From Mucilaginibacter gilvus (GTDB lineage Bacteria; Bacteroidota; Bacteroidia; Sphingobacteriales; Sphingobacteriaceae), in contig NZ_SBIW01000007.1 of NCBI RefSeq assembly GCF_004054195.1, positions 372,001 to 436,000 of the forward strand: DNA of 64,000 nucleotides. Reading direction: 5' to 3'. Below are positions 1 through 64,000 of this stretch, piece by piece. The notes under the pieces are model-generated. The model saw only the letters and a list, made by a program, of their open reading frames with translations, was not told where the DNA came from and did not search any database. Position 1 is the first letter of the stretch, and the number at the start of each line of letters is the position of its first letter. The position numbers were made by a program, and so were the translations under genes.

Positions 1-1
1 G

Positions 2-1210
2 GCCAACACCTACGCCTATATGCTGGAGGGTTACGATAAACAATGGGTACAGGCGGGCACCAGCCGTACAGTAACTTATAACAACTTGCCGGCAGGCATC
101 TATACATTTAAGGTAAAGGCCGCCAATAGCTCCGGCGTATGGGATGAAAAGGGAGACAGCATTGTAGTGGTTATTAATCCGCCGTGGTGGTTTGCCTGGT
201 GGGCATTGGTGCTTTACGCGGTACTTTTGGGTGCAGCCATTTACGCTTATGTACAATACAGATCGCGGCTGCTAAAAGAAGAGAACCAACTGCTGGAAGA
301 AAAAGTACAGGAGCGAACTGATGAACTACAAGTTGTTAATAAAGAATTAAGCGAGCAGCAGTTAGAGATCACCTCGCAGCGCGATCAGCTGGCAGCAACC
401 GTAAACGAACTGAAAGCGGCGCAACAGCAGCTTATTCAATCAGAAAAACTGGCATCGCTGGGCGAACTTACCGCCGGCATAGCTCACGAGATACAAAACC
501 CGCTGAATTTTGTAAACAACTTCTCTGAGGTTAGCATTGAGCTTGCGATAGAAATGAAACAGGAACTGCGCAGCGGTAGTAAAAAGGAGGCTCTATCCCT
601 TGCCGATGACATTGTACTGAACCTCGAAAAGATAGTCCTCCACGGCAAACGCGCGGACGGCATTGTTAAAAATATGCTGCAGCACAGCCGCACCAATACC
701 GGCGAAAAGCACGAAACAGATATGAATGCTTTGGTTGACGAGTACCTGCGCCTAAGCTATCACGGCCTGCGTGCCAAGGATAAAAACTTCAATTCGGATA
801 TGGTGCTCGATCTTGACCCGGAGCTGCCAAAACTAAAGATTATACCACAGGATATTGGCCGGGTGATGCTCAACTTGTTCAATAACGCGTTTTATGCCGT
901 GCAGCTGAAAAAGAAAACGGGGGGCAAAAAGTACAAGCCGCTGGTGGAGGTATCAACCAGTTTGTTTACCCCGCCGAAGGGCAAAAGCGAGATCCGCATC
1001 TACGTGAAAGATAACGGCAATGGCATCCCTGAAGCTAACAAAGAAAAAATAATGCAGCCATTTTTCACAACCAAGCCCGCAGGCGAGGGCACCGGGCTGG
1101 GCCTATCATTAAGTTACGATATTGTAGTAAAAGGCCACCGCGGCAAAATGGATATGAGCAGTAAAGAAGGGGAGTATACCGAGTTTACTATACACTTGCC
1201 TGTAGCGTAA
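2..1210 (+). CDS. Sensor histidine kinase, C-terminal part (hybrid-type ligand sensor, 5' end outside window)
   Basis: The reading frame is open to the left edge, so the gene begins outside the window; 402 residues are visible. In order there are the end of a Y_Y_Y-type periplasmic beta domain, a tryptophan-rich membrane helix (about residues 55-80 counted from the Met at 20), a coiled coil (about 85-145), a dimerisation/phosphoacceptor helix with [12 protein letters not shown] (His about 156), and an ATPase domain with DNGNGIP and GTGLGLSLS boxes. This is the layout of beta-propeller two-component sensors that detect an extracellular ligand and phosphorylate a response regulator. No receiver domain follows, so the partner must lie elsewhere. 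Family and role are confident; the ligand is unknown. Confidence 0.9.
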
Positions 1211-1298
1211 AGGCAATTAACTTAGGTGGTTGCAAATATTGGCCGTGCCTATGGCACTCACGAGTATGTATCTGCGCTTCGCAACAGATTAGAATCCG

Positions 1299-1652
1299 TT
1301 GTTACAAAATGTACCGGGCCGATGGCCCTACAAAAAAAAGAAGGGAGAAGAGGTAAACAATGCCAATAATAATGTAGATAGCGTTCGGAGCTATTACCCG
1401 GTAGTTAGGTTTGACACCATCGAGTCTGGGCCTTACGCAGCAGATTATTCTATGTTCACCAGTAATCCAAGTGCATACGAACTTTGGGAAAAGGTACCAG
1501 TGGTATATGATCCGAATAACCACAAAAATTTTATGATAGATAATCTTAACTCCAGAATGATGATGTGGATAGCTATTTTAGTCGGCTTCTGCCTATCGTT
1601 AGGGTCAGTTATTTACTACATCCTCGATCCCGACAGTTACATCCGTTTTTAA
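1299..1652 (+). pseudogene. DUF3592-like C-terminal remnant
   Basis: The frame carries a short beta stretch (YYPVVRF, then a VVYDPNN motif) and one C-terminal membrane helix (MMMWIAILVGFCLSLGSVIYYI). This is the second half of the DUF3592 membrane protein family. The usual N-terminal membrane helix is missing. The only in-frame start is a TTG at 1299, inside a hairpin-bearing region (GGGCCGATGGCCC at 1318-1330), and no convincing ribosome binding site precedes it. I read it as a truncated remnant rather than a working gene, but a short expressed membrane peptide cannot be excluded. Family assignment is from pattern memory and moderate. Confidence 0.4.
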
Positions 1653-1669
1653 TAATTTGCTTTTATTGC

Positions 1670-1677
1670 TATCTTCC
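1670..1677 (+). promoter_or_regulatory. Possible -7 box of the dipeptidase gene
   Basis: TATCTTCC matches six of eight positions of a TAnnTTTG box and ends four bases before the ATG at 1682. The same spacing is seen at several other genes here, which suggests a leaderless mRNA. Confidence 0.35.
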
Positions 1678-1681
1678 AACC

Positions 1682-2857
1682 ATGAAAAAACTTTTGCTCC
1701 CGTTGTTACTGTTATCTGTTTTAAAACTTTCGGCACAGGATGTGGAGAAGATCCACCGGAAAGCTATCTTAATTGATACCCATAACGATATCATCTCCAA
1801 TGAACTCATTACCGGCAACGATGCCGGTAAACTACAGGCCACCGGTAATTTCGACCTGGTACGCGCCAAAACCGGGGGGCTGGATGTACAGGTTTTCTCC
1901 ATCTGGTGTGGCGACCAGTATGGAAATGGTACCGCCTATGCCTACGCTAACCGGGAGATAGATTCGCTGCACGCGCTCATCAACCGCAACCCGGATAAAA
2001 TGATGCTGGTTACCAATGCTAAAGAACTAAAAAAGGCCGTTAAGCAAAAGAAATTGGCTGCCATGGTTGGCGTAGAAGGCGGCCACATGATAGAGGACAG
2101 GCTTGATTATATAGATAGCCTGGTGAAACGCGGTATGTGCTACCTCACCCTCACCTGGAACAACAGCACCAGCTGGGCAACCTCGGCACGTGATGAAACC
2201 CTGCATGGCGATACGCTGCAACACAAAGGCCTAACCGAACTGGGTAAGCAAATTATACATAAACTGAACGACGCGGGGGTAATGATAGATCTCTCACACC
2301 CCGGCGAGCAAACCTTTAAAGATGTGATGGCGATAACCACCAAGCCGGTTATCGCGTCGCACAGTTGCGTGTATGCATTAAACCCGCACCGTCGTAACCT
2401 TAAAGATTACCAACTAAAAGCCATTGCAGATAACGGGGGGGTGGTGTTCATCAATTTCTACAGCGGTTTTATTGATAGTACCTACGAGGGCAAACACGCC
2501 GCTTTTATGGCCCGTCACAAGCCACAATTTGATTCCCTGCGGGTGATCTATAAAGATTACGATCTCGCCAGTATCCGCCTCAACGAACTGAATAAAACAG
2601 AGGCCGACCAGCTGCGCCCGCCGCTGAGCATGCTTATCAAACACATTAATTATATGGTGAAAATGATGGGCGCAGACCACGTAGGCATCGGGTCAGATTT
2701 CGACGGTGCCGAATCTTACCCGTTAGGGTTGGATAGCGTTACCGATTACCCCAAAATCACCACAGAGCTGTTCAAAATAGGCTACTCTAAAAAGGATGTG
2801 GAAAAAATACTGGGCGGTAATTTTATTAGAGTATTAAAGGCCAATAAGGGGAAATAG
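1682..2857 (+). CDS. Secreted membrane-dipeptidase-type peptidase (M19)
   Basis: 391 residues from the ATG at 1682. I prefer this start to upstream ones because it gives a clean signal peptide (KKLLLPLLLLSVLKLSA, then Q). The M19 (renal dipeptidase-like) zinc sites are visible: DTHND near residue 32, GVEGGH near 132, LSHPG near 206, ASHS near 227 and a GSDFDG segment near the end. M19 enzymes hydrolyse dipeptides, including some with a D-residue or dehydro-residue at the C-terminus. Export points to a periplasmic or outer-membrane job in peptide scavenging. It stands alone between unrelated genes. Family assignment is secure; the natural substrate is not known. Confidence 0.92.
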   Translation: MKKLLLPLLLLSVLKLSAQDVEKIHRKAILIDTHNDIISNELITGNDAGKLQATGNFDLVRAKTGGLDVQVFSIWCGDQYGNGTAYAYANREIDSLHALINRNPDKMMLVTNAKELKKAVKQKKLAAMVGVEGGHMIEDRLDYIDSLVKRGMCYLTLTWNNSTSWATSARDETLHGDTLQHKGLTELGKQIIHKLNDAGVMIDLSHPGEQTFKDVMAITTKPVIASHSCVYALNPHRRNLKDYQLKAIADNGGVVFINFYSGFIDSTYEGKHAAFMARHKPQFDSLRVIYKDYDLASIRLNELNKTEADQLRPPLSMLIKHINYMVKMMGADHVGIGSDFDGAESYPLGLDSVTDYPKITTELFKIGYSKKDVEKILGGNFIRVLKANKGK

Positions 2858-2964
2858 CTTATTGCCAACATCAGCATTGCATCGTGGATAAGTTTTACGG
2901 ATAGTTGACCGTCCCCACCCGTCTTTTTATTAAATTCGCATCATAATTTCAGAAAGAAAATAAA

Positions 2965-3921
2965 ATGTCACAAGATACTGAACACGTTAAATGTTTAATT
3001 ATAGGCTCCGGCCCGGCAGGTTATACTGCGGCAATATATGCCTCGCGCGCCGATCTTAAACCAGTAATGTATACTGGTATGCTGGCCGGTGGGCAGCTTA
3101 CCCAAACTACCGATGTAGAGAACTTTCCCGGTTACCCGGATGGTATTATGGGCCCCGAAATGATGGAGGATTTCCGTAAACAGGCAGAGCGTTTGGGTAC
3201 CGATATCCGCTTCGGTTACGTAAGCTCGGTTGATTTTTCGTCATTACCGCATAAAGTGGTGGTTGATGAAAGCAGAACCATTTTAGCCGATACGGTTATT
3301 ATTTCTACCGGTGCCTCTGCGAAATGGCTGGGCCTGGAGTCTGAACAAAAATATAGCGGCTTTGGTGTTTCCGCTTGTGCGGTATGCGACGGTTTCTTTT
3401 TTAAGGGGGAGGACGTAGCTATCGTTGGAGCAGGGGATACCGCCGCCGAAGAAGCTACCTACCTTGCAAAATTAGCCCGTAAGGTGTATATGATCGTTCG
3501 CCGCGATGAGTTCCGCGCGTCAAAAGCAATGATGCACCGCGTGTTGAATACAGCTAACATCGAGATACTTTATAATACCGATACCACCGAGATATTAGGC
3601 GATGGCCAAAGCGTTAACGGCGTAAAGGTTTGCAATAACGTAACCAACGAAACCACTGTTTTAGACGTAACCGGTTTCTTTGTCGCCATAGGCCATAAGC
3701 CAAATACAGATATTTTTAGGGGGGTGATCCATATGGATGAAACAGGTTATATTTTAACCCGCCCCGGTTCTACAGAAACCAACGTAGAAGGCGTGTTCTG
3801 CTGCGGCGACGCACAGGATCATATCTATCGCCAGGCAGTAACTGCTGCGGGCACGGGCTGTATGGCCGCTATTGATGCAGAACGTTATTTGGCTGCTAAA
3901 GAGCACGTGGTAACGGCGTAG
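2965..3921 (+). CDS. trxB: Thioredoxin reductase (NADPH)
   Basis: 318 residues, normal length for low-molecular-weight bacterial thioredoxin reductase. The FAD-binding GSGPAGY is at residues 14-20, the redox-active pair CAVC at 138-141, the NADPH-binding GAGDTA at 155-160, and a C-terminal FAD loop (VFCCGDAQD) is present. The enzyme passes electrons from NADPH through FAD and the two cysteines to thioredoxin in the cytoplasm. The start follows a purine-rich stretch (AGAAAGAAAATAAA). It is monocistronic and ends at a bidirectional terminator shared with purE. All key residues are intact. Confidence 0.96.
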   Translation: MSQDTEHVKCLIIGSGPAGYTAAIYASRADLKPVMYTGMLAGGQLTQTTDVENFPGYPDGIMGPEMMEDFRKQAERLGTDIRFGYVSSVDFSSLPHKVVVDESRTILADTVIISTGASAKWLGLESEQKYSGFGVSACAVCDGFFFKGEDVAIVGAGDTAAEEATYLAKLARKVYMIVRRDEFRASKAMMHRVLNTANIEILYNTDTTEILGDGQSVNGVKVCNNVTNETTVLDVTGFFVAIGHKPNTDIFRGVIHMDETGYILTRPGSTETNVEGVFCCGDAQDHIYRQAVTAAGTGCMAAIDAERYLAAKEHVVTA

Positions 3922-3950
3922 TTTAGAATAAAGATTAAGAGAAAATAGAA

Positions 3951-3980
3951 AAGGCGCTTATTTGGTAAGCGCCTTTATTA
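3951..3980. terminator. Bidirectional rho-independent terminator between trxB and purE
   Basis: AAGGCGCTTA (3951-3960), loop TTTGG, then TAAGCGCCTT (3966-3975): a perfect ten-pair stem with T-rich sequence on the right and A-rich on the left. It can end both converging transcripts. Confidence 0.85.
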
Positions 3981-4014
3981 TTGGTGAATAAATCTTTCGC
4001 CTTTGAACTCAAAA

Positions 4015-4506
4015 CTACCCCTCCATACTTTTTGCCGATTCTTCCACCTTCTTGGCCAGATCTTCTTTAAAGGCTTTGAGGTTAGCTACGATGTATTCAT
4101 CAGCTGTAGATAATATCTGTGCGGCCAATATTCCGGCGTTCTTAGCAGCGTTGAGCGCTACAGTGGCAACAGGTATACCATTTGGCATTTGAAGGATGCT
4201 GAGGATTGAATCCCATCCATCGATAGAATTGCTTGATTTTACAGGGACGCCAATTACGGGTAAATGTGTAAGTGATGCCACCATCCCCGGCAAATGCGCG
4301 GCACCACCGGCACCGGCTATAATTACTTTAATACCACGATCGGCAGCGGCGCGGGCGTAGCTAAACATACGGTCGGGCGTGCGGTGGGCAGATACTACGG
4401 TCATTTCATAGTCTACACCCAGTTCCTTTAAAACATCCGCGGCATCCTGCATAATTACAAGGTCGGATTTGCTGCCCATGATGATGGCTATTTTTGCTTG
4501 GCTCAT
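4015..4506 (-). CDS. purE: N5-carboxyaminoimidazole ribonucleotide mutase
   Basis: 163 residues, the length of class I PurE. The N-terminal phosphate-binding MGSKSDL and the catalytic SAHRTPDRM segment (residues 40-50) are present, as is the [11 protein letters not shown] loop. It moves the carboxyl group of N5-CAIR to give CAIR in de novo purine synthesis. It is the last gene of a minus-strand operon after purK and an unknown membrane protein, starting 12 bases after the latter. Having PurK in the operon fits a class I enzyme using N5-CAIR rather than free AIR plus CO2. Confidence 0.95.
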
Positions 4507-4518
4507 AATTTAGTCGTA

Positions 4519-5205
4519 TTATATATCGTTCCGATATGTTTGTGCTTCTTTTTTTGAATTTCGATAAATGATTTTTTTCAGTAGAAAAACAATTGCCAGG
4601 CCAATACCCACAGGTATACAGATAACCATTAGTACACCGATTAGGTAGCCCGTTTTATGGCCCAGTTCTGTTGCATTTTCCGACACTATACTGTCGTCCG
4701 GGATAGTAACTTTGAAAGAGTTAAAATAGGCATTAATTTTACTATCGTTCCGTTTTAAGCTATCTAACGACCAAAGAGAAAGATTGACAAGCGTGTCGTT
4801 AAAGAAAACCAGCCTATTATAATTATACATTTTTTTACCGGATTGCTTCAACGTATATAAATATTCTACGCCCTCCAGGCTATCTACCAAAACATTCTTT
4901 TTGTAAATTAATTTTGCTTTGGTGCTTTCTAAGCTTCCTTCAATAAAGGCATTGTAAAATTTATAATTTACGCTATCTGTAAAAAGGTCCTTTAATGATT
5001 TTTTTATTCGCGATACCTGCACTATGTACGATTCGCTTTCGCCCCGGTAATAATATACTAATGTTTCTGCTGATAAAGATTTAAGCTTAGGGGTATCCGG
5101 AAAACTTATCCTTGCAATGTTTTTTAAATTCTGAACGTACTTAAGCTGGCAAAAGGCGGCGATGGACGTTAGTAAAAAAACAAGGATCAGGATTATTCGT
5201 TTCAT
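4519..5205 (-). CDS. Unknown secreted/membrane protein inside the purK-purE operon
   Basis: 228 residues, no family recognised. A signal peptide (about residues 1-19, ending AAFCQ) is followed by about 160 extracytoplasmic residues, one membrane helix (about 185-208) and a short basic lysine/arginine tail (LLKKIIYRNSKK). It lies five bases downstream of purK and 12 bases upstream of purE, so it must be co-transcribed with both. The predicted topology puts the bulk of it outside the cytoplasm, away from the purine enzymes, so the link may be only transcriptional. The gene has a higher A+T content than its neighbours, which hints at later insertion. Function unknown. Confidence 0.75.
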   Translation of the reverse strand: MKRIILILVFLLTSIAAFCQLKYVQNLKNIARISFPDTPKLKSLSAETLVYYYRGESESYIVQVSRIKKSLKDLFTDSVNYKFYNAFIEGSLESTKAKLIYKKNVLVDSLEGVEYLYTLKQSGKKMYNYNRLVFFNDTLVNLSLWSLDSLKRNDSKINAYFNSFKVTIPDDSIVSENATELGHKTGYLIGVLMVICIPVGIGLAIVFLLKKIIYRNSKKEAQTYRNDI

Positions 5206-5210
5206 TAAAA

Positions 5211-6350
5211 TTAGGCTATCACCTTCAGCGTCTCCTGCACAAATCTCGCTTTTTCTATCGCTTTTTCCCGGTCGTTATCAATAATAGTAACATGCCCCAT
5301 TTTACGGAAGGGCTTGGTTAAGGCTTTGCCATAAAGGTGTACGTATACGCCGGGGCATTTTAATATCTTCTCTATTCCCTGGTAAACGGCAGGGCCTTCA
5401 TAACCGGCTTCGCCCAAAACATTTACCATAATGGCATTGCTCAGGCAGGCGGTATCGCCCAGTGGCTGGTTAAATATAGCACGCAGGTGTTGTTCAAATT
5501 GCGACACCACATTACCTTCTATACTCTGGTGGCCGCTGTTATGCGGGCGGGGTGCCAGTTCGTTCACCAATATTTTGCCGTGTTTATCAAGAAACATCTC
5601 AACCGCCAATAAACCCACAATATTCAGGGTTTCGGCAATTTTTTTGGCGATGCTTTCGGCTTCCTGCTGTACTTCGAATGGTAGGGTAGATGGCGATATT
5701 AAAAACTCTACCAGGTTGGCTTCGGGGTTAAACTCCATCTCCACCAGCGGGAAGGTTTTTACTTCACCGCTTTCGTTACGCGCCACTATTACGCCAATTT
5801 CTTTTTCAAAGTCTATCATACGCTCTACCAGACTCGGCTCGGTAAAAGCGCCGGCAAGGTAGCTTTCGTCTAATACTTTATAAACTCCTTTGCCATCGTA
5901 ACCATCCCTGCGGAGCTTTTGAATATAGGGGAACGGGATATGGCTTTCTTTTAATTGCTGTGCCGACGCGATGATCTGGAACTCGGCAGTGGGGATCTCG
6001 TTCTCTTTAAAGAACTGCTTTTGCAGACCCTTATCCTGGATCAAGCGGATAATGCGCGATTGCGGGTAAACAGCAACGCCTTCTTTCTCCAACTGCTCCA
6101 GTGCATCTACATTAACCTTTTCTATCTCTATGGTAAGCAGATCTACCTTTTTGCCAAAGTTGTAAACGGTTTCGTAATCGCTAAGCGAACCTATTACAAA
6201 CTCGTTGCACAGCTTGCGGCAGGGTGCTTCGCGGTCGGGGTCTAAAACCTTAACGGTAACATTGTAATTAATGGCCTGCTGTATCAGCATGCGGCCAAGC
6301 TGGCCCCCGCCTAAAATCCCTAATCGTAAATCGCCGTAGAATGCTTTCAT
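5211..6350 (-). CDS. purK: N5-carboxyaminoimidazole ribonucleotide synthase
   Basis: 379 residues, typical for PurK. The N-terminal GGGQLGRML nucleotide-fold motif, the ATP-grasp middle (QKLRRDGYDGKGVY) and the metal-binding NELAPRPHNSGH segment are all present. It converts AIR, ATP and bicarbonate to N5-CAIR, the substrate of the PurE encoded downstream. It is the first gene of the minus-strand operon purK-X-purE. A perfect -7 box (TAAATTTG, minus strand, 6359-6366) ends eight bases before the ATG, so the transcript has almost no leader. Confidence 0.95.
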   Translation of the reverse strand: MKAFYGDLRLGILGGGQLGRMLIQQAINYNVTVKVLDPDREAPCRKLCNEFVIGSLSDYETVYNFGKKVDLLTIEIEKVNVDALEQLEKEGVAVYPQSRIIRLIQDKGLQKQFFKENEIPTAEFQIIASAQQLKESHIPFPYIQKLRRDGYDGKGVYKVLDESYLAGAFTEPSLVERMIDFEKEIGVIVARNESGEVKTFPLVEMEFNPEANLVEFLISPSTLPFEVQQEAESIAKKIAETLNIVGLLAVEMFLDKHGKILVNELAPRPHNSGHQSIEGNVVSQFEQHLRAIFNQPLGDTACLSNAIMVNVLGEAGYEGPAVYQGIEKILKCPGVYVHLYGKALTKPFRKMGHVTIIDNDREKAIEKARFVQETLKVIA

Positions 6351-6358
6351 AGTTTGCG

Positions 6359-6366
6359 CAAATTTA
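6359..6366 (-). promoter_or_regulatory. -7 promoter box of the purK operon
   Basis: On the minus strand this reads TAAATTTG, a perfect TAnnTTTG box. Eight bases separate it from the purK start. No clear TTTG -33 box is seen at the standard distance. Confidence 0.55.
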
Positions 6367-6486
6367 GCCTAAATGTTTTAAAAGGAACGTAAGCGTATCA
6401 CAATATAGCAATTTGTTTGTATTAATAATGGCCTTAGGAAGCGTAACAATAAGCTATGCATACATAGATAATAGCCTTTAAAACCG

Positions 6487-6494
6487 TACCTTTG
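6487..6494 (+). promoter_or_regulatory. -7 promoter box of icd
   Basis: TACCTTTG is a perfect TAnnTTTG box, followed by GCGCC, and lies 29 bases before the icd ATG, leaving a leader of about 22 bases. No obvious -33 TTTG. Confidence 0.6.
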
Positions 6495-6523
6495 CGCCGT
6501 TTTTAATATAATATACTTTTTCT

Positions 6524-7978
6524 ATGAAAACCAAAATAGCAGTTGCAAAAGGCGATGGTATAGGCCCCGAGATAATGGCCGCCGTGCTTAGGATATTTGA
6601 TGCAGCAAACGTACAGCTCGAATATGAGTATGTGGAGATGGGCAAATCATACTTCGATGCAGGCCACTCTACCGGGATGACCGCCGCCGCAAAGGAAACT
6701 ATCGAGCGCCTGGGCTTATTATTTAAAGGCCCAATGGAAACCCCAAAAGGTAAAGGCGTAAAAAGCATCAACGTAACCGCCCGTAAAGTGTGGAATACTT
6801 ACGCAAACCAGCGCGATTTTCGCTCGCTGAACGGGGTAGATACCGTTTTCTCTAAAGCAGGCATTCCTATTAACTTAACCATCGTTCGCGAAAATATTGA
6901 AGATACCTACGGAGGTATTGAGCACTTGCTTACCAGCGATGTAGCTGTCGGTCGCCGTATCATCACCCGCCCGGGTTCTGCCCAAGTAATCCGCTACGCT
7001 TTTGAAATGGCGCGCCGTAAGGGTTACACCAAACTGGCTTGCGGCCACAAGGCCAACATTATGAAATTAACGGACGGCCTTTTCCTGGAAACTTTCCAGG
7101 AGATTGCTAAAGAATACCCGGATATCGAATCATCAGATATTATTGTTGATGACCTGTGTATGAAACTGGTTTCGCGCCCGGAAATGTTCCAGGCCATCGT
7201 TTTAACCAACCTGCAGGGCGATATCGTATCAGATCTTTGCGCCGGTTTAGTCGGTGGCCTTGGCTTTGCGCCGTCTGCTAATATTGGCGACAATATCTCC
7301 ATCTTCGAGGCAGTGCACGGCACCGCGCCGGATATTGCAGGCCGTGGCGTTGCTAACCCAACTGCTTTGTTATTATCAGGTATACTGATGCTGCGCTATT
7401 TAGGTGCTACAACCGTAGCTGCGAGCATTGAAAATGCATTGTTATATACTTTAGAACAAGGCATTCACACAGGTGATTTTGGAGACCGCTCTACACCATC
7501 TGCCGATACCAATACATTTGCTGATGCCATTATTGCCAACCTTGGCCAATTGCCACAAAAAGGCGTGGTAATAGCTCAGCCCGATTTTGAGGTGAAAGCT
7601 AACCATGATCACCCGCTTAAAAACAAATTAACCGTGAGCACCAACGTGCAGGAAGAGATGGTTGGAGTAGATGTTTTCGTAGAGTCGAACGCGCAACCTA
7701 CCGAACTGGCCGAACTAGCAAAACGCAAGTCAACCGATAACTTTCAATTGGTAATGATCTCTAACCGGGGTACCCAGGTATGGCCTACCGGCTCTATTTT
7801 TACCGAATTGGTGAACGAGTACCGGATGCGTTTTGAAAAGAAAGACGGCACTACCATTACCCAAAAAGAGATCCTGCACATCGCGGCAGAGCTTTCCGAA
7901 GATTTTAAAGTGTGCTCGGTAGAGTTTCTGATGAAATTCGACGGTAAGATTGGCTATACTTTGGCGCAAGGACAATAG
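6524..7978 (+). CDS. icd: NADP-dependent isocitrate dehydrogenase, Thermus-like long form
   Basis: 484 residues. The N-terminal two-thirds is a complete isocitrate/isopropylmalate dehydrogenase fold: GDGIGPEI near residue 11, substrate-binding TIVRENIEDTYGG, the metal aspartates in TNLQGDIVSDLCAGLVGG, and the cofactor loop FEAVHGTAPDIAGRGVANP. About 140 further residues form a C-terminal extension, as in the long isocitrate dehydrogenase of Thermus thermophilus. The short E. coli Icd lacks it. The enzyme oxidises isocitrate to 2-oxoglutarate in the TCA cycle. It is monocistronic and divergent from purK. The call of isocitrate rather than isopropylmalate dehydrogenase rests on length and on the RENIEDTYGG segment; leu genes are absent nearby. 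Confidence 0.9.
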   Translation: MKTKIAVAKGDGIGPEIMAAVLRIFDAANVQLEYEYVEMGKSYFDAGHSTGMTAAAKETIERLGLLFKGPMETPKGKGVKSINVTARKVWNTYANQRDFRSLNGVDTVFSKAGIPINLTIVRENIEDTYGGIEHLLTSDVAVGRRIITRPGSAQVIRYAFEMARRKGYTKLACGHKANIMKLTDGLFLETFQEIAKEYPDIESSDIIVDDLCMKLVSRPEMFQAIVLTNLQGDIVSDLCAGLVGGLGFAPSANIGDNISIFEAVHGTAPDIAGRGVANPTALLLSGILMLRYLGATTVAASIENALLYTLEQGIHTGDFGDRSTPSADTNTFADAIIANLGQLPQKGVVIAQPDFEVKANHDHPLKNKLTVSTNVQEEMVGVDVFVESNAQPTELAELAKRKSTDNFQLVMISNRGTQVWPTGSIFTELVNEYRMRFEKKDGTTITQKEILHIAAELSEDFKVCSVEFLMKFDGKIGYTLAQGQ

Positions 7979-7980
7979 TT

Positions 7981-8018
7981 TAGAATCAAGATTTAAGAAT
8001 CAAGAGATAAGACAGAAT
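7981..8018 (+). repeat. Interspersed direct repeat, copy 1
   Basis: A 38-base purine-rich sequence starting TAGAATCAAGATTTAAGAAT and ending GACAGAAT. A near copy in the same orientation is at 17467-17503, with only a few changes and a one-base gap. Both lie just beyond a gene end or start. Function unknown. Confidence 0.6.
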
Positions 8019-8141
8019 GAAAAATATAAACGCTCTGCTGGTAACGGTGGGGCATTTTTTTGTGGGTTTTATTTCGGGATACTTTCGGTATATTTATAGC
8101 ACCAATTATAACTGCCATCCCACGGCAATTAACCTGTAACC

Positions 8142-9284
8142 ATGAATATGAAATTCGCCATTCAAAAATTCTGCGGTTTAATGTTGTTTTTGCTGATATC
8201 AGCTACGACCTTCGCGCAGCAAACTTTAACAATAGGGGGTACGGTAAGCGATGATAAAGGGGCGATACCCGGCGCTACCGTATTTTTAACCGGCACCAAA
8301 TTTATGATGGCCACCAACGCCACCGGCGATTTCAAATTCTCCAAAGTGCCGCCCGGCAATTATTCGCTCATTGTAAAAATGCTGGGTTTCGAACCATTTT
8401 TAAAACAAATGATGGTGGGCGACGCCAACGTGACGATTAATGTTTTGCTGAAAGAAAGTACATCACAGCTGGCTGAGGTTGTAATTAGGCCTAACAGTAA
8501 GGATTGGTATAAAAACCTGGAATTGTTTAAAGCGCAGTTTTTGGGCGAGAACGACAATGCCAAACAATGCAAAATTATGAACGCTGAAGTGTTGGCGCTT
8601 AACTACGATAAAGATACACGCATACTTAAAGCAAGCGCCGAAGATTTGTTAAAAATTGAGAACAAAGCCCTTGGTTACCGGATCACCTACCTTCTGGTGA
8701 ATTTTCAGTTTGATACCCGCAAAAATACCGTGGTTTACCAGGGCTACCCATCATTTGAAAATATGACAGGCACCACCGGGGAGGAGGCTGCCTGGAACGA
8801 AAAGCGTGCCGGGGCCTACGAGGGTTCGATACAGCATTTTATCAGTTCGTTATACAACAATAATACAAAACAGCAGGGCTTTGTTGTTTACGAGCTGGCT
8901 AAGTGGACACCGGGCGGCAGCGGTTACTTTACCCATGCCGATTCTACCGTCCGTAAAAGACGGGTGGAGTTGGATACTATGCTTACCACCATGAACCAAA
9001 ATTATAAGAAACTTGGCTTTAATAAGCCTTTATTTGTGGTGTATCTGAAAAAGCGGGAGGACACGCAATACCAGGCACATGGCTATAGCCTAAGCAAGCT
9101 GTACCAGGATAAACGCCTGGATGATGGACAAACATCCATTATTAACCTGCAAGCACCAACGGTTATCATAGATGCCAAAGGTGCTTTCTACAAACCACAG
9201 GACTTATTTTTTGAAGGCTATATGGGCTGGCAAAAAGTGGCTAATTTAACCCCGTTTGGGTTCAATTTGAAGACAGGAGGTTAG
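8142..9284 (+). CDS. Secreted protein with carboxypeptidase-regulatory-like (CarboxypepD_reg) domain
   Basis: 380 residues. A signal peptide (about residues 1-25, ending TTFAQ) is followed by a CarboxypepD_reg-like beta sandwich (about 28-100; GGTVSDDKGAIPGATVFLTGT, then KVPPGNYSLIVKMLGF), the domain that also begins many TonB-dependent receptors. The remaining 280 residues match no family I recognise and are too short for a receptor barrel. Such proteins are common, uncharacterised surface or periplasmic proteins of Bacteroidota. A second in-frame ATG at 8148 is possible. The gene converges on proC. Confidence 0.8.
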   Translation: MNMKFAIQKFCGLMLFLLISATTFAQQTLTIGGTVSDDKGAIPGATVFLTGTKFMMATNATGDFKFSKVPPGNYSLIVKMLGFEPFLKQMMVGDANVTINVLLKESTSQLAEVVIRPNSKDWYKNLELFKAQFLGENDNAKQCKIMNAEVLALNYDKDTRILKASAEDLLKIENKALGYRITYLLVNFQFDTRKNTVVYQGYPSFENMTGTTGEEAAWNEKRAGAYEGSIQHFISSLYNNNTKQQGFVVYELAKWTPGGSGYFTHADSTVRKRRVELDTMLTTMNQNYKKLGFNKPLFVVYLKKREDTQYQAHGYSLSKLYQDKRLDDGQTSIINLQAPTVIIDAKGAFYKPQDLFFEGYMGWQKVANLTPFGFNLKTGG

Positions 9285-9317
9285 AGGTCAGAGATTAGTT
9301 ATTATTCTAACCTCTAA
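9281..9317. terminator. Possible terminator between convergent genes
   Basis: TTAGAGGTCAGA (9281-9292) and TCTAACCTCTAA (9306-9317) are inverted copies with one mismatch. The hairpin lies exactly between the converging 8142 gene and proC. The stem is A+T-rich and there is no clean T-run, so termination is only suggested. Confidence 0.4.
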
Positions 9318-9320
9318 ACA

Positions 9321-10136
9321 CTATTCGCTTTTATAAAGCACCCCTGCTTTCTCTGCAGATACTTTAATACCTTTTATCATGGCCGAGCTGAAACCGTTAT
9401 GCTCCATTTCGTTAAGGCCGGCTATGGTGCAGCCTTTTGGCGAGGTTACTTTATCAATTTCCTGTTCCGGGTGTGAGGCAAGTTGCAAGAGCAGGTCGGC
9501 AGCGCCTTTTGCGGTTTGTGCCGCCATTCTAAGCGCGTCGTGCGCGTGGAAACCTATCTCGGTACCACCCTGCGATGCCGCGCGGATAGAACGCAGGAAG
9601 AAGGCAATACCGCAGGCGCAAAGCGCGGTAGCGCTGGTCATCAGTTCTTCGTTGATCTGGATAGTAACGCCAACGGTATCAAATAACGATTTTACCAGGC
9701 TGACGTTCGCATCCGAAGCGGTATCGGTAGCAATGCAGGTCATGCTTTGGCCAATGGCAATGGCGGTGTTCGGCATAGCGCGGATCACCTGCACATCTAA
9801 AGCAAGTTGCTTGCGAATGTCCGCACAGCTTACGCCCGAGACAACGGATATCAGCAGGTGTTTGCTTTCTTGTGTAGCGGGTTGTATCTCGTCCAGTAAT
9901 TTATTTAACTGTTGCGGCAGAATTGCTAAAACCACAATATCAGCCTTACTAACCGCGTCTGCGTTATTTGCAGTTACGTTATACCCCTCGGCTGCCAAAG
10001 CGGCCAGGGCCCCGGTGTTGCGGCGTGTTAGTGTAATTTGCTGCGGGGTAAATATGCCCGCTTTTACTAATCCCTTAGCGAGGGCCAAACCAATGTTTCC
10101 GCTGCCTAATACGGCTATATGCTGTTGTGTATTCAT
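9321..10136 (-). CDS. proC: Pyrroline-5-carboxylate reductase
   Basis: 271 residues, the family's normal length. The N-terminal Rossmann motif GSGNIGLALAKGL, the conserved RAMPNTAIAIGQ segment near residue 120 and the C-terminal TSPKGCTIAGLNEME signature are intact. It reduces pyrroline-5-carboxylate to proline with NAD(P)H. It begins one base after the argB stop codon, so translation is probably coupled to argB. This tie between proline and arginine genes fits their shared use of glutamate-derived semialdehydes, though only arginine genes surround it. Confidence 0.94.
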   Translation of the reverse strand: MNTQQHIAVLGSGNIGLALAKGLVKAGIFTPQQITLTRRNTGALAALAAEGYNVTANNADAVSKADIVVLAILPQQLNKLLDEIQPATQESKHLLISVVSGVSCADIRKQLALDVQVIRAMPNTAIAIGQSMTCIATDTASDANVSLVKSLFDTVGVTIQINEELMTSATALCACGIAFFLRSIRAASQGGTEIGFHAHDALRMAAQTAKGAADLLLQLASHPEQEIDKVTSPKGCTIAGLNEMEHNGFSSAMIKGIKVSAEKAGVLYKSE

Positions 10137-10137
10137 C

Positions 10138-10929
10138 TTATTTGCTTAAACGTGTACCAAATCCCTTTTTATTTTCCAATTGCCCAAGGTCGTTCGAATG
10201 GCCGATAATAACCGCTTTAACGCCACATGAGATGGCTGTAAAAGCGTTATCAAGCTTTGGCAGCATGCCACTGTGGATCACCTTTTCCATTTTTAATTTC
10301 TCGTAACGTTCCGGGTCTATCTCTCTTATCAGCGAATCTTCATCATTAATATCCATTAGCACCCCTTTCTTTTCAAAGCAATAGATTAGTGTAGTTTCAT
10401 ACCTGCCAGATAGCGCTACCGCCAGTGCCGAAGCAATGGTATCGGCATTGGTGTTGAGCATTTGGCCTTCACCATCGTGCGTTAAGGCGCAAAAAACGGG
10501 TGTGAAACCACCATCAAGCAGTTTACTGAGATTTTCCGGGTTGATGGAGCCTTCGAAAAGATCACCCACAAAACCATAGTCTATCGTTTTAACCGGTCGT
10601 TTTTTGGCACGGATAAAATCACCGTCGGCACCGGTAAGCCCGATGGCGTTAGTGCCATAACGTTGCAGTTGAGCTACAATGTTTTTGTTGATGAGCCCAC
10701 CATATACCATGGTCACGATGCGTAGCGTGTCGATGTCGGTAATGCGGCGGCCATCAACCATCTGCGCTTCAATACCCATGCTTTCGCCAATTTGTGTGGC
10801 CACCTTACCGCCGCCGTGTACCAGGATCTTGCAGCCTTTTAGAGCCGTAAAATCCTTCAGGAAACGGTGCAGATTCTCCGAATTATCAATAACGTTGCCG
10901 CCAATTTTTATGATGTGCAGGGCTTGCAT
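10138..10929 (-). CDS. argB: Acetylglutamate kinase family (N-acylglutamate kinase)
   Basis: 263 residues. The amino-acid-kinase fold shows IIKIGGNVID at the N-terminus, VHGGGK near residue 40, GLTGADG and a conserved NTNADTIASALA segment. ArgB phosphorylates N-acetylglutamate. In organisms with succinylated intermediates the equivalent step would act on N-succinylglutamate, and sequence alone does not tell which is used here. It lies upstream of proC with a one-base gap. The rest of the arginine operon (argG to the transcarbamylase) is on the same strand but 6.6 kb away, with a plus-strand block and a PaiB-like gene between. Confidence 0.93.
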   Translation of the reverse strand: MQALHIIKIGGNVIDNSENLHRFLKDFTALKGCKILVHGGGKVATQIGESMGIEAQMVDGRRITDIDTLRIVTMVYGGLINKNIVAQLQRYGTNAIGLTGADGDFIRAKKRPVKTIDYGFVGDLFEGSINPENLSKLLDGGFTPVFCALTHDGEGQMLNTNADTIASALAVALSGRYETTLIYCFEKKGVLMDINDEDSLIREIDPERYEKLKMEKVIHSGMLPKLDNAFTAISCGVKAVIIGHSNDLGQLENKKGFGTRLSK

Positions 10930-11004
10930 GGTATTATATATAAGTTCGATGGCAATAATAGGGATTTTTTAGGGGATAGGGAAGAGTTGTTACCGCGTAG
11001 GTGA

Positions 11005-11204
11005 TTTAACCACAGAGGACGCAGAGGTTGAAAGAGCTTTTTGAGTGACTACGAATTTTATGAATGAGCAAATTTAATACTAACAAATCCTACTACTTTT
11101 TAATTCGTTACAAAGCAAAAAAATCGTGTTCAGTCATCACATGCTAAAGCTTCTTATTTCACTCTGCGGCTCTCTGCGAAACCTCTGCGTACTCTGTGGT
11201 TAAA
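11005..11204. repeat. 200-base element with 24-base inverted ends (AACCACAGAG type)
   Basis: The left end is TTTAACCACAGAGGACGCAG plus AGGT (11005-11028). The right end (11181-11204) is its inverted copy with 23 of 24 bases matching. Between them lies a weakened copy of the CACGAATTTCACGAAT motif (11046-11076), whose clearer copies are at 31208 and 40387, and an extra CTCTGCGGCTCTCTGCG near the right end. A lone half of the same kind (AAACGCAGAGGCCGCAGAGG) sits at 39405-39424. No coding potential. It resembles a non-autonomous inverted-repeat element of a type scattered through many bacterial genomes. Confidence 0.7.
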
Positions 11205-11288
11205 TAATAAACCATGTAATATGGCACCTGATTGTAAAGTATTACTCCCATTGTCAATTACTTGCGAATTGTAACTGTAAAATCAATT

Positions 11289-11332
11289 ATATAACTTAAA
11301 ATATAGTTGTAGAACTGAAAACTAAGTTATAT
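11289..11332. promoter_or_regulatory. Putative BlaI-type operator dyad
   Basis: ATATAACTTA (11289-11298) and TAAGTTATAT (11323-11332) form a perfect ten-base inverted repeat. Inside it is a second pair, TAGTT (11304-11308) and AACTA (11319-11323). The right arm overlaps the -7 box, so a bound dimeric BlaI-like repressor would block transcription of its own operon. The site is inferred from symmetry and position only. Confidence 0.6.
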
Positions 11333-11337
11333 ATTTG
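11307..11337 (+). promoter_or_regulatory. Promoter of the blaI/M56 operon, probably leaderless
   Basis: TATATTTG (11330-11337) is a perfect -7 box, with TTG (11307-11309) 20 bases upstream as a partial -33 box. Only four bases separate the box from the ATG at 11342, so the mRNA should start at or next to its start codon. Confidence 0.65.
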
Positions 11338-11341
11338 GTTT

Positions 11342-11710
11342 ATGGAAGAGTTAACCCGTACCGAAGAACGCGTAATGCAAATTTTATGGAAGCTGAAGAA
11401 GGCGTTTGTAAAGGATATTATTGATGCGCTGCCGGATGAACCGAAGCCGCCGTACAACACCATATCATCGGTAGTGCGGCTGCTGGAGAAAAAGGGATAT
11501 GTGGATTATAAAGCCTATGGCAAAACGTATGAATACTTCCCGGCCATTAGTAAAGCGGAATACCGGAAGGAATCGTTCAAAAAAATGTTCACCGGATATT
11601 TTGATAATTCGGCGGAGAGCCTTTTATCCTTCATGGTGAAAGAGCAAAAGCTGAGCGACGCGGATATCAAAAAAATTCAGGAAATGATCGAAAAAAACAC
11701 CAAAAAATGA
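11342..11710 (+). CDS. BlaI/MecI/CopY-family transcriptional repressor
   Basis: 122 residues, the length of BlaI-type repressors. The N-terminal winged helix (LTRTEERVMQILWKLKKAFV, then PPYNTISSVVRLLEKKGYV) is typical, and a C-terminal dimerisation helix region follows. In staphylococci such repressors bind dyads before beta-lactamase genes and are inactivated when a BlaR1-type sensor is triggered. Here the stop overlaps the start of an M56 peptidase gene by four bases, forming the usual repressor-sensor pair, and a perfect dyad covers the promoter. No beta-lactamase gene is nearby, so the controlled genes and signal are unknown. Confidence 0.92.
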   Translation: MEELTRTEERVMQILWKLKKAFVKDIIDALPDEPKPPYNTISSVVRLLEKKGYVDYKAYGKTYEYFPAISKAEYRKESFKKMFTGYFDNSAESLLSFMVKEQKLSDADIKKIQEMIEKNTKK

Positions 11711-13914
11711 AAACATTCATCTACTTGCTGCAGGTATCGGCGTGTACCGGTATTTTCTACTCATTCTACTTCCTGTTTTTAAGGAGGCTAACATTCTTTA
11801 CCCTAAACCGTTGGTATTTGCTGGCCACCCTGTTAATGAGCTTTGTAATACCCGCGCTAACATTTAAGGTTGATACGGTGCAGCCTTTGCCCATTATGGA
11901 GCCGGTAATGTATATGCAGAACATACAGCAGATAGTGCCGGCTGTGCAAATAGTAACAGGTAATGATGCCGCCGCTAAGCAGGAGTTTGATTGGATGAAT
12001 GCCTCGCGCATCACTTACGTTTGTATAGCAGTTTTATCATTAACGCATTTGTTATTCACTCTTGTCGCTTTCTTCCTGCGGGCAAGAAGCAAAAGACTGA
12101 TGGAAATTGGCAATGTAAAGGTTATCAAAGCCGGTAAAAAAGGTGGTAACAGTTCCTTCCTTAACGTGATATTTATAAATGATGATGAACTGGAGCCGGA
12201 AGAGGTGAAGCAAATTATTGCCCATGAATTGCTGCATGTAAAGTTTATACACTCTGCCGACAGGATAATTGCGCGGGTGGTACAAATTGGCTTGTGGTTT
12301 AACCCATTTGCCTACCTGTACATGCGTTCGATAGAAGAGAACCACGAATTTGAGGTAGACCGTATTGCCGCGGGAGAAGATGAAAAAGGGCTTTACGCGC
12401 AGTTGCTGTTTAAGCTGGCGGTATCAGGCCGTGGCTACCTGTTCCATAGTTTTAGTAAAGTGCCGCTTAAAAAGCGCATAGCCATGTTATTTCACAAACC
12501 AACATCCAATATGAAAAGAATTATTTACCTGCTTATTTTGCCCGTATTGCTGATAAGCTGCCTGGCATTTGCCAACTTACGATCTGATGAAAAATTGAGC
12601 GTAGTGGACGATCTGAGCTCATTGGGTAAACACCCTCTTGTGGTTATCGACGGAAAAGAATACAACGACGATATGCTTTACAAGATTGGGGGCAAGTGTG
12701 TATTGGGCATAAGCACTTTTAACCCGCCCGTTGTTAAACCTCAATATGTAAAATATGGCGATAAAATTAAAGACGGGCTGGTGATCATTAGCACCAAAAA
12801 CCATCAGATCACTTATCAAACAGCCATTGAGCGGGAAAATCTTGCGAAAAAGGCGAATATCCCGCGTAACCAGTTTTATAAGAGATTAAAGCTAAAAAAA
12901 GAGGATGGGAGCGGGTTTGATAAGTGTGTGATCCGTTTACCTTCCGGTGGCGGCATGACTACCGACCTGAAAACCGACGAAAGCATCGTATTTATTGCCG
13001 ACGGTAAGGTTTTTACTGAGCGGGAAGTAAACCAGGTAGAAGACTATGTAAAAACACATAAGTTTTACAGCTGGACAGCTGGCGAAACAGAAAAATACAA
13101 CGGTAATGCCGATAAGGATATTAGTGTGTATGCAAATTATTTCGCTTTCCTGAGCAGAACAGGCGATACCACAGTTGGCATTAATAAATATCGCCAAAAA
13201 GTAATGCGAAATGGTAAACGGGTACTCCCAAACCATAAAACGTTTGATGATTATAATAACTCTGATAAAGGAAAACAAGATAAGGCAGCTTCCGAAAAGG
13301 TATTGGGAAAGACGCTCATTTTTAAAGTGCTTGGAACGATAGACACCAGCTATCATAATATGTTTGCCGGTAAGCTTAAGGGCTACAAGGTAACGCAGGG
13401 AAACGATGAGTATGTTTTGCAAGCAGGAGGGAAGTACCATGCCATAGACGGCTCACTACAGCCGGGAGACGAAGTAGAGGTTAAAGTGCAGATGTGTTTG
13501 TATGGTCCCGATTCTCCCCTGATCATTTCTCCGGAAATGGTTACTAAAAGTGGCAAACTTATCTATCAGGCTGAAATGGAGAAAGCATTGGAATACGCAT
13601 TTCTTTATGAAGCCAATCGTGTTCGTTTTACCGATGGAAAAGTAACCGGTGTGCAGAAATACGCCAACGGTAACTGGAAAAGCGCCGTATTGCAGGTAGC
13701 GAACGGTTACAGGATAAAGTTCAACTTAAAACCGTCGGCGCCGGCTATAAAGAGCATCGCCGCCGGCGACCATGTATGGCTGCGTTTTGTGCATGAGATG
13801 AAAACAGGCGCAAAAGAGTACACAGTTAACGATTGGGTAGCCTTAAGTAACAAAGTGAAAGACTACGGTGTTAAAAACCCTGAATACTTTTATAAGTATT
13901 ATGAAAAAATATAA
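11707..13914 (+). CDS. M56-family membrane metallopeptidase (BlaR1-like) with a long secreted C-terminus
   Basis: 735 residues. The N-terminus has membrane helices (about 4-25, 35-52 and 102-124), then a cytoplasmic zinc-protease region with HELLH at 173-177 and EENHEFEVD near 210-218, and a further helix at about 271-289. Residues 290-735 are predicted extracytoplasmic and do not show the penicillin-binding SxxK/KTG motifs of true BlaR1, so the signal sensed is unlikely to be a beta-lactam by the classical route. The start overlaps the BlaI-type gene (ATGA), so the two are coupled. The M56 call is secure; the C-terminal part is unrecognised. Confidence 0.85.
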   Translation: MKTFIYLLQVSACTGIFYSFYFLFLRRLTFFTLNRWYLLATLLMSFVIPALTFKVDTVQPLPIMEPVMYMQNIQQIVPAVQIVTGNDAAAKQEFDWMNASRITYVCIAVLSLTHLLFTLVAFFLRARSKRLMEIGNVKVIKAGKKGGNSSFLNVIFINDDELEPEEVKQIIAHELLHVKFIHSADRIIARVVQIGLWFNPFAYLYMRSIEENHEFEVDRIAAGEDEKGLYAQLLFKLAVSGRGYLFHSFSKVPLKKRIAMLFHKPTSNMKRIIYLLILPVLLISCLAFANLRSDEKLSVVDDLSSLGKHPLVVIDGKEYNDDMLYKIGGKCVLGISTFNPPVVKPQYVKYGDKIKDGLVIISTKNHQITYQTAIERENLAKKANIPRNQFYKRLKLKKEDGSGFDKCVIRLPSGGGMTTDLKTDESIVFIADGKVFTEREVNQVEDYVKTHKFYSWTAGETEKYNGNADKDISVYANYFAFLSRTGDTTVGINKYRQKVMRNGKRVLPNHKTFDDYNNSDKGKQDKAASEKVLGKTLIFKVLGTIDTSYHNMFAGKLKGYKVTQGNDEYVLQAGGKYHAIDGSLQPGDEVEVKVQMCLYGPDSPLIISPEMVTKSGKLIYQAEMEKALEYAFLYEANRVRFTDGKVTGVQKYANGNWKSAVLQVANGYRIKFNLKPSAPAIKSIAAGDHVWLRFVHEMKTGAKEYTVNDWVALSNKVKDYGVKNPEYFYKYYEKI

Positions 13915-13937
13915 ATAGTTCTACTATCGAAAACAGA

Positions 13938-13969
13938 GCCGCAGAATTACCCTCTGCAGCTTTTTTTTT
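13938..13969 (+). terminator. Rho-independent terminator of the blaI/M56 operon
   Basis: GCCGCAG and CTGCAGC form a stem with one mismatch, followed by nine T residues. Confidence 0.7.
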
Positions 13970-14086
13970 GCACCACATAATTTGCTAAAAAATATTGCCA
14001 TTAAAAACACATATTTAGCTTGGGCTGTTACAGCTACACACAAACCGGCCGTTTTATAAGTACTTTGCGGTCTGTAACATGCAGCT

Positions 14087-15385
14087 ATGGATAAAAATAA
14101 AAACGCTAAACCACGTGTATTAATTATTGGCGGCGGTTTTGCCGGTGTACAATTGGCAAAGAATTTAAAAAATGCCCCGGTTGAGGTTTTACTGCTCGAT
14201 AAACACAACTATCATACCTTTCAACCGCTACTTTACCAGGTGGCAACGGGTGCAATTGAAGGCGATTCGATAGGCTTTCCTATCAGAAGGATCTTCAGCA
14301 GGCAAAAGAATTTTACCTTCCATTTGGCCGAAGTGCAGAAGATAGATACCGAAGCGAGAATTGTAACGGCCAACATAGGCGATATTCATTACGATTACCT
14401 GGTGATAGCCACCGGGGCAAATACCAATTACTTCGGTAATAAAGAACTCGAGCATTATACGCTCCCCATGAAAAATATTGCGGAGGCGCTAAACGTGCGC
14501 AGCCTCATCATCCAGAATTTGGAAAAGGCTTTGGTAACTGTTGACGAGGCCGAACGCGAAGCGCTGCTCACCTTTGTGGTGGTTGGCGGTGGGCCGACGG
14601 GGGTAGAGCTCTCCGGTGCTATCGCGGAACTGCGGAAATATATTCTTTGCAAAGATTACCCCGGCCTTTGCGATAAAGACATGAAAGTATATTTGGTGGA
14701 GGGGAAAGATAGGGTGCTGGGTGCCATGTCTGAACAGGCATCAATAAAAGCTAAAAAATTCCTCACTGATATTGGCATTACCATTTACAATGGCGTACAC
14801 GTTTCCAGCTACAACGGCGATATTTTAAAAATTGATAATGGTGTTGATATTAAAACCCGCAGCGTTTTTTGGGCCGCCGGCGTACGCGGCGAAATGCCCG
14901 AAGGGCTATTGTCCGAAGCCATTGCCAAAGGCGGCCGTATCCAAACCGATGAGATAAACCGGGTAACGGGGTATGAAAATATATTTGCTATAGGCGATGT
15001 TTCTTCTGTGGTAAGCGAAGCCAATCCCAACGGCTTCCCTGGTGTAGCGCAGGTTGCGCTACAGCAAGGTAAATGTTTGGCCAGTAATTTGTTATGTATC
15101 ATCAATAACAAGCCCACCGCGCCCTTTAACTACAATGATTTGGGGACGATGGCCACCATTGGCCGTAATAAAGCTGTTGCCGATCTGAAGCATTGGCACT
15201 TTCAGGGTTTTTTTGCCTGGTTCCTGTGGATGTTTGTACACTTGCTCTCGCTCGCCGGGTTTAGCAACAAGTCCATTGTGTTTTTTAACTGGGCCGTTAA
15301 TTACCTCACCCGTAACAGCGATAACAGGCTGGTTATCCATTCGTTCGATACCAACACCATGATGACCGATCCCGTGGCGAAATAA
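14087..15385 (+). CDS. ndh: Type II NADH dehydrogenase (NDH-2)
   Basis: 432 residues. FAD-binding IIGGGFAGVQLAKNL at residues 13-27, the NFHTFQPLLYQ-like active-site stretch (here NYHTFQPLLYQVATG), a second nucleotide fold VVVGGGPTGVELSG near 165 and a C-terminal AIGDVSS FAD loop are present. The last 60 residues carry the aromatic membrane-anchoring helices of NDH-2 (FQGFFAWFLWMFVHLLSLAG). It moves electrons from NADH to menaquinone at the inner membrane without pumping protons. The next gene, a Na+/H+ antiporter, follows in the same direction after 47 bases and may be co-transcribed. Confidence 0.92.
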   Translation: MDKNKNAKPRVLIIGGGFAGVQLAKNLKNAPVEVLLLDKHNYHTFQPLLYQVATGAIEGDSIGFPIRRIFSRQKNFTFHLAEVQKIDTEARIVTANIGDIHYDYLVIATGANTNYFGNKELEHYTLPMKNIAEALNVRSLIIQNLEKALVTVDEAEREALLTFVVVGGGPTGVELSGAIAELRKYILCKDYPGLCDKDMKVYLVEGKDRVLGAMSEQASIKAKKFLTDIGITIYNGVHVSSYNGDILKIDNGVDIKTRSVFWAAGVRGEMPEGLLSEAIAKGGRIQTDEINRVTGYENIFAIGDVSSVVSEANPNGFPGVAQVALQQGKCLASNLLCIINNKPTAPFNYNDLGTMATIGRNKAVADLKHWHFQGFFAWFLWMFVHLLSLAGFSNKSIVFFNWAVNYLTRNSDNRLVIHSFDTNTMMTDPVAK

Positions 15386-15432
15386 TAAAACTATTTACAC
15401 ATTCCTATGGTTGTAGCATTTAACCACAAAAT

Positions 15433-16677
15433 ATGCACCTGTTTCTCGTCATAGCGCTGCTGGTAATTGTAAGCGCCTTATATTCTTACATCAACGCCCG
15501 GTTTTTAAAACTGCCGGGCACTATAGGTATCATGGCGCTGGCCATCATCGGCTCGATCCTCACCATTGCGGTAGATAATCTTGACCCTAAGATAGCGCGA
15601 TACCTTACCCTGCTCGCCAAAAACATCAATTTTTCTACCACGGTACTAAATATTATGCTGGGTTTCCTGCTGTTTGCCAGCGCGTTTAATTTGAATGTAC
15701 GTAAGCTTAAGCGCGAGATGCGCCCGGTGCTCATATTAAGTACTTTGGGTGTAATACTTTCCACTGCTGTATTTGGTACATTACTTTATTACGTCGTCGG
15801 TTTAATTGATATAAAAATCCCTTACGTTTACTGCCTGCTGTTTGGCGCCTTGGTATCACCTACAGATCCGGTGGCCGTAGGGGCCATAATAAGAGGTTCT
15901 AAGCTGCCATCCAGCCTGGAGACGATCATATCAGGGGAGTCTTTATTTAACGACGGTGTAGGGCTCGTTTTGTTTATTACTTTGTTGGAGATAACCCGTA
16001 CCGGGCCAGAAAACATAGATCTTGCAAAGGCTGTGATGATATTTGTGCAAGAGGTATTCGGCGGTCTGGCACTCGGGGCTGTAACGGGGTTTTTGGCTTA
16101 TCGGCTTATGCTGTCCATCAAGGATTTCCAAACCATTGTATTGGTGTCGCTTGCGTTGGTGATGATCAATTCCGTGGTTGCTGAGATGCTTCATCTCTCC
16201 ATTCCCTTATCCGTGGTTACAGCAGGGTTATTGACCGGTGGCAGATCTATCAATGCCGATAACAAGGAGCATTCGCACGAAGCGCTGGAAAGTTTCTGGA
16301 ACCTGATAGATGAAATGTTAAACACCATGCTCATTGTAATGATAGGGTTGCAGATGGTGAATTTGCCCTATATCAAAAATTATTACCTCACCGGCGCTAT
16401 CGGAATAGTGCTGCTCTTGATCGCCCGATGGCTGAGTATAGCGCTTCCGCTAACTTTCCTAAGGCGCTCATTAAATGTAAGTTATAGCAATGTGAATATA
16501 CTCACCTGGGCAGGAGTGAGGGGCGGTATCACCATAGCCTTAGCGCTGGCATTGCCGGCATCTCCCTATCGCCATTTTATCCTTTCAGGAAGTTATTTTA
16601 TTGTGATATTCTCCATCATCGTGCAGGGGTTAACGTTGAACAGAGTGATCAATGCGTCGTATAGAAGTAAGGATTGA
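15433..16677 (+). CDS. CPA1-type Na+/H+ antiporter (NhaP-like)
   Basis: 414 residues with about twelve membrane helices and almost no soluble tail. The transport-site signatures of the cation:proton antiporter-1 family are visible: SPTDPVAVGAI (about residues 137-147) and ESLFNDGVGLVLF (about 166-178). The protein exchanges cytoplasmic Na+ (or K+) for external H+ at the inner membrane. It follows ndh closely. The short C-terminus distinguishes it from the longer NhaP2 and K+/H+ types. The ion preference is inferred. Confidence 0.9.
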   Translation: MHLFLVIALLVIVSALYSYINARFLKLPGTIGIMALAIIGSILTIAVDNLDPKIARYLTLLAKNINFSTTVLNIMLGFLLFASAFNLNVRKLKREMRPVLILSTLGVILSTAVFGTLLYYVVGLIDIKIPYVYCLLFGALVSPTDPVAVGAIIRGSKLPSSLETIISGESLFNDGVGLVLFITLLEITRTGPENIDLAKAVMIFVQEVFGGLALGAVTGFLAYRLMLSIKDFQTIVLVSLALVMINSVVAEMLHLSIPLSVVTAGLLTGGRSINADNKEHSHEALESFWNLIDEMLNTMLIVMIGLQMVNLPYIKNYYLTGAIGIVLLLIARWLSIALPLTFLRRSLNVSYSNVNILTWAGVRGGITIALALALPASPYRHFILSGSYFIVIFSIIVQGLTLNRVINASYRSKD

Positions 16678-16723
16678 GGCGACCGGAGGTGTTAATAGTA
16701 GAGCATCACTTCCTTTCCCACAT

Positions 16724-16822
16724 CGTCGTTGCGAGGTACGAAGCAATCTCTAAACAGGACAAGTCCGCCGGGCATGTCACCTACTTACCTATCGGGAGGT
16801 TGCTTCGTGCCTCGCAATGACG
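16724..16822. repeat. Inverted-repeat element of the GCGAGGCACGAAGCAATC type
   Basis: The left arm at 16724-16750 and right arm at 16796-16822 are 27-base inverted copies with 24 matches around a 45-base centre. The core TTGCGAGGCACGAAGCAA is a widely scattered non-coding bacterial repeat. It lies between the convergent antiporter and PaiB-like genes and could fold into a long hairpin in either transcript. Confidence 0.75.
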
Positions 16823-16849
16823 GTTGGGGACAATCGGCACAGCGGGGGA

Positions 16850-17461
16850 TTAATCCTTCAACCCAGCCATATATCCCGCAATGTCCTTCTCGTTCTGATC
16901 TGCAGAACCCCTAAACGATTTAACAATATTCTCACGCTCTACCTCAGTTCTATTTTGACTCAGCTTCTTTTTACCCTGGATGTCTTCAACGACAATTTCG
17001 AACCCGACAATCCCGTTCATCATCTTAAACTTATAGTCATCAGGCAATTGCGCCCATTGCTTTAAGTAATTGGCCTCGTAAAAACCGATCATCTTTTCCA
17101 GTAATTTGGCTACTTCGGCCTTGTCTTCTATCAAATTCGCTTTGCCATAAGCGTGTACCGCAAGATAATTCCAGGTGGGTACGTTAAGTTCCTTTTCGTA
17201 ATTGGATGGGGAGATGTATGCGTGAGGCTCGGTGAATATTACCAGCGAGGTCTCGTTAAAAACAGCTTCGGATTGTAGGTTAGTCTTAGCAAAATGGGAG
17301 ATTAAAACCAATGTGCCTTCCCGTTGCTCAATCAAAAAAGGCAGGTGCGTTGCCTGTGGTAAGCCGTCCATATTCGTCACGATAGTGGCGAAGCTGTACT
17401 TCTGCATGAACCTTATAATCTCTTTACCATCAGTTATTTGAAAATATTTTGGCGTATACAT
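16850..17461 (-). CDS. PaiB-family FMN-binding protein
   Basis: 203 residues from the ATG at 17461 (MYTPKYFQ). This start matches the family's N-terminus; a longer open frame upstream would run into the transcarbamylase gene. The PaiB family (FMN-binding split barrel, described as a negative transcriptional regulator in Bacillus) is recognised from the FMQKYSFATIVTNMDGLPQATHLPF opening in pieces (FATIVTN and QATHLPFL), the HFAKTN segment and AYISPSNY. The role here is unclear: many homologues are probably small-molecule-binding flavoproteins. It lies 56 bases downstream of the transcarbamylase on the same strand, but the intervening repeat makes co-transcription uncertain. Confidence 0.82.
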   Translation of the reverse strand: MYTPKYFQITDGKEIIRFMQKYSFATIVTNMDGLPQATHLPFLIEQREGTLVLISHFAKTNLQSEAVFNETSLVIFTEPHAYISPSNYEKELNVPTWNYLAVHAYGKANLIEDKAEVAKLLEKMIGFYEANYLKQWAQLPDDYKFKMMNGIVGFEIVVEDIQGKKKLSQNRTEVERENIVKSFRGSADQNEKDIAGYMAGLKD

Positions 17462-17466
17462 AGGAG

Positions 17467-17503
17467 TAGAATCAAGAGTTAGAACCAAGAGACAAGACAG
17501 AAT
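17467..17503 (+). repeat. Interspersed direct repeat, copy 2
   Basis: TAGAATCAAGAGTTAGAACC to GACAGAAT: a near copy of 7981-8018 in the same orientation. It sits directly before the PaiB-like gene. Confidence 0.6.
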
Positions 17504-17517
17504 AAAAAGCAGTACGG

Positions 17518-18465
17518 TTACAGCGCTTCCAGCATCTGTTTCAGCACTGCCTGGGCAGCCCAAACACGGTTACCTGCTTCGTGGATCACTACGGATCTAT
17601 CACTGTCTAATATTTCGGATGATAGTTCCAGGTCGCGGCGTACAGGCAGGCAATGCATTACTTTTGCGGTTGGCGCTTCTTTCAGTTTATCCAGTGTGAG
17701 CATCCAATCTTCATTACCCGGCAGAATTTTGCCATAAGGCTCGTAGGCCGACCAATTCTTCACATAAATAAAGTCGGCATCCTTTATCGCTTCATCCTGG
17801 TTATGGGTAATGGTTGCACCATTGGTGAATTCCTTAGAAAGCTCATATCCAGCCGGCTGAGCGATCACGAAATCTACATCGCCCTTGCACATCCATTCGG
17901 CAAAAGAATTGGGTACAGCCTGCGGCAGGGGCTTTATATGTGGTGCCCAGGTTAACACTACCTTGGGGCGGTCGTTAGTTTTAAGTTCTTCAATAGTTAC
18001 CAAATCAGCAAGGCTTTGCAAAGGGTGGCGCGTAGCCGATTCCAGGCTCACTACCGGTACTTTACAAAACTCCACAAACTTGTTGAAGATCATCTCGCTA
18101 TAATCTTCCTCGCGGTTTTTTAAACCTGGGAAAGAGCGTACGCCAATAATATCCGAATATTCGCCCATTACGCCGGCTGCTTCGCGGATATGCTCTACAG
18201 TGGTGCCGTTCATAATCACTCCATCCTGCAATTCCAGCGCCCAGCCTTCCTTATCAATGTTAAGCACAATAACATTCATACCCAAATTCTGACCGGCCTT
18301 TTGGGTGCTGATACGGGTACGCAGGCTTGGGTTTAAAAAAACGAGGCACAGGGTTTTATTCTCGCCGAGGTGCTTATGGGCAAAAGGGTTTTGTTTCAGC
18401 TGCAATGCTTCGGCAACCAGTTGTTGCACATCGCTAACGTCATTAACAGAAGTAAATAATTTCAT
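17518..18465 (-). CDS. argF': N-acylornithine carbamoyltransferase, probably N-succinylornithine type
   Basis: 315 residues. The carbamoyl-phosphate site reads SLRTR (residues 47-51) in place of STRTR of ordinary ornithine transcarbamylase; this and the long EGWALELQDGVIMNG segment mark the acylornithine subfamily known from Bacteroides fragilis and Xanthomonas. HPLQSLAD and MHCLPVRRD are also present. At the position corresponding to Glu92 of the Xanthomonas acetyl enzyme and Pro90 of the B. fragilis succinyl enzyme this protein has Val90 (TTVEHI), and valine there is known to favour succinylornithine. It follows argD in the operon by 68 bases. Subfamily confident; the succinyl preference is inferred from one hand-aligned residue. 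Confidence 0.88.
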   Translation of the reverse strand: MKLFTSVNDVSDVQQLVAEALQLKQNPFAHKHLGENKTLCLVFLNPSLRTRISTQKAGQNLGMNVIVLNIDKEGWALELQDGVIMNGTTVEHIREAAGVMGEYSDIIGVRSFPGLKNREEDYSEMIFNKFVEFCKVPVVSLESATRHPLQSLADLVTIEELKTNDRPKVVLTWAPHIKPLPQAVPNSFAEWMCKGDVDFVIAQPAGYELSKEFTNGATITHNQDEAIKDADFIYVKNWSAYEPYGKILPGNEDWMLTLDKLKEAPTAKVMHCLPVRRDLELSSEILDSDRSVVIHEAGNRVWAAQAVLKQMLEAL

Positions 18466-18533
18466 CGCCTCGTTTTTGCCTCAGCTTACATCCCTTTAAA
18501 GGAGAGGGATTAGGCTGAGTTGTTTTATTATAT

Positions 18534-19664
18534 TTATGAATTTTTCAATGTTGTTGCAAACGCTTCCAGGAACCTGTCGGCATAAGCTTTTGTTAAATTA
18601 AGTGCAGGTAAAAGCCTCACAACGTTTTGTTTAGCTTCTCCTGTAAATATCTGGTGCTTAAACAGCAGCTCTTTTTTTACGTTCGATAGTTCGGCAGGCA
18701 GGTCGATGCCTATCATCAAACCGCGTCCTCTAACTTCCTTTACTTTGTCGAACTTCTTTAATTCTTCGATGAGGTAGCCGCCTATTTCGGCAGCGTTTTG
18801 CATCAGGTTATCCTGTTCAATGGTTTCCAAAACAGCTAATGCAGCTGCACAAGCCAAATGATTACCACCAAAGGTAGTGCCGAGTTCGCCGTACCATGGT
18901 TTTATTTTTGGCGATATAATGATACCCCCAACCGGGAAGCCATTTCCCATGCCTTTTGCCATTGAATAGATATCGGCATCAATACCCGCAAGATCATGCG
19001 AGAAAAATTTACCTGTCCGTCCGTATCCACATTGTACGCTATCGGCAACAAATACCGCGTTATGCTCATCGCAAAGTGTACGTATCTTTTGAAGGAATGG
19101 CAGTGGTGCAACCTGTATGCCGCCAACGCCCTGTATACCTTCGATGATCACGGAGGAAATTTGGTTATTTAAAAACGCTTGCTCCAACGCTGCTTCATCT
19201 GCCCATGGCAGAAATATAACGTTATCGGTTTCATTTATAGGGGCAACTATTTTTGGGTTATCAGTAACGGCAACAGCCAATGAGGTACGACCATGGAAAG
19301 CATTTTTGAAGGCGATAACCTTCTTTTTGCCATTGTAAAACGAAGCCAGTTTTAGGGCGTTCTCATTTGCTTCCGCACCCGAATTGCAAAGGAACAGCTG
19401 GTAATCTTCTTTGCCGGCTACTTTACCCAGCTTTTCTGCCAGTTGTTTTTGTAAAGGGATCTCTATAGAGTTGGAATAAAAGCCAATCTGGTGCAGCTGA
19501 TCTTCCAAACGCTTTACGTAATGAGGATGGGTGTGCCCGATGGAAATAACAGCATGGCCGCCGTAAAGGTCCAGGTATTCGGTGCCTTTGTCGTCATAAA
19601 CAAGGCTACCCAGGCCTTTAACAATATTGATTGGGTTGATAGGATATACGTCGAATAAATTCAT
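18534..19664 (-). CDS. argD: Acetylornithine (acylornithine) aminotransferase
   Basis: 376 residues. A class III PLP aminotransferase with LYGGHAVISIGHTHP near the start, NSGAEANENALKLA (about 102-115), the DSVQCGYGRTG cofactor pocket and the PLP lysine in SMAKGMGNGFP. It swaps the amino group between glutamate and N-acylglutamate semialdehyde to form N-acylornithine. It lies between argC and the transcarbamylase, 63 bases after argC. ArgD-type enzymes often also accept succinylated substrates, which fits the proposed succinyl pathway. Confidence 0.93.
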   Translation of the reverse strand: MNLFDVYPINPINIVKGLGSLVYDDKGTEYLDLYGGHAVISIGHTHPHYVKRLEDQLHQIGFYSNSIEIPLQKQLAEKLGKVAGKEDYQLFLCNSGAEANENALKLASFYNGKKKVIAFKNAFHGRTSLAVAVTDNPKIVAPINETDNVIFLPWADEAALEQAFLNNQISSVIIEGIQGVGGIQVAPLPFLQKIRTLCDEHNAVFVADSVQCGYGRTGKFFSHDLAGIDADIYSMAKGMGNGFPVGGIIISPKIKPWYGELGTTFGGNHLACAAALAVLETIEQDNLMQNAAEIGGYLIEELKKFDKVKEVRGRGLMIGIDLPAELSNVKKELLFKHQIFTGEAKQNVVRLLPALNLTKAYADRFLEAFATTLKNS

Positions 19665-19727
19665 TTTTTAAAGATAATTGGATGATAACTTAATTGATTA
19701 ACAAATGGTGCTAATGCGGCGATGGGC

Positions 19728-20723
19728 TTAAAAACCGATCGCCTTAAGTCGTAATCCTGCGCGCTCATCCAAACCAAACATCAGGTTCATGTTTTGAACC
19801 GCCTGCCCGGAAGCGCCTTTAAGTAAATTATCCATAATGCTGATAAGGAATATTTTATTATCGTGTTTCTTAACCTGAACAAAGCACTTGTTGGTATTGA
19901 TGATCTGTTTCAGGTCGATATCCTTATTGGTAACATGCGTAAATGCATGCCCGGCGTAATACTCCTTATAAAGCTGTAAAGCCTCCGCTTCGGACAGATC
20001 GCTTTCAGTGTATATAGAAGCGATGATCCCCCTTGTAAAGTCGCCACGGTACGGAACAAAGTTTACGGCTTCAGCAAAGCCCGGTTGTAATTGCTTAAGT
20101 GACTGGCCGATCTCGTTTAAATGCTGATGGCTAAATGATTTGTAAACAGAAAGGTTATCGTTTCTCCAGGTGAAGTGTGTGGTAGGAGACAAGCTTTGCC
20201 CCGCACCGGTTGAACCGGTTGTAGCAGTGACGTGTACCTCATGCGTAAGCAGGCCTTTTGATGCAAGCGGCAACAGGCCCAATTGCAAACAGGTAGCAAA
20301 ACAACCCGGGTTGGCAATGTTATCTGCCGACTTGATGGCCTCGCGATTCAGTTCCGGCAAACCGTATACAAAGTTCTTATTTTTTAATTTTGAATTTTGA
20401 CTTAACCTGAAATCCTGGCTCAGGTCAATTACCTTAATATTATTAGGGATCTCGTTAGCCTCTAAAAACTTTTTAGCATCGCCGTGCCCAACGCACAGGA
20501 ACAATACATCAATAGCGTTAGAAAGCTCTGAAGCAAACTGCAGGTCGGTATCGCCAAACAGGTCCGTGTGTACATCGTAAACATGCTTGCCGGCACTGCT
20601 GGTGCTGTGCACAAATACAATATCCACATGGGGATGGTTGATGAGGATCCGCAGCATTTCGCCGCCGGTATAGCCCGCACCGCCAACAATGCCTGCGCGA
20701 ATTTTAGAGGTTGATTCTGTCAT
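19728..20723 (-). CDS. argC: N-acetyl-gamma-glutamyl-phosphate reductase
   Basis: 331 residues. GGAGYTGGEMLRIL near residue 14 binds NADP; the catalytic cysteine lies in NPGCFATCLQLGLLPL (about 137-152) and PTTHFTWRND follows. It reduces N-acylglutamyl phosphate to the semialdehyde, the step between ArgB and ArgD. Its first 20 bases overlap the end of the cupin gene upstream, so translation is likely coupled. Full-length and intact. Confidence 0.94.
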   Translation of the reverse strand: MTESTSKIRAGIVGGAGYTGGEMLRILINHPHVDIVFVHSTSSAGKHVYDVHTDLFGDTDLQFASELSNAIDVLFLCVGHGDAKKFLEANEIPNNIKVIDLSQDFRLSQNSKLKNKNFVYGLPELNREAIKSADNIANPGCFATCLQLGLLPLASKGLLTHEVHVTATTGSTGAGQSLSPTTHFTWRNDNLSVYKSFSHQHLNEIGQSLKQLQPGFAEAVNFVPYRGDFTRGIIASIYTESDLSEAEALQLYKEYYAGHAFTHVTNKDIDLKQIINTNKCFVQVKKHDNKIFLISIMDNLLKGASGQAVQNMNLMFGLDERAGLRLKAIGF

Positions 20724-21054
20724 TTTTTGTAGATGGTGTAGAGTACAAAATAAATTCCAGGTCGCTGCTTTCTTTGTTGGCTATAAAGTGCTTCTGACCG
20801 GGTTTAATTTCGATGCCCTGTTCGGGTTTTAAAATGCTGATTTCGCCATCGATAGAGAATGTTGCCCGCCCTTTCAGTATAAAAAAGAACTGCGATGCCG
20901 TTTCGTGAAAATGCAATTGCTCGGCTGTATCCGGCGGCATCAGTTCCTGTTTAATGGATAATGCCTCGGCATCAACATAATTCCAGCCGTAGCAATCATC
21001 GCCCCAGCGGTAATGACTTAAACATTCGCTCCGCGAGAAAACCGGGTTACTCAT
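20704..21054 (-). CDS. Small cupin-domain protein inside the arginine operon
   Basis: 116 residues, one cupin barrel: the first motif is HFHETASQFFFILKG (about residues 48-62) and the second is GIEIKPGQKHFIAN. Metal-binding histidines are therefore present. It overlaps argG by eight bases at its start and argC by 20 bases at its end, the tightest packing in the operon, which suggests a real partnership with arginine synthesis. Cupins include isomerases, oxygenases and ligand sensors; nothing visible chooses between them. Function unknown. Confidence 0.85.
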   Translation of the reverse strand: MSNPVFSRSECLSHYRWGDDCYGWNYVDAEALSIKQELMPPDTAEQLHFHETASQFFFILKGRATFSIDGEISILKPEQGIEIKPGQKHFIANKESSDLEFILYSTPSTKNDRINL

Positions 21055-22246
21055 TGATGCCGTTCACTTTATGGTAGATCATTACCTGGTTACCAAAGAT
21101 CTTAGAGAAGCCCTTAACGTCTTCGCCGCTCCAGGCGTTGTTCATTTCGCCGTAGCTGCCAAACTTGTTCGACATCAGGTCGTGATCCGATTCGATACCC
21201 ACCACCTGGAAACGGTAAGGGTTCAGTTGTACAAATACTTTGCCGCTAATGTTCTTCTGCGTATCAGTAAGGAAGGCCTCCATATTGCGCATAATAGGGT
21301 CGTGGAACTGCCCTTCGTGCAGCCAGTTGCCGTAGAACATCGATAGCTGGTCTTTCCACGAAAGCTGCCATTTTGTTAGCGCGTGTTTTTCCAGCGTGTG
21401 GTGCGCTTTGATGATCACCATTGGTGCCGCAGCCTCAAAACCTACGCGGCCCTTAATACCGATGATGGTATCGCCCACGTGGATGTCCCTGCCAACACCG
21501 TAAGGCTGGGCAATAGCCTGCAATGCCTGTATGGCTTTAGTAGGATGATCGTATTTATCATCATCGATACCAACCAATTCGCCTTTTTCAAAAGTAAGGG
21601 TGACATCACGGGTGCCGGTCTCAGTAACCTGTGTTGGCCATGCTTCCTCAGGCAAGCCCAAATTAGACGTTAAAGTTTCTTTACCACCTACGGATGTTCC
21701 CCAGATACCTTTGTTGATTGAGTACTTCGCTTTTTCGAAGTTCATCTCCACGCCTTGTTTCTTGAGGTATTCAATTTCCGCTTCGCGACTTAGTTTAAGG
21801 TCGCGGATAGGGGTGATGATTTTTACTTCAGGCACCAATATATTGAATATCATATCAAAACGCACCTGGTCGTTACCGGCACCTGTGCTGCCATGGGCAA
21901 CGTACTCGGCACCAATTTCTTTGGCATAGTTTGCAATAGCTGTCGCCTGGCTTACACGCTCGGCACTAACCGACAGTGGGTAGGTGTTGTTTTTCAATAC
22001 ATTACCGTATATCAAAAAGCGCACGCAGGTGTTGTAGAAGTTCTCGGTCTCATCAACCACATGGTGGCTGGTAACACCCATTTGGTAAGCACGTTCTTCA
22101 ACGCCTTTGAGTTCTTCATCGCTAAAACCACCGGTGTTTACAATTACAGAGTGTACTTCGTAACCCTGGTCGCGGGTTAAATAAATGCAGCAAAATGAGG
22201 TGTCTAACCCACCGCTGTATGCTAAAACTACTTTTTTCTTTGCCAT
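21047..22246 (-). CDS. argG: Argininosuccinate synthase
   Basis: 399 residues from the ATG at 22246 (MAKKKVVLAYSGGLDTS). I chose this over an upstream start that would add 14 residues lying partly in a repeat. The ATP pyrophosphatase loop AYSGGLDTS and the conserved AHGSTGAGNDQVRF segment are present. It joins citrulline and aspartate to give argininosuccinate. This requires free citrulline, so a deacylase acting on N-acylcitrulline must exist elsewhere; neither it nor argH is in the window. It starts 92 bases after the GNAT gene, the gap holding a hairpin repeat. Confidence 0.94.
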   Translation of the reverse strand: MAKKKVVLAYSGGLDTSFCCIYLTRDQGYEVHSVIVNTGGFSDEELKGVEERAYQMGVTSHHVVDETENFYNTCVRFLIYGNVLKNNTYPLSVSAERVSQATAIANYAKEIGAEYVAHGSTGAGNDQVRFDMIFNILVPEVKIITPIRDLKLSREAEIEYLKKQGVEMNFEKAKYSINKGIWGTSVGGKETLTSNLGLPEEAWPTQVTETGTRDVTLTFEKGELVGIDDDKYDHPTKAIQALQAIAQPYGVGRDIHVGDTIIGIKGRVGFEAAAPMVIIKAHHTLEKHALTKWQLSWKDQLSMFYGNWLHEGQFHDPIMRNMEAFLTDTQKNISGKVFVQLNPYRFQVVGIESDHDLMSNKFGSYGEMNNAWSGEDVKGFSKIFGNQVMIYHKVNGINE

Positions 22247-22257
22247 TTTTTCTATTT

Positions 22258-22331
22258 GTAGAGCCGCGATACTTCGCGGCTTTAACAATTTGTATTAATA
22301 TCTAATAAAACGCGAAGTATCGCGTCTCTAC
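22258..22331. repeat. Hairpin repeat between the GNAT gene and argG
   Basis: GTAGAGCCGCGATACTTCGCG (22258-22278) and its inverted copy at 22311-22331 match at 20 of 21 bases around a 32-base A+T-rich centre. A half copy ends at 40513. Lying inside the arginine operon, it would form a strong stem in the mRNA just before argG and could trim or partly terminate the transcript. Confidence 0.75.
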
Positions 22332-22338
22332 AGTTTTC

Positions 22339-22998
22339 TTAATTGAATTCGAACGCCATTACGTGCTCAAGCCGTTTTTTAATTGCGGCTTCTATACGTT
22401 CCAGCAAAGTCGCCTTGTGCGTAATTTTTTGCATCTTTTCCTCGTACTGTTTTTGTACCTCGGCAGGGTCGAACAGCATGGCGGTACACATGCAGTTTTT
22501 ACGCCCTTTGGCCGTAAGGATGTCGAAGTTTACACAGCTGGTACAGCCTTTCCAAAAGTTCTCGTCCTGTGTCAGTTCAGAGTAAGTTACCGGCTCGTAA
22601 CCCAGCTCTGAGTTTATCTTCATAACGGCAAGCCCGGTAGTTAATCCGAAGATCTTGGCTTCGGGGTATTTTTGGCGCGAAAGGCCGAATATCTTTTGTT
22701 TAATAGCCTTAGCCAAACCTGCCTTGCGGTAGATAGGGTTTACAATAAGGCCAGAATTGGCCACGAAATCGCCGTGGCTCCAGGTTTCTATGTAGCAGAA
22801 ACCTGCCCAGGTGCCGTCTTTATGCAAAGCGATAACAGCTTTGCCTTCCAGCATTTTATTTGCGACATACTCTGGCGAGCGCTGCGCGATACCTGTACCG
22901 CGTGCCTTTGCCGATTCTGCCATTTCATCGCAAATCATCGGTGCAAAGTCGGCGTGTTGTGCCGTGGCTACCTGTATGTCAAAATCTTGTATGGTCAT
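22339..22998 (-). CDS. GNAT acetyltransferase with four-cysteine tail; candidate N-acylglutamate synthase
   Basis: 219 residues, first gene of the arginine operon. A GNAT fold is visible: GFCYIETWSHGDFVANSGLI in two strands, then the acyl-CoA loop NPIYRKAGLAKAI (about residues 87-99). Uniquely, it has CTSC (Cys152, Cys155) followed by CMC (Cys169, Cys171), likely a zinc or iron-sulfur site, and a C-terminal helical tail. No classical argA or argJ is present, and this gene occupies the position expected for the enzyme that acylates glutamate. The acyl donor could be acetyl-CoA or, given the Val90 transcarbamylase, succinyl-CoA. GNAT assignment is firm; the role is inference from position. Confidence 0.75.
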   Translation of the reverse strand: MTIQDFDIQVATAQHADFAPMICDEMAESAKARGTGIAQRSPEYVANKMLEGKAVIALHKDGTWAGFCYIETWSHGDFVANSGLIVNPIYRKAGLAKAIKQKIFGLSRQKYPEAKIFGLTTGLAVMKINSELGYEPVTYSELTQDENFWKGCTSCVNFDILTAKGRKNCMCTAMLFDPAEVQKQYEEKMQKITHKATLLERIEAAIKKRLEHVMAFEFN

Positions 22999-23477
22999 TA
23001 TAATAGAGAATTACCGTTAAATTATTGGCTGTTTAAGCCATAAATAATTAGAGGGACTTTGGTTAAAGAAGTTTAATAACGCTTCTTTTAGGGCGGGAGA
23101 ACTAAAACCTAATTCACACGCGCGGGATGAAAACCCGTCGTCGGCTGGGGGAGAAGAGCAAAACAAACGAAACTAAAGCAGCAGCAACCGGAGCAAATAT
23201 TGCCCTGGCAACCGTCATGTTTGAGTTTTTTGTATTCATTATGGATGAATTTAATGCTTTTAATTTTTGTGCAAATTATTGCATAATAATTTACTTATGC
23301 AAGAAAAAACTTTGATTATGATTTTCAGGTGGGAATTAAGCCATCCAATTTACCGGGGATAGGCAATTCCATCGGAAAATGCCGTCTTGCCGTAAATTTT
23401 TTATGCTTGATAATCAAGGTGTAGGTGAGCATTTTGGCAATTTTAACAATTTATTAACCTCAAACGCATCATTTTTC
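22999..23477. other. Intergenic region upstream of the SRP RNA and the arginine operon
   Basis: About 480 bases without a convincing gene. A small hairpin (TGGCT at 23026-23030, AGCCA at 23036-23040) lies in the likely leader of the arginine operon. Short open frames here lack start signals and family resemblance. No arginine-repressor box could be recognised with confidence. Confidence 0.5.
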
Positions 23478-23485
23478 TATCTTTG
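23478..23485 (+). promoter_or_regulatory. -7 promoter box of the SRP RNA gene
   Basis: TATCTTTG is a perfect TAnnTTTG box ending five bases before the GGGTAAG that opens the RNA stem, the right distance for a Bacteroidota transcription start. Confidence 0.7.
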
Positions 23486-23490
23486 CGCCG

Positions 23491-23586
23491 GGGTAAGTCT
23501 TTTACGGCCAGCTCCTCTTGAACTCCCCCAGGGTGGGAACACAGCAAGGGTAGAGAGTTGAGCGGCGCGATAAAAGTAGCTTACCC
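23491..23586 (+). ncRNA. ffs: Signal recognition particle RNA (4.5S type)
   Basis: The 96-base unit begins GGGTAAG (23491-23497) and ends CTTACCC (23580-23586), which pair as the closing stem. The middle has the conserved SRP domain IV: CCCCCAGGGTGGGAACACAG then CAAGGG, giving a GNRA-type tetraloop (GGGA) and the symmetric internal loop (ACAGCA) that binds the Ffh M domain. A run of six T residues follows, acting as terminator, and a perfect -7 box precedes. This is the short bacterial form without an Alu domain. The RNA guides ribosomes making membrane proteins to the FtsY receptor. Confidence 0.9.
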
Positions 23587-23680
23587 TTTTTTATGCCCAA
23601 ATTTTTCCAAAGGGGCAATTTTCGGTATCCAAACCCACCGATATTCATCATTCAAAATTCATTCTTCTACCTAAACTAAT

Positions 23681-23688
23681 TATCTTCG
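23681..23688 (+). promoter_or_regulatory. Possible -7 box of the YpdA-like gene
   Basis: TATCTTCG matches TAnnTTTG except one base and ends four bases before the ATG at 23693, suggesting leaderless initiation. Confidence 0.45.
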
Positions 23689-23692
23689 CACC

Positions 23693-24652
23693 ATGCTCGA
23701 TATACTCATCATTGGTGCCGGCCCTATCGGTTTGGCTTGCGGCCTTGCAGCACAAAAGGCAGGGCTTAGCTTTGTTATCATCGAAAAAGGCTGCCTGGTA
23801 AATTCGCTGTACAATTATCCCGCCACCATGATGTTCTTCTCCACCAGCGAACGGCTGGAGATCGGCGGTGTACCCTTCGTCAGCCTCAACAAACAACCTA
23901 ACCGCAACGAAGCCCTGGAGTACTACCGCCGCGTAGCGCTTGATAATAAGCTGCCCATTAGCCTTTTTGAAGAAATTACCGATATAAAAGGCGGTGCGGA
24001 TGGCTACACCATCACGAGCGATAAGCAAACCTACCAGGCAAGAAAGGTGATCCTGAGTACCGGGTTTTACGATATTGCCGTAAACCTCGACATCCCCGGT
24101 GAAGACCTGCCCAAAGTAAAACACTATTATAAAGACCCGCACTACTACGCCATGCAAAACATTGTAGTGGTTGGCAGCAGCAACTCCGCTATCGATGTTG
24201 CTTTAGAAACCTTCCGCAAAGGCGCACACGTTACGTTGGTAGTACGTGGCCCTGAAGTAAGCAGCCGGGTAAAATACTGGGTTAGACCCGATATTATTAA
24301 CCGCATCAAAGAGGGGAGCATTACCGCCCACTTTAACTCCAGCCTGGCGGCGGTGCGCCAAACCGAAGTGGATATCCAAACACCCGAAGGACTCTTAACT
24401 ATTCCCAACGATTTTGTAATGGCGATGACGGGCTATAAACCCAATTTCGACTTTTTGGCTAAACTGGGCATCAACCTCACCGAAGATAAATTCATCCCCC
24501 AATACAACCCTAATACCATGGAAACCAACCTGCCCGGCATGTACCTTGCCGGCGTAGTTTGCGGCGGGCTGGATACCCACCTCTGGTTCATCGAAAATTC
24601 CCGCATCCATGCCGAGATGATCATTGGCGATATAGTAGCGAAAGGGAAGTGA
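23693..24652 (+). CDS. YpdA-family FAD-dependent reductase (bacillithiol disulfide reductase-like)
   Basis: 319 residues. Two nucleotide folds are visible: GAGPIGLACGLAAQKAG (residues 8-24, FAD) and VVVGSSNSAIDVALE (about 156-170, NADPH). The YpdA-specific CLVNSLYNYPATMMFFST segment has a single cysteine near residue 33 instead of the CxxC pair of thioredoxin reductase. YpdA recycles oxidised bacillithiol in Bacillus and relatives. Whether this organism makes bacillithiol or a methylated form cannot be seen here. It is monocistronic, just after the SRP RNA. The family call is good; the thiol substrate is inferred. Confidence 0.85.
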   Translation: MLDILIIGAGPIGLACGLAAQKAGLSFVIIEKGCLVNSLYNYPATMMFFSTSERLEIGGVPFVSLNKQPNRNEALEYYRRVALDNKLPISLFEEITDIKGGADGYTITSDKQTYQARKVILSTGFYDIAVNLDIPGEDLPKVKHYYKDPHYYAMQNIVVVGSSNSAIDVALETFRKGAHVTLVVRGPEVSSRVKYWVRPDIINRIKEGSITAHFNSSLAAVRQTEVDIQTPEGLLTIPNDFVMAMTGYKPNFDFLAKLGINLTEDKFIPQYNPNTMETNLPGMYLAGVVCGGLDTHLWFIENSRIHAEMIIGDIVAKGK

Positions 24653-24673
24653 GAATTTGATAAATTACCTTTA

Positions 24674-24699
24674 TCATTCTGAGCGATAGCGAAGAATCT
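24674..24699. repeat. Half of a CATTCTGAGCG...GAAGAATCT-type repeat
   Basis: TCATTCTGAGCGATAGCGAA followed by GAATCT is one arm of a common interspersed repeat. I see no inverted partner within the 90-base gap between convergent genes. Confidence 0.4.
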
Positions 24700-24742
24700 G
24701 TTATACGCCCTGCATAGCCGATGGGCGGTTCAATTTGTGGTT

Positions 24743-25375
24743 TTAAAATAATTTCACCTGTTTCCTCGCCGCTATCTCTGCCTTTGCTTGCTGCAGTTCC
24801 CTCCATGTGTTTTTACCGGCAAACCCGGCTGTGTTTTTAAACGGGATAGTTTTATACGTCTCCCATTTGCCATGCGTGGTGCCAAAGCTTTCGCGCTGTA
24901 ATATTTTTAGTTCGGAGATCCAGAAGGGCTCCTGTAGCTTTTTGTGTTTAAAGTTTGGCCATAGCTTATTGAAATCCGCTTCCGGAATGTTCCTCACTAC
25001 CGTAATATGGGGCAGCACCGCTTTTTTTACGTTGAGATTTTTGCGCAACAGGGAAAACCAGTTTTCCATAGCCGGAGTGCTGCGGACATAAGCGTAGATG
25101 GTGTTTTTGCTGTGCAAATGCTCAAAGTGCTTAAACCCATCCATGTGCAGCAATACGGGGGGCATAGCCTGCAGGGTGCTTTCCATCCGCTCAAAGGCGG
25201 TGTCTATCATGTAAGGCTTTTGGCGCTCCAGTTGGTTGATGGTGATATGCGCGGGGGAGTTCATACTGCCAAAATCGCCAATGTATTTTACCGACGCTTT
25301 TTTATAGCGTGCTACCTCGTGCCTGATGGTCTCGGGCGGTGTAAGCAGGAAGAGGTAGTCGGCGTAGCCAGTCAT
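24743..25375 (-). CDS. 2H-type phosphoesterase (2'-5' RNA ligase family)
   Basis: 210 residues with two HxT motifs: PAHITINQL (about residues 41-49) and LPHITVVRN (about 139-147), spaced as in the LigT/2H superfamily. These histidine pairs act on 2'-5' or cyclic phosphodiester bonds in RNA or small nucleotides. The start is the ATG at 25375. It converges on the YpdA-like gene and is alone in its transcription unit. The real substrate in bacteria of this kind is not known. Confidence 0.85.
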   Translation of the reverse strand: MTGYADYLFLLTPPETIRHEVARYKKASVKYIGDFGSMNSPAHITINQLERQKPYMIDTAFERMESTLQAMPPVLLHMDGFKHFEHLHSKNTIYAYVRSTPAMENWFSLLRKNLNVKKAVLPHITVVRNIPEADFNKLWPNFKHKKLQEPFWISELKILQRESFGTTHGKWETYKTIPFKNTAGFAGKNTWRELQQAKAEIAARKQVKLF

Positions 25376-25400
25376 TTTGTTGTCGTTTTTGTTTGTTCAG

Positions 25401-25466
25401 GGGGGCACCTACGGAGCCAAATATTGTATTTCGTATTGTCTATAAACAGGGGGCTACGCTGTAGCC
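25401..25466 (-). repeat. Dimeric palindromic element, copy 1 (minus orientation)
   Basis: Read on the minus strand: palindrome GGCTACAGCGTAGCC, then CCCTGTTTATAG, 21 bases, then palindrome GGCTCCGTAGGTGCC and CCCCTG. Copy 2 at 25550 has the same order on the plus strand. Confidence 0.6.
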
Positions 25467-25549
25467 TAAGTGCAATTTCAAATGTTGACCGTACGTAATT
25501 ACCAAAAACACATATTATCCCAGTCATCAAATATTCCATCCGTTTTCAC

Positions 25550-25621
25550 GCTCCGGTAGGAGCATCGTGTTTATAGTATTCAATGAAAATCCTCCCCGGC
25601 TCCGGAGGTGCCACCTGTTAT
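25550..25621 (+). repeat. Dimeric palindromic element, copy 2 (plus orientation)
   Basis: Palindrome GCTCCGGTAGGAGC, then ATCGTGTTTATAG, about 21 bases, then palindrome GGCTCCGGAGGTGCC and ACCTGTTAT. Same architecture as copy 1 but inverted, so the two could also pair with each other (GGCACCTACGGAGCC at 25404 against 25598-25612, 14 of 15 bases). Confidence 0.6.
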
Positions 25622-25703
25622 CCGCTTTTCAAATGATTTTTATTTTATCACCACAAAATTGCTAATTATTTTAGTATTTCAAATTATATTTTCATATTTG
25701 TGA

Positions 25704-26888
25704 ATGGATGCTCAACGGCATATTGTACATATCGATCTCGACTCTTTCTTCGTATCCGTAGAGCGGAAATTCAACCCTTCGCTCATCGGCAAGGCAGTTA
25801 TCATTGGCGGCTCGGCAGACAGGGGCGTGGTGGCATCGTGCAGTTACGAGGCGCGTGCTTTTGGCGTACACAGTGCCATGCCCACAAGGCAGGCGCTTAA
25901 ACTTTGCCCGCATGCTATTGTGATCCACGGTACCCATGGGCGCTATAGCGACGCTTCAAGGCAGGTTACCGAGATCATTCATCGCTCTGTGCCATTGTAT
26001 CAGAAAACCTCGGTAGATGAGTTTTATATCGACCTGAGCGGTATGGAACGTTTCCACAACCCGTACCAACTGGCTACCGACTTGCGGCAACGGGTGATCA
26101 GCGAAACAGGGTTGCCTATTTCCTTCGGGATGGCATCGGGCCGTACGGTGGCTAAAATGGCTACCAACCAGGCAAAACCAAACGGACAGCTATGGATAAA
26201 AGCAGGAGAGGAGAAGGCTTTTTTAGCGCCTCTAAACATCCGCAAAATACCGGGACTGGGCGAGCATACCTGTCAAAAACTGTATCAATACGGTATCGAA
26301 AAAATCGGCGACCTGCAAAAGGTGAACATCAAGTTCCTGGAGGCGGTTTTCGGCAAAGCGGGCACTTACATCTACAATAAAGCCAACGGTATTGACGATG
26401 CCGAGATCGTTTCTCACACAGGCCGCAAATCCATCTCCACCGAAACCACTTTCCACAACGATGTGAAAGACATCCGCACGCTGGAAAACACCCTCGTAAG
26501 CATGACCGAAGAACTCGCCGGCAAGCTGCGCCGCGAAAACAAGGTAAGCAGTTGCCTCGCCATTAAAATACGCTATGCCAATTTCGAAACGCATACCCAA
26601 CAGCAGAAGATTCCGCTTACTGCTGCCGAGCACATCCTGATCCCAGGTATTAAAAATCTCCTCAAAAAAGCATGGAACCAGCACCGTCCCATACGGCTAA
26701 TAGGAGTTAGACTGAGCGACCTGTGTACCGGCAGCTACCAGATAAACTTGTTTGAGGATAATGAGGAACGAATCAGACTATACCAGGCCATGGATCATAT
26801 CAACTTCAGATACGGAGATAAAACCATTTGCAGGGCCGCGGGAATGGAGATTGGAGCAAGGACGTTTAATCCGTTTATAAAAGGCTAA
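25704..26888 (+). CDS. dinB: DNA polymerase IV (Y family)
   Basis: 394 residues. Catalytic acidic residues lie in HIDLDSFFVSVE (about 7-18) and SVDEFYIDLS (about 103-112). The steric-gate phenylalanine region, the helix-hairpin-helix thumb (NIRKIPGLGEHTCQKL) and the little-finger domain follow. Near the C-terminus QINLF is a beta-clamp binding motif. The enzyme copies across damaged bases with low fidelity. A near-consensus -7 box (CATATTTG, 25693-25700) ends three bases before the ATG. No other SOS gene is adjacent. Confidence 0.94.
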   Translation: MDAQRHIVHIDLDSFFVSVERKFNPSLIGKAVIIGGSADRGVVASCSYEARAFGVHSAMPTRQALKLCPHAIVIHGTHGRYSDASRQVTEIIHRSVPLYQKTSVDEFYIDLSGMERFHNPYQLATDLRQRVISETGLPISFGMASGRTVAKMATNQAKPNGQLWIKAGEEKAFLAPLNIRKIPGLGEHTCQKLYQYGIEKIGDLQKVNIKFLEAVFGKAGTYIYNKANGIDDAEIVSHTGRKSISTETTFHNDVKDIRTLENTLVSMTEELAGKLRRENKVSSCLAIKIRYANFETHTQQQKIPLTAAEHILIPGIKNLLKKAWNQHRPIRLIGVRLSDLCTGSYQINLFEDNEERIRLYQAMDHINFRYGDKTICRAAGMEIGARTFNPFIKG

Positions 26889-27007
26889 CCGGGACTAAGC
26901 GGATTTATGCGATTAGGGGATTTTGATTTGCATGATGCAGAGGATTCTCAAGCATGACAAACAGGATATATGTGATCTGCACATTTGAAATCTGCAAACC
27001 CGCATAT

Positions 27008-27526
27008 CTACATCAACTCTTTCCGCATCAGCAAATCGGTTTGTTCATCCTGGCCAAGCATAAATTTGTGGTTGCTGAATGCCTCGAAGCCATTGCTTTG
27101 GTAAAAACGGATGGCACCGGTATTGTGCTCCCATACGCCAAGCCAGAGGTATGTGCATTTGGCATCTAAGGCGGTTTGGATAGCAAAATCTATCAGTTGC
27201 TTGCCGATTTGCTGCCCCTGGTATTCTTTAGAAACGTAAATACGCTCCACTTCGAGGCCATCCGCGTCTTGAAATTCGGTTTGGGCGTTGTGATAGTTGA
27301 GTTTGATGTATCCGGAAGGTTCACCATCAATCATAGCGAAAAAGAAGTGCGAATCGGGGTTGGCCAATTGTTGATCAAAACTTTGCAGCGTGAATGCTTT
27401 GGAAGCAAATACTTCCATATCCGCAGGGTTGTTGAGGTGCGCGAAAGCATCGAAAAAAGTTCGGCGGCTTAACTCCAGCAGACGGACGGACAGATGGGGT
27501 GTTACTCTTTTTATGTCAACAGGCAT
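27008..27526 (-). CDS. GNAT-family N-acetyltransferase
   Basis: 172 residues. A GNAT domain with the acetyl-CoA loop VSKEYQGQQIGKQLI (about residues 95-110) and a C-terminal FYQSNGFEAFSNHKFMLG strand typical of the RimI/YjaB-like group. The substrate cannot be told from the sequence. It precedes the sigma-factor operon in the same direction with only 14 bases to the end of the membrane protein gene, so it may be the third gene of that operon (sigma factor, membrane protein, acetyltransferase). Confidence 0.85.
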   Translation of the reverse strand: MPVDIKRVTPHLSVRLLELSRRTFFDAFAHLNNPADMEVFASKAFTLQSFDQQLANPDSHFFFAMIDGEPSGYIKLNYHNAQTEFQDADGLEVERIYVSKEYQGQQIGKQLIDFAIQTALDAKCTYLWLGVWEHNTGAIRFYQSNGFEAFSNHKFMLGQDEQTDLLMRKELM

Positions 27527-27540
27527 CGCCTAAAAATGCG

Positions 27541-28131
27541 CTAATTAAATTGTTCCTGCAAGCGCACCAGGCGGTCTATCATCAGGTTCAGTTTCTCCTG
27601 TTCACTCGCAAATATGCGTCCTTTTAAATAAAAGGTACAAAACAATAACCATGCTGCGGTAAGCCCGTATGCGGCTAACTTAAATTGGGTGGAGGCGCTT
27701 TGCAGTACTTCAAAAAAGTACAGCGTTAGGCCTACGCTCAGCAGTAAAACATATAAATAATACATCCAGCCGTAAATAGTGGCACGGCTTCTCTGGTATT
27801 CTTTTAGGCTCTGTAAATAGGAGGAAGGATCGATGGTAAGGTCCTGTTTGTGAATAAGACGATAATCGCGTATCATCATCAGTACATAAATTACCATAGT
27901 TGATAGTATAACGGCTATGCCGGCATAGGTTACCCAGGAATGGAACACAAAAAAAAGCATCACCATTGAAATACCGAATAAGGCCAGCAACATGCCCGTA
28001 ATACTCCAAAAAAGGTTGCGCGTTAAGCTGCTCATCCCTTTTTTTACCTGTTTCAGCACTTCGTCTACCGCAACCGGCTCAAGTTTTGGCTGTCCCTGCC
28101 AAACCATCAATAAATGATCAAAGTCTTTCAT
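27541..28131 (-). CDS. Four-helix membrane protein partnered with an ECF sigma factor
   Basis: 196 residues, no named family. A cytoplasmic start of about 40 residues is followed by membrane helices at about 41-62, 66-86, 120-142 and 148-168, then a charged coiled tail. Its ATG lies inside the last codons of the sigma factor gene (14-base overlap), so the two are translationally coupled. That position is where anti-sigma factors are encoded, and the charged N-terminus could hold the sigma factor at the membrane. No zinc-binding HxxxCxxC is seen, so the anti-sigma role is inference. Confidence 0.8.
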   Translation of the reverse strand: MKDFDHLLMVWQGQPKLEPVAVDEVLKQVKKGMSSLTRNLFWSITGMLLALFGISMVMLFFVFHSWVTYAGIAVILSTMVIYVLMMIRDYRLIHKQDLTIDPSSYLQSLKEYQRSRATIYGWMYYLYVLLLSVGLTLYFFEVLQSASTQFKLAAYGLTAAWLLFCTFYLKGRIFASEQEKLNLMIDRLVRLQEQFN

Positions 28132-28618
28132 AATGGTTGTATAATTCGGTTAATTTTTGTTTAATACGATATATCTTCACTCTCAAATTCCCTTCTGATA
28201 TACCCGAAACATCTGCTATTTCGGGATACGGCACTTCATCAAGTACCAACGTTATTATTATTCTTTCCGATTCCTCCAGCTTAGATATACACTTGTACAG
28301 CAAAGCAACCTGTTCGTTCTTTTCAGAGAACTCCTCGCGTTTGTTTTCAGCCATTAGTGGGGTCAGCTCATCCTTAGCCTGCCGTTTTTCCGACCGCAGG
28401 TAGGTTAAGCACGTATTCACCGCTATGCGGTAGATCCAGGTTGATATCAGCGCCTGGTTACGAAACTTGTGTAAATTTTGCCAAACCTTTAAAAAGGTCT
28501 CCTGTAGCAGGTCGTTAGCGGCATCATCGTCACCAGTGTAACCATAGCACAAATGGAAAATTTTCTTTGAATTGGCTTCGTATACCTTCCGGAAAGCTTC
28601 TTCTTTATTATCGGCCAC
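28118..28618 (-). CDS. ECF-type RNA polymerase sigma factor
   Basis: 166 residues from a GTG start. Region 2 (FHLCYGYTGDDDAANDLLQETFLKVWQNL in pieces: DLLQETFLKVWQNL) and region 4 (a helix-turn-helix near EVPYPEIADVSGISEGNLRV) are clear, with the short linker typical of group 4 sigma factors. It would direct RNA polymerase to a small regulon, probably a stress or envelope response. It is coupled to a membrane protein downstream. The signal is unknown. Confidence 0.9.
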   Translation of the reverse strand: MADNKEEAFRKVYEANSKKIFHLCYGYTGDDDAANDLLQETFLKVWQNLHKFRNQALISTWIYRIAVNTCLTYLRSEKRQAKDELTPLMAENKREEFSEKNEQVALLYKCISKLEESERIIITLVLDEVPYPEIADVSGISEGNLRVKIYRIKQKLTELYNHYERL

Positions 28619-28670
28619 TTGTTAATAGTTTAGTAGTTTTTGAAAGTTTGACGAAGGTAGGGGGTAAATG

Positions 28671-29198
28671 TTACAACAGGTAACTTTTTTTATTTATCCA
28701 GGTGAGTTTAGCTTCGGCGTTATCAAGCAGGGCGTTATAATCCTGGCTGTAATCAAACTGCAGGTCCTCGTGCAGCTTACCAATTAAGCCTTTTACTTTC
28801 TCCAGTTGCCGGGTGAATATCAGGCGGATAGGCTTGTAAGATGTTTGGCGGATAACATATTGCAGGTAGTTTTGGCAAAAGTTTAGCAATAGCTCAATCT
28901 CGGCCGGTTTTGTGCCGATGAATTTGGTATACTTTGTCAGCATTTTTAATATTTTGCGCAGCCCCTTGGCTGTAAAATAGCTTTGTGCGGGCAGTTGGCT
29001 AAACATAAAACCTGCTTCGGCTTTAATGCTTTCTATAAAATCATGCTCGTTATTCGCCTCGAAGAGGAGGTAAGCCAGCAATTCTTTATTTTCCTTTTTA
29101 TAGCGTACCAGCCGCAAGGCCAGTTCGGCAAGCTGCTCTTGCGGCAAGTGCTGCAACTCTTTTTTTATTTGTTGTAATCCGTAGGTGGTTATGCTCAT
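28671..29198 (-). CDS. Conserved-looking protein of unknown function, 175 residues
   Basis: I start at the ATG at 29198 (MSITTYGLQQIKKEL); the longer open frame runs into the divergent symporter promoter. The protein is helical, lysine- and leucine-rich, with no signal peptide, membrane helix or recognised motif. The N-terminal part (LAELALRLVRYKKENKELLAYLLFE in pieces) suggests a helical bundle. It reads away from the symporter gene. I do not recognise the family. Confidence 0.65.
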   Translation of the reverse strand: MSITTYGLQQIKKELQHLPQEQLAELALRLVRYKKENKELLAYLLFEANNEHDFIESIKAEAGFMFSQLPAQSYFTAKGLRKILKMLTKYTKFIGTKPAEIELLLNFCQNYLQYVIRQTSYKPIRLIFTRQLEKVKGLIGKLHEDLQFDYSQDYNALLDNAEAKLTWINKKSYLL

Positions 29199-29255
29199 AT
29201 TAAACTTTCTGCAACATAGTAAATTTTGTAGTTTAGCGGCACTGATCGTAACCAA

Positions 29256-30668
29256 ATGCAAAAAAACAAACTCACCTTGTATATTTTTATAGCGCTTGTA
29301 CTGGGTGTTATAGCCGGCTATATATACAATGCTACGGTAATAAATGCCATTAACACCAAAATGAGTGTTGCCGAAGCGCAGATAAAAACCATAGACCTGC
29401 AAATAGCAGCTGCCAAAGATACCACAACCGCCGATTTTAAGGCCCTTAAAACACAACGCACAGCGCAGGCAAAAGTTCGCAAGGAAAGTGATACTGCACG
29501 CGAGGATAAGCTGGTTGGCTTTACCGTGCTGAGTGACATCTTCCTGAGGCTTATAAAAATGATAGTAGCGCCGCTTGTATTTACCACGCTGGTGGTAGGG
29601 GTAGCCAAGGTCGGCGATATTAAATCGGTAGGGCGTATTGGCGGTAAAACGCTGCTTTGGTTTTTGAGCGCAACGCTGGTATCCTTACTGCTGGGCATGG
29701 TGCTGGTTAACTTTTTTAAGCCAGGCGAGGCGATGCATTTGCCATTACCGGATGCCAACCTGAGCACAGGTATCCAAAAAACAGCGCTTTCGCTGCGCGA
29801 TTTCATCGGCCACGTTTTCCCGAAAAGTTTTATTGAGGCTATGGCCAATAACGAGATATTGCAGATCGTAGTGTTCTCGCTGTTCTTCGGCGTAGCAACC
29901 GCAGCCATTGGCGAACCGGGCCTTATCGTGATAAAAGCTTTAGACGCTATTGCCCATGTGATATTAAAAATAACCGGCTATGTAATGCAACTGGCTCCAT
30001 TAGCCGTATTTGGCGCTATAACAGCTATTATTGCCAAACAAGGTTTAGGCATCCTATCCACCTATGCCATATTTATAGGCGAGTTTTATTTTTCACTGCT
30101 GATATTATGGACAGTAATTGTGCTGGCAGGTTTTGCGGTATTGCAGAAGCGCGCGTTTAATTTGGTTGGTAGGATCAAAGATGCCATGCTTATCGCGTTC
30201 AGTACCTCAACCAGTGAAGCGGCTTATCCCAAAGTATTATTAGAATTAGAGCGTTTTGGCTGTAATAACAAGATAGTGAGCTTTGTACTGCCATTGGGCT
30301 ATTCCTTTAACCTGGATGGCTCTATGATGTACATGACCTTCGCATCGTTGTTTTTGGCGCAATCGTATGGTATTCACCTTAGCTTTAGTCAGCAATTATC
30401 TATGTTGCTGGTGCTGATGCTTACCAGTAAGGGTATTGCGGGCGTACCGCGCGCGTCGCTGGTGGTTATCGCGGGTACAATATCTTTGTTTAATATCCCT
30501 GAAGCCGGCCTTGCTTTGCTGATCGGTATAGATCCTTTATTAGACATGGGACGCTCTGCGACAAACGTATTGGGTAACGCTATGGCGACTGCCGTGGTAA
30601 GCAAATGGGAGAACGAGCTGAACCCTGCACAGATAATAGATGAAAATAATTCGGATTTAGATTTGTAA
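29256..30668 (+). CDS. Dicarboxylate/amino acid:cation symporter (DAACS) with coiled-coil insert
   Basis: 470 residues. Transport signatures of the glutamate/dicarboxylate carrier family are present: AFSTSTSEAAYPKVL (serine-rich hairpin) and YSFNLDGSMMYM (matching NMDGT), with eight or so membrane segments. Between the first and second helices (about residues 30-85) lies a charged heptad-like stretch absent from short family members. It imports C4-dicarboxylates, glutamate or aspartate with Na+ or H+ at the inner membrane. Preceding bases show a weak A+T-rich promoter. The substrate is uncertain. Confidence 0.9.
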   Translation: MQKNKLTLYIFIALVLGVIAGYIYNATVINAINTKMSVAEAQIKTIDLQIAAAKDTTTADFKALKTQRTAQAKVRKESDTAREDKLVGFTVLSDIFLRLIKMIVAPLVFTTLVVGVAKVGDIKSVGRIGGKTLLWFLSATLVSLLLGMVLVNFFKPGEAMHLPLPDANLSTGIQKTALSLRDFIGHVFPKSFIEAMANNEILQIVVFSLFFGVATAAIGEPGLIVIKALDAIAHVILKITGYVMQLAPLAVFGAITAIIAKQGLGILSTYAIFIGEFYFSLLILWTVIVLAGFAVLQKRAFNLVGRIKDAMLIAFSTSTSEAAYPKVLLELERFGCNNKIVSFVLPLGYSFNLDGSMMYMTFASLFLAQSYGIHLSFSQQLSMLLVLMLTSKGIAGVPRASLVVIAGTISLFNIPEAGLALLIGIDPLLDMGRSATNVLGNAMATAVVSKWENELNPAQIIDENNSDLDL

Positions 30669-30707
30669 TGCCGAATTTTGCCGCCCATACGTAATTCACT
30701 AATTAAC

Positions 30708-31208
30708 ATGAGCGCTCTTAAATCTAAAAAAATATTCCTTATCCTTAGTATTGTTGTGCCTTTTTTACTGTACTGCTTTTATTACTACGGCATGATGGTG
30801 AAAAACGCTCCTTATAAATTCTCGGAGTTTCAGTCTATGCAGTTTGAGTTTGGTTACAAAGACCGCCTGTTAAATAAATACGATTCTAAAACCGGCGACT
30901 ACCAGTATCTAACCCGCAAAGATTCGTTAGTGAAGATGAATATGCGCCTAACTAATGACGACCTGCTATACCTGCACCGCAAAGCCGCCGAACTGGGTTT
31001 CTGGGATTTCCCGGCGAATGAGTTAAGTGAGGACAGCACAGCGCATGTGCCACGCTATATCATAACCTTCACTTACAAGCGTAAAACCAAGCGTATTGTG
31101 TTTGATGGTGATTATAGCGGCCCCGAAAAACTGGTAGATGCCAACCAGCGCCTGATAAAAGAGATCCAAAGCAGGTTGGGCGATGCCGAACAGCGATTGA
31201 AAAAATAA
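30708..31208 (+). CDS. Membrane-anchored protein of unknown function
   Basis: 166 residues from the ATG at 30708 (MSALKSKKIF). One N-terminal membrane helix (about residues 9-27) is followed by a soluble domain of about 135 residues with alternating charge and a GFWDFPANEL segment. No lipobox. No family recognised. It follows the symporter by 39 bases and may share its transcript. Confidence 0.65.
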   Translation: MSALKSKKIFLILSIVVPFLLYCFYYYGMMVKNAPYKFSEFQSMQFEFGYKDRLLNKYDSKTGDYQYLTRKDSLVKMNMRLTNDDLLYLHRKAAELGFWDFPANELSEDSTAHVPRYIITFTYKRKTKRIVFDGDYSGPEKLVDANQRLIKEIQSRLGDAEQRLKK

Positions 31209-31248
31209 TGAACACGAATTTCACGAATGAGGCGAATTTCACGAATTT
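31208..31248 (+). repeat. CACGAATTTCACGAAT repeat
   Basis: ATGAACACGAATTTCACGAA, then TGAGGCGAATTTCACGAATTT: the core ACGAATTTCACGAAT occurs here, at 40387-40425 and, weakened, at 11046-11076. Non-coding, between genes each time. Confidence 0.65.
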
Positions 31249-31258
31249 GTTTTCGCTA

Positions 31259-31289
31259 TTGCTTTTTATATTTATAAGCACTATATTTG
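31259..31289 (+). promoter_or_regulatory. Promoter of rplU-rpmA
   Basis: TATATTTG (31282-31289) is a perfect -7 box with TTG (31259-31261) 20 bases upstream. The predicted leader before rplU is about 27 bases. Confidence 0.7.
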
Positions 31290-31322
31290 CACCTCAAAAT
31301 TTAAAACAATAATTAATCAACA

Positions 31323-31631
31323 ATGTACGCAATAGTAAGTATAGCCGGGCAACAATTTAAAGTTGCGAAAGACCAGCAGATCTTTGTACACCGTTTACAA
31401 GGAGATGAAGGCGCTAATATTGAATTTGACAATGTGTTGTTAGCAGAAAACGAAGGCAGCTTTAAGTTAGGTTCAGACCTGGCAGGCGCTAAAGTATCGG
31501 CTAAGATCGTGTCTCATTTAAAAGGTGACAAAGTAATTATCTTCAAAAAGAAAAGAAGAAAAGGTTACCAGAAGAAAAATGGCCACCGCCAACAATTTAC
31601 CAAGATAGAGATCACCGGTATCACATTATAA
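31323..31631 (+). CDS. rplU: Ribosomal protein bL21
   Basis: 102 residues, normal for bL21: MYAIVSIAGQQFKVAKDQ at the start and the RRKGYQKKNGHRQQFTKIEI signature at the end. It binds 23S rRNA in the large subunit. It is co-transcribed with rpmA 51 bases downstream, the usual bacterial pair. Confidence 0.97.
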   Translation: MYAIVSIAGQQFKVAKDQQIFVHRLQGDEGANIEFDNVLLAENEGSFKLGSDLAGAKVSAKIVSHLKGDKVIIFKKKRRKGYQKKNGHRQQFTKIEITGITL

Positions 31632-31682
31632 TTAAATTTTAAACCGCCCCGACTTTGTTGGGACACAAAAAGAAATTAAGAA

Positions 31683-32117
31683 ATGGCACACAAAAAAGGG
31701 GCCGGTAGTTCAAGAAACGGCCGCGAATCACATAGCAAGCGTTTAGGTATCAAAATTTTTGGTGGCCAGCCTGCAATTGCTGGTAACATCATCGTTCGTC
31801 AGCGTGGTACCAAGCACAACCCGGGTTTAAACGTAGGTATTGGTAAAGACCATACTCTGTTTGCTTTAATTGCAGGCAATGTAGTATTTAAAAAGAAAGC
31901 AGATAACCGTTCATACGTTTCTGTTATTCCTTTTGAAGTTGCACCTGTAGCTGAAGATGCAGCACCTGCACCTACTGTTAAAGCAGAAGCTAAAGCGGTA
32001 AAAGTTGCTGCACCTGTTGCAGAAGTTGAAGTTGCTGAAGAAGCACCTAAAGCTAAAAAAGCACCTAAAGCTAAAAAAGAAGAAGCTGCTGATACCGAAG
32101 AAGCCGCTGCTGAATAA
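31683..32117 (+). CDS. rpmA: Ribosomal protein bL27 with a long Ala/Lys/Glu tail
   Basis: 144 residues against about 85 in most bacteria. Residues 1-85 are a complete bL27, beginning [16 protein letters not shown] without the cleaved leader found in Firmicutes. The last 59 residues are low-complexity ([11 protein letters not shown], then [13 protein letters not shown]) with no stop between, so it is an in-frame extension. bL27 reaches the peptidyl-transferase centre through its N-terminus; the tail would lie on the ribosome surface. It is followed by a strong terminator. Confidence 0.95.
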
Positions 32118-32170
32118 TTAGCAACATGATAAATAGAAAAGCCCTGTATCGAAAGATACGGGGCTTTTTG
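32109..32170 (+). repeat. rpmA 3' end plus terminator, direct repeat copy 1
   Basis: This 62-base segment begins with the last codons of rpmA (GCTGAATAA) and ends after the terminator. A nearly identical 66-base copy is at 33585-33650. Confidence 0.8.
32137..32170 (+). terminator. Rho-independent terminator of rplU-rpmA
   Basis: AAAAGCCCTGTATC, loop GAAA, GATACGGGGCTTTTT: a stem of about 13 pairs with one G-T pair and a T-run. Confidence 0.88.
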
Positions 32171-32218
32171 TTGAGGCAATTTGTTGATTAGTATTTTTTT
32201 GCCGAACTTAAAGGCCAC

Positions 32219-33004
32219 ATGCTGTACAAAGAATACCTGCCTCATCCACGGTTGCGCAAATACATAGAATGCTACTGGAAGTTTGTAATAGCGCCAAGTG
32301 CCCATAACAGCAGTAACGAGCCCTTGAGCCACGTATTCCCACCGGATGGCAGCTGTACTTTATTATTCCTCAATATGGCCTCGTTTCATCACAAAGGGGT
32401 GGTGTTTGTAGGGCCTACAACAATTATTAAAGAAATACCCCTGTTTGCAAACTCCATTACTGCAGGCGTGCGTTTAAAGCCAGGCTGCTCTCCATGGCTT
32501 AATAAGGTGGATGTAGGCACTATAATAAACAACGCTATACAATATCAACCTTACGACATTAACGAATGGCAACAAGATTTTTTGCAACAACTGAGTTTAG
32601 ATTTTGACGAGCCTCAAGTGTTAGATAAAATCTTACTTAAAATAGAGGCCGAAAATAAGTTTGAACCGGATGACCGCGTGCTAAAAGCCGTCGACTTTAT
32701 CATCGCCGGAAATGGGCAAGTTACGTTGCCGGAGATTGCCGCCGCGAGTTGTGTGAGTCCGCGCCAGTTACAACGTTTATTTACAACACAAACTGGTATC
32801 AGTATAAAACAATTTTGCCAGTTAAGACGCCTGCGTAAAGCTATTATAGACCTGCATGTGCAGCACCGTACTTACCCCGAAATGGTGACCGACCGCGGCT
32901 TCGCCGACCAGGCGCATTATTATAAATCTTTTAAAAAGGTTGCCGGGTACGACATTCGCAAATTTATAGGTTACATTGGCCAGATAGAACACATTATGGT
33001 TTAG
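32219..33004 (+). CDS. AraC-family transcriptional regulator
   Basis: 261 residues. The C-terminal third is an AraC-type double helix-turn-helix (about 155-250: [20 protein letters not shown]-like, then [19 protein letters not shown]). The N-terminal 130 residues ([20 protein letters not shown]) form the DUF6597-type domain found in many Bacteroidota and actinobacterial AraC proteins. The ligand is unknown. The next gene, a small secreted protein, follows after 63 bases in the same direction and may be its target. Both lie between two copies of the rpmA terminator. Confidence 0.88.
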
Positions 33005-33067
33005 TAAAATGTCGTAATTGTACAATACATTTCGGCATTGGGTAAATATTTTTGAAGAAAAAAAAAT

Positions 33068-33574
33068 ATGACAAAATTTTCAACCTTAACCGCTGCGCTG
33101 CTTTTAATATCAGTAGCCTGCTTTTCGCAATCAACAGAAACCGACGCTACCGCAAAAAAAGAGGTAAGCAAACTTGCATTCATCGCCGGTAAATGGGCTG
33201 GCAAAGGCTGGATGATGATGCAGAGTGGAAGAGAAAGCTTCGACCAAACCGAAAACGTACAAATGAAACTGGATAGCACTATTGTGCTGATAGAGGGGTT
33301 AGGCAAAGCAAACGGGAAGGTGATACACAACGCGCTGGCCATGATCACATCAAACAAAGACGGCGGTTACACTTTTCGTTCTTACCTGGCAACAGGCCGT
33401 GAGGGACAGTTTAAAGCCGAGCTTATCGGCAGTAAATTACACTGGTACCCAGCCGAAAACATGCGCTACATTATAGAACTGAACGACAAAGGCCAATGGT
33501 TTGAAACCGGCGAAATGAACCGCGACGGCAAATGGTTTAAATTCTTTGAAATGACGCTGGATAAGGTGAAGTAA
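33068..33574 (+). CDS. Small secreted beta-rich protein (lipocalin-like, DUF1579-like)
   Basis: 168 residues. A signal peptide (about 1-20, ending ACFSQ) is followed by a single domain opening with LAFIAGKWAGKGW, which resembles the start of DUF1579/lipocalin-like barrels, and repeated beta-strand patterns. No catalytic motif is seen. It lies downstream of the AraC-type gene. The family assignment is tentative. Confidence 0.7.
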   Translation: MTKFSTLTAALLLISVACFSQSTETDATAKKEVSKLAFIAGKWAGKGWMMMQSGRESFDQTENVQMKLDSTIVLIEGLGKANGKVIHNALAMITSNKDGGYTFRSYLATGREGQFKAELIGSKLHWYPAENMRYIIELNDKGQWFETGEMNRDGKWFKFFEMTLDKVK

Positions 33575-33584
33575 ATAAGAAGAT

Positions 33585-33650
33585 GCTGAATAATTTTAGC
33601 AACATGATAATATCGAAAAGCCCTGTATCGAAAGATGCGGGGCTTTTTTG
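33585..33650 (+). repeat. rpmA-end terminator, direct repeat copy 2
   Basis: Repeats 32109-32170 including the GCTGAATAAT that encodes the end of L27, although here it lies after a different gene. Differences are small insertions and one base in the stem (GATGCG for GATACG). Functions as a terminator here too. Confidence 0.8.
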
Positions 33651-33681
33651 TGTTACTGTTTGTAGTAAAGGTCTTTATATC

Positions 33682-34068
33682 CTATTCTTCAGAAGCCGTC
33701 ATTAAGCAACTTACAGCCGATGAGTACTTACTTCTAACAGGTTTTCCCTTATTATAACCAGTGGTCCACTTAACACTTTTTATCTGTTTTAAAAATTGCG
33801 AAGCTATATCTTTATTGCCTCTTATGATACGCTCATGCGTGATCGTTCCATTTTTTTCGACAACGAATTCTACTGCTATTCTGGTGTCAAAGCTGGAAGG
33901 AATGGGTTTCGGTACTCTAATTTTTTTTAAGAAGTCTATCGATAACTTGTTTTCTGCACCGGGGTATTCAGGTGGAATTTCTGTGTAACTGTAGATAATA
34001 GTGTCAGGCTTAGATTGCGCCTTCAAAATCACAGGAAGTAACAGTAAACAAAAAAACACATTCCTCAT
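33682..34068 (-). CDS. Small secreted TonB C-terminal-domain protein
   Basis: 128 residues from the ATG at 34068 (MRNVFFCLLLLPVILKAQ), which gives a clean signal peptide; a longer frame upstream runs into the M1 peptidase gene region. Residues about 35-120 resemble a TonB C-terminal domain (IPPEYPGAENKLSIDFLKKI, then VEFVVEKNGTITHERIIRG). It has no membrane anchor or proline-rich spacer, so it is not a standard energy transducer. It follows the M1 peptidase by ten bases on the same strand. Its role is unknown. Confidence 0.75.
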   Translation of the reverse strand: MRNVFFCLLLLPVILKAQSKPDTIIYSYTEIPPEYPGAENKLSIDFLKKIRVPKPIPSSFDTRIAVEFVVEKNGTITHERIIRGNKDIASQFLKQIKSVKWTTGYNKGKPVRSKYSSAVSCLMTASEE

Positions 34069-34078
34069 TATAATATCT

Positions 34079-35680
34079 TTATTCGTAAACCACCCTCTTA
34101 AAATACCATCCATCAGCATCAACCAAGGGCATGGTTTTGCTGGTGATGCTTACACCCTTATCAGTTACGGTTATATGCTGTACACCAGCATCGGTAGTGA
34201 TATCAAGTGGTAGTGGCATACTGATATTATCCAGTTTTACGAGGTATTTGCCATCCTGCCGTTGCGGGGTAACGCTTATCTGCAGCTTATCCGTAGTACG
34301 CAGGTACATATCAAACAGTGGCTTTAGGCTTTTGCCATAGGCTGCGCTGAAGTACTGCTCCACATCGTCGGTATTGTTGAGGTTGTTATAGGTATGTTTA
34401 GGGTCGGTAGCGAAACCTTTGAGGGTAGGGAAGAATAGGCTGTCGCCCATTACGTAATTCAGGGTGTGCATAAAGAACGCGCCCTTGCTGTAGATATCGC
34501 CGTTATAGGCCGATTCTTCATCGATATCCTTACCCAAAACAATAGGTTGTTTGTTTTGAATCCCCTTTAACGTTTTTTGGAATAGCTTGATATAAGCCGG
34601 CTTGCCTGCAAACTCCAAAGTGAACAATGCGTCGGCGTAGCTGCCGATACCTTCGTGGATCCAGTAGTCTGCCCAGTCGATGGCGGTTACTTTGTTACCC
34701 CACCATTCGTGGCCAAATTCGTGGTGCAGCAGCCAATCGTAATCCTGGCTTCCCACGCGTACGTATTTGAATTTGTTGCCGTAGGCCACCATGCTTTGGT
34801 GCTCCATGCCTAAATGAGGTGTTTCTACCAATCCCACTTTCTCCTTTGCCCATGGGTATTCGCCAAAGTATTTTTCTTTTTCGTTGATGGTTACCTCAAA
34901 CATATCCATTAGTTTATTGGCTTTATCGGCATGTTCTTTTAAAACATAGAATTGGATAGGTACCGTGTTGCCTGCAACGCTTTTGTAGGTGCGTTGCACC
35001 AGCTTATAGTCGCCTACGTTGAACAGGATGCTATAGTTATTGATGGTATAATTGGTTTTCCAATGGAAGGTGCTTTTAGTGCCATTGTTAGATTGCTTAA
35101 CAAGTAAGCCCGGGCCTGCAACTACCAAGCCTTTTGGTACAGTGATAATGAGGTCAATACCTTCGTTTGGCTCGTCAGACGGGTGGTCTTTACAAGGAAA
35201 ATAAACTTTGCCGCCGGTGCCTTCGGCAGTGATAGCCAGCCAGTTGTGCCCGGTGCTGTCGCGCGTAAAGGTAAACCCATCATCCCATGGCGGGCGTACA
35301 GCGATGTGCGGCTTGCCACCATACACCACTTTTACGCTGGTTTTGCCTGCGGCAAGTTCTTTTACCGTATTTACAGTGATCATGTTGTTTTTGTAAACGA
35401 ACGGCTCTTTTTTACCGTTTACCAAAACAGCGCTTACTTTCAACGAATCCAGCAGATCGAACAGCAATACGTGAGTAGGCTGTGCCAATATTAAATCAAT
35501 AGTCGCATAACCGTCTATGGATTTTTGTTCGAAATTTACATCCAGTGCGATGGTATAATGCCGGATATCCATATTGGCTTGTTCAGGTTTTAACTTGCCA
35601 CCGGATGTGAGTTTGGTTTGGGCAGAAGCAAAAAAGGAGGTAGCGCATAACAAGGCGGTTAGATAAAGCTTTGTTTTCAT
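34079..35680 (-). CDS. Secreted M1-family aminopeptidase
   Basis: 533 residues. A signal peptide (about 1-20) precedes the N-terminal beta domain. The zinc site is HEFGH (residues 320-324) with the third ligand Glu343 in WIHEGIGSYAD. The substrate loop reads GMEHQ (291-295) in place of the usual GAMEN, as in some bacterial M1 peptidases. The enzyme removes N-terminal residues from peptides in the periplasm or at the surface. It lacks the long C-terminal helical domain of aminopeptidase N. It lies between two small TonB-C proteins in the same direction. Confidence 0.9.
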   Translation of the reverse strand: MKTKLYLTALLCATSFFASAQTKLTSGGKLKPEQANMDIRHYTIALDVNFEQKSIDGYATIDLILAQPTHVLLFDLLDSLKVSAVLVNGKKEPFVYKNNMITVNTVKELAAGKTSVKVVYGGKPHIAVRPPWDDGFTFTRDSTGHNWLAITAEGTGGKVYFPCKDHPSDEPNEGIDLIITVPKGLVVAGPGLLVKQSNNGTKSTFHWKTNYTINNYSILFNVGDYKLVQRTYKSVAGNTVPIQFYVLKEHADKANKLMDMFEVTINEKEKYFGEYPWAKEKVGLVETPHLGMEHQSMVAYGNKFKYVRVGSQDYDWLLHHEFGHEWWGNKVTAIDWADYWIHEGIGSYADALFTLEFAGKPAYIKLFQKTLKGIQNKQPIVLGKDIDEESAYNGDIYSKGAFFMHTLNYVMGDSLFFPTLKGFATDPKHTYNNLNNTDDVEQYFSAAYGKSLKPLFDMYLRTTDKLQISVTPQRQDGKYLVKLDNISMPLPLDITTDAGVQHITVTDKGVSITSKTMPLVDADGWYFKRVVYE

Positions 35681-35693
35681 GTATCGTAACTTA

Positions 35694-36131
35694 TTATTTT
35701 AAACTGAATACAATAGGCAATGACATCCGATAACGTTCCTGTTTACTGCCCTGTGCCGTGAGTTTTCGCCCTGGCATCCAGTGTGGCGCACTTTCCACAA
35801 CGCATATAGCTTCATTGTCATATTCCTTACTTAAGGATTTTTTAACCTTAAGCCCCGACAAGTTACCATTTCTTTCTACAGCAAATTCCAATACAACTTT
35901 ACCCTCCAGTTTAGGCCCCGGTGGCCATTTTAGGTTTTTCTTTATAAAAACAATAAATGCTGCCTGCCCGCCGGGAAAAGTCGGATATATGTCAATACCT
36001 TCGCTGTCGGGATATATCAGCTTGCCGGTTTTGGCAAAATTGGTGTTTGGCTCGATTTTGAGCTGAGTTGACTGCGCAAAAACTATTGTCGTTGCAAATA
36101 ACCCCATCAACAAAAATAAAGCCCTTTTCAT
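35694..36131 (-). CDS. Second small secreted TonB C-terminal-domain protein
   Basis: 145 residues. A signal peptide (MKRALFLLMGLFATTIVFAQ) is followed by a TonB-C-like domain: FPGGQAAFIVFIKKNLKWPP, then GKVVLEFAVERNGNLSGLKV, and a final MPGRKLTAQGSKQERYRM. No membrane anchor. It lies 13 bases upstream of the M1 peptidase start. A -7-like box (TATATTTA, minus strand, 36136-36143) ends four bases before its ATG. With the gene at 33682 it flanks the peptidase. Confidence 0.8.
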   Translation of the reverse strand: MKRALFLLMGLFATTIVFAQSTQLKIEPNTNFAKTGKLIYPDSEGIDIYPTFPGGQAAFIVFIKKNLKWPPGPKLEGKVVLEFAVERNGNLSGLKVKKSLSKEYDNEAICVVESAPHWMPGRKLTAQGSKQERYRMSLPIVFSLK

Positions 36132-36143
36132 ACCCTAAATATA

Positions 36144-37118
36144 CTAATATTCCCTCACCAGCAAGCCGTCGGCAAAATCGCGGAGATATTGCTTGCTATC
36201 TTCGGGCAGGTTGATCTGCTCCAGGGCTTTAAAGGCTTTTTCGGCGTAGGCCTGCATTTCATCTTCGGCATACTGGCGCACGTTGGCCTTATTGTAAATT
36301 TCGGTAACAGCAGTTACTTTTTCGGCGTTATCAAATGTGGTGAAAGTTATCCAGCGTTGGAGTTCTTCTGCATCGCTACCTTTAACTAACTGCAAAGCCT
36401 TTATCAACAGGTAGGTTTTTTTGTTGGAGATAATGTCGCCGCCAACCTGTTTGCCAAATTTTACCGGGTCACCATAAACGTCCAATATATCATCCTGCAG
36501 TTGGAACGCGATACCAAGGTTCACACCAAAATCGGAGAGCAGTTCCGCGTCTTTTTCATCCGCTTCACCTATCAATGCGCCTATTTTTAACGCACCACCA
36601 AGCACCACAGCCGTCTTCAGGCGAATCATGTTGATATATTCGTCTATGCCGATATTGCTGCTGGTCTCAAAGGTCATATCCAATTGCTGGCCTTCGCAAA
36701 CACCTACAGCGGTTTCGTTAAAAATGTCCAGCACCCGGCGCAGGATGTTATCGCGCACCTGCATCATTAGCTTGTAGCCTTCTATCAACATTACGTCGCC
36801 GCTAAGGATGGCCACATTCTGGTTCCATTTTTCGTGTACGGTAGCCCGGCCACGGCGGATAGGGGCATTGTCCATAATATCATCATGCATCAGCGTAAAG
36901 TTATGGAACACCTCTATGGCAAGGGCAGGGGGCAGAGCCGCTTCCACATCGCCGCCAAACAAATCACAGGCCATCAGTAACAAGGCCGGGCGCATCCGTT
37001 TGCCGCCGATGGATAAAATATAACTTATAGGCTCGTACAGTTCGGCCGGGTAGGCCGGGTACTTCAGTTGCTCTACCGAGGTCGCTATAAGCGCTTGCAG
37101 GTCTTCGAGTTTCCTCAT
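36144..37118 (-). CDS. Polyprenyl (isoprenyl) diphosphate synthase
   Basis: 324 residues from the ATG at 37118 (MRKLEDLQ), which is the family's usual length; a GTG further upstream would add 13 residues. The two aspartate-rich motifs are present: LMHDDIMDNAPIRRG (first, DDxxD) and FQLQDDILDVYGD (second). The enzyme builds trans-isoprenoid chains from isopentenyl diphosphate; chain length (farnesyl, geranylgeranyl or longer for menaquinone) cannot be decided by eye. It precedes the small TonB-C gene by 12 bases on the same strand and may share a transcript with it. Confidence 0.9.
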   Translation of the reverse strand: MRKLEDLQALIATSVEQLKYPAYPAELYEPISYILSIGGKRMRPALLLMACDLFGGDVEAALPPALAIEVFHNFTLMHDDIMDNAPIRRGRATVHEKWNQNVAILSGDVMLIEGYKLMMQVRDNILRRVLDIFNETAVGVCEGQQLDMTFETSSNIGIDEYINMIRLKTAVVLGGALKIGALIGEADEKDAELLSDFGVNLGIAFQLQDDILDVYGDPVKFGKQVGGDIISNKKTYLLIKALQLVKGSDAEELQRWITFTTFDNAEKVTAVTEIYNKANVRQYAEDEMQAYAEKAFKALEQINLPEDSKQYLRDFADGLLVREY

Positions 37119-37184
37119 TTGGGGGTTAATTGGTAATTGGGCTAAATAATTATTCACTCAATCACTAATTCACTAAATCAATAA

Positions 37185-39323
37185 TTAATTAACTAACGAA
37201 AAATCTATTTGCTTCTTGGTCAAGTCGACATTTTTTACGCGGATAGCAACTTCATCGCCAAGCTGGTAAACCTTCTTTTTACGTTGGCCTATGATGGCGT
37301 AGTTCTTCTCATCCAAAGTATAAAAATCATCGCTGATATCGCGCAGGCGAATCATACCCTCGCATTTGTTCTCGATGATCTCCACATACATACCCCATTC
37401 GGTAACGCCCGAGATGATGCCGGTAAATACGTTGCCCACCTGGTCTTTAAGGTATTCGGCCTGTTTGTATTTAACCGATGAGCGCTCTGCATCCGCCGCT
37501 TTCTTCTCCATTTGCGAGCTGTGCTTGCAAAGCTCTTCGTAATGGTCGCCGTTTACACTTTGGCCGCCATTAAGGTAATGAAACAACAGGCGGTGCACCA
37601 TCACATCCGGGTATCGGCGAATAGGCGAGGTGAAGTGCGTATAATGATCAAACGCCAAACCGTAGTGGCTTGATGTTTTGGTAGTATAAATAGCCTTAGC
37701 CATACTGCGGATGGCCAAATGGGTAAGTACGTTCTGCTCTTTTTTGCCTTCCACATCCTCCATTAAAAAATTGAGCGATTTGGCGGTTTCCTTATCGCTT
37801 TTGGTGTTGATCTTATACCCAAACCTTGCGGCAAACTGCGCGAAGTTGGCCAGCGCATCGGGTTTAGGGGAATCGTGCGCGCGGTAAACAAAGGTATACT
37901 TATGCTTGCCTTTACCCATTTTGCTTACATATTCGGCCACTTTTTTATTGGCCAAAAGCATAAAGTCTTCTATCAACTTGTGCGCGTCCTTACGTTCTTT
38001 TACATAAACGCCGGTTGGCTTGCCGGTTTCGTCCAGCTTGAATTTCACCTCGGTAGTTTCAAAACTGATGGCACCATTTTTAAATTTACGGTCGCGCAGT
38101 TTGTAGGCGAGGGCGTTCAGCTGTTCAATTTCTTCCACGTAATCGCCGGTTTTAGTTTCTATCACGTCCTGCACTTCTTCGTAGGTAAAGCGCCTGTCGC
38201 TATGGATAACGGTTTTGCCGAACCATTGCTCAATAATGTTAGCGTTCTCGTCCATTTCAAAAACAGCCGCGAAGCAAAGCTTATCTTCTTTTGGACGCAA
38301 CGAGCAAAGTCCGTTGGAAAGCCTTTCGGGCAGCATCGGTATTACCCTGTCTACCAGATAAACGGAGGTTCCGCGTTCATAAGCTTCCTTATCCAAAGCC
38401 GAATCGGGGATGATATAGTGCGATACATCGGCAATATGTACACCTACTTCATAGTTGCCGTTATCCAGTTTTTTGTACGAGATAGCATCATCAAAATCCT
38501 TTGCATCAAATGGGTCTATAGTGATAGTAAGCGTGTTACGGAAATCCTTGCGTTTGGCAATTTCGTCTGCAGAGATCTCCGCTGGAATTTCTTCTGCATC
38601 CTTCTCCACTTCGGCAGGGAAAGAAAGCGGGAACCCGTATTCCGCCAGGATGGCGTTCATCTCGGTGTCGTTCTCGCCCTGGTTACCCAACACGTGTTTT
38701 ATACGACCGATGGGGTTTTTAGCGCCGGCAGGCCAGTCGGTAATTTCGGCGATTGCTTTTATCCCGTTCTTAGCGCCGTTAAGATCGCTGATGGGAATAA
38801 AAATATCGTGCATCATCTTGCGGTCGTCGGGAATGAAAAAGGCGAAGCGCTCAGAGAGTTTTACAATACCGGTAAACTCCATTTTGTTGCGCTGCAATAT
38901 CTCTATCACCTCGCCTTCCTGGCGTTTGCCTTTGCTGGCGGAGTACACGTACACTTTTACACGGTCGCCATTGAGCGCGTTCCTCAGTTTGCGGGGTGCT
39001 ACAAAAATATCAGTTTCGGCGGGGTCGTCGGTAACGATGAACGCGGAGCCATCGTTGGTAAGATCAACCTTGCCTTCAACGAAGGTCTTTAGTTCCAGCA
39101 GTTGGAATTTGCCGGGGGTGATCTCTTTTAGGACACCTTTGAAGGCTTCATCCTTCAGCACATCAAAAATCACATCCCGTGCGTCAGGGTCGCGTACATT
39201 TAGCTTGGCCGAAACCTGCTTATGATTGAGTGGCGTATTGCCATTTTGTTCGAATATATCCAGCACCATTTGCGTAAGTACCTGGTTGATAGATGAATTG
39301 CCTTTTTTTTTCTTTTTAGACAT
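37185..39323 (-). CDS. rnr: Ribonuclease R
   Basis: 712 residues. N-terminal winged-helix and cold-shock domains, then the RNB catalytic domain with DPFDAKDFDDAISY (the aspartate cluster binding Mg2+) and HYTHFTSPIRRYPDV, and a C-terminal S1 domain (GVTEWGMYVEI). It degrades structured RNA from the 3' end. The start region is lysine-rich (MSKKKKKGN). It is followed by the polyprenyl synthase 66 bases downstream. Long antisense open frames opposite it are not genes. Confidence 0.95.
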   Translation of the reverse strand: MSKKKKKGNSSINQVLTQMVLDIFEQNGNTPLNHKQVSAKLNVRDPDARDVIFDVLKDEAFKGVLKEITPGKFQLLELKTFVEGKVDLTNDGSAFIVTDDPAETDIFVAPRKLRNALNGDRVKVYVYSASKGKRQEGEVIEILQRNKMEFTGIVKLSERFAFFIPDDRKMMHDIFIPISDLNGAKNGIKAIAEITDWPAGAKNPIGRIKHVLGNQGENDTEMNAILAEYGFPLSFPAEVEKDAEEIPAEISADEIAKRKDFRNTLTITIDPFDAKDFDDAISYKKLDNGNYEVGVHIADVSHYIIPDSALDKEAYERGTSVYLVDRVIPMLPERLSNGLCSLRPKEDKLCFAAVFEMDENANIIEQWFGKTVIHSDRRFTYEEVQDVIETKTGDYVEEIEQLNALAYKLRDRKFKNGAISFETTEVKFKLDETGKPTGVYVKERKDAHKLIEDFMLLANKKVAEYVSKMGKGKHKYTFVYRAHDSPKPDALANFAQFAARFGYKINTKSDKETAKSLNFLMEDVEGKKEQNVLTHLAIRSMAKAIYTTKTSSHYGLAFDHYTHFTSPIRRYPDVMVHRLLFHYLNGGQSVNGDHYEELCKHSSQMEKKAADAERSSVKYKQAEYLKDQVGNVFTGIISGVTEWGMYVEIIENKCEGMIRLRDISDDFYTLDEKNYAIIGQRKKKVYQLGDEVAIRVKNVDLTKKQIDFSLVN

Positions 39324-39663
39324 AGGTATAACTAATGCGCTAAGATACGGAAAGAACTGTTAAGGAGGATTATCGATTTTATTTGAATGAGGTAATTTTT
39401 TAAACGCAGAGGCCGCAGAGGAAGGAGATTGTCGACAAGGCAACGCAAATCTTACCGAATCATATGCATTGGCAATAATAATCAGTTTGGTCTTATGTAA
39501 TCCTCACTCTCCAAAGAATTGAATAATCTTTTTTTTTCTTCAAAATACAGTTATTCAGGCAGTTTTAGTTTGGGCTAAAAAGTCAATTCTGGGGTTCATC
39601 TTGTTAAAGATCGCGGTGATATAAAAGTATGGCAAAACGGCTAATAAATTAAATCTTACCTTC
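39324..39663. other. 340-base intergenic region
   Basis: A+T-rich with no gene. It holds a single arm of the AACCACAGAG-type repeat at 39405-39424 (AAACGCAGAGGCCGCAGAGG) without an inverted partner, and T/A runs near 39530. Confidence 0.5.
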
Positions 39664-40371
39664 TCATCCCACAATCGTTATACAATCCTCCGCAATCAAC
39701 GCCTCCCCGCGATACCTCCGAATCAACTGCGCTGTCGCGATCACATCTTTTTGGCAATAGGTGCAAATGCGGGGCAGGTCGTTTTCTACCCAGTAAACGT
39801 GACCAACCTGGCTACCGTCGATATCGTCTTTGGAAGTTGGGATATTAAAGATGGCGGTGAGCAGGTTTAGTGAGGTATAGTTTTTATAGTCGCCGAATTT
39901 CCAGAGTTCCATGGTGTCCAGGTGGTTTATTTCCCATGGTTTTTTGCCTGCTATCTGCAAATGCGGTGGGAATGGTACGCCGTTGATAAGCATCCGGCGG
40001 CAGATGTACGGGAAATCGAACTCCTTGCCATTATGCGCGCAAAGGATAATGCTGGGCGGCTGACTGCTTAGCATCTTGCTAAAATCCATCAGGAGTTCTT
40101 TTTCCTCATGCCCTGCAAAAGATTTTACCCGCAGACCTGTCTTTTTCCCGTTCAGAAAGATACCAACAGAGATACATACGATCTTGCCGAACTCTGCCCA
40201 GATAGAGGCACGCCCGTAAAATGCTTCCGGGGTTTCGTCCTTACGCTGATATTGAGATTTTGCTGCCCACAGTTCCTGCAAATGTTCGGGCACCTCATCA
40301 TGTGTGGCATATTGCGGCACGGTTTCTATATCCAAAACCATCAGGTTACCCAGGTCGTATTGTTCAAGCAT
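39664..40371 (-). CDS. DEDD-family 3'-5' exonuclease (PolB-exonuclease-like)
   Basis: 235 residues. A ribonuclease-H-like exonuclease with MVLDIETVP (first Asp and Glu, about residues 12-19), AHNGKEFDFPYICRRML (second Asp) and YCQKDVIATAQL (Tyr and last Asp). This is a stand-alone relative of the proofreading domain of family B polymerases. It probably trims DNA ends in repair. No polymerase domain is attached. Confidence 0.87.
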   Translation of the reverse strand: MLEQYDLGNLMVLDIETVPQYATHDEVPEHLQELWAAKSQYQRKDETPEAFYGRASIWAEFGKIVCISVGIFLNGKKTGLRVKSFAGHEEKELLMDFSKMLSSQPPSIILCAHNGKEFDFPYICRRMLINGVPFPPHLQIAGKKPWEINHLDTMELWKFGDYKNYTSLNLLTAIFNIPTSKDDIDGSQVGHVYWVENDLPRICTYCQKDVIATAQLIRRYRGEALIAEDCITIVG

Positions 40372-40386
40372 CGTTTGTTGTTATTA

Positions 40387-40425
40387 ATGAACACGAATTT
40401 CACGAATTAAGCGAAATTTCACTAA
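40387..40425 (+). repeat. CACGAATTTCACGAAT repeat, second copy
   Basis: ATGAACACGAATTTCACGAA, then TTAAGCGAAATTTCACTA. Compare 31208-31248. Confidence 0.65.
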
Positions 40426-40556
40426 ACATAGCTTTTAATTAGTCTCCAAACGCAAATCACTTATGTAAATCGTTCACCTGTCCTGCGGGAGAAACAAAGT
40501 ATTGCGTCTCTACATTAAAGAAAATCGTGTTAAATTGTTCAATCCTTAAATCGTGT

Positions 40557-42953
40557 TTATTTATTTTTATCAAGTACCTCAAAGTTTGTGCTGATGGTAT
40601 TGCCCGAGGCATCAACCAGCGTCAGTTTATGTTTACCTGCCGACGGGTTTAGCGCCACCTGGTGAAAGGTGTTGGTTTCGCCTACATATTTATCATCGAG
40701 GTGCCAGAATATTTTGATACCGGGTTGCCGGTGCGCCGCATTAAAAACCACCCGGCCACGCTTGCCGTCGGACTCCAGCGGCACATATATTTTAGCGTTC
40801 TCTTTAGGATATATCAACTCCATCGGGTTACCGTAGTCAGCTTCGCCGCAGCTGGCTTTAAAGGGCGGCAGCACATGGTACTGGTAATTTTTGGTTTTGT
40901 AATAGTACTCCATAGATGGTGGCAATACAAACCAACTTTTGTTCACCATATTTTCCGGCAGTTCGCAACTACCCGTCACCTGGTAATGTTCATCAGGCGA
41001 AAGATGTACCAAACGGTGCCACGGACAGGCGGCAGCCTTTAACCCGGTTTTCGGTACAAATTGCTCAGTCGTATTATTACAATACTGCCCGGCGCGGTAA
41101 CCGCTTTCTTTACACACGCTTATCTTCACCATTTCGCCCATAGGCATATTAAACCAATCCCGTGCGGCAGGCAGTAAACGGAAGATTTCAAAAAGGGCAG
41201 GGGCTGCGGTATTAATGCCCGTTAAGCCGGGGCGACCCTCGCCATCGGTATTACCCACCCAAACGCCTACCACATATTTAGGGGTAATGCCAATGGCCCA
41301 GCCATCGCGAAAGCCAAAACTGGTGCCCGTTTTCCAGGCGATCCGCTGGGTAGAACTGAACTGCTGCCAAAGCATTTCGTCGCCGGGGCGCATTACTTCT
41401 TCCATGGCCTGCAAAGCGTAATAGAGCGATCCTGCGTCCAGCAAGCCATTTTTCTCCAACGCCAGTTCTTCTTTGGGGGCTAATGTATAAACGGGATGAT
41501 GGTAGTCGGCGGCATTGTATTTGCCGCGGTACTTATCATAATGGTTAAGCACCCGCGCCATGCCTGCATAAATGCCGGTAAGTTCCCAGAGCGTATTTTC
41601 GCCGCCGCCTAAAATGAGCGAGAGGCCGTAGTGGTCGGCAGGTTGTTTTAATGTGGTAACGCCGGCCTTTTTCATCATATCATAAAAACGTTCGTACTTG
41701 TATTGCTGCAGCATTTTCACTGCAGGCACGTTAAGCGAGCGTGATAAAGCGTTGGAAGCAGGCACCGCGCCATCATAACTCAGGTCGAAATTCTCGGGGT
41801 GATAGCCCGCTATCTGCGTGGGCACATCGGCAATCAAACTGTTGGGCAGTATCAACCCATCGTGAATCATGGATGCGTATAGCAACGGTTTTAGCGTACT
41901 CCCCGGGCTGCGCGGCGCATTCACCACATCCACATCGCTCTCCATTTCGGGGTCTTCGCGATGCGATATATTGCCGGCGTAGGCGAGGGTTGCACCGGTT
42001 TCTACATCTAATACAACCGCGGCGATATTATTAATGTCGTTAGCTTTTAAAACCTGGTGATGCTGTTCTAAAATATCCGCGACCTGTTGTTGCAGACTGG
42101 TTTTTATAGTAGTGGTTATCCGGGTTAGCCCTTGTTGTTTATTTTTATAATCGGCTTTAAAGCGCTGCAAAAGATGCGGCGCAATTTGGGGCAGGGCAAC
42201 GGGCTTTTCGGGCACGGGTTCAAACGCGGCAAGTTTGGCGGTTGTGCTATCAATGATGCCTTGTTTATATAGCCTGTTGAGCAGCAGGTTGCGTTTTTTA
42301 AGCAGGATAAGTCTGTTTTTACCCGGATGCACCAGCGATGGTGAATTTGGCAGTACCGCCAGTGCGGCCATTTCACCCCAGGAGAGTTTATCCGGGCCTC
42401 GACCAAAGTACCTCCACGATGCTGCATCCAGTCCAATAACATTGCTGCCGAATGGCGCGTTGCTGGCATACATAGCCAATATTTCCTTTTTGCTGTAACC
42501 CATCTCCAGGCGAAGGGCCATGAAAATTTCACCTATTTTGTTGAGGATAGTGCGTTTATGCCGGGTAGAAAGTCGCATTACCTGCATAGTAAGTGTACTG
42601 CCGCCGCTGGTAACCCTGCCGGTGTGGATGTTTTGCCGGATGGCTCTTCCAAAAGCCAAGGCGTCAAAGCCGGGGTGGTGTTCAAAACGCTTATCCTCAA
42701 AGGCGATGATGCATTGTTTGAATTTTTCGGGCACGCTATCGTTGTAGGGGAAACGCCATTGTCCGTCGGCTGCTATAGATGCGCCTAAGAGCTGGCCGGC
42801 ATCGTCGTCTATCACAAAAGATGTAGGGCTGCTAAACAAGGGGCGGGACAGGCAAAGCGCAAACCAAAGGCTTAAAGCCAATAAAATGGCTGTTATTATA
42901 ATTACTTTTGGCTTTTTAAATTGATTTTTGAGGTACTGTAGTCGTGGTTGCAT
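40557..42953 (-). CDS. pbpC: Penicillin-binding protein 1C
   Basis: 798 residues from the ATG at 42953. A start 22 codons upstream is possible but would leave only seven bases to the divergent gene. A membrane helix (about 17-36) is followed by a glycosyltransferase domain with IAFEDKRFEHHPGFD, a transpeptidase with SPGSTLKPLLY (active serine) and AWKTGTSFGFRDGW (KTG), and a C-terminal BiPBP_C domain. PBP1C polymerises glycan strands in the periplasm; in several bacteria it partners with an alpha-2-macroglobulin-type protein, which is not next to it here. Confidence 0.92.
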   Translation of the reverse strand: MQPRLQYLKNQFKKPKVIIITAILLALSLWFALCLSRPLFSSPTSFVIDDDAGQLLGASIAADGQWRFPYNDSVPEKFKQCIIAFEDKRFEHHPGFDALAFGRAIRQNIHTGRVTSGGSTLTMQVMRLSTRHKRTILNKIGEIFMALRLEMGYSKKEILAMYASNAPFGSNVIGLDAASWRYFGRGPDKLSWGEMAALAVLPNSPSLVHPGKNRLILLKKRNLLLNRLYKQGIIDSTTAKLAAFEPVPEKPVALPQIAPHLLQRFKADYKNKQQGLTRITTTIKTSLQQQVADILEQHHQVLKANDINNIAAVVLDVETGATLAYAGNISHREDPEMESDVDVVNAPRSPGSTLKPLLYASMIHDGLILPNSLIADVPTQIAGYHPENFDLSYDGAVPASNALSRSLNVPAVKMLQQYKYERFYDMMKKAGVTTLKQPADHYGLSLILGGGENTLWELTGIYAGMARVLNHYDKYRGKYNAADYHHPVYTLAPKEELALEKNGLLDAGSLYYALQAMEEVMRPGDEMLWQQFSSTQRIAWKTGTSFGFRDGWAIGITPKYVVGVWVGNTDGEGRPGLTGINTAAPALFEIFRLLPAARDWFNMPMGEMVKISVCKESGYRAGQYCNNTTEQFVPKTGLKAAACPWHRLVHLSPDEHYQVTGSCELPENMVNKSWFVLPPSMEYYYKTKNYQYHVLPPFKASCGEADYGNPMELIYPKENAKIYVPLESDGKRGRVVFNAAHRQPGIKIFWHLDDKYVGETNTFHQVALNPSAGKHKLTLVDASGNTISTNFEVLDKNK

Positions 42954-43026
42954 TAAAGCCCGGCGTTTTAAATCCAGCCTGAAAATAGGTAAAATATAAA
43001 TAATTACTCCGCTTATCATTTATAAA

Positions 43027-43740
43027 TTGGCAGATATATTCAAGTTTAAGCAGTTCGATATAAACCAAAGCGGCTGCGCCATGAAGGTAAATACCGACGG
43101 CGTTTTGCTTGGCGCTTTAGCCCATGCGCCCGAACCTCAAAATATATTGGATATTGGCACGGGAACAGGTGTGATAGCCCTGATGCTGGCGCAGCGGTTT
43201 ATAAACGCTGATATAAATGCAGTTGAAATAGACGAAGCCGCTGCTAAAACAGCGAACGAAAACTTTAAGGTTTCAAAATTTGCAAATCGGTTAGCACTGT
43301 TTGCATCGGGGTTTGAGGAGTATTTTAACGCCAATACTGAAAAACGATACGACCTCATTGTATCAAATCCGCCCTTCTTTTTAAATTCGCTGGCATCGCC
43401 GGGCGCAAAAAAAACACTTGCGAAGCATACGGAAGAGATTTTTTTTGAGAAGTTTATCCAAGATGTATCTAAGCATTTAACAGATGATGGTCTTTGCGCC
43501 ATGATATTGCCTTTGCCGACGGCTAATTTTGTGAAAGTATTATTGGCCGAACTTGGGTTGTACCTGAAGACGATCGTCAGCATAAAGTCCTTTGCCGAAT
43601 CTATCCCGCACAGGGAGATCATTACCTTTGGGCGATTGCAAGCTATGGTTGATGAAACTGACGTAGTTATTTACGATGAACCTAGAGTGTATTCCGCAGG
43701 TTATCAGCTGGCATTAAAGGAGTTTTTAACAATATTTTAA
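43027..43740 (+). CDS. trmN6: tRNA1(Val) adenine-37 N6-methyltransferase
   Basis: 237 residues from a TTG start; no in-frame ATG gives the FKFKQFDINQ opening typical of this family. The SAM motif ILDIGTGTGVIALMLAQ (about residues 40-56) and the adenine-methyltransferase signature SNPPFF are present. It methylates A37 of tRNA-Val in the cytoplasm. Divergent from pbpC, followed by the phosphoesterase after 39 bases. Confidence 0.9.
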   Translation: MADIFKFKQFDINQSGCAMKVNTDGVLLGALAHAPEPQNILDIGTGTGVIALMLAQRFINADINAVEIDEAAAKTANENFKVSKFANRLALFASGFEEYFNANTEKRYDLIVSNPPFFLNSLASPGAKKTLAKHTEEIFFEKFIQDVSKHLTDDGLCAMILPLPTANFVKVLLAELGLYLKTIVSIKSFAESIPHREIITFGRLQAMVDETDVVIYDEPRVYSAGYQLALKEFLTIF

Positions 43741-43779
43741 TATAAATCCGAAATTGAAAATCCGACATCCGAAATCAAT

Positions 43780-44274
43780 ATGACTCGCATTGGCCTGATA
43801 TCCGATACCCACAGCTACCTCGACTCCGCCGTTTTTAAGCATTTTGATACTTGCGACGAGATCTGGCACGTGGGCGATTTCGGTACGCTGGAACTTGCTG
43901 ATCAACTCGCCGCGTTTAAACCGTTAAAAGGTGTTTACGGCAATATTGATGGTGCCGACATTCGGCAGGTCTACCCCGAACATCTTCGTTTTAAATGCGA
44001 AGCCGTAGATGTATGGATGACGCATATTGGTGGCTACCCGGATAAATACAGCCCTGCAGTGAGGAAGGATATTTACCTAAACCCGCCGATGTTGTTCATC
44101 AGCGGGCACTCGCATATCCTCAAAGTTATCTACGATAAAAAGATCAGCTGCCTCCACTTAAACCCCGGCGCGGCAGGCAAACAGGGCTGGCAAAAGGTAC
44201 GCACTCTAATGCGTTTCAGCATAACCGAAGATAAGGTACAAGGGATGGATGTAATTGAGTTGGGGGCGAAGTAG
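43780..44274 (+). CDS. YfcE-like metallophosphoesterase
   Basis: 164 residues. All metal-binding motifs of calcineurin-like phosphoesterases are visible: LISDTHSYLD at 5-14, HVGDFG, YGNIDG and SGHSH near 107-111. Short single-domain members like YfcE hydrolyse phosphodiesters; the natural substrate is unknown. Confidence 0.9.
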   Translation: MTRIGLISDTHSYLDSAVFKHFDTCDEIWHVGDFGTLELADQLAAFKPLKGVYGNIDGADIRQVYPEHLRFKCEAVDVWMTHIGGYPDKYSPAVRKDIYLNPPMLFISGHSHILKVIYDKKISCLHLNPGAAGKQGWQKVRTLMRFSITEDKVQGMDVIELGAK

Positions 44275-44280
44275 CCTTTA

Positions 44281-44354
44281 GTCCATGGACCATAGTCGAT
44301 AGTCCATGGTGAAAAGATATAAAATTCTGCTATAGTCTATTGTACATAGACTAT
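44281..44354. repeat. Palindromic cluster between convergent genes
   Basis: GTCCATGGAC (44281-44290) is a perfect palindrome; AGTCCATGGT follows at 44301-44310, and ATAGTCTAT (44332-44340) with ATAGACTAT (44346-44354) forms a nine-base inverted repeat with five-base loop. Likely an interspersed repeat or weak terminator. Confidence 0.5.
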
Positions 44355-44364
44355 GACAAATTAA

Positions 44365-44829
44365 TCAACCTAATTTTGCTGCCTCTGCTTCAAAAACAGA
44401 ATCTATCAATAACTCTCTTTGTTTACCGGCTGCTACGGCTAATACGTCGCAACGCTCGTTTTCGGGGTGGCCGTTGTGGCCGCGAACCCATACAAAACGA
44501 ACCTGGTGCATTTTACTGATGGTAAGGTATCTCAGCCAAAGGTCTTTATTCTTTTTACCCGCGAAGCCTTTTGCAACCCAGCCCTGCAACCAGCGCTTCT
44601 CTATAGAATCGATAACGTATTTACTGTCGGAATAAATAGTAACCTGCTGGTTGGGAGATTTGATAGCTTCCAGTCCGCTGATAACGGCCAGCAGTTCCAT
44701 GCGGTTATTAGTAGTTTTACGAAAGCCAGCCGACAGCTCCTTGTAATGAGCACCTGACCGCAAAATAACCCCATAACCACCCGGCCCCGGGTTCCCGCTG
44801 GATGCACCGTCTGTATAAATCTCGATCAT
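44365..44829 (-). CDS. rnhA: Ribonuclease HI
   Basis: 154 residues, typical length. TDGASSGNPGPGGYG (first catalytic Asp), NNRMELLAVISGL (Glu), YSDSKYVI (Asp) and VRGHNGHPENERCD (last Asp) give the full DEDD active site. It removes RNA from RNA-DNA hybrids. A perfect -7 box (TATATTTG, minus strand, 44834-44841) lies four bases before the ATG. Confidence 0.96.
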   Translation of the reverse strand: MIEIYTDGASSGNPGPGGYGVILRSGAHYKELSAGFRKTTNNRMELLAVISGLEAIKSPNQQVTIYSDSKYVIDSIEKRWLQGWVAKGFAGKKNKDLWLRYLTISKMHQVRFVWVRGHNGHPENERCDVLAVAAGKQRELLIDSVFEAEAAKLG

Positions 44830-44833
44830 TGTG

Positions 44834-44841
44834 CAAATATA
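44834..44841 (-). promoter_or_regulatory. -7 promoter box of rnhA, leaderless position
   Basis: TATATTTG on the minus strand, four bases before the rnhA start codon. Confidence 0.6.
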
Positions 44842-44884
44842 GTAAAGCCTATGAGGCTCTAAAGTGGTGTTTTAATTTGCCAGT

Positions 44885-45634
44885 TTAAATGCGTTTTAAT
44901 AAAGGACTTACCTTTGCGCAAAAATTCGTAAAACGTTGTTCTTGCCTAAACTTGCCGCGTCCCGGAAATCCGCAGCTTTCCATACAGACCCGTAAATAAC
45001 CAATAAAGTTGGTTCCATTGGGCTCATTTAAAAATATCGCATCTACGCAATCTTCCCCCGTGAGTTGTAAGGAGTAGGCTGCGCCGCCACTAATATTGTC
45101 CTTATGGAGATAATCGGCAGCCAACTCCAAAGCGGGCTCGTTATAAATTTCAAGGCAATCATTCATGTAGTCTTTCCAATCATCAGAAGATACGTATTCA
45201 ACAAGATCATCCAGGCTGGCTATTTGTATAGGGTCGGCTTCATCCCATAGCAAATCGGGGGAAGACTCATAATCCCAGGCAAAATTACAGCCAGCTACGG
45301 CTTTGTAAAACATTTTTAATGACAAGGGCACTTTGCCAAATTCGGCAACTGCCGTGTCAAGTAGGGTAAGAAGTTTATCGGTACCCGGAAGAGGCGCTAC
45401 TAATGGTTTATCGGAGTTTGAATTAAACTCTGTTTTAAAGCAGTAACCAATGGTCGCCAACTCCTGTTGAATCAGGTTGAGGTTATAAGCAACCCGTTCA
45501 AAAGTTTCGGTGAGCACCGCTATTACGTCGTCAAAATGTTCATTGCTGAAGGCTCCCTGTTTTAAGTTGCAGATATCGGCGTATACAGATTTCCCGTCTT
45601 CGCCGTTTAGGTATCGCTCAATAAGTGTCCGCAT
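44885..45634 (-). CDS. SMI1/KNR4 (SUKH)-like protein, function unknown
   Basis: 249 residues, no signal peptide. The segment LPLSLKMFYKAVAGCNF-like (here VPLSLKMFYKAVAGCNF) followed by IASLDDLVEYV resembles the SUKH/SMI1-KNR4 fold, many of whose members are immunity proteins for toxins. No toxin gene lies next to it. The resemblance is by pattern and moderate only. A perfect -7 box (TAACTTTG, minus strand, 45639-45646) ends four bases before the ATG. Confidence 0.7.
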   Translation of the reverse strand: MRTLIERYLNGEDGKSVYADICNLKQGAFSNEHFDDVIAVLTETFERVAYNLNLIQQELATIGYCFKTEFNSNSDKPLVAPLPGTDKLLTLLDTAVAEFGKVPLSLKMFYKAVAGCNFAWDYESSPDLLWDEADPIQIASLDDLVEYVSSDDWKDYMNDCLEIYNEPALELAADYLHKDNISGGAAYSLQLTGEDCVDAIFLNEPNGTNFIGYLRVCMESCGFPGRGKFRQEQRFTNFCAKVSPLLKRI

Positions 45635-45638
45635 GGTT

Positions 45639-45646
45639 CAAAGTTA
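45639..45646 (-). promoter_or_regulatory. -7 promoter box of the SUKH-like gene, leaderless position
   Basis: TAACTTTG on the minus strand, four bases before the start codon. Confidence 0.55.
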
Positions 45647-45734
45647 AAACTCTGACTATATTAATGAAAATATGTTAAGTAGGTTGCTTGCAACAAATTT
45701 AGCGAAACTACCATGAACTATGAACCATCATCTA

Positions 45735-47825
45735 TCAACTAACCTTCTTTACCTTCAACCTCAGCGAATTCCCAATTACAATAACATCGCTAAATGCCAT
45801 GGCCAGCGCACCTACCATCGGGTTCAGGAAACCTAAAGCTGCAACGGGGATAGCAATAATGTTGTAAGCGAATGCCCAAAAAAGGTTTTGTTTAATGGTG
45901 AGTAGGGTATGCCTGCTGATCTGCAAAAATTTCACTACCGATTGCAAATCAGTATTCAGCAAGATAACTTTGGCTGATTGGATGGCAATATGGCTGGCAT
46001 CGTTCATAGATACGCCTACATCGGCTTGGGTGAGGGCAGGGGCATCGTTTATACCGTCGCCTATCATAATGGTTTTGCCTTTTTTACGGTAAATATCTAC
46101 CACGCTTAACTTTTCGTCGGGTAGTTTTTCGGAGTGTACATCAATAATACCTAATGTTTTTGCCACCGAAGCGCAGCGGCTGGCCTTATCGCCACTCAGA
46201 AGGATAGGTTTTATCCCCATCTTTTTTAACTGGACAATCAAATTCGCAGCGTCCGGTTTAATGGTATCTTCAATGGCTATCTGTGCAATCAACACCTGGT
46301 TTTTGTATAATGCAAGGTTAAAATTGTCGTTGTCGCTCAGTTTTGCGGTGCCCAAAAAGTAGTTGTTGCCTTCCACATCTTCGGCGCGCATACCAAGGCC
46401 TTTTTCTTCTGCAACAGATCTCAATATCACTTTTTGTTTGGCCAGACCGCTTAATCCGTTCACTAAGGATTTTGCTATCGGGTGGTTAGAGCGCTCTTCA
46501 ATGGCAACAATAGCTCCACGCACGCTCTCCATGTTTTGTCCCTCGGCTACCTCAATATCTTTTATGCTGAATTTGCCCGTGGTAAGCGTTCCCGTTTTAT
46601 CAAATATTACAAATTTGGTGTTAGCAACCGCTTCAATAGTGTCGCCCCCTTTTATCAGAATTCCGTTTTTTGCCGCGCGGCCAAGGCCAACCATTACGGC
46701 GGTAGGTGTTGCCAAACCCATAGCGCAAGGGCAGGAAATCACCAACACGGCAATGGCATGCATTACGCTACCTTGCATGCCGACATTGGTAGCGAAGTAA
46801 GTTATAATAAAGGTTAGCAGAGCAATCACTAAAACAACGGGTACAAATATGGCTGCGACTTTATCGCCCAGTTTTTGTACAGGCGGTTTTGCCGCCTGCG
46901 CTCTTTTCATCAGATCGATGATCTGCGAGAGCGTGCTGTTACTGCCCACTTTGGTGGCCATTATTTTGATGTTACCTTCCAGCACTATCGTGCCGCCTAT
47001 AATGGTATCGTACTTCTTTTTTTGCACCGGGATGCTTTCGCCGGTTATCATCGCCTCGTTGATGGATGCCTCCCCGGATAGTACTTCACCGTCTACTGGT
47101 ACCTGGTCGCCCTCGTTCACCTGTAGCGTATCGCCGGCTATCACATCTTTTGCATTGATTATTTCAATGCCATCTTTAGTAACCCTGCTGGCGTTCACCT
47201 GCTGAAATTTCATCAGGTCTTTCACCGCGGAGGTGGTTTGGTTTACGCTGCGTTTCTCCAGCACATTACCCAAAAGTACCAGGGTAATGATGGTTGCGCA
47301 GGTTTCGTAAAACAAATAATGCACGCCTAAATTTTGCACGGTACCAACCAGGCTATAAATAAATGCCGATGTAGAACCGATAAAAATGAGCACATCCATA
47401 TTGGGTACACCACCTTTAACAGAACTGTAGGCACTTTTACCAAAATGAAAACATCCCACTAAAAACACAGGGAGGCACAATATTAATTGTACAACAGGAT
47501 TATGCAAAAAGTGCCAGGGGAACAGCATGTGTAGCAAAAGCGGGGCTGTAAACAGCGCGCAGAAGGTAAATTTGTTCTCTACCTTATCATAAAATGGGGT
47601 TTTATGAGTGGCAATATCGTCGACTACATGAAAACCTAAATTTTCTATATCCGTGATTATTCCCGGTAGGAGGGACTGGTCGGCAGTAGAAAATTTTACT
47701 TCTTCGGAAGCAAAGCTCACCAATACATTTTGCAGTCCTTTCTTTTCCAATAACTTATGGATGCTCATTGCGCAGTTATTGCAATGCATTCCCGTTACGT
47801 TCAATTCCACCAGTTGCTCCGCCAT
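45735..47825 (-). CDS. copA: Copper-exporting P1B-type ATPase
   Basis: 696 residues from the ATG at 47825 (MAEQLVEL); an alternative TTG nine bases upstream falls inside the promoter box. One N-terminal metal-binding domain with GMHCNNC (Cys15, Cys18), eight membrane helices, the ion-path motif CPC (about 365-367), the phosphorylated Asp in DKTGT (about 409) and GDGINDAPAL are present. CPC with a CxxC domain fits Cu+ export. No copper chaperone or regulator is adjacent. Confidence 0.92.
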   Translation of the reverse strand: MAEQLVELNVTGMHCNNCAMSIHKLLEKKGLQNVLVSFASEEVKFSTADQSLLPGIITDIENLGFHVVDDIATHKTPFYDKVENKFTFCALFTAPLLLHMLFPWHFLHNPVVQLILCLPVFLVGCFHFGKSAYSSVKGGVPNMDVLIFIGSTSAFIYSLVGTVQNLGVHYLFYETCATIITLVLLGNVLEKRSVNQTTSAVKDLMKFQQVNASRVTKDGIEIINAKDVIAGDTLQVNEGDQVPVDGEVLSGEASINEAMITGESIPVQKKKYDTIIGGTIVLEGNIKIMATKVGSNSTLSQIIDLMKRAQAAKPPVQKLGDKVAAIFVPVVLVIALLTFIITYFATNVGMQGSVMHAIAVLVISCPCAMGLATPTAVMVGLGRAAKNGILIKGGDTIEAVANTKFVIFDKTGTLTTGKFSIKDIEVAEGQNMESVRGAIVAIEERSNHPIAKSLVNGLSGLAKQKVILRSVAEEKGLGMRAEDVEGNNYFLGTAKLSDNDNFNLALYKNQVLIAQIAIEDTIKPDAANLIVQLKKMGIKPILLSGDKASRCASVAKTLGIIDVHSEKLPDEKLSVVDIYRKKGKTIMIGDGINDAPALTQADVGVSMNDASHIAIQSAKVILLNTDLQSVVKFLQISRHTLLTIKQNLFWAFAYNIIAIPVAALGFLNPMVGALAMAFSDVIVIGNSLRLKVKKVS

Positions 47826-47831
47826 GATGTA

Positions 47832-47839
47832 CAAATTTA
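47832..47839 (-). promoter_or_regulatory. -7 promoter box of copA
   Basis: TAAATTTG on the minus strand, six bases before the ATG at 47825; this supports that start. Confidence 0.6.
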
Positions 47840-47898
47840 CCCTTTAAATAGAACTGTTCTAAATAAATAGGGTAAGGCGATTGTAATTTTAAAAAAGC

Positions 47899-47929
47899 TT
47901 TGCAAATTCCCGCCGAATTTCTATTTTTG
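47899..47929 (+). promoter_or_regulatory. Promoter of tRNA-His
   Basis: TTTG (47899-47902), a 19-base spacer and TATTTTTG (47922-47929) match the Bacteroidota -33/-7 consensus in both boxes and spacing, 16 bases before the tRNA. Confidence 0.75.
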
Positions 47930-47945
47930 CACTCCCAACAAAGAC

Positions 47946-48020
47946 GGTAGATGTAGCTCAGTTGGTTAGAGCATCGGTTTGTGGTACCGAGGGTCGTGGG
48001 TTCGAGCCCCATCATTTACC
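47946..48020 (+). tRNA. tRNA-His (GTG anticodon)
   Basis: A full cloverleaf: acceptor GTAGATG (47947-47953) pairs with CATTTAC (48013-48019); the D arm contains GCTCAGTTGGTTAGAGC, the anticodon loop TTGTGGT has GTG, and the T arm contains GGGTTCGAGCCCC. The extra 5' G (47946) opposite C73 (48020) is the histidine identity signature. CCA is not encoded. Confidence 0.95.
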
Positions 48021-48023
48021 CTT

Positions 48024-48054
48024 AAAGCCTCTCATGAAAATGAGAGGCTTTTTT
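48024..48054 (+). terminator. Rho-independent terminator of tRNA-His
   Basis: AAAGCCTCTCAT, loop GAAA, ATGAGAGGCTTT, then T residues: a perfect 12-pair stem. Confidence 0.9.
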
Positions 48055-48522
48055 GTTTATGGCCATATAATAAGAGTGGTGCGATGAATACCGACCACAT
48101 TCGGAGTTTAATTTTAGCAACCAATAACATCGCGCTCCACATCCTCGATAGTTGTGATTTGCCTTTATTCTTTAAACAACTAATATTTGCAACAACTGAG
48201 TGAGCAATACATTAAACGTGTGCCGGTTTTTAGTAAGCGTATTTTTTCCGGTGAAAGCTTTTACAGGGTCGTTATTGTTTTCCTGCAATACGAGAGATAT
48301 TATATAAGCGTTTATATGAATTTGTCGGGAAAGGGGAAAGAGGCGTTTCTAATCTTGATAAAAACCCCATCTGGCTGAATGAATCCAGCAAAATTGCTAT
48401 TAAACGGGTAACTATAAGCGGTGTGAAATGCTGAACCACTTCATTTAAAAAAGATCATCATGGGCATATTTGTTAGATAAGTTTAACTTAATACCCATAA
48501 TGCAAGAATGTTTTTTGAACTA
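48055..48522. other. 468-base region without a supported gene
   Basis: Short overlapping open frames (for example from the ATG at 48084, and around 48187-48378) have no ribosome binding site and no recognised family. They may be the decayed remains of a gene, but I cannot name one. Confidence 0.5.
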
Positions 48523-48909
48523 TTATTTCCGCTCTACTTCCTTCTCCACTTTTTCTGCTTCTGCTTTTTCCAGTTTGATGCTTTGCCTTAGCAGGGCAAA
48601 CAGGCTCATGTATACATTTGCTATCCATATTACCGCGAAACCGGCAAGCAGGTAGCCGCGCCAATCTGTAAGTAAAAGTTTATAATGGGTGAGGAAAATG
48701 AATAGTACTGTTATGTAGTGGCTGAAGCAATATTCGCAGGTAAAGAGGTAAAAGAATTTTCGTTCGATTAATGATTTGCCGTTTTTACAACGCCTGGCGC
48801 AAAATTCGCGCGGCTCGCGGAACACTTCTTCGTGCGTAACCGTCCAGGTAACGCAGGCAATAGGTAGCGGCAGTAAAAAAAGCCACGCAAGCTGTTCGAT
48901 AAGATTCAT
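48523..48909 (-). CDS. Small membrane protein with a CEYCFSHY motif
   Basis: 128 residues. Membrane helices at about 4-22, 58-76 and 83-105 and a charged C-terminal helix (KLEKAEAEKVEKEVERK). The paired cysteines in CARRC and CEYCFSHY recall DUF1360-like membrane proteins, but I am not sure of the family. It lies alone, same strand as the helicase gene upstream (93 bases). Confidence 0.65.
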   Translation of the reverse strand: MNLIEQLAWLFLLPLPIACVTWTVTHEEVFREPREFCARRCKNGKSLIERKFFYLFTCEYCFSHYITVLFIFLTHYKLLLTDWRGYLLAGFAVIWIANVYMSLFALLRQSIKLEKAEAEKVEKEVERK

Positions 48910-49001
48910 AGCAACTGAACATCAGCATAGTAAATAAGTTTGCATTGGCTTTGTTAAGGTATTCGAACTCACCTGTGAATATGTACAATGTTCGGATAAC
49001 A

Positions 49002-50894
49002 CTAACTCAGATACTCCCACCCACTTTGATATCCGCCGCACTGTTCGGCATATTTTACCATATCGGCATAAAATGGAAGGCGGGTGATAGTAGCGCTATC
49101 GCCAATAATCACCAGTTTTTTTCGGGCGCGGGTCATGGCTACGTTCATCCTGCGGATATCCGACAGGAAACCTATCGCGCCTTCGGTATTGCTCCTGGCC
49201 ATGCTGATATATACCACGTCGCGCTCTTGTCCCTGGAAACTATCAATGGTATTAATACTTATTTTATCCGTGTGGATATACAAAGGAGAAGCCTCAAACA
49301 GTTCTTTCAACAACCTCACCTGGCTTTTGTAAGGGGATATAATGGCAATAGAAGGGAAATCTGCGTGATGTTTTGTTAGTTTTTCGGCAAGCGCATCCAA
49401 ATGCTTCAATACAAATGCAGCCTCATCCGGGTTCACCGTGCTGGTTCCATCGGCTTTTTCATCAAAGCCACAGCCTGCAGTATCTACAAAACTCATGGGT
49501 ATATCACCGTTAAATAAAAGGCGGTTGGCTACAGACGCGTTGGCTTTTAAACGGTTGCCGTAAAACGCTGCCGAAGAAAAACCCATGATAGCCTCGTTCA
49601 TGCGGTATTGTTCTTCCAATAGCGTAACCGCGCCGGGGTGAAGAATGGCAGATTTTTCTAACAGCGTAGTGTTTAGTCCTTTTTTTGCCGCAGCATCCGA
49701 TTTAATGGTGGGGGCTAACTGGAAATGGTCGCCGGCCATGATAACCTTCTCTGCCTTTAATATCGGGATCCAGCAGGCGGGTTCCAGTGCCTGGCCTGCC
49801 TCGTCTATCACAACCGTATTGTATCGCTTATCGCGGACGGTATGGTGGTTACAGCCAACAAGGGTAGCTGTAATTACCTGTGCTTTTTCCACCAGGTCGT
49901 CAATGATGAATTGTTCAATTTTGCCTACATCTTTTATAATGCGGTGCGCTTCATCAAATAATGCTTTGCGTTGATCGCGCTCGCGTTTGCCAAAGCTGCG
50001 TTTATACTGATGCGCCATGTTTTTATAGCCCGCGGCTTGCTTTTTTAACTGCTTCGCATCTTTCATATAGCTGTGTGCCGCCATTTTGCTATCGAGGGTT
50101 AAAGCGGTCAGCTTTTCAGACACCCTGGCGGGGTTGCCTATCCGCAGTACATTCAGCCCTTCTATGGCCAGTTTCTCGCTCAGCAGATCTACCGCTGTGT
50201 TGCTGGGCGCAACTACCAGTATTTGTTTTTCGTTTTGTTGGATGAGGTGTTTTATGGCCTGTACAATAGTGGTGGTTTTGCCCGTACCGGGCGGGCCGTG
50301 CACAACCGCAAGCTCATTCGCCGAGAGGATTTGCTGCACGGATGCGGCTTGTGATGTATTTAAATTTCCCGGTGTTACCTGGTTTATTTCTGCTGAAAAT
50401 GTTGGGTCATTTTTACCCGTTAAAACGCGGATAAGTTTACCCTCGGGCTTATCGCTTAACACGGATGCTTGTTTTAAAGCGTCCTGCATTTCGTCATAGC
50501 TGTTGTTATCAAAAAGCAATTCCACACCCAGTTTACCATCGCGGCACCAGTCGGGCAGTTCATCTGTAAATAGGGTGATCTTCAGCCTGTCGCCGCCCTG
50601 GTAGGCGATGGTGCCTTCCACACGGTCAGTACCGGCATTGTGGTTAGAGAATAGTACCGCCGGTGCGCCAAACCTGAATTGATGCGAAAGGTCTTTATGC
50701 GTGGTCCGTTCCAATTCAACCATTATGTAATCACCACGACCTGGCTCAGAGCCGCGAATGGCGATAGGGTACCAAGTGATGCCGGCTGCGCGCCTATCCG
50801 TAACGGAGCTGCTTTGGGTGAGTTTTAAATAAGCGTCCCGGTCTTCTTCACGTTCGGTTTTTAGTAGTTGTAGCAGGTTTTTAAAATAGTCCAT
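49002..50894 (-). CDS. Superfamily 1B helicase, UPF1/SMUBP2-like
   Basis: 630 residues. N-terminal beta-barrel (1-160), Walker A GPPGTGKTT (200-208), Walker B VVIDEAGQALEP, the EEQYRMNEAIMGF motif and a C-terminal RecA domain with DSFQGQERDVVYIS and VAMTRARKKLVIIGD. It unwinds nucleic acids 5' to 3' using ATP; the bacterial role is little studied. A perfect -7 box (TACCTTTG, minus strand, 50900-50907) lies five bases before the ATG, and the conserved unknown protein gene ends 14 bases upstream of the start. Confidence 0.9.
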   Translation of the reverse strand: MDYFKNLLQLLKTEREEDRDAYLKLTQSSSVTDRRAAGITWYPIAIRGSEPGRGDYIMVELERTTHKDLSHQFRFGAPAVLFSNHNAGTDRVEGTIAYQGGDRLKITLFTDELPDWCRDGKLGVELLFDNNSYDEMQDALKQASVLSDKPEGKLIRVLTGKNDPTFSAEINQVTPGNLNTSQAASVQQILSANELAVVHGPPGTGKTTTIVQAIKHLIQQNEKQILVVAPSNTAVDLLSEKLAIEGLNVLRIGNPARVSEKLTALTLDSKMAAHSYMKDAKQLKKQAAGYKNMAHQYKRSFGKRERDQRKALFDEAHRIIKDVGKIEQFIIDDLVEKAQVITATLVGCNHHTVRDKRYNTVVIDEAGQALEPACWIPILKAEKVIMAGDHFQLAPTIKSDAAAKKGLNTTLLEKSAILHPGAVTLLEEQYRMNEAIMGFSSAAFYGNRLKANASVANRLLFNGDIPMSFVDTAGCGFDEKADGTSTVNPDEAAFVLKHLDALAEKLTKHHADFPSIAIISPYKSQVRLLKELFEASPLYIHTDKISINTIDSFQGQERDVVYISMARSNTEGAIGFLSDIRRMNVAMTRARKKLVIIGDSATITRLPFYADMVKYAEQCGGYQSGWEYLS

Positions 50895-50899
50895 CGGCG

Positions 50900-50907
50900 C
50901 AAAGGTA
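50900..50907 (-). promoter_or_regulatory. -7 promoter box of the UPF1-like helicase
   Basis: TACCTTTG on the minus strand, five bases before the ATG. It lies in the 14-base gap after the upstream gene, so the helicase probably has its own start as well as any read-through. Confidence 0.55.
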
Positions 50908-50908
50908 A

Positions 50909-51532
50909 TTAAACCGTTGTTGCAATCCCCAATTGAGGCAGATACCCATAGCGAAACGCGTTAACAACCGAGTGTGGTGTAAGTACACTTACAATGTCGT
51001 TTGTCGGAAATGGCATTGCTTCCTTATATCCACTTGGTAACCATCGATACAATTGCTTATCAGCCAAAAGATAAGCTTCATCCGCTATTTCAATAAAAGT
51101 ACCATCTGGCAAATCATTAATATCAGCTTCAAAAGTTACTTTGCTATTGTCGCGGTTTATCCGTTCGCTTTGCAATATTTCATCTATTTTTCCGATCAGT
51201 ACATTCGCCGGGAAAGCATATTCAGGGTTTCCCGCCAGCCAGGCTGCCTTAAAGCGTTTGGCATCCTCACGGCGGCATTCAAAGCAAGGGCGGTGGCCGG
51301 CAGAGAACGCCGTTGCCTCGTCCAGGAAGAATAATTCGGTCCACAGGTTTGGCCCCATTATTTCGCGGTGCCGGCCTTTAAACTGCAGTAGGCAAATAAT
51401 CCAGGCCTGGTGTTTAAAGGGCCTCAGGATAGTTTTGCCCGTGTTATGCAGTTGGCCACGGTTACCCAGCCAGGCGCCACGGGCACTTGTTTTAATAATG
51501 TCGCCCTTGGGGTTTACGCGATTTTGTAGCAT
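50909..51532 (-). CDS. Conserved protein of unknown function with HRPCFECRR motif
   Basis: 207 residues, no signal peptide. The N-terminus MLQNRVNPKGDI, then ARGAWLGNRGQLHN, and the middle LFFLDEATAFSAGHRPCFEC (the Cys-x-x-Cys near residue 82-85, then RREDAKRF) are features I recognise as widely conserved among bacteria without a known function. The CxxCR pair recalls a zinc site as in Ada-type DNA repair domains. It sits directly upstream of the UPF1-like helicase on the same strand and divergent from a PIF1-like helicase, hinting at a nucleic-acid role. The role is inference. Confidence 0.75.
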   Translation of the reverse strand: MLQNRVNPKGDIIKTSARGAWLGNRGQLHNTGKTILRPFKHQAWIICLLQFKGRHREIMGPNLWTELFFLDEATAFSAGHRPCFECRREDAKRFKAAWLAGNPEYAFPANVLIGKIDEILQSERINRDNSKVTFEADINDLPDGTFIEIADEAYLLADKQLYRWLPSGYKEAMPFPTNDIVSVLTPHSVVNAFRYGYLPQLGIATTV

Positions 51533-51601
51533 TGTTAATTATAATTTACAGATAAGCCGTATTATTTTTAAACACCAGCAATATACTAAATAAATTAGTA
51601 T

Positions 51602-51609
51602 TAGCTTTG
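51602..51609 (+). promoter_or_regulatory. -7 promoter box of the PIF1-like helicase
   Basis: TAGCTTTG, a perfect TAnnTTTG box, eight bases before the ATG at 51618. Confidence 0.55.
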
Positions 51610-51617
51610 CCGTTATC

Positions 51618-53630
51618 ATGAGCACGATGAACCCGGCAATGCAGCTGGCAAACGACTACCTGGAAAGTACAAACACCATTGTGTTTTTAACTGGGAAGGC
51701 CGGCACCGGTAAAACCACCTTTTTACAGCAGCTTAGGCAAACGTCAAAAAAAAAATTAGCGATAGCGGCACCTACCGGAGTGGCCGCCATAAACGCTGGT
51801 GGAATGACCATTCACTCGCTGTTCCAGATTCCGTTTGGGCCACTTATTCCAGCAGGTAATGATAGCCCCGAACTGCATTATAACGACGAAAAAAAAGAGC
51901 TTTTAGGCAGCCTGGAGCTGCTGATCATTGATGAGGTGAGTATGGTGCGGCCAGATGTACTCGACCAGATAGATCTCATCCTACGAAACATTAAAGGCTC
52001 GCCTTACCCGTTCGGAGGGGTGCAATTACTACTCATTGGCGATCTTTCGCAACTAAGTCCTATCATCCGCGAGGAAGAATGGCGGATCTTGAACCGCTAT
52101 TACAAAACGCCGTATTTTTTCAGCAGCCTGGTGATGCAAAAGGCGAGTTATGTGCGGATAGAGCTGGATCATGTATACCGCCAAAAAGAACAGGCTTTTG
52201 TAGATATACTTAACGAGGTGCGGAATCAAAGCATCAGTCCGCAAAATTTAGCGCTTCTGAATGCCCGTCACCAGCCTGGTTTCCGCCCTACAGCCGAAGA
52301 GCCCTATATTACTTTAACAACCCATAACAGCATCGCGCAGCAACTGAATAATGAATTTGTAGAAGCGCTGGCCGGTGAAGAATATGAATTTACCGCCACC
52401 ATACGCGGCGATTTCCCAAGGGATGCTTATCCTACAGAAACTAACCTGAAGCTAAAAATCGGAGCGCAGGTAATGTTTGTTAAAAATGATGGCTCCGCCG
52501 AAAAGTTATTTTATAATGGCAAAATAGGAATGGTAACCCGGATAGAAGGTAGCACCGTTTTTGTACAAAGCGGACACGAAAGCCGGGAAATAGCGGTGGA
52601 GGCGGTGGAGTGGAACAACGTGAAATACCAAATGGAGGAGGAGCAGATCAACGAAACCAATGCCGGTAGTTTCGCGCAGATCCCGCTAAAGCTGGCCTGG
52701 TCTATCACCATACATAAGAGCCAGGGACTGAGTTTTGATAAAGCCATTATAGATGTTTCGGAAGCGTTTGCTCACGGGCAGGCGTATGTTGCGCTGAGCA
52801 GGTGCCGAACGCTGTCGGGCATGGTGCTGCGCAATCCTATATCTGCTCAAAATATTATAGGCGACCCGGCTGTCGCACATTTTAATAAAAGCGCAGAAGC
52901 CATTAAACCAGATGGTCTCAGCCTGGAACGCGATAAGGAACGGTACCGGCATTTCCTGCTGGCGGAGTTATTTAATTTCAACGGCTTAAAAACGGGTATA
53001 AAAGCTCTTGAATTTTTGGTACCTGGCCTGCAGCAGGATGTGTTAGAGGTAGCAGAAAAGTTTATGCGGCGGTCTGAAGTTGTTGACGCCGACAGGATCC
53101 AGAAAGCCGCTGCTTATTTCCTGGACAAACTAACCCAGGCTACCGAAAGTCTGCACCGGCAGATGCCCGGCTTTATCGGTCAATCGGTAGAAAAAGCAGC
53201 TAAAACAGATAAATTGATGCAATGGATAATGGCCAGGATAGGGTTGATGGCCTATTTTTCGAAAGCGATTTTTACAGGCGATGCCTACCTGGAGCAAAAG
53301 AAAACAGCCCATGCGGGGGCAATGGCAGATAAATCGCGCTCTTATCTAAAGGCGCTTAACGCTAAACCCAATGAAGATTTTTATGTACAGTTGCTTGCCT
53401 GGCGCGATACAAGGGCTGCAAACGACCGGGTAATGCCAAGTATGGTGCTGTCTGAGCAGGCTGCCGCCACCGTTGCCGAAAAGCTACCAGCTACGCTAAA
53501 GGCGCTTAGCAGCATCAAAGGTATTGGCCCGCAAAAGGCAAGCCTCTATGGATCAGATCTAATCACCATGATCAGGGTTTATCAGCAAGAACTGGCAGGC
53601 ATAGATACAGAGCAGGGTAGTTTTTTTTAA
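51618..53630 (+). CDS. PIF1/RecD-type helicase with C-terminal helix-turn-helix domain
   Basis: 670 residues. The N-terminal superfamily 1B motor has GKAGTGKTT (26-34), PTGVAAINAGG, LLIIDEVSMVRPD and a C-terminal SITIHKSQGLSFDKAIID motif. After about residue 430 come helical regions of the HTH_40/HRDC-like kind ending in LSSIKGIGPQKASLYGSDLI, a probable DNA-binding helix-hairpin. PIF1-like helicases unwind DNA 5' to 3' and clear structured DNA such as G-quadruplexes. It diverges from the unknown CxxC gene. Confidence 0.9.
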   Translation: MSTMNPAMQLANDYLESTNTIVFLTGKAGTGKTTFLQQLRQTSKKKLAIAAPTGVAAINAGGMTIHSLFQIPFGPLIPAGNDSPELHYNDEKKELLGSLELLIIDEVSMVRPDVLDQIDLILRNIKGSPYPFGGVQLLLIGDLSQLSPIIREEEWRILNRYYKTPYFFSSLVMQKASYVRIELDHVYRQKEQAFVDILNEVRNQSISPQNLALLNARHQPGFRPTAEEPYITLTTHNSIAQQLNNEFVEALAGEEYEFTATIRGDFPRDAYPTETNLKLKIGAQVMFVKNDGSAEKLFYNGKIGMVTRIEGSTVFVQSGHESREIAVEAVEWNNVKYQMEEEQINETNAGSFAQIPLKLAWSITIHKSQGLSFDKAIIDVSEAFAHGQAYVALSRCRTLSGMVLRNPISAQNIIGDPAVAHFNKSAEAIKPDGLSLERDKERYRHFLLAELFNFNGLKTGIKALEFLVPGLQQDVLEVAEKFMRRSEVVDADRIQKAAAYFLDKLTQATESLHRQMPGFIGQSVEKAAKTDKLMQWIMARIGLMAYFSKAIFTGDAYLEQKKTAHAGAMADKSRSYLKALNAKPNEDFYVQLLAWRDTRAANDRVMPSMVLSEQAAATVAEKLPATLKALSSIKGIGPQKASLYGSDLITMIRVYQQELAGIDTEQGSFF

Positions 53631-53854
53631 CTAAACCGTTTTATTGCTCACGCTATTTTATGCTTTTTAGGTACTTATGCCTCTATGGTTTTATAAAGTG
53701 CTGGCTTTAAGAGCCCTCATTGCCTACTTTTCATCAACTTGTAATATTTTTTTTGATTTTGCCAACCAGCACGGCTGTTTCAGCAAAAAGTCGTATTTTT
53801 AAACCATCTTATCGTCGTAAATAGGAGCAGAGGCAAATAATTAATAAAAAGCGT

Positions 53855-55339
53855 ATGAGCAGCATCCATAATAAAGATATCGGCACAAAACAAAAAGCGC
53901 TTGCCATTAACCTCGACCCAACAATTTACGGCTCCTTTGCCGAAATTGGCGCGGGACAAGACGTTGCCGCAAATTTCTTCAAAGCAGGCGCATCATCGGG
54001 CACCATAGCCAAAACGATGTCGGCCTATGATATGATCTTCTCCGATGCTATTTACGGCGCACAACAAGGGAAACGATACGTTACCGAGAACCGTCTGATA
54101 TCTATGCTGGAGCGTGAATACGGCTTGCTGATAGAGCGTTTAGAAGAGCAACGCGGCCATAATACTACCTTTTTTGCATTTGCAGACACCGCTTCGGCGC
54201 TTAACTATCATAAAACAAACGATGGCCACGGCTGGATGGGCGTTCGTTTTCAGATGGAGCCAAACGGCCAGTTTAATGATGTGGTGCTGCACGTAAAATT
54301 ACTGGATAACGATAATAACCTGCAACAGCAGGCGGTAGGTATATTGGGCGTTAACCTCATATACGCCTGTTTTCATTATAACGATAACCCTTCGGTGTTT
54401 TTGCTTTCGCTGATGGATGAGCTGTCCAAAGAACGCATCCAGATAGATATGATCCGTTTTGAGGGGCCAAACTTTACAAAGGTAGATAACCGACTGATGA
54501 GTTTGCACCTGGTGAAATACGGTTTTTCTGATGCGGCAGTATTCGGCCCGGATGGTAAAAATCTGCAGCCATCAGAGGTTTTATATAAAAAACACATTGT
54601 GGTGATCCGCGGTCGTTTCAGACCCATTATTAATGTGCATTTGGATATGCTGCACACCGGCGTGAAGCAATTTATGCAGGAACCCGATGTGGATAAGGAA
54701 AACGTAATAGTGGTTACCGAGCTAACCTTGCAGGCTCTCAAAGAACGTAATGCCGACGATTCCGCCGAAATTGACGAGAAAGACTTTTTGGATAGGGTGG
54801 ATATCCTTTGCTCGCTTGGGCAAACAGTACTCATATCCAACTTCCACGAATATTATAAATTGGTGGCCTATCTGTCTAAGATCACCAAACTGAAAATGGG
54901 GGTGGTGCTGGGTTATCCCAACCTGGAATACATTTTCTCTGAAGAACATTATAAAGACCTTGCCGGCGGCATCCTCGAATCCTTCGCAACGCTGTTTAGC
55001 CGTAAAGTAAAGCTGTTCATCTACCCAACCCTGCGCGATGGGGTGATTTGGAACTGCCTGCGCTTTTACCCACCACCACATTTGATAGATCTTTATCGCT
55101 ACCTGATAGCCAATAATAAGATAGAAGACATTAGGCACTATAAAGAAAGCAACCTGCACGTACAAACGGACCGGGTGCTGGAACTGATCAAAGAAGGAGC
55201 TCCCGGTTGGGAGGAGTTTGTGCCAAACGAAGTAGCCGCAATGATAAAAGACCGCTGCCTGTTTGGCTACCATTGCGATGTGCCTGTGGTTGCACCCGAA
55301 ACCATCTCTGGCGTAGATAAACAGATCAGCGAAGCGTAA
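53855..55339 (+). CDS. Conserved 494-residue protein of unknown function
   Basis: No signal peptide or membrane helix, so cytoplasmic. The N-terminus (KALAINLDPTIYGSFAEIGAG then QDVAANFF) is very well ordered and I recognise it as a widespread family of about 490 residues in Bacteroidota, sometimes labelled a nicotinate-nucleotide adenylyltransferase. I see no HxGH nucleotidyltransferase motif to support that. The middle (about 280-340) has an alternating alpha/beta pattern (VILISNFHEYYKL-like). It is alone in its transcription unit and converges on the GH127 gene. Function unknown. Confidence 0.8.
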   Translation: MSSIHNKDIGTKQKALAINLDPTIYGSFAEIGAGQDVAANFFKAGASSGTIAKTMSAYDMIFSDAIYGAQQGKRYVTENRLISMLEREYGLLIERLEEQRGHNTTFFAFADTASALNYHKTNDGHGWMGVRFQMEPNGQFNDVVLHVKLLDNDNNLQQQAVGILGVNLIYACFHYNDNPSVFLLSLMDELSKERIQIDMIRFEGPNFTKVDNRLMSLHLVKYGFSDAAVFGPDGKNLQPSEVLYKKHIVVIRGRFRPIINVHLDMLHTGVKQFMQEPDVDKENVIVVTELTLQALKERNADDSAEIDEKDFLDRVDILCSLGQTVLISNFHEYYKLVAYLSKITKLKMGVVLGYPNLEYIFSEEHYKDLAGGILESFATLFSRKVKLFIYPTLRDGVIWNCLRFYPPPHLIDLYRYLIANNKIEDIRHYKESNLHVQTDRVLELIKEGAPGWEEFVPNEVAAMIKDRCLFGYHCDVPVVAPETISGVDKQISEA

Positions 55340-55364
55340 TTCAGATCAGGATTTCTTTCATTCC

Positions 55365-57257
55365 TTATTCCGCGCTTGGATAAACCAGTTGCGCCAGCCA
55401 TACCTTATAAAACGAATTTACACTTCCGTTACCTGCCGATGCATAATCGCAAAGCGTTACGCTTACGGGCGGAACGCCATTCTCGGTGTAAGACTCGGGG
55501 ATGAAGCCAGCTTTGTATAGCATCAGTATGTCATCTCCGGTGGTATTGGGGACTTCGCTGAGTACAATATAGCCGCCCGCTTCTTTTACTGGCTTTAAAA
55601 CGGCTTCTATTGCAGGGCCGCCAAAGCGGACATCTCGTGCTAAAACAATAGGGCCACGCATAATAGCAATGCTGTGGGCAGGGGTGAGGGTTTCTATCAC
55701 CCGGCCACGCATATCCAGTTCAAGTAATATTTTGTCGCCATTGCTCCATTTGCGTTTTATTTTGGCGTTGGTACCGGGCTGCAGGTTTGTAATTGCTTCG
55801 CCATTTACGCTTAACCGGGTGTTTTTACTCCATGCGGGGATCCGTATGGCTATCTCCATCTCTTCGGGTTCGTTAGCCGTTAATTCTATTTCAACAGTGC
55901 CAGACCTTGGATAGGTGGTATGCTGATTAAATGTTATCTCGCTGCCATTTACGGGTTTAAGTGTAAAGGCTCCATCAGCAAAATAATTTATCGCTACACC
56001 CTTTGAGGTTCCGGTAACCATCTGCGGAAGGATAGTAAAAAGCCCTCTGGGCCCGCTGGCTTCGCAACAATTCAGGCCCATACCGCATTGTTCGCTGCCG
56101 GCCAGGCGCTGTCCGTTTAATGGTGTGTACTTGGCCCAATTGGCCCCGTGTCCGTTCATGGAACCTAAAAGGGCGTTATAATAAGTGCGCTCCGCCTCGT
56201 CAGCGTATTTGGCTTCGCCGGTAAGGCGCAATAACTGGCCGCATAGTTTTAGCCAGGTAACAGTTACGCAAGTTTCCTGATAGTGGTTTATAGGTGTGCT
56301 TTGCAGCGCTTTACCGCCAAACCACATTTCGGTAGACGCGCCGGAGCCCGCTATATTGATCTCGGTATCACGAATGTTCGCCCAAACATCTTCCACCGCT
56401 TTTTTATAGGCAGGGTTGCGGGTAATGCGGTATAGTTCCAGCAAACCCTCATAGCACGACATCATTTCGTAGGCTTTCTGCCCTTGCTCCGGGCTATACC
56501 AGTTTTTTGGTCGTGGAAAACGTTCGCTCACATTTACGTTTGCCTTGCTTATCAGTTGCGGCCCGTCGGGTGTTTCCCATTGGCGAACGATCTCTAAGGC
56601 AAAATTAAGATATTTTTTATTGTTAGTGCAGTTATAAAGCAGGCAAATTGGCTCCAGTACTGATGAGGCCGCCATACCGCGGTAGTTCCCTTTGTTTACA
56701 ATTAGGCCATCCTTTTTATTCAATTCACTGATGAGATTATCGGCTATTTTTTTCGCGCCGTTAAGGCTCTTTTTATCCCACGTAGCACCGTAATAATCCA
56801 ATAGCCCCAACATGCAGTATTTACGGCCCCATATATCCCATTCCTCTAAACGGTGCGCATCGGCATAGTTGCCGATGTAGCCATCAGGAGCTTGGGTAGC
56901 CAATAAACCGGTAACTGCCTTGTCCAGTGCTTTTCTTAATTTAACATTCCGGTTGTATTTGTAGGCCATTACTGCAGATGTAAGCCATTTACCCCAAAAT
57001 TCGCTTTGCCATTGGCGGGTTTCGGTACGGTGTTCGGTTTTAAAGGGGGCTATCAATCCGTCTACATCCTGCGCAAGTATACGGTTGTCTACAGATTCCT
57101 GCATGCGGTTGCCGAGGTAACCATTCAGGTGGACGCCCATTGGTGACCATTGTGCATCAGGACGCGGCAATAGGGCCGCCGGCTGTGCGCAAACGCGGGC
57201 ACCTAAAAAATAAAATACGGCGGGCAGGCACCAGTTAATTATATTAAATTTTTGCAT
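55365..57257 (-). CDS. Secreted glycoside hydrolase family 127 (beta-L-arabinofuranosidase-like)
   Basis: 630 residues with a signal peptide (about 1-24, ending RVCAQ). The (alpha/alpha) barrel has the GH127 zinc-thiolate site: Glu328 and Cys330 in QETC, and the adjacent Cys397-Cys398 in LNCCEASGPRG, equivalent to Glu338/Cys340 and Cys417/Cys418 of the Bifidobacterium enzyme; Glu310 may be the acid/base. A beta-sandwich follows. It would release beta-L-arabinofuranose from plant or gum glycans. No SusC/D pair or other sugar genes surround it. Confidence 0.9.
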   Translation of the reverse strand: MQKFNIINWCLPAVFYFLGARVCAQPAALLPRPDAQWSPMGVHLNGYLGNRMQESVDNRILAQDVDGLIAPFKTEHRTETRQWQSEFWGKWLTSAVMAYKYNRNVKLRKALDKAVTGLLATQAPDGYIGNYADAHRLEEWDIWGRKYCMLGLLDYYGATWDKKSLNGAKKIADNLISELNKKDGLIVNKGNYRGMAASSVLEPICLLYNCTNNKKYLNFALEIVRQWETPDGPQLISKANVNVSERFPRPKNWYSPEQGQKAYEMMSCYEGLLELYRITRNPAYKKAVEDVWANIRDTEINIAGSGASTEMWFGGKALQSTPINHYQETCVTVTWLKLCGQLLRLTGEAKYADEAERTYYNALLGSMNGHGANWAKYTPLNGQRLAGSEQCGMGLNCCEASGPRGLFTILPQMVTGTSKGVAINYFADGAFTLKPVNGSEITFNQHTTYPRSGTVEIELTANEPEEMEIAIRIPAWSKNTRLSVNGEAITNLQPGTNAKIKRKWSNGDKILLELDMRGRVIETLTPAHSIAIMRGPIVLARDVRFGGPAIEAVLKPVKEAGGYIVLSEVPNTTGDDILMLYKAGFIPESYTENGVPPVSVTLCDYASAGNGSVNSFYKVWLAQLVYPSAE

Positions 57258-57445
57258 GAGTGTCGGGTTAAAGCATTGGTTAGGATATAAGATTTCTGCT
57301 GCCCTAATTTATATGTTTTTTATCAAAATGGCTCAATGTTAAGTTAGCGCCGCTCTTGTAAATAATTATTAAATAATTGTTAAATGTTGATCGGGCTGTC
57401 GCGAAAGCGAATTTAGTGCCGTATTATTGATTAAACACGCCTGTT

Positions 57446-57913
57446 ATGAGATACGCTACCCTTACCCGTTTTTCCTTATTGCTTGTTGTCGTAATGATCA
57501 GCATCAGTTCCTGCAAAAAATCCGGCACTGTGCCGAAATCATTATTGGGTACCTGGAACGAGCCGGCATTCCCATCTGGATTTAGCAGGAGCGTGAGCTT
57601 TTACAGCGATGGTAAATTTGCTGCCGTATTTACGGCATACCCAAATCCGCTGTCTGGAGGCAGCTCATCCACCATTACTACAAGTTACACAGGCACGTTT
57701 ACTGTTAAAGGCGATAGTTTGCTAAGCAATATTACAACCATGGCGGAACAAGAAAATACAAATACGCCGGTTACATCTCCGTCTAACCAAAAACTATACG
57801 AGTACGCTACCTTTAAAGTAAGCGGCAATACGCTGATGTTAAAGTATACTACCTATCCCGCAGATGCCCCGGTTGCCACCGAAGCCAAATTTACAAGGTT
57901 CCTGCCCGATTAA
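57446..57913 (+). CDS. Small lipoprotein of unknown function
   Basis: 155 residues. A signal peptide ends in a lipobox (SISSC, Cys at about 23), so it is probably lipid-anchored. The rest is a beta-rich domain with LLGTWNEPAF near the start, a pattern seen in lipocalin-like Bacteroidota lipoproteins. No named family is certain. Confidence 0.75.
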   Translation: MRYATLTRFSLLLVVVMISISSCKKSGTVPKSLLGTWNEPAFPSGFSRSVSFYSDGKFAAVFTAYPNPLSGGSSSTITTSYTGTFTVKGDSLLSNITTMAEQENTNTPVTSPSNQKLYEYATFKVSGNTLMLKYTTYPADAPVATEAKFTRFLPD

Positions 57914-57991
57914 AACGAAACCCAATATGCAAACGAAAAATTTGGTTAACCTGTTTTTGATTAAAAATTGGTAATAAATATATTAGCTTTT

Positions 57992-58417
57992 ATGAAAGCC
58001 GCCAAAACCCCACAACCGCTTGCAAATACCGCCCAAGTAGACGCGTTTATGCAAAAACTCGGGCAACCGATGAAGGATGTGCTACAGGCTTTAAGAGAAA
58101 TAATTCTGGCTGCTGATAGCGAAGTAGGAGAGCACATCAAATGGAACGCGCCGAGTTTTTTGTATACCGGTGAAATGGCTTCTTTCAATCCCAAAGAATA
58201 TAAGCGCCACATCATCGTATCAAATTTTTTTAAGCAGGATTGTATCCGGTTGGTTTTCCCAAGTGGTTTTTTGTTGAACGATACATCTGGAATGCTGGAA
58301 GGCGATTATGCCGATGGGCGCAGAGTTGCCCTTTTTTTTAACATGCAGGATGTCGAATCCCGCAAAATCGCGTTGCAGCACTTCATCAAAAACTGGATCT
58401 CGCTTTTGGATATTTAA
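57992..58417 (+). CDS. DUF1801-domain protein
   Basis: 141 residues from the ATG at 57992 (MKAAKTPQPL); an upstream TTG adds only eight residues and lacks support. The DUF1801 pattern is seen in VLQALREIILAADSEVGEHI, KWNAPSFLYTGEMASF and FNPKEYKRHI. Function of the family is unknown; it may bind small molecules. Confidence 0.85.
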   Translation: MKAAKTPQPLANTAQVDAFMQKLGQPMKDVLQALREIILAADSEVGEHIKWNAPSFLYTGEMASFNPKEYKRHIIVSNFFKQDCIRLVFPSGFLLNDTSGMLEGDYADGRRVALFFNMQDVESRKIALQHFIKNWISLLDI

Positions 58418-58585
58418 CTTGATCTGGTTTGTATCCCCCGATTTTTTTCAGTCACAAATGCGTTACACATATTAAATTACTTGTTAAATACATTAATCAG
58501 CAAGTGAAATTTATTAATATTAGCGTTTACGTAAGCCTCTTTTAGTTAAGAGCTGTCCGATATTGCTTAACAAACAGAAATACAA

Positions 58586-61444
58586 ATGATTAGATTTTTA
58601 AAAAGTGCGTTAATGGTGCCCTCGCTGGCATTTATGGCGCTTGCAGCCACCGCGCAAACAGCGGTAGGGCCAAAGCTGGTGGAGAAAGTAACCCGCAAGG
58701 GCACCGAACTGGTGATCCCTTATGAAAAATATGTATTGCCAAATGGCTTAACCATTATATTGGCAGAAGACCACTCCGACCCATTAGTGCATGTAGATGT
58801 AACCTACCACGTAGGTTCGGCACGCGAGGAAATTGGTAAATCTGGTTTCGCGCACTTTTTTGAGCACATGATGTTCCAGGGAAGCGAGCACGTTGGCAAT
58901 GGCGACCACTTTAAGATCATCACCGAAGCGGGTGGCACCCTAAACGGATCCACCAACCGCGACCGTACCAATTATTACGAAACTGTACCAGCCAACCAGC
59001 TCGAAAAAATGCTTTGGCTGGAATCTGACCGTATGGGCTTTTTGCTGGATTCGGTAACGCAGCGCAAATTTGAAGTGCAACGTGCTACGGTAAAGAATGA
59101 GCGCGGCCAAAACTATGATAACCGCCCTTATGGCCTGGCCAGCGAAGTAACTTCTAAAAACCTGTATCCTTACGGGCACCCATACTCGTGGTTAACCATC
59201 GGCTACATTGAAGAACTGAATAAAGTGGGAGTTAACGATCTGAAAAACTTCTTTTTAAGATGGTATGGCCCAAATAACGCAACCATCTCTATTGGTGGCG
59301 ATATCAACGCGAAACAAACATTAGCCTGGGTTCAAAAGTATTTCGGCGGCATCCCGCGGGGCCCTGTTGTTAAAAACGCGTCGTTCCCGGCACCGGTTTT
59401 AACGGCAGACAGGTATGTTTCTTATGTAGATAACTATGCCAAACTGCCTTTACTTTCTGTTACCTATCCCGGCGTCAAAATTTATAGTAAGGATATGTCC
59501 CCGCTGGATGCTTTATCTGAGATCATTGGCCAGGGCCGTAACTCTATCTTTTATAAAAACTTTGTAAAAACACGTAAGGCTGCGCAGGCCTCCATGAGTT
59601 CGTCCAATACTGAACTTGCGGGTGAGATCACCATCCGTGTATTGCCATTCCCGGGACAAACCTTGGCCGACGCCCAAAAACTGGTTGCCGAATCACTTAC
59701 GGAGTTTGAAAAAACCGGCGTAACCGACGATGCACTCACCCGTTTTAAAGCAAGCGCCGAAGCAAATGCGATTAATGATTTAGCGAGCGTAAGCGGCAAG
59801 GTGTCTAACCTGGCGCAGGCACAATACCTCACCGGCAACCCTAACCAGGTAGGTCGTGAACTGGCTGATATCCGCGCTGTAACTAAAGAAGATGTAATGC
59901 GTGTTTACAATCAATACATCAAAGGTAAACCAGCTGTTATTCTAAGTGTATTGCCAAAAGGCGGTACCATTGTAGCTGCAGCAGCCGATAATTATACCGT
60001 AAACACTGCTGGCTACAAAGCGCCTGATTATGGTTACAACGGCTTGGTTTACAAAAAAGCCAAGGATGATTTTAACCGTACCGTTAAACCGGGCGTGGGT
60101 CCAAACCCATCTATCAAAGTTCCGGCTATCTGGAGCGCTACCACAGCAAATGGCATCCAGATCATCGGCACCCAAAACAGCGAGATCCCTTCTGTATCGA
60201 TGCAAATGTCTATAAAAGGCGGTGGCATGTACGCGGTTAGCAACCCGGCTAAAGCGGGGGTGGCAGGCCTTGTTGCGCGGATGATGAACGAGGACACCAA
60301 AAATTACACTGCCGAGCAATTTAACTCAGAGCTTGATAAGTTAGGCAGCAATATTTCTATTTTTGCGGGTAGCGAAGAGATTGCGGTAAGTGTATCATCG
60401 CTCACCAAAAACCTGCCTAAAACGATGGTGTTATTACAGGAACGCCTGTATAACCCTAAGTTTACACAGGATGCTTTAGACCGTATTAAAAAACAAACCT
60501 TAGAAGGTTTTAAACAGGCAAAAACACAACCGGCGGGTGTTGCATCAACCGTTTACAACAAAATACTTTACGGCACCGATAACGTGCGCACTTATTCAAC
60601 CGGTGGTAATGAGGAAACTGTTGCGGCTATCACCCTGCAGGATGTGCAGGATTATTACGACAAATACTTCACCCCGTCGCAAACCAAAATTGTGATCGTT
60701 GGTGATGTTAACGAAGGTACCGCAAGGGGTAACCTGGCGTTCCTGAATACCTGGGCAGATAAAAAAGTTTCTATCCCTACCCCGGCAGAAGGTAAAACCT
60801 TTGAGAAAACAACCCTTTATTTGGTTGATATCCCTAACGCTGCCCAATCGGAGATCCGTATTGGTTATTTAGATAAGCTGAATTACAATGCAACCGGTGA
60901 TTACTATAAACTGGGCATTGCGAATTATATTTTAGGCGGCGCGTTCAACAGCCACATTAACCTTAACCTTCGCGAGAAAAAAGGTTGGACCTATGGTGCG
61001 CGTTCGGGCTTTAGCTCAAGCAAAAACGGCGGCGATTTTACTGCTTCGGCGGGTGTATTGGCTACCGCTACAGATAGTTCTGTTGTGGAATTTATGAAGG
61101 AGATTCGCAATTACCGGGCAAATGGTATTACGCCGGATGAATTGAAGTTTACCCAAACTTCAATCGGTCAAAGTGATGCACGCAGGTACGAAACCAACGG
61201 ACAAAAAGCAGCGTTCCTATCGCGCATATTGGAGTACAACCTGAAACCAACTTATGTTGACGAGCAGAACAAGATCCTTTCTACAATTACCCAGGCAGAG
61301 GTAAACCAGCTTGCAGCCAAATACTTAAATACCGATAACATGGTTATTCTGGTAGTAGGCGACAAGACAAAGATATTACCGGGCCTGCAAAAATTAGGTT
61401 ACCCCATTGTAGAACTTGATGCCGATGGTAAGCCAAAGCAATAA
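58586..61444 (+). CDS. M16-family metallopeptidase, two fused peptidase halves
   Basis: 952 residues with a signal peptide (about 1-24, ending ATAQ). The N-terminal half has the inverted zinc motif HFFEH (about residues 92-96) with a downstream Glu in NERGQNYDNRPYGLA. The C-terminal half repeats the fold without HxxEH, as expected for the inactive partner domain. Pitrilysin-like enzymes of this kind degrade peptides in a closed chamber in the periplasm. It is followed by a strong terminator. Confidence 0.92.
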   Translation: MIRFLKSALMVPSLAFMALAATAQTAVGPKLVEKVTRKGTELVIPYEKYVLPNGLTIILAEDHSDPLVHVDVTYHVGSAREEIGKSGFAHFFEHMMFQGSEHVGNGDHFKIITEAGGTLNGSTNRDRTNYYETVPANQLEKMLWLESDRMGFLLDSVTQRKFEVQRATVKNERGQNYDNRPYGLASEVTSKNLYPYGHPYSWLTIGYIEELNKVGVNDLKNFFLRWYGPNNATISIGGDINAKQTLAWVQKYFGGIPRGPVVKNASFPAPVLTADRYVSYVDNYAKLPLLSVTYPGVKIYSKDMSPLDALSEIIGQGRNSIFYKNFVKTRKAAQASMSSSNTELAGEITIRVLPFPGQTLADAQKLVAESLTEFEKTGVTDDALTRFKASAEANAINDLASVSGKVSNLAQAQYLTGNPNQVGRELADIRAVTKEDVMRVYNQYIKGKPAVILSVLPKGGTIVAAAADNYTVNTAGYKAPDYGYNGLVYKKAKDDFNRTVKPGVGPNPSIKVPAIWSATTANGIQIIGTQNSEIPSVSMQMSIKGGGMYAVSNPAKAGVAGLVARMMNEDTKNYTAEQFNSELDKLGSNISIFAGSEEIAVSVSSLTKNLPKTMVLLQERLYNPKFTQDALDRIKKQTLEGFKQAKTQPAGVASTVYNKILYGTDNVRTYSTGGNEETVAAITLQDVQDYYDKYFTPSQTKIVIVGDVNEGTARGNLAFLNTWADKKVSIPTPAEGKTFEKTTLYLVDIPNAAQSEIRIGYLDKLNYNATGDYYKLGIANYILGGAFNSHINLNLREKKGWTYGARSGFSSSKNGGDFTASAGVLATATDSSVVEFMKEIRNYRANGITPDELKFTQTSIGQSDARRYETNGQKAAFLSRILEYNLKPTYVDEQNKILSTITQAEVNQLAAKYLNTDNMVILVVGDKTKILPGLQKLGYPIVELDADGKPKQ

Positions 61445-61463
61445 GTAAACGCATTATAATAGT

Positions 61464-61502
61464 AACGAGGCTGTATCATAAAAGGATACGGCCTCGTTTT
61501 GT
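61464..61502 (+). terminator. Rho-independent terminator of the M16 gene
   Basis: ACGAGGCTGTATC (61465-61477) and GATACGGCCTCGT (61485-61497) form a 13-pair stem with one G-T pair, followed by TTTTG. Confidence 0.88.
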
Positions 61503-61924
61503 TTTCAGGTCAGTTTTCTTGAGAAAAAGTTTTAAATTTTGGCTGCTTTCAATCCCATTAATTATTGGCTCAGGTTTCTTTTTGTCTCTGTTTTGTTTTT
61601 TATAAATGGTGTTTTTGCTGATAACAAGGAAATTGAATTAAAGCTGGCTATTAATGATAGATACTACTCACCTCGTTATGGAAGGTAAATACCAGGAATT
61701 AAGCAAGTCAATAAAAATTGGTGTTGATGATGCCGAATTGTTTGATAGCTCGCGATTCGTAATTTAAAAATGAAAAAAGGTGCGTTTGGCTATTATATAA
61801 TTACAGGCGAGAAATTAACAAATTAGCCATCTCTCTTACCCATGCTTATTTAATGTTAACAAATGTTAACAGATACAGCTGGTTGCTTTTGGGCAAATTA
61901 CTTTTACCTTAAGCAACCAAAATC
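61503..61924. other. 422-base intergenic region with possible gene remnants
   Basis: Short coding-like pieces (for example around 61600-61680 and 61770-61825) are cut by stop codons in all frames. No family recognised. The A+T-rich end before 61925 probably holds the promoter of the kinase gene. Confidence 0.45.
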
Positions 61925-63556
61925 ATGAAAAAGAAACTTTACATCGTATTATTTTTAACCACTATTTTACTCGCCGGTATTATAGCCCTCCAGCTTTACT
62001 GGACCTTTACTGCCTATAAACTGAACAAAGAAAAATTTGATGGCGACATCAATATCGCTATGCAGCGCGCGCTGCATAGCTGCAAAAAAGATTATTTCGA
62101 TTCCATTAGGGTGGTGATGATAAAACGCTTGTCGGAACCGCATACGCATATCAAAATTGATACAGCCCGTAACCGGCAAGGTATGTTTATCTGGATCTCA
62201 AATAGATATCTGCGTTCCAACGAGCCTTACCAAACTACTATCCCCGTTTTTAATCATTACCGGCAACAAATAAATCACCAGGCAACCGTACCGGAGGTAA
62301 TAACAGAAATGTCGTTCTACGTGCCCTCCATGTTAGACCAGGTAACACTGGTATTGGGGATGGAAGATGTATCTTCCAACTGGAAAAAAGTTGAGGCATA
62401 CGTAAAGGCGCATAGCGAAATCCCGCGCGATAGTATTTTTGCACAAACCAATATTGTGCAAAGAGGTACGTATGGCTACCCTCCTAATTACAGGCAGGCG
62501 GATAGCATAAAACTTCACCGTTATTTTAAAGAGGCTATGCGCAAGCTGCATCCCAAAAATCGCCGGAGCGGTGATTTTAGCATGGTGTGGTCTGACAAGC
62601 CGATACCGGCAAATGATTTCGATCCTCATCATGTGGAACAACTCCGATATAGTGAAACCGAACAATTCACCTACAGATATCACGGCTTCTTGTTTTTGCA
62701 GCATACCGACAAAAATGCTTTATATGTACGCGTGGTGTATGACAGGGCACAGGTAGGCATATTGAGCGAGATGGTACTGATACTGTGCCTGTCGGGATTC
62801 CTTATCGTGTTTACTAAATTTTGTTTGTTCTATATTATCCTTACCATAGTTAAGCAAAAGAAGCTAACGGAGCTAAAGGACGATTTCATCAACAACATGA
62901 CGCATGAACTGAAAACCCCTATAGCCACCATCACCGTTGCTATTGAAGGCCTACAGAAGTTTAATGGGTTAAACGACCCTGAAAAAACCCAACGCTACCT
63001 GCAAACCTCGCGCAATGAGCTAAGCCGGCTGGACGGGTTGGTAACAAAGGTGCTCAACATAGCCGCTTTCGAAAGTAAAAAGATTGTATTGGCGAAGGAG
63101 AGAATAGCTATTGACGAACTGATGAATGAGTTGATAGAAGCAGAAAAACAAAAAACAGCCAAGGAGGTAAGCATCAGCTACATCAATAGTGATGGGATTA
63201 AGGAGATAGAGGCGGATAAAATGCATTTGCGTAACATCATGCTTAACCTGGTAGATAACGCTATCAAATACGCAACCGAACCCGTAGATATAAAAATAAG
63301 CCTGACAAGACATAACAAATACGCCGTGTTTTCGATAAAGGATAATGGTATGGGAATCCCCGCGAGGCATATTAAGCACATTTTTGATAAATTTCACCGC
63401 GTACCGGCCGGCAACGTACACAATGTAAAAGGAACCGGCCTGGGGCTGAACTATGTTAAATACATTGCAGAGGCCCATGGCGGCAAAGTAGCCGTTACCA
63501 GTAAAATGAATAAAGGAAGTGAGTTTACAGTATCTATCCCAATTAAAAATGGATAA
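61925..63556 (+). CDS. Sensor histidine kinase of a two-component system
   Basis: 543 residues. Two membrane helices (about 6-27 and 282-309) enclose a periplasmic sensor of about 250 residues of no recognised family. HisKA has NNMTHELKTPIATI (His327) and the ATPase domain has DNAIKYA, DNGMGIP and GTGLGLNYVK. No HAMP domain lies between helix and HisKA. The response regulator gene starts inside the last eight bases. Confidence 0.93.
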   Translation: MKKKLYIVLFLTTILLAGIIALQLYWTFTAYKLNKEKFDGDINIAMQRALHSCKKDYFDSIRVVMIKRLSEPHTHIKIDTARNRQGMFIWISNRYLRSNEPYQTTIPVFNHYRQQINHQATVPEVITEMSFYVPSMLDQVTLVLGMEDVSSNWKKVEAYVKAHSEIPRDSIFAQTNIVQRGTYGYPPNYRQADSIKLHRYFKEAMRKLHPKNRRSGDFSMVWSDKPIPANDFDPHHVEQLRYSETEQFTYRYHGFLFLQHTDKNALYVRVVYDRAQVGILSEMVLILCLSGFLIVFTKFCLFYIILTIVKQKKLTELKDDFINNMTHELKTPIATITVAIEGLQKFNGLNDPEKTQRYLQTSRNELSRLDGLVTKVLNIAAFESKKIVLAKERIAIDELMNELIEAEKQKTAKEVSISYINSDGIKEIEADKMHLRNIMLNLVDNAIKYATEPVDIKISLTRHNKYAVFSIKDNGMGIPARHIKHIFDKFHRVPAGNVHNVKGTGLGLNYVKYIAEAHGGKVAVTSKMNKGSEFTVSIPIKNG

Positions 63557-64000
63557 AATAAAGGTTCTATTAGCCGAGGACGAGTTGGCGCTGGCCCACA
63601 TCGTACGCGAAAGTTTGGAGGAATCGGGCTTTGAGGTGTTGCTTTGCGCTAATGGCGAGCAGGCCTTGCAAAAGTATAATGAACATAGGCCCGATATTTT
63701 AGCGCTGGACGTGATGATGCCCAAAATGGACGGTTTCGAGCTGGCCAGGAAGATCCGCGAGGCGGATAAAACAACGCCAATTATTTTCCTTACCGCAAAA
63801 TCGCAGCCCAAGGATGTGGTGGCCGGTTTTGAGAGTGGTGCGAATGATTACCTCAAGAAACCCTTTAGCGTAGAGGAGCTGATCGTACGGATGAAGGTAT
63901 TATTGAGCCATAATCGGCTCCTTGCCCGCAAAGTGTCCGAAAGGCCGGCAAATGAGCAGTATCAGATAAGCAACCTGTATTTTAACCCGGCAAAAAACAC
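63549..64000 (+). CDS. OmpR-family response regulator, N-terminal part
   Basis: The ATG at 63549 overlaps the kinase stop by eight bases (ATGGATAA). A receiver domain is complete: acidic pair EDE near residues 10-12, phosphorylated Asp54 in LALDVMMPKMDG, Thr in IIFLTAKS and Lys in YLKKPF. The DNA-binding domain begins near residue 130 and runs past the window end. It is the partner of the kinase just upstream; position and receiver type suggest a winged-helix output, which is not visible. Confidence 0.92.
   Translation, partial: MDKIKVLLAEDELALAHIVRESLEESGFEVLLCANGEQALQKYNEHRPDILALDVMMPKMDGFELARKIREADKTTPIIFLTAKSQPKDVVAGFESGANDYLKKPFSVEELIVRMKVLLSHNRLLARKVSERPANEQYQISNLYFNPAKN

Follow-up and report, generated by a model that had tools for sequence, protein, structure and literature searches.

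A putative N-acylglutamate synthase of the GNAT fold with four invariant cysteines, encoded at the head of an arginine operon of Mucilaginibacter gilvus

Arginine genes in the window and in the genome

The window analyzed here is a stretch of 64,000 nucleotides from Mucilaginibacter gilvus. Within it, six genes form an operon on the minus strand, in the order GNAT, argG, a small cupin gene, argC, an argD-type gene and argF' (Table 1). As described in an earlier note on this DNA, the operon is headed by an open reading frame for a GNAT protein with clustered cysteines at positions 152, 155, 169 and 171, and argG is the next gene on the same strand. Two further cysteines, C23 and C68, are present in the protein. 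The argH gene of this genome was located on another contig. The cupin gene overlaps both argG and argC. A Saprospiraceae MAG (L189) likewise has such a gene between argG and argC, and in another locus (L016) one lies 3' of argG.

Table 1. Arginine genes and associated features in the window (position 1 is the first nucleotide of the stretch)
Feature	Position	Strand	Basis
GNAT-fold protein, 219 aa, putative N-acyl(succinyl)glutamate synthase, ArgA2/BT3761 family	22339..22998	-	ORF, fold, context, literature
Cysteine site C-x2-C-x13-C-x-C, codons 152 to 171 of the GNAT gene	22486..22545	-	sequence; invariant in relatives
Inverted repeat between GNAT and argG	22258..22331	.	probably a repeat dispersed over the genome, not characteristic of the family
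argG, argininosuccinate synthase (ATG at 22246, ends at 21047)	21047..22246	-	TIGR00032, 274.4 bits (cut-off 268.2)
Small cupin protein	20704..21054	-	PF07883, over cut-off
argC, N-acyl-gamma-glutamyl-phosphate reductase	19728..20723	-	TIGR01850, over cut-off
argD-type acylornithine aminotransferase	18534..19664	-	best NCBIfam match TIGR00707, 349 bits, below cut-off (410)
argF', acylornithine transcarbamylase, SOTCase type, V90	17518..18465	-	167/316 residues identical to B. fragilis SOTCase 1js1; PRK04523, 268 bits, cut-off (288) not reached
argB, N-acylglutamate kinase	10138..10929	-	TIGR00761, over cut-off; adjoins proC, separate cluster

For the inverted repeat between GNAT and argG, RNA folding gave -37.3 kcal/mol (z -7.6). 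One arm of this repeat had 30 matches in the genome with at most 2 mismatches, and the reversed control had none. By eye, a similar arm was seen in the GNAT-argG gap of one relative (L017) and none in three others (L015, L016 and L018). The operon has probably received a copy of a dispersed repeat here. In L015, a close relative, the gap is about 417 bases long and apparently contains a small ORF, which may code for a four-helix-bundle protein.

All 31 contigs of the genome (completeness 100) were searched for the classical enzymes of the first arginine step. The ArgJ family (PF01960) had no match in the 31 contigs, and no protein of the genome exceeded the cut-off of the full-length ArgA model (TIGR01890, comprising kinase and GNAT). 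Three partial matches to this model corresponded to argB, ArsN2 (over the ArsN2 cut-off) and one more GNAT, and the window GNAT was absent among them. These results bear out the earlier remark that neither argA nor argJ is seen. Also, the genome had 27 matches to Pfam Acetyltransf_1, none of them being the window GNAT.

The window GNAT itself had no Pfam match at E 0.001 and, in NCBIfam, a single weak match that fell well short of the cut-off; a Bacteroides-type relative had a Pfam GNAT match over the cut-off. When solved structures were searched by sequence, a weak similarity to PA4794 was detected (E 3e-7), and PA4794 was also the best match in a sequence-profile search, which returned no NAGS up to E 0.1. 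An AlphaFold2 model, based on an alignment of 62 sequences, had a mean pLDDT of 93.8, and it is this predicted fold, together with the weak similarity to PA4794, that assigns the protein to GNAT. Foldseek matches to the model included N. gonorrhoeae NAGS at rank 2, Rv2747 at rank 5 and 5yge, a structure of ArgA with acetyl-CoA and glutamate, at rank 8. With VIA-align, the same NAGS came first (2r8v, Z 17.0, rmsd 2.9, 153 aligned residues, 21% identity), followed by 5yge (Z 16.2, rmsd 2.5, 145 aligned residues) and Ard1, an ordinary GNAT (Z 15.8), and 5yo2, which is Rv2747, gave Z 15.5; entries less than 1 Z apart are to be read as tied, and the lead of NAGS over other GNATs is narrow. The model supports an acyltransferase fold close to that of the glutamate N-acetyltransferases, a likeness that does not by itself prove the substrate.

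Two known enzymes are compared here with the window protein. In classical NAGS (ArgA), an amino-acid kinase domain is joined to the GNAT domain, and it is the latter that provides the best structural match. In contrast, the window protein has no kinase domain, and the fusion partner found in three relatives (see below) is ArgG instead of a kinase. Rv2747, the short ArgA of M. tuberculosis, resembles the window protein in consisting of a single GNAT domain, and we take 5yge to be the same protein; however, its identity to the window GNAT is 14-16%, and the profile search missed it up to E 0.1.

Distribution and gene context in Bacteroidota

We surveyed 296 Bacteroidota genomes, each at least 90% complete; these genomes are related, and their counts do not represent independent trials. 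Fisher tests on the counts take no account of this relatedness and carry no weight here. GNAT was present in 124 genomes and ArgJ in 121, with both in a single genome (G227) and neither in 52. A third match of 38 residues in G174 was dropped before counting. Transcarbamylases matching the window enzyme with an E value of at most 1e-80 were defined as SOTCase-like. They occurred in 111 genomes, every one of which also had GNAT, and in none of the 172 genomes that lacked it. The remaining 13 GNAT carriers all had a more distant, AOTCase-like transcarbamylase. Thus, the GNAT family co-occurs with SOTCase (ArgF3) and takes the place of ArgA/ArgJ, where the statement on ArgA refers to the genome of the window.

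With regard to gene context, 107 of the 124 carriers had argG in the fetched stretch and on the strand of GNAT, and the estimated GNAT-argG gap had a median of 9 bases (104 unfused cases). These findings are in line with the earlier suggestion to look for conservation beside argG and presence with argF', as GNAT was seen in all genomes with a SOTCase-like enzyme. Neither absence of the gene from the arginine loci of relatives nor, in the window's genome, an ArgJ or full-length ArgA was observed, although the earlier note named such results as evidence against its idea. Similarly, argG lay beside GNAT in 72 of 80 named loci, which were the best 80 of 590 matches and had titles including Balneolaceae, Flavobacteriaceae, Bacteroidales, Kapaibacterium and Calditrichota. 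B. thetaiotaomicron and C. abyssi were not among these best 80. The named and survey sets overlap in part (e.g. L144/L115 and L192/L125) and are not independent. Two named loci, L148 (Thalassovita) and L153 (Thalassobius), are probably mis-binned; they are among the 19 of the 80 not included in alignment A2, which has 62 rows.

These data bear on the possibility that the window GNAT is an accessory acyltransferase of the operon, whose substrate is for example a protein or some side product, while N-acylglutamate comes from a different GNAT of the genome. The 27 other Pfam GNAT matches in the genome and the 17 of 124 carriers without argG beside GNAT are compatible with such a role. However, it would leave unexplained the near-exclusive occurrence of GNAT and ArgJ and the complete co-occurrence of GNAT with SOTCase-like transcarbamylases; moreover, of the two other GNATs that matched the ArgA model, one is ArsN2 by its own cut-off. 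A fitness defect rescued by arginine, reported for the family member BT3761 (PMC7311316, PMC9026213), also speaks against it. We therefore consider an accessory role very improbable and favor a first-step enzyme of arginine synthesis.

In three carriers (L091, L106 and L125), GNAT and ArgG were found in one open frame of 588, 630 and 601 residues, respectively. The alignments to the two proteins were 5 to 11 residues apart, and all three genomes belonged to family f22. This arrangement recalls H-NAGS, in which GNAT is likewise joined to an arginine enzyme (PMC4490483), but there the partner is ArgH, on the N-terminal side, whereas here it is ArgG, on the C-terminal side. No description of a GNAT-ArgG fusion was found in the accessible portions of the open-licence literature.

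Among the 17 carriers in which the best GNAT match was not linked to argG, the neighbors of 9 were inspected. In one of these (L056), carA was located 3' of GNAT, and in the other 8 no arginine gene was recognized by eye (for L041, within 1.5 kb on each side).

A separate observation concerned 20 genomes (e.g. G003, G008 and G050) with an AOTCase-like transcarbamylase and neither GNAT nor ArgJ. This suggests that these organisms have another acylglutamate synthase or that the step is missing.

Proposed reaction and acyl donor

A function for this family has been proposed before. In 2020, GapMind (PMC7311316) described BT3761 of Bacteroides thetaiotaomicron as "probably N-succinylglutamate synthase", with a role in arginine synthesis derived from mutant fitness, and recognized this pathway in one Echinicola and one Pedobacter as well. 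BT3761 is critical for growth on minimal medium, a defect that arginine rescues (PMC7311316, PMC9026213). In 2022, the family was named ArgA2 and again proposed to be N-succinylglutamate synthase (PMC9026213); ArgA2 was reported in gut genomes without ArgA, 194 of 228 of which were Bacteroidetes. In a review of 2015 (PMC4490483), glutamate succinylation still lacked an identified gene, and the earlier note, which knew of no gene assigned to this activity, is out of date in view of the proposals of 2020 and 2022. In the accessible part of the open-licence literature, no biochemical assay of any family member was found. In one paper, BT3761 is the tag given to the anchor of a tree of 3-ketoglycoside hydrolases, and this was taken as a different or mistaken tag.

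The likeness between the window protein and BT3761 was judged by proxy. Two genomes with transcarbamylases 91-92% identical to that of B. fragilis, which are probably Bacteroides-type relatives, had the gene order GNAT-argG-argC-argD, in agreement with the locus tags BT3761, BT3760 (argG) and BT3758 (aminotransferase) given in PMC7311316. Their GNATs were 54-56% identical to that of the window over 180-186 residues, and 49 and 52% identical over a longer stretch that runs past their stop codons. BT3761/ArgA2 and the window protein are both single-domain GNATs encoded before argG-argC-argD, in SOTCase-type genomes in which no ArgA or ArgJ was found. The window operon differs in the cupin gene between argG and argC and in that argF' is kept in the cluster.

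Operon context, phyletic pattern, fold and the published fitness data for BT3761 all support the candidate acylglutamate synthase suggested by the earlier note, and the operon-leading GNAT is very probably the enzyme that acylates glutamate in the first step of arginine synthesis. As we infer it for this organism, GNAT would acylate the alpha-amino group of L-glutamate, most likely with succinyl taken from succinyl-CoA. The acylglutamate would then undergo phosphorylation (ArgB), reduction (ArgC), transamination (the ArgD-type enzyme) and carbamoylation (the SOTCase-type ArgF'), and the acyl group would be removed from acylcitrulline before ArgG and ArgH act. The proposal as a whole, that a single-domain GNAT is the first arginine enzyme of Bacteroidota, that it acylates L-glutamate, most likely with succinyl, and that its cysteines most likely hold a structural metal, is one in which we have high confidence. 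The co-occurrence with SOTCase and the GNAT-ArgG fusion strengthen the functional proposal of the literature. In a broad sample of Bacteroidota, the family fits the first arginine step, and its window member is one that NCBIfam and Pfam models do not name.

Regarding the acyl donor, the window transcarbamylase was compared with SOTCase. SOTCase anchors the succinyl group with H176, R178 and R278 (PMC4581275), and the window argF' has V90, H176, K178 (a conservative change) and R278, in accordance with the SOTCase type, which has a small residue at position 90. The succinyl list for this position in GapMind comprises S, P, A and V (PMC7311316). Among carriers with a transcarbamylase in the fetched stretch (n=33), position 90 was A in 12, T in 8, V in 6, Q in 4, and G, S and a gap in 1 each; the T, Q and G found fall outside the GapMind list (PMC7311316). 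In the 47 named loci for which it was recorded (from the best 80 of 590), it was A in 23, S in 11, V in 6, Q in 3, and T and P in 2 each. The 13 carriers with an AOTCase-like enzyme had A or V.

Position 90 was rejected as proof of succinyl use. In AOTCase-like enzymes of genomes without GNAT (n=21), this residue was A in 18, P in 1 (G199), T in 1 (G223) and Q in 1 (G290); A or P was thus present in 19 of these 21 enzymes, and therefore the residue does not separate carriers from non-carriers or tie GNAT to succinyl. We also looked for GNAT residues that separate AOTCase-like from SOTCase-like genomes, and these were limited to positions 46, 79, 98, 103, 116 and 160, which are confounded by ancestry.

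An alternative for the same step is that acetyl-CoA is the natural donor. The enzyme would then make N-acetylglutamate, and a succinyl pathway, if there is one, would be confined to some Bacteroidota. Cabys_1732 of Caldithrix abyssi belongs to the same family by report, being more than 50% identical to BT3761 (PMC7311316), and, at variance with the succinyl proposal made here, was described in 2017 as a newly characterized N-acetylglutamate synthase on the basis of 'our unpublished results', in a locus argAGCBEH (PMC5317091). Two Calditrichota MAG loci (L164 and L168, among the best 80 of 590) likewise have GNAT before argG-argC, with argB also present in L164, and the 13 carriers with an AOTCase-like enzyme show no clear residue difference in GNAT. 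On the other hand, the window transcarbamylase is of the SOTCase type in the four residues given above, and B. fragilis ArgB is cited by GapMind as an N-succinylglutamate kinase (PMC7311316). We regard acetyl-CoA as a rather unlikely natural donor. If the enzyme is an acylglutamate synthase, the group that it transfers is quite likely to be succinyl.

The four-cysteine site

The role of acylglutamate synthase having been proposed in print in 2020, the cysteine site is the part of the protein that deserves experiment. C152, C155, C169 and C171 are no chance occurrence: they were unchanged in 130 of 130 aligned loci, six diverged second copies among these, and the motif C-x2-C-x13-C-x-C was present in all 80 named loci (the best 80 of 590). 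In the predicted model, C152 and C155 sit where helix 146-154 ends, and C169 and C171 immediately precede strand 172-176. The conservation of the cysteines in linked, unlinked and second-copy members suggests a fixed, probably structural, metal site. From these sequences, the four residues are a candidate metal site, and we infer that the ion is most likely a structural zinc. A single metal ion, probably zinc, would in this case be held by the four invariant cysteines between the helix and the strand. Confirmation that the cysteines bind metal would give the family a defining feature that is open to test.

The same invariance, in all 130 loci with the six second copies and in all 80 named loci, could also be expected of a redox or Fe-S switch linking arginine synthesis to oxygen or iron, instead of a structural zinc. 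Against such a switch, the named carriers include groups that we take to be aerobic and groups that we take to be anaerobic, second copies encoded outside the operon retain the site, as fits a structural role, and no added regulatory domain appears in the predicted model. A redox or Fe-S switch accordingly seems improbable. It is similarly doubtful that the site acts as a functional metal or redox sensor gating the entry of glutamate into arginine synthesis in Bacteroidota and in Kapaibacterium-type and Calditrichota organisms; if it did, this would be the first acylglutamate synthase family known to us in which control lies with a metal site and not with an arginine-binding kinase domain. None of the present results supports the metal-linked control by redox or arginine that the earlier note raised. 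A structural metal remains our preferred reading of the four cysteines.

We found no description of the site in the open-licence literature, as far as its accessible text goes. The main text of PMC7311316 contains neither the word zinc nor the word metal, PMC5317091 does not use the word cysteine, and neither cysteine nor zinc occurs in the NAGS review PMC4490483.

The second copies form a distinct set. In six genomes (L097, L118, L123, L132, L136 and L140), a second, diverged GNAT was present with no argG in the fetched stretch. All six had S38, S80 and F134, whereas other members almost always had A, A and Y at these positions. In L140, which belongs to the same genus as the window, an M20 deacylase gene begins 13 bases past the stop codon of the second copy; its best NCBIfam match was ArgE/DapE, below the cut-off. 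This pair possibly represents a different acyl-amino-acid pathway.
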